A stretch of DNA of 5,256 bases, from contig JAJYAS010000298.1 in assembly GCA_021779415.1 (NCBI GenBank), positions 1 to 5,256 of the forward strand, read 5' to 3'. The position numbers were made by a program, and so were the translations under genes. The first letter of the stretch is position 1. Every line of letters begins with the position of its first letter. A model generated the notes under the pieces. That model saw only the letters and a list, made by a program, of their open reading frames with translations, had not been told where the DNA came from and ran no database searches. This document shows, piece after piece, positions 1-5,256 of this stretch. This DNA is from Bacillota bacterium (GTDB taxonomy: Bacteria; Bacillota_B; Desulfitobacteriia; Desulfitobacteriales; Desulfitobacteriaceae).

Positions 1-1043
1 AGTGGAAACGATCGATGAGCTAAACGCGGAAATTTTACGCAGATGCCTGAAATACCGTGAGCATAGGATAGCCGGCCGGGATCAGACCGTCGGTGAGATG
101 GCACTGACTACTAGGGTAAGGCTAACAAAATTACCAAGGTATAGATTCGACCCAAGCAAGAGCATAACGCAAAGAGTGAGCGATTTCTCAACGGTGAGAT
201 TTGATTACAACCACTACTCTGTGCCGGTCAAATATGCCGACAAAGAAGTCAGCATCAAGGGTTACGGCAATGAAGTAGTGATGATATACAGAAACAGCGA
301 GATAGCCAGATATCCCCGTTGTTATGAACGAGGTCAAACCAAATACCGCCTGGAACATTACATAGACTTGATTGAAAAGCGCCCCCGCAGTGTTTTCAAT
401 GCCAAGCCGGTTAAGAACAACCTATCCACACAGCTGCTGGAGATCGGCAGAAGGCTGTCTGGGCCTAGGGAAATGGTCAAGCTCCTTAGACTTTGTGTTG
501 ACTACGGGGAGGACAAGATTCTAGCAACCGTTAACGCCCTTAATACTCCTGAGCTATCGGTAGAGCAGATAAGGGCCCATCTGACACCGATCAGCATACC
601 GGAGAGGATAACTCCGGAGATTGACATCAAGGTTACAATACCGGAGTTTGACAGGTATGACGCCCTGATATACAGGGGGGTTACCATATGAGTGGACATG
701 CCAGCGACATTAACCCCATTAAAGAGACCATTAAGCTTTATGCCCGGCAACTTAAAACTCCGGCCTTTGTAGGCTATGAAAGTATAGTTAGGCAGCTATC
801 CCCCGGTGACGGATACGATAAATTTCTTAGCGAGACCATGAAGCTTGAGGTGTCGCAGCGGCAAATCGCCGGACAGAAGCGCCGGATTAAGCAGGCCGGG
901 TTTCCTGTCATGAAGACACTTGATGAATTCAACTACAATAGGCTGGAACATGTATCGGAATCCTATATCTGGGAGCTTGCCTCTTGTGACTTTATTAAGA
1001 ACCGGCAGAATGTCGTAATGATCGGCTGTCCAGGGGCTGGCAA
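1..1043 (+). mobile_element. IS21-family insertion sequence, right-hand part, interrupted
   Basis: The segment carries the two-gene istA-istB arrangement that defines IS21-family elements, in the usual order and with the usual overlapping junction. The left end and the first half of istA lie outside the window. The right limit given here is the last base of istB that still fits the IstB family (the first two bases of the P-loop lysine codon). After that the sequence becomes the left end of an IS110 element. Neither IS21 terminal inverted repeat is visible. The copy cannot make a functional IstB, so it is probably immobile unless another copy supplies the ATPase. Confidence 0.9.
2..691 (+). 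CDS. istA: IS21-family transposase IstA, C-terminal part (5' end outside window)
   Basis: IstA is the DDE transposase of IS21-family elements. It acts in the cytoplasm on the element's ends together with the ATPase IstB. The 229 visible residues are the end of the protein: the tail of the catalytic region (an N-x-E-I-L-R-R-C helix and a YREH segment), then the beta-barrel-like C-terminal domain. That domain shows family signatures: LTKLPRYRFDP near residues 41-51, VRFDYNHYSVPVKYA near 67-81, then KEVSIKGYGNEV, an RYPRCYERGQT segment and LEHYIDLIEKRPRSVFNAKP near 115-135. The N-terminal helix-turn-helix and the DDE residues lie upstream of the window, so their integrity cannot be judged. The GTG at position 2 is simply the first in-frame codon, not a real start. 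The stop overlaps the istB start by four bases (ATGA), implying translational coupling. No frameshift is visible in this half. Confidence 0.95.
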   Translation: METIDELNAEILRRCLKYREHRIAGRDQTVGEMALTTRVRLTKLPRYRFDPSKSITQRVSDFSTVRFDYNHYSVPVKYADKEVSIKGYGNEVVMIYRNSEIARYPRCYERGQTKYRLEHYIDLIEKRPRSVFNAKPVKNNLSTQLLEIGRRLSGPREMVKLLRLCVDYGEDKILATVNALNTPELSVEQIRAHLTPISIPERITPEIDIKVTIPEFDRYDALIYRGVTI

Positions 1044-1077
1044 TTATCGAAAGAATTTATTTATGGAAAGAAATTAG
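688..1077 (+). pseudogene. istB: istB, IS21 helper ATPase, truncated in the Walker A motif by an IS110 insertion
   Basis: IstB is the AAA+ ATPase that assists IstA in target capture and transposition. The reading frame starts at the ATG overlapping the istA stop, after a G-run (675-680) that can serve as a Shine-Dalgarno site. Residues 1-118 match the family N-terminal region, with IKLYARQLKTPAF, FLSETMKLEVSQRQ and KRRIKQAGFPVMKTLDEFNY segments, and the strand leading into the P-loop at NVVMIGCPGAG. An intact copy would continue with K-T-H-L. Here the codon after GAG is AAT (Asn119), and the last 11 residues (NYRKNLFMERN) are read from the left end of the IS110 element before a TAG stop. IstB proteins are normally about 250 residues, so Walker B, the sensor motifs and the rest of the ATPase fold are missing. 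The remaining half of istB is not found elsewhere in the window. The product cannot bind or hydrolyse ATP normally. Confidence 0.93.
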
Positions 1078-1124
1078 TGTTCGTCCTAGTGTTGCATAAG
1101 ATGTGCTTTAATTTCTTTCCATAA
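1061..1124. repeat. Perfect 16-bp inverted repeat (hairpin) in the IS110 left end
   Basis: TTATGGAAAGAAATTA at 1061-1076 is the exact reverse complement of 1109-1124, with a 32-nt spacer between the arms. In RNA this would be a stable A+T-rich stem. The core TTATGGAAA occurs a third time, inverted, at 2637-2645 downstream of the recombinase gene. It may be part of the non-coding RNA of the element, a recombinase recognition repeat, or a structure that shields the recombinase gene from readthrough of istA-istB transcription. The repeat itself is certain; its role is not known. Confidence 0.9.
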
Positions 1125-1260
1125 CACCTCAGAATAGGCAATGAAATCTTGTCTATTGGAGCATTCCTGTAATAAACAAAAATGAACTTTGAATCAAAAA
1201 GCACCTCACAGTAGAATAAGGATGTGCCCAACTTGCCAGGAAAGCACAAATCCAAACTAC
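1077..1260 (+). ncRNA. Candidate IS110 left-end bridge RNA region
   Basis: IS110-group elements encode a bridge RNA between the left terminus and the recombinase start, and this about 180-nt stretch occupies that position and has a fitting size. Near its 3' end, GGATGTGC (1220-1227) can pair with GCAC and ATCC (1244-1247, 1250-1253) with two bulged A residues, exposing a 16-nt loop. The loop contains TTGCCAG (1233-1239), the exact reverse complement of CTGGCAA (1037-1043) at the istB/element junction. That is the relation expected of a right-side guide that includes a CT core. No convincing left-side guide was found, and the transcript limits are guesses. The downstream flank is a competing candidate. 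Confidence 0.35.
1220..1253 (+). other. Hairpin with loop complementary to the element junction
   Basis: The stem is formed by GGAT/ATCC and GTGC/GCAC with a two-base bulge at 1248-1249. The loop is 1228-1243. The loop heptamer TTGCCAG at 1233-1239 is complementary to 1037-1043. This could be the donor-binding loop of a bridge RNA. If the missing istB sequence continued as CTGGCAAG, the octamer at 1232-1239 would equally fit a target guide. The pairing is read by eye, not computed. Confidence 0.4.
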
Positions 1261-1265
1261 GGAGG
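1261..1265 (+). promoter_or_regulatory. Shine-Dalgarno site of the IS110 recombinase
   Basis: GGAGG lies 8 nt upstream of the ATG at 1274. It decides the start in favour of 1274 over the in-frame internal ATG just before the RuvC-like motif (codon 17, MIVGVD). Confidence 0.85.
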
Positions 1266-1273
1266 TACTTGAC

Positions 1274-2557
1274 ATGAAGTATACCCAGAATGAAAAGATT
1301 TTGCAAATCACTGACCAGACCATGATTGTTGGAGTTGACATCGCGAGTGAAATCCACTACGCTCGTGCCTTTGACGGCCGCGGATTAGAAGTTGGTAAGT
1401 TGCTAAGGTTTAACAACGACGCAGATGGTTACTCTCAGTTCACAACGTGGATCCAAGCTATCCAAGAAAGAAGCGGCAAAAGCAATGTAATGGTTGGCAT
1501 GGAGCCTACCGGTCACTACTGGTTCAATATTGCTCAGCAACTTAAGGATCACGGTATCAAGCTTGTGCTGGTGAATCCGTTTCATGTCAAAAGGAGCAAA
1601 GAACTAGACGACAACAATCCGACCAAGAATGACCGTAAAGATCCCAAAACCATTGCAATGCTCGTCAAAGATGGCCGCTATATGGAACCGTATATACCGG
1701 AAGGTATTTACAGCGAGTTAAGGACAGCTATGGAAACTAGATGGCAGATTGTAAAGCAGTTAAACATAATCCGTAACCGGGTAAAACGATGGATAAGCAT
1801 CTACTTCCCTGAGTTTAACCAAGTCTTTGGAGACTGGGAAGGTAAGGCCGCCATGACTGTGTTACATGAGTTTTCCACTCCGGCCAAGATATCAGAAAAA
1901 GGCGTTGCAGGTATTATTGGTCGCTGGAAGCAAGATAAGCTAAGGGCTGTAGGCATTAAGCGAGCTACAGCATTGGTTGAGGCTGCTAGAACGTCTGTAG
2001 GCGTCCGTGAAGGCCTAAAGGCTGCCGAGAATGACTTGATGTTTCTGCTGCAGAACTATGAAATGTATATGCAGCAATATGAACTGACGATGGCTCTAGT
2101 GGAGCAGCTTGCTATGCAGATTCCAGGCCTTGAAGAGATGGTAAAGATCAAAGGGGTTGGCTTAATCACGGCAGCAGGCTTCATTGCGGAAGTCGGTGAC
2201 ATTAGCCGGTTTGAGCATCCCCGGCAAATCCAGAAACTCGCTGGTCTAAACATAAAAGAGAACAGCTCCGGAAAGCACAAAGGCAAAAGCAGCATCAGCA
2301 AGCGAGGCAGGCGAAGGCTAAGATCACTGCTATTTCAGGCAATCATGCCAATTGTCGCCAAGAATCCAGAGTTTCGCGAACTCCATCGCTACTATACAAA
2401 CAGGGACCATAATCCACTAAAGAAGAAGCAATCGTTGATACTGTTGAGCTGTAAGTTAATACGGGTATTCTTCGCCCTGCTGACTAAAGGCTCCAAATAT
2501 GACCCACAGAAAATGATGAGCGATATCAGAAGACCACAACTACAGGAAGCAGCATAG
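1274..2557 (+). CDS. IS110-family DEDD recombinase (transposase), intact
   Basis: This 427-residue protein is an RNA-guided recombinase that excises its element as a circle and inserts it at sites chosen by base pairing with a bridge RNA. The N-terminal RuvC-like DEDD domain spans about residues 17-175. Its catalytic acidic residues are visible: D22 (GVDIAS), E77 (GMEPTGHYW), and D120 and D123 (KNDRKDP). A long helical, coiled-coil-like stretch follows at about 245-285. The C-terminal Transposase_20 domain starts with a helix-hairpin-helix-like IPGLEEMVKIKGVGLITAA segment (283-301). It contains LAGLNIKENSSGKHKGK followed by ISKRGRRRLRSLL (341-353); S331 or S332, most likely the one before the glycine, is the catalytic serine. 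The length is within the usual family range and no stop or shift is seen. Both sides of the gene are non-coding and structured, as expected for bridge-RNA elements. The promoter is not obvious; in this family it often forms only when the ends join in the circle. Confidence 0.96.
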   Translation: MKYTQNEKILQITDQTMIVGVDIASEIHYARAFDGRGLEVGKLLRFNNDADGYSQFTTWIQAIQERSGKSNVMVGMEPTGHYWFNIAQQLKDHGIKLVLVNPFHVKRSKELDDNNPTKNDRKDPKTIAMLVKDGRYMEPYIPEGIYSELRTAMETRWQIVKQLNIIRNRVKRWISIYFPEFNQVFGDWEGKAAMTVLHEFSTPAKISEKGVAGIIGRWKQDKLRAVGIKRATALVEAARTSVGVREGLKAAENDLMFLLQNYEMYMQQYELTMALVEQLAMQIPGLEEMVKIKGVGLITAAGFIAEVGDISRFEHPRQIQKLAGLNIKENSSGKHKGKSSISKRGRRRLRSLLFQAIMPIVAKNPEFRELHRYYTNRDHNPLKKKQSLILLSCKLIRVFFALLTKGSKYDPQKMMSDIRRPQLQEAA

Positions 2558-2636
2558 ACACAACAAGAACAATAGACAGTAAGACATTCAAGATAGCACA
2601 TTGACAAAACGAGCCGGGATTAGTTAGGTTGAATAT

Positions 2637-2645
2637 TTTCCATAA
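2637..2645. repeat. Subterminal inverted match to the IS110 left end
   Basis: TTTCCATAA is the reverse complement of TTATGGAAA at 1061-1069, and a direct copy of 1116-1124. The wider match to 1061-1076 is 12 of 16 positions. Subterminal inverted repeats of this size are known in the IS1111 branch of the IS110 family. If these are such repeats, the right terminus would be not far beyond 2645 rather than near 2805. Confidence 0.4.
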
Positions 2646-2775
2646 GGGCATAGACCCAGTATTGGAGCATGACTAACATCCACCTCATGGATAGGCAGAA
2701 CGAAGGAATTTAGGGCAAGGACCCTGCGAGACATGGGAGGGTTGCCACCGGAGAGCATGTGGATACCAACGGCCA

Positions 2776-2805
2776 AAATAAGCTGAAAATACTAGACGCT
2801 TATTT
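2776..2805. repeat. Perfect 8-bp inverted repeat with 14-nt loop
   Basis: AAATAAGC at 2776-2783 and GCTTATTT at 2798-2805 are exact reverse complements. There is no T-run after it, so it is a poor intrinsic terminator. It may be the 3' stem of the IS110 non-coding RNA or mark an element end. Confidence 0.6.
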
Positions 2806-2844
2806 AGGTGCACCCATGCCCATCCAGTTTAATGCATAAATGAG

Positions 2845-2850
2845 TATAAT
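2845..2850 (+). promoter_or_regulatory. Possible -10 box for the recombinase trio
   Basis: A perfect TATAAT lies about 90 bases upstream of the first trio gene. No good -35 hexamer is found 16-18 bases before it, and the TG two bases before the box does not have exact extended -10 spacing. It is the best promoter candidate in the leader but rests on one hexamer. Confidence 0.3.
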
Positions 2851-2867
2851 ATCCATGTGGCTTGTTT

Positions 2868-2901
2868 TAAGAAATGTGTAATTCTAAGAAAATGCGAGTA
2901 A
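2868..2901. repeat. Pair of imperfect direct repeats upstream of the trio
   Basis: TAAGAAATGTGTAA (2868-2881) and TAAGAAAATGCGAGTAA (2885-2901) begin 17 bases apart. Repeats of this size and position could be binding sites for the recombinases themselves or for a regulator. The match is imperfect and the DNA is A+T-rich, so chance is possible. Confidence 0.35.
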
Positions 2902-2909
2902 ACACGAGA

Positions 2910-2921
2910 AATCTTTAGATT
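2910..2921. repeat. 12-bp palindrome just before the first trio gene
   Basis: AATCTTTAGATT has perfect 5-bp arms around TT. It lies directly in front of the Shine-Dalgarno site, where a bound repressor would block transcription. It may be an operator or part of the recombinase binding region. Confidence 0.4.
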
Positions 2922-2924
2922 ATA

Positions 2925-2932
2925 GAGGGAGG
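2925..2932 (+). promoter_or_regulatory. Shine-Dalgarno site of the first trio gene
   Basis: GAGGGAGG ends 6 nt before the ATG at 2939, supporting that start over the second ATG two codons later. Confidence 0.85.
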
Positions 2933-2938
2933 TAGGTT

Positions 2939-4180
2939 ATGGAAATGAGAAAGCCAATTGAGGTACTAGCCACAGATGTTGTCAAAGAACTCAAGCGACT
3001 CAATTACGCATACAACACCATATGCGGGTTGCGAGCATCGTTCAAGAGAATTTGTGCCTTTGCGCGGGACAAAGGTGAGTTGCACTTCTCTGAAAATCTC
3101 GGTAAGGAGTATCTTAGAGAAAGATATGGATGTACAACGGACTATTATTTGGAACCCTTCCCTAAGAAAGCAAAAGAAGCTATCCGGTCAATCCGACTTC
3201 TGGGAGATTTTCAACTTCATGGCTTTATCATTCGCAGAATCGTAAAGCGAAAGGGATACGTAAAGCCGCCACAGTTCGAGGAAGTTCTGACCGCTTACGA
3301 GAGAGAATGCGCAAACAATGAATACTCTATTCGAGGAATGCGCACCAGACTCCAGCGATTATTCTTTTTTGTCGATTATCTTTCACTGCGGCGCGTGACG
3401 GCTGTAGGCCACATTACGCCTAAAATCATATCGGACTACGTCATAAGCATTTGTCCAAAACACGAAAAGAGTATCGCCTCCATACTGACAACTCTAAGAG
3501 TTTTCTTGAGGTTTCTCTATCTAAACGGGTACACCGATAAAGATTTATCCCTTAGCGTGCCAAAGCAGAACAAATACCATTACCCCACCGTACCATCAAC
3601 TTGGGACCCTTCAGAAGTAAAGCGGATGCTTGATGTCATTGATCGGGGAAATCCTCGCGGAAAGCGAGACTATGCCATCCTTATTCTTGTCGCAAAGCTA
3701 GGAATACGTGTCAGTGACATAAAGGCCTTGAAACTTTCGAATTTGAACTGGGCTAACAAAACGATTACCATTCGGCAGGAAAAAACAAAAAACCAAGTTA
3801 CATATCCAATTCTTCACGATGTAGGTTGGGCACTAATTGATTATCTTCAAAATGCACGACCTAAGTGCGATGTGCCGTATGTGTTTGTACGTCTTAATGC
3901 TCCGTTTCAAGCCTTTGGTGAAAATGCCAACCTCCATAACATAATTACTGAATACATTCGATTGGCTGGAATTAACGTTCCTCGCGGAAAACGGCATGGG
4001 CTTCATTCACTCAGGCACTCGCTGGCTAGCGCCCTTTTGGAACAGGGAGCGTCTCTTGCTGTTATCTCCGATATCTTGGGTCATGTAGATTCAAAATCTA
4101 CTTCGGTTTATCTACATACAGATCTTAATGGGCTAAAGGCCTGTGCGCTTGACCCCGAGGAGGTGTTCCCGAATGCCTGA
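2939..4180 (+). CDS. Tyrosine recombinase, first of the trio (RitA-like)
   Basis: This 413-residue site-specific recombinase would act with the next two proteins to move the RIT element. The C-terminal catalytic domain (about 222-400) has the full active site: R257 in LGIRVSD, the beta-hairpin lysine K282 (QEKTKN), H356 and R359 in HSLRH, H382 in ILGH, and the nucleophile Y391 in STSVYLHTD. A SAM-like core-binding domain lies at about 113-208 (FEEVLTAYERECANN, TRLQRLFFFVDYL, TTLRVFLRFLYLNGY). Unusually, about 110 residues precede it. These (KELKRLNYAYNTICGLRASF, then a RICAFARDKGE helix) have the look of a second, diverged SAM-like domain, making the protein longer than a typical 300-residue integrase. 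The stop overlaps the next gene by 8 nt, so translation is probably coupled. RIT naming follows gene order only; I cannot confirm the clade without alignment. Confidence 0.93.
   Translation: MEMRKPIEVLATDVVKELKRLNYAYNTICGLRASFKRICAFARDKGELHFSENLGKEYLRERYGCTTDYYLEPFPKKAKEAIRSIRLLGDFQLHGFIIRRIVKRKGYVKPPQFEEVLTAYERECANNEYSIRGMRTRLQRLFFFVDYLSLRRVTAVGHITPKIISDYVISICPKHEKSIASILTTLRVFLRFLYLNGYTDKDLSLSVPKQNKYHYPTVPSTWDPSEVKRMLDVIDRGNPRGKRDYAILILVAKLGIRVSDIKALKLSNLNWANKTITIRQEKTKNQVTYPILHDVGWALIDYLQNARPKCDVPYVFVRLNAPFQAFGENANLHNIITEYIRLAGINVPRGKRHGLHSLRHSLASALLEQGASLAVISDILGHVDSKSTSVYLHTDLNGLKACALDPEEVFPNA
4157..4163 (+). promoter_or_regulatory. Shine-Dalgarno site of the second trio gene
   Basis: GAGGAGG lies inside the end of the first trio gene, 9 nt before the ATG at 4173. 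It fixes that ATG as the start rather than the in-frame GTG at 4143, which has no comparable site. Confidence 0.88.
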
Positions 4181-5159
4181 AAACCTAGGGTTTCGGAGCG
4201 TACTAGCCGTGCTAATTAAGAACTATATTGCAGAAAAACAAGCTGTAGGCTACAAATTCGCAAAAGGAGCTGATATGTTAAGGAGTTTCGACTCCTTTGT
4301 GTTCAGTCGAGGCTTGAAAGTGACAGCTTTAACAAAACAAATGGTTATTGAGTGGACCGCTCGCAGGCCGAATGAGACCGTTTCGACACAATGTCGTAGG
4401 ATTTCATTGTTGCGGGGACTGGCGGCATACTTAAATCGTATAGGTTATCCTGCGTATGTTTATCCCAGAGCGATGGTCACCGTGGATCGATACACCTATA
4501 TTCCGTACATATTTTCAAGTGACGAAATGAAAAGGATCTTTGATGTGTGCGACCACTACAGACCGAATGGCGTAACGCCAAATCGACATTTGGTTATGCC
4601 GCTTTTAATCCGCATACTCTATGGATGTGGACTCCGGATTTCCGAGGCAATGAACTTAACTCTCCAGAATGTTGACCTTAACAAAGGCTACTTGTACATC
4701 AAAAATGCAAAGTTCAACAAAGAGCGTATACTGCCAATGGCAGACAGTCTAACGGAACGATGCCGGGAGTACTGGGCAAATGTCAGTATTGGAAAGATAG
4801 GCAATCCGTTTTTCTTCCCGTCGCCATATGGCGGTCATTATTCCGAGTCAACCATTTATAAACTCTTTAGAGCGATACTTAGAATAGCCAAGATTTCACA
4901 CCTGGGGAGGGGAAAAGGCCCCCGAATTCACGATGTCCGGCATACCTTCGCAGTTAATTGCCTAAAGAATTGGGTCCTAGACGGAAGGGATCTTAACAAT
5001 TGTCTTCCCTATCTCTCTTCATATCTTGGCCATGAAGATCTGCGTGGCAGTCAGAGATACTTGCGGCTAACTGCTGAGTTGTACCCAGACATAACAAGCA
5101 AGATCGAGAAGACTTGTTCATACATCATTCCGGAGGTGGAATTGTATGAAGCAGACTGA
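4173..5159 (+). CDS. Tyrosine recombinase, second of the trio (RitB-like)
   Basis: This 328-residue protein has the standard two-domain build of tyrosine recombinases. The N-terminal SAM-like DNA-binding domain (about 8-95) contains LIKNYIAEKQAVGYKF, FDSFVFSRGL and a RISLLRGLAAYLNRIG helix. The catalytic domain (about 115-310) shows R155 in the classic GCGLRISEAMNL box, a beta-hairpin lysine (K180 or K183, in KNAKFNKERILPM), H253 and R256 in RIHDVRHTFA, H287 in YLGH and the nucleophile Y296 in SQRYLRLT. All six catalytic positions are present, so it should be active in strand cleavage. The frame could extend upstream to a GTG at 4143, but the Shine-Dalgarno site favours the ATG. It overlaps the first gene by 8 nt and the third by 14 nt, arguing for a fixed ratio of the three proteins made from one message. 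Confidence 0.94.
   Translation: MPENLGFRSVLAVLIKNYIAEKQAVGYKFAKGADMLRSFDSFVFSRGLKVTALTKQMVIEWTARRPNETVSTQCRRISLLRGLAAYLNRIGYPAYVYPRAMVTVDRYTYIPYIFSSDEMKRIFDVCDHYRPNGVTPNRHLVMPLLIRILYGCGLRISEAMNLTLQNVDLNKGYLYIKNAKFNKERILPMADSLTERCREYWANVSIGKIGNPFFFPSPYGGHYSESTIYKLFRAILRIAKISHLGRGKGPRIHDVRHTFAVNCLKNWVLDGRDLNNCLPYLSSYLGHEDLRGSQRYLRLTAELYPDITSKIEKTCSYIIPEVELYEAD
5132..5136 (+). promoter_or_regulatory. Shine-Dalgarno site of the third trio gene
   Basis: GGAGG lies within the end of the second trio gene, 9 nt before the ATG at 5146. The same motif and spacing as at the previous junction support the start of the truncated third gene. Confidence 0.85.
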
Positions 5160-5256
5160 TTTTGCGAGGACGCTTGCGAGTTATCTGACGGATTTTTTGC
5201 CTGGACAGAGAAATGTAAGCATTAACACGATTAAATCCTATCGCGATACCTTCAAG
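5146..5256 (+). CDS. Tyrosine recombinase, third of the trio (RitC-like), 5' end only
   Basis: Only 37 codons are visible before the window ends. They read as the start of a SAM-like core-binding domain: an FARTLASYLTDFLPGQRNVS helix and turn, followed by an INTIKSYRDTFK segment. The sequence N-T-I-x-S-Y-R-D-T-F is typical of the first DNA-binding helices of tyrosine recombinases, including third genes of recombinase trios. No catalytic residue lies in the visible part, so activity cannot be judged. The start overlaps the preceding gene by 14 nt in a different frame and has a good Shine-Dalgarno site. The frame is open to the last base. Confidence 0.85.
   Translation, partial: MKQTDFARTLASYLTDFLPGQRNVSINTIKSYRDTFK

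Follow-up and report, generated by a model that had tools for sequence, protein, structure and literature searches.

A window of 5,256 nucleotides (the whole stretch of DNA analyzed, G000:C43:23683-28938 in a genome of 2.7 Mb) ends on the right in three consecutive genes for tyrosine recombinases, and the locus raises the question of what kind of mobile DNA these genes belong to and why it should need all three of them. The need for three recombinases is called difficult to understand in the part of a 2012 account of RIT elements that is cited here (PMC3414803). The original prediction, made from the window, took the trio for a RIT element. This identification is supported by sequence comparison, and the ends of the element, compared with those of its relatives, suggest a tentative answer to the second question.

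The recombinase trio and its nested locus

The features on which the argument depends are listed below; coordinates are those of the window, except for those marked L003, which refer to the host contig.

2-691, + strand: 3' part of IS21 istA (Mu-transpos_C_2 match, open reading frame; whole gene at L003 6904-8373)
688-1043, + strand: 5' part of IS21 istB, cut in its Walker A codons (IstB_IS21 match; the 3' part follows the RIT right end in L003)
1038-1124, + strand: left terminal repeat of the RIT, 87 bp, with a perfect inverted copy at L003 13857-13943
1038-1043, + strand: 6-bp core of the left end, TGGCAA (end comparison)
1044-1053, + strand: site M1, TTATCGAAAG (end comparison)
1061-1070, + strand: site M2, TTATGGAAAG (end comparison)
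1115-1124, - strand: site M3, inverted, reading CTTTCCATAA on the + strand (end comparison, repeat alignment)
1162-2931, + strand: IS110-family insertion in the ritA leader, about 1.77 kb (ends estimated against relatives without the insertion)
1274-2557, + strand: IS110-family transposase (NF033542, PF01548/PF02371)
2939-4180, + strand: ritA, tyrosine recombinase of 413 aa (PF00589 match, tree, complete catalytic set)
4173-5159, + strand: ritB, tyrosine recombinase of 328 aa counted from the ATG at 4173 (PF00589, tree, complete catalytic set)
5146-5256, + strand: 5' part of ritC; the gene ends at L003 13853 and encodes 341 aa with a complete catalytic set
L003 13857-13943, 13944-13963, and 13964-13969: right end of the RIT, consisting of repeat, palindrome, and outer core

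The three genes lie on the same strand with overlaps of 8 nt (ritA/ritB, 4173-4180) and 14 nt (ritB/ritC, 5146-5159), at coordinates that agree with those of the original prediction, and the GGAGG-type site that it had placed 6-9 nt before each ATG is found 6, 9, and 9 nt upstream of ritA, ritB, and ritC, respectively. It had also credited the first two products with complete R-K-H-R-H-Y sets, and the residues can be located in both: Arg257, Lys282, His356, Arg359, His382, and Tyr391 in RitA, and Arg155, Lys180, His253, Arg256, His287, and Tyr296 in RitB. The third gene runs past the right edge of the window and was followed in the extended contig, where it occupies L003 12828-13853; the concern that it might lack a catalytic domain is removed by its match to PF00589, a family matched by all three window proteins, and by its complete set (Arg161, Lys186, His263, Arg266, His289, and Tyr298). 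All six residues are found in 69 of 71 RitA, 69 of 71 RitB, and 68 of 71 RitC sequences among the proteins compared; the RitA of one locus, L030, has His at the expected position of the catalytic Tyr. Two consecutive core-binding domains in RitA and an extra C-terminal helix in RitC are given as RIT hallmarks in the cited part of PMC8138268. The structure model of RitA contains two four-helix bundles, residues 7-94 and 114-195 (mean pLDDT 68, pTM 0.42), and that of RitC a helix at 329-338 (mean pLDDT 83 overall, low at this helix); with modest confidence, the models are compatible with the two core-binding domains and the extra helix. The best foldseek matches of the Rit models are to XerA.

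The identification of the trio as a RIT is supported by the order of the genes, the separate grouping of their products, the catalytic third gene, and the flanking inverted repeats. In a FastTree phylogeny of 216 rows, RitA, RitB, and RitC each form one side of a branch, with support of 99, 100, and 99, although it should be noted that long rows make details of this tree unsure and that the outgroups are limited to XerC, XerD, and a further recombinase from the same genome. The three window proteins fall into the separate RitA, RitB, and RitC groups, which occur in that order in the element, and they have the same three nearest relatives (Heliorestis, Aneurinibacillus, and Sulfoacidibacillus); PHROG matches of the Rit proteins are to generic integrase, the tree being built from Rit proteins, XerC, XerD, and the one further recombinase. 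The inverted repeats sought around the trio are present, 87 bp long and perfect, so that the combination that the original prediction had named as contrary evidence, absence of flanking repeats together with clustering in Tn554-like or phage integrase clades, does not arise as it was worded. The adjacent, same-strand genes overlap as in other RITs, by 8 and 14 nt here and by 4-8 bp in the published cases (PMC3414803, in the part cited), and each of the three proteins has the catalytic motif. RITs have a length of about 3.5 kb, terminal inverted repeats, and an overlapping palindrome; the window element measures 5212 bp from M1 to M1, of which IS110-family DNA makes up about 1.77 kb. The signs of mobility are indirect, namely insertions, a near-empty site, and several copies in relatives.

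In one respect the original prediction has to be revised. The element starts at 1038 and not at 2939, because an IS110-family element lies between its left end and ritA; the relatives L040 and L042 are without this insertion. The joined istB flanks give one open frame through GCPG^AGKS, and the istA gene belongs to the IS21 element that hosts the RIT. As the istB flanks are outside the repeats and the IS110-family DNA is inside them, the locus consists of IS110-family DNA in a RIT in an IS21 element. The likely reading is that of a complete RIT, with about 3.4 kb of its own DNA and the 1.77-kb insertion, which entered istB at the Walker A codons; this estimate applies to the whole model, including the circle and the two-core joint considered below. 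The long open reading frames (at least 100 aa) between the RIT ends are those of the rit genes and the IS110 transposase only. A search of the genome found no further copy of window positions 2800-5256, of the 3' half of istB, or of positions 1125-2938, apart from a 37-nt match: the 37 nt before ritA (2896-2932) are 92% identical to G000:C47:8883-8919 (L002 1501-1537), which precedes a 128-aa open reading frame. The sequence GATTATAGAGGGAGG is present three times in the genome, each time just before the start of an open reading frame (one at G000:C14:28108-28122), and the stretch before ritA that contains it could mark where the IS110-family insertion ends on the right, or else be a shared leader. 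The two ends of the window RIT are identical across the whole of M1 to M3, whereas those of L040 and L042 differ between M2 and M3; one end of the window RIT may have been copied onto the other.

Ends, palindrome, and insertion targets

The right repeat of the window RIT leads into a 32-bp perfect palindrome, TTGCCA-TTATGTAAAG|CTTTACATAA-TGGCAA, and from there into istB, whereas the left end has TGGCAA alone, without a palindrome. Two RIT copies in G050, from the same order, are 99.9% alike over 3455 bp and have the palindrome (PAL) on the right in one and on the left in the other. For a wider comparison, a RitC-alignment scan of genome contigs, from which the best 80 of at least 522 relatives were kept, was combined with loci from the order to give 94 loci; 14 of these are without a full trio, and the other 80 contain 86 trios, or 83 after removal of three duplicate records. 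The left end of the window RIT lies beyond the range scanned and was located by an exact string match, and two trios were relabeled by hand (L040 from PAL on the right to neither, L050 from neither to both). The common order at the ends of the 83 trios is target, 6-bp core, M1, 7 bp, M2, and inverted M3 about 72 bp in. The combination of M1 (10 bp), 7-bp spacer, and M2 (10 bp) passes the score threshold at 69 left and 73 right ends; of 142 ends, 127 have an inverted M3 that begins between +71 and +74. PAL, a 20-bp palindrome with a second core, occupies a single end of most readable copies. Among 20-mers that begin exactly 26 bp before M1, palindromy reaches 16/20 or more at 55 of 123 ends; at other offsets this is true of 16 of 13,119 20-mers. 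In the 65 trios with both ends scored, PAL is on the left in 23, the right in 16, both sides in 6, neither in 9, and unreadable in 11. The length from M1 to M1 is 3.43-3.49 kb in most relatives, with exceptions. Trios with PAL at neither end (L040, L044, L046, L118, and L081) or both ends (L050, L073, L108, and L113) were read by eye and have the same target half on both sides, as would follow from rearrangement between copies of opposite orientation; this reading left L048, L054, L105, L106, and L035 unsettled. The geometry PAL-6-M1-7-M2 extends to the RITs of Rhodococcus pseudokoreensis and pHG1, which have about 34% RitA identity; no readable RIT ends were found at the plasmid locus L159.

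A search for PAL scars in 73 genomes of the order gave 19 PAL sites in 13 genomes, and 11 of the 17 sites viewed have an adjoining M1. The other six (L166, L168, L169, L170, L174, and L175) are PAL-like palindromes without a recognizable M1, which may be truncated or divergent RITs or something else. Joining the flanks at these six sites and at four others revealed no clear scar; one of the two joins made for L174 has a spanning frame of 156 codons. Viral contigs searched with two patterns contained no joint of the kind described below and one RIT-type end, PAL-6-M1-7-M2, in L144, an IMG/VR contig classed as viral.

When the flanks of single-PAL elements are joined, an open frame of at least 130 codons spans the junction in 30 of 39, compared with 11 to 16 in the frame-shifted control. 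The motifs at the junctions are PQGG of group II intron reverse transcriptases, the Walker A of IstB, EKGxVEN of IstA, HxLRH of tyrosine recombinases, HNHPSG of RadC, and SGGKDS of a PAPS-reductase-like protein. Pfam searches matched 17 of 20 flank pieces, consistently with these readings (the L032 match being below its cut-off), and gave no match for L098, L114, and one piece of L097. The side of the target on which PAL lies is fixed in 33 of 33 cases over four target motifs, with both orientations of the element found within each. PAL is 5' of the target in all 16 reverse transcriptases (element left in 12, right in 4) and 3' of it in all 8 istB genes (left in 2, right in 6), all 6 istA genes interrupted at EKGxVEN (left in 4, right in 2), and all 3 recombinases (left in 2, right in 1). 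It should be noted that these counts omit L067, whose right end is a joint, and L038, L096, L097, L104, and L111, with single or unclassified motifs, and that the orientation of L058, L066, and L119 was read from their DNA; L038 is an exception, an istA-type gene interrupted at a different motif with PAL 5'. On the RitC tree, the seven target classes of the 52 labeled rows (of 71, with labels partly set by eye) require six changes, the least possible, compared with 26.5 for shuffled labels; istB and istA require two changes each. The comparison suggests that RIT clades mostly keep one target motif each. The RITs of L031 and L074 lie inside RitC-like genes of other trios, at HxxR codons.

The circle model and the need for three recombinases

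The 6-bp cores on the outer and inner side of PAL and that of the opposite end match one another in about 5 of 6 positions, compared with 2 for cores shuffled across all 39 elements. Within target classes, the outer core resembles the inner core in reverse transcriptases, istB, and istA (p < 0.02) and the other-end core in istB and istA (p about 0.01), but these values are overstated by tests that treat related elements as independent; in reverse transcriptases, outer and other-end cores agree no better than shuffled ones (4.53 vs 4.34 of 6 positions, p 0.14) and so do not bear out a strict core homology. All four copies in Neobacillus PS3-12 have GGAGGC as the PAL-side core, whereas the cores of the other end, next to M1, are GGAGGC, GGAGGT, GGTGGA, and GGTGGC, and GGTGGA, the M1-side core of one copy, recurs in another copy between PAL and IRR in the manner of a footprint. 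G033 contains an uninterrupted relative of the target of G050 copy a (flanks 96% identical over 1201 bp and 93% over 346 bp), in which the M1-side core of copy a is present and PAL is absent; one base is missing beside the core, and neighboring bases differ from copy a. The Neobacillus pattern and this near-empty target suggest that it is the target that supplies the M1-side core. For the window RIT, no second istB copy that could represent an empty site was found in its own genome, and the target homologues of L030 carry other cores and decide nothing on an empty site. In the metagenomic contig L067, ritC is followed by a full IRR-core-PAL-core-IRL, and the next 57 of 57 nt are those of the element's own left end; this joint could reflect a tandem copy or an artifact of assembly. 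Viral contigs searched with one pattern did not contain the joint IRR-core-PAL-core-IRL.

These comparisons make it probable that RITs move as circles with an IRR-core-PAL-core-IRL joint, in which the core used sets the orientation of the element. The Rit proteins would excise the element as a circle (a double-strand circle or the result of copy-out) with the joint IRR-M1-core-PAL-core-M1-IRL, and this joint would hold two inverted crossover sites, each with 6 bp between one half-site from M1 and one from PAL. Either core could then integrate into a target with a similar 6-bp motif, the polarity of the core dictating the side of PAL and the choice of core the orientation of the element. The M1-side core would seemingly come from the target and the PAL-side core arrive with the circle, so that 6 bp of an earlier target could travel as a footprint. 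M2 and M3 would bind further protomers.

The two sides of a core tend to fall into unlike sequence classes. Of 53 PALs, 30 have halves that are closer to M2 than to M1, 3 have halves closer to M1, and 20 are tied; the p of 8e-6 overstates the difference, since the count includes related elements and takes in both PALs where an element has two. Since M1 belongs to a different sequence class from M2, M3, and the halves of PAL, a pair of different Rit proteins probably binds each core. The half-sites thus point to unlike proteins to either side of a core, and they make plausible the single hetero-oligomeric complex that the original prediction had inferred from the tight coupling of the three genes. 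The conserved catalytic residues, the common nearest relatives, and the differing half-sites of the cores would all fit such a complex. The fullest form of the model, which is put forward tentatively and has less in its favor than the circle itself, is that the RIT is a site-specific transposon with a palindromic circle joint and two inverted cores of unlike half-sites, two different Rit recombinases acting at each core and the third on M2/M3 or the bare target, and that the members of each clade home to a single catalytic motif, inserting at its codons, for the most part within other mobile elements. If this were true, it would account for the retention of three catalytic recombinases.

Movement by way of the circle could also be catalyzed by one or two Rit proteins, the half-site classes being drift and the third protein regulatory. 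This is unlikely: the 20 of 53 PALs that are equally near to M1 and M2 and the replacement of the catalytic Tyr by His in the L030 RitA are in keeping with it, but the retention of complete catalytic sets in 69, 69, and 68 of 71 RitA, RitB, and RitC proteins speaks against it. Considerably less probable still is the view that PAL lies outside the element, which would have inserted into pre-existing palindromes or have PAL made anew at each insertion, for example by the opening of a hairpin end. Such an origin would suit the presence of PAL at a single end in most readable copies, often as a perfect palindrome, and the fact that the joint is a long inverted repeat in itself. However, the polarity of imperfect PALs with respect to the element is constant in 6 of 6 copies (in G050 and Neobacillus PS3-12), the L067 joint contains PAL and both cores, the near-empty target is without PAL, and the four PAL sites found in Neobacillus PS3-12 all coincide with its four RIT copies. 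Insertion into a ready-made palindrome was judged unlikely on these grounds.

With the circle model, the defined joint, its two cores, the half-site classes, and the single target motif per clade would provide exact substrates for an assay. By targeting the catalytic-motif codons of reverse transcriptases, IS21 genes, and recombinases, RITs would be parasites of mobile elements and would be able to find their target across phyla.

Comparison with known systems

In the XerC/XerD system, dif has two half-sites around a 6-bp center, and the RIT core likewise has two half-sites around 6 bp; when the RitA and RitC profiles are compared with solved structures, the best match in sequence is XerD (1a0p). 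The Rit proteins differ in that they score far below Xer family cut-offs, group apart from the XerC and XerD of the genome, and have a role in a mobile element.

The cited part of PMC10214605 describes SEs and Tn554-related elements as having several recombinase-related proteins and a 6-bp target-derived footprint, as does the window RIT, and likens TnpC of Tn554 to the Srap protein of SEs. Tn554 has TnpA and TnpB recombinases and a non-recombinase TnpC, whereas the ritC product is a catalytic recombinase. SEs and GInts have four conserved genes, including one for a recombinase-like protein without catalytic residues, whereas the window RIT has three catalytic recombinases and, in comparison with SEs, a two-core palindrome. 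Despite the shared recombinase-related proteins and footprints, it is scarcely credible that the locus holds a Tn554-like, SE, or GInt element instead of a RIT, given three catalytic proteins in separate RitA, RitB, and RitC groups (in a tree without Tn554, SE, or GInt proteins) and long open reading frames between the ends that are confined to the rit genes and the IS110 transposase.

The window element is one more RIT, an already known kind of mobile DNA. In the parts of PMC10214605 cited here, no laboratory transposition of RITs is known as of 2023, and their target specificity and empty sites are listed as not tested. The literature searched, to which Ricker et al. 2013 (Plasmid 70:226) and Van Houdt 2009 do not belong, contained no recognized account of a two-core joint, and priority is not claimed. 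The RITs of Cupriavidus metallidurans, pHG1, and others are described, in the part of PMC3414803 cited, as elements of about 3.5 kb with overlapping ritA, ritB, and ritC, whose ends have a 28-9 bp repeat with an overlapping palindrome, vary in sequence, and do not fit the usual core and arm sites. The variation of the ends and the odd palindrome would be accounted for by target-derived cores and a PAL that changes sides. The window element likewise has three overlapping genes, repeats, and a palindrome, and shares its end geometry with the pHG1 and Rhodococcus RITs, but it differs from known RITs in a RitA that is 34% identical to those of the best plasmid RITs, in its IS110-family insertion, and in its site in istB.
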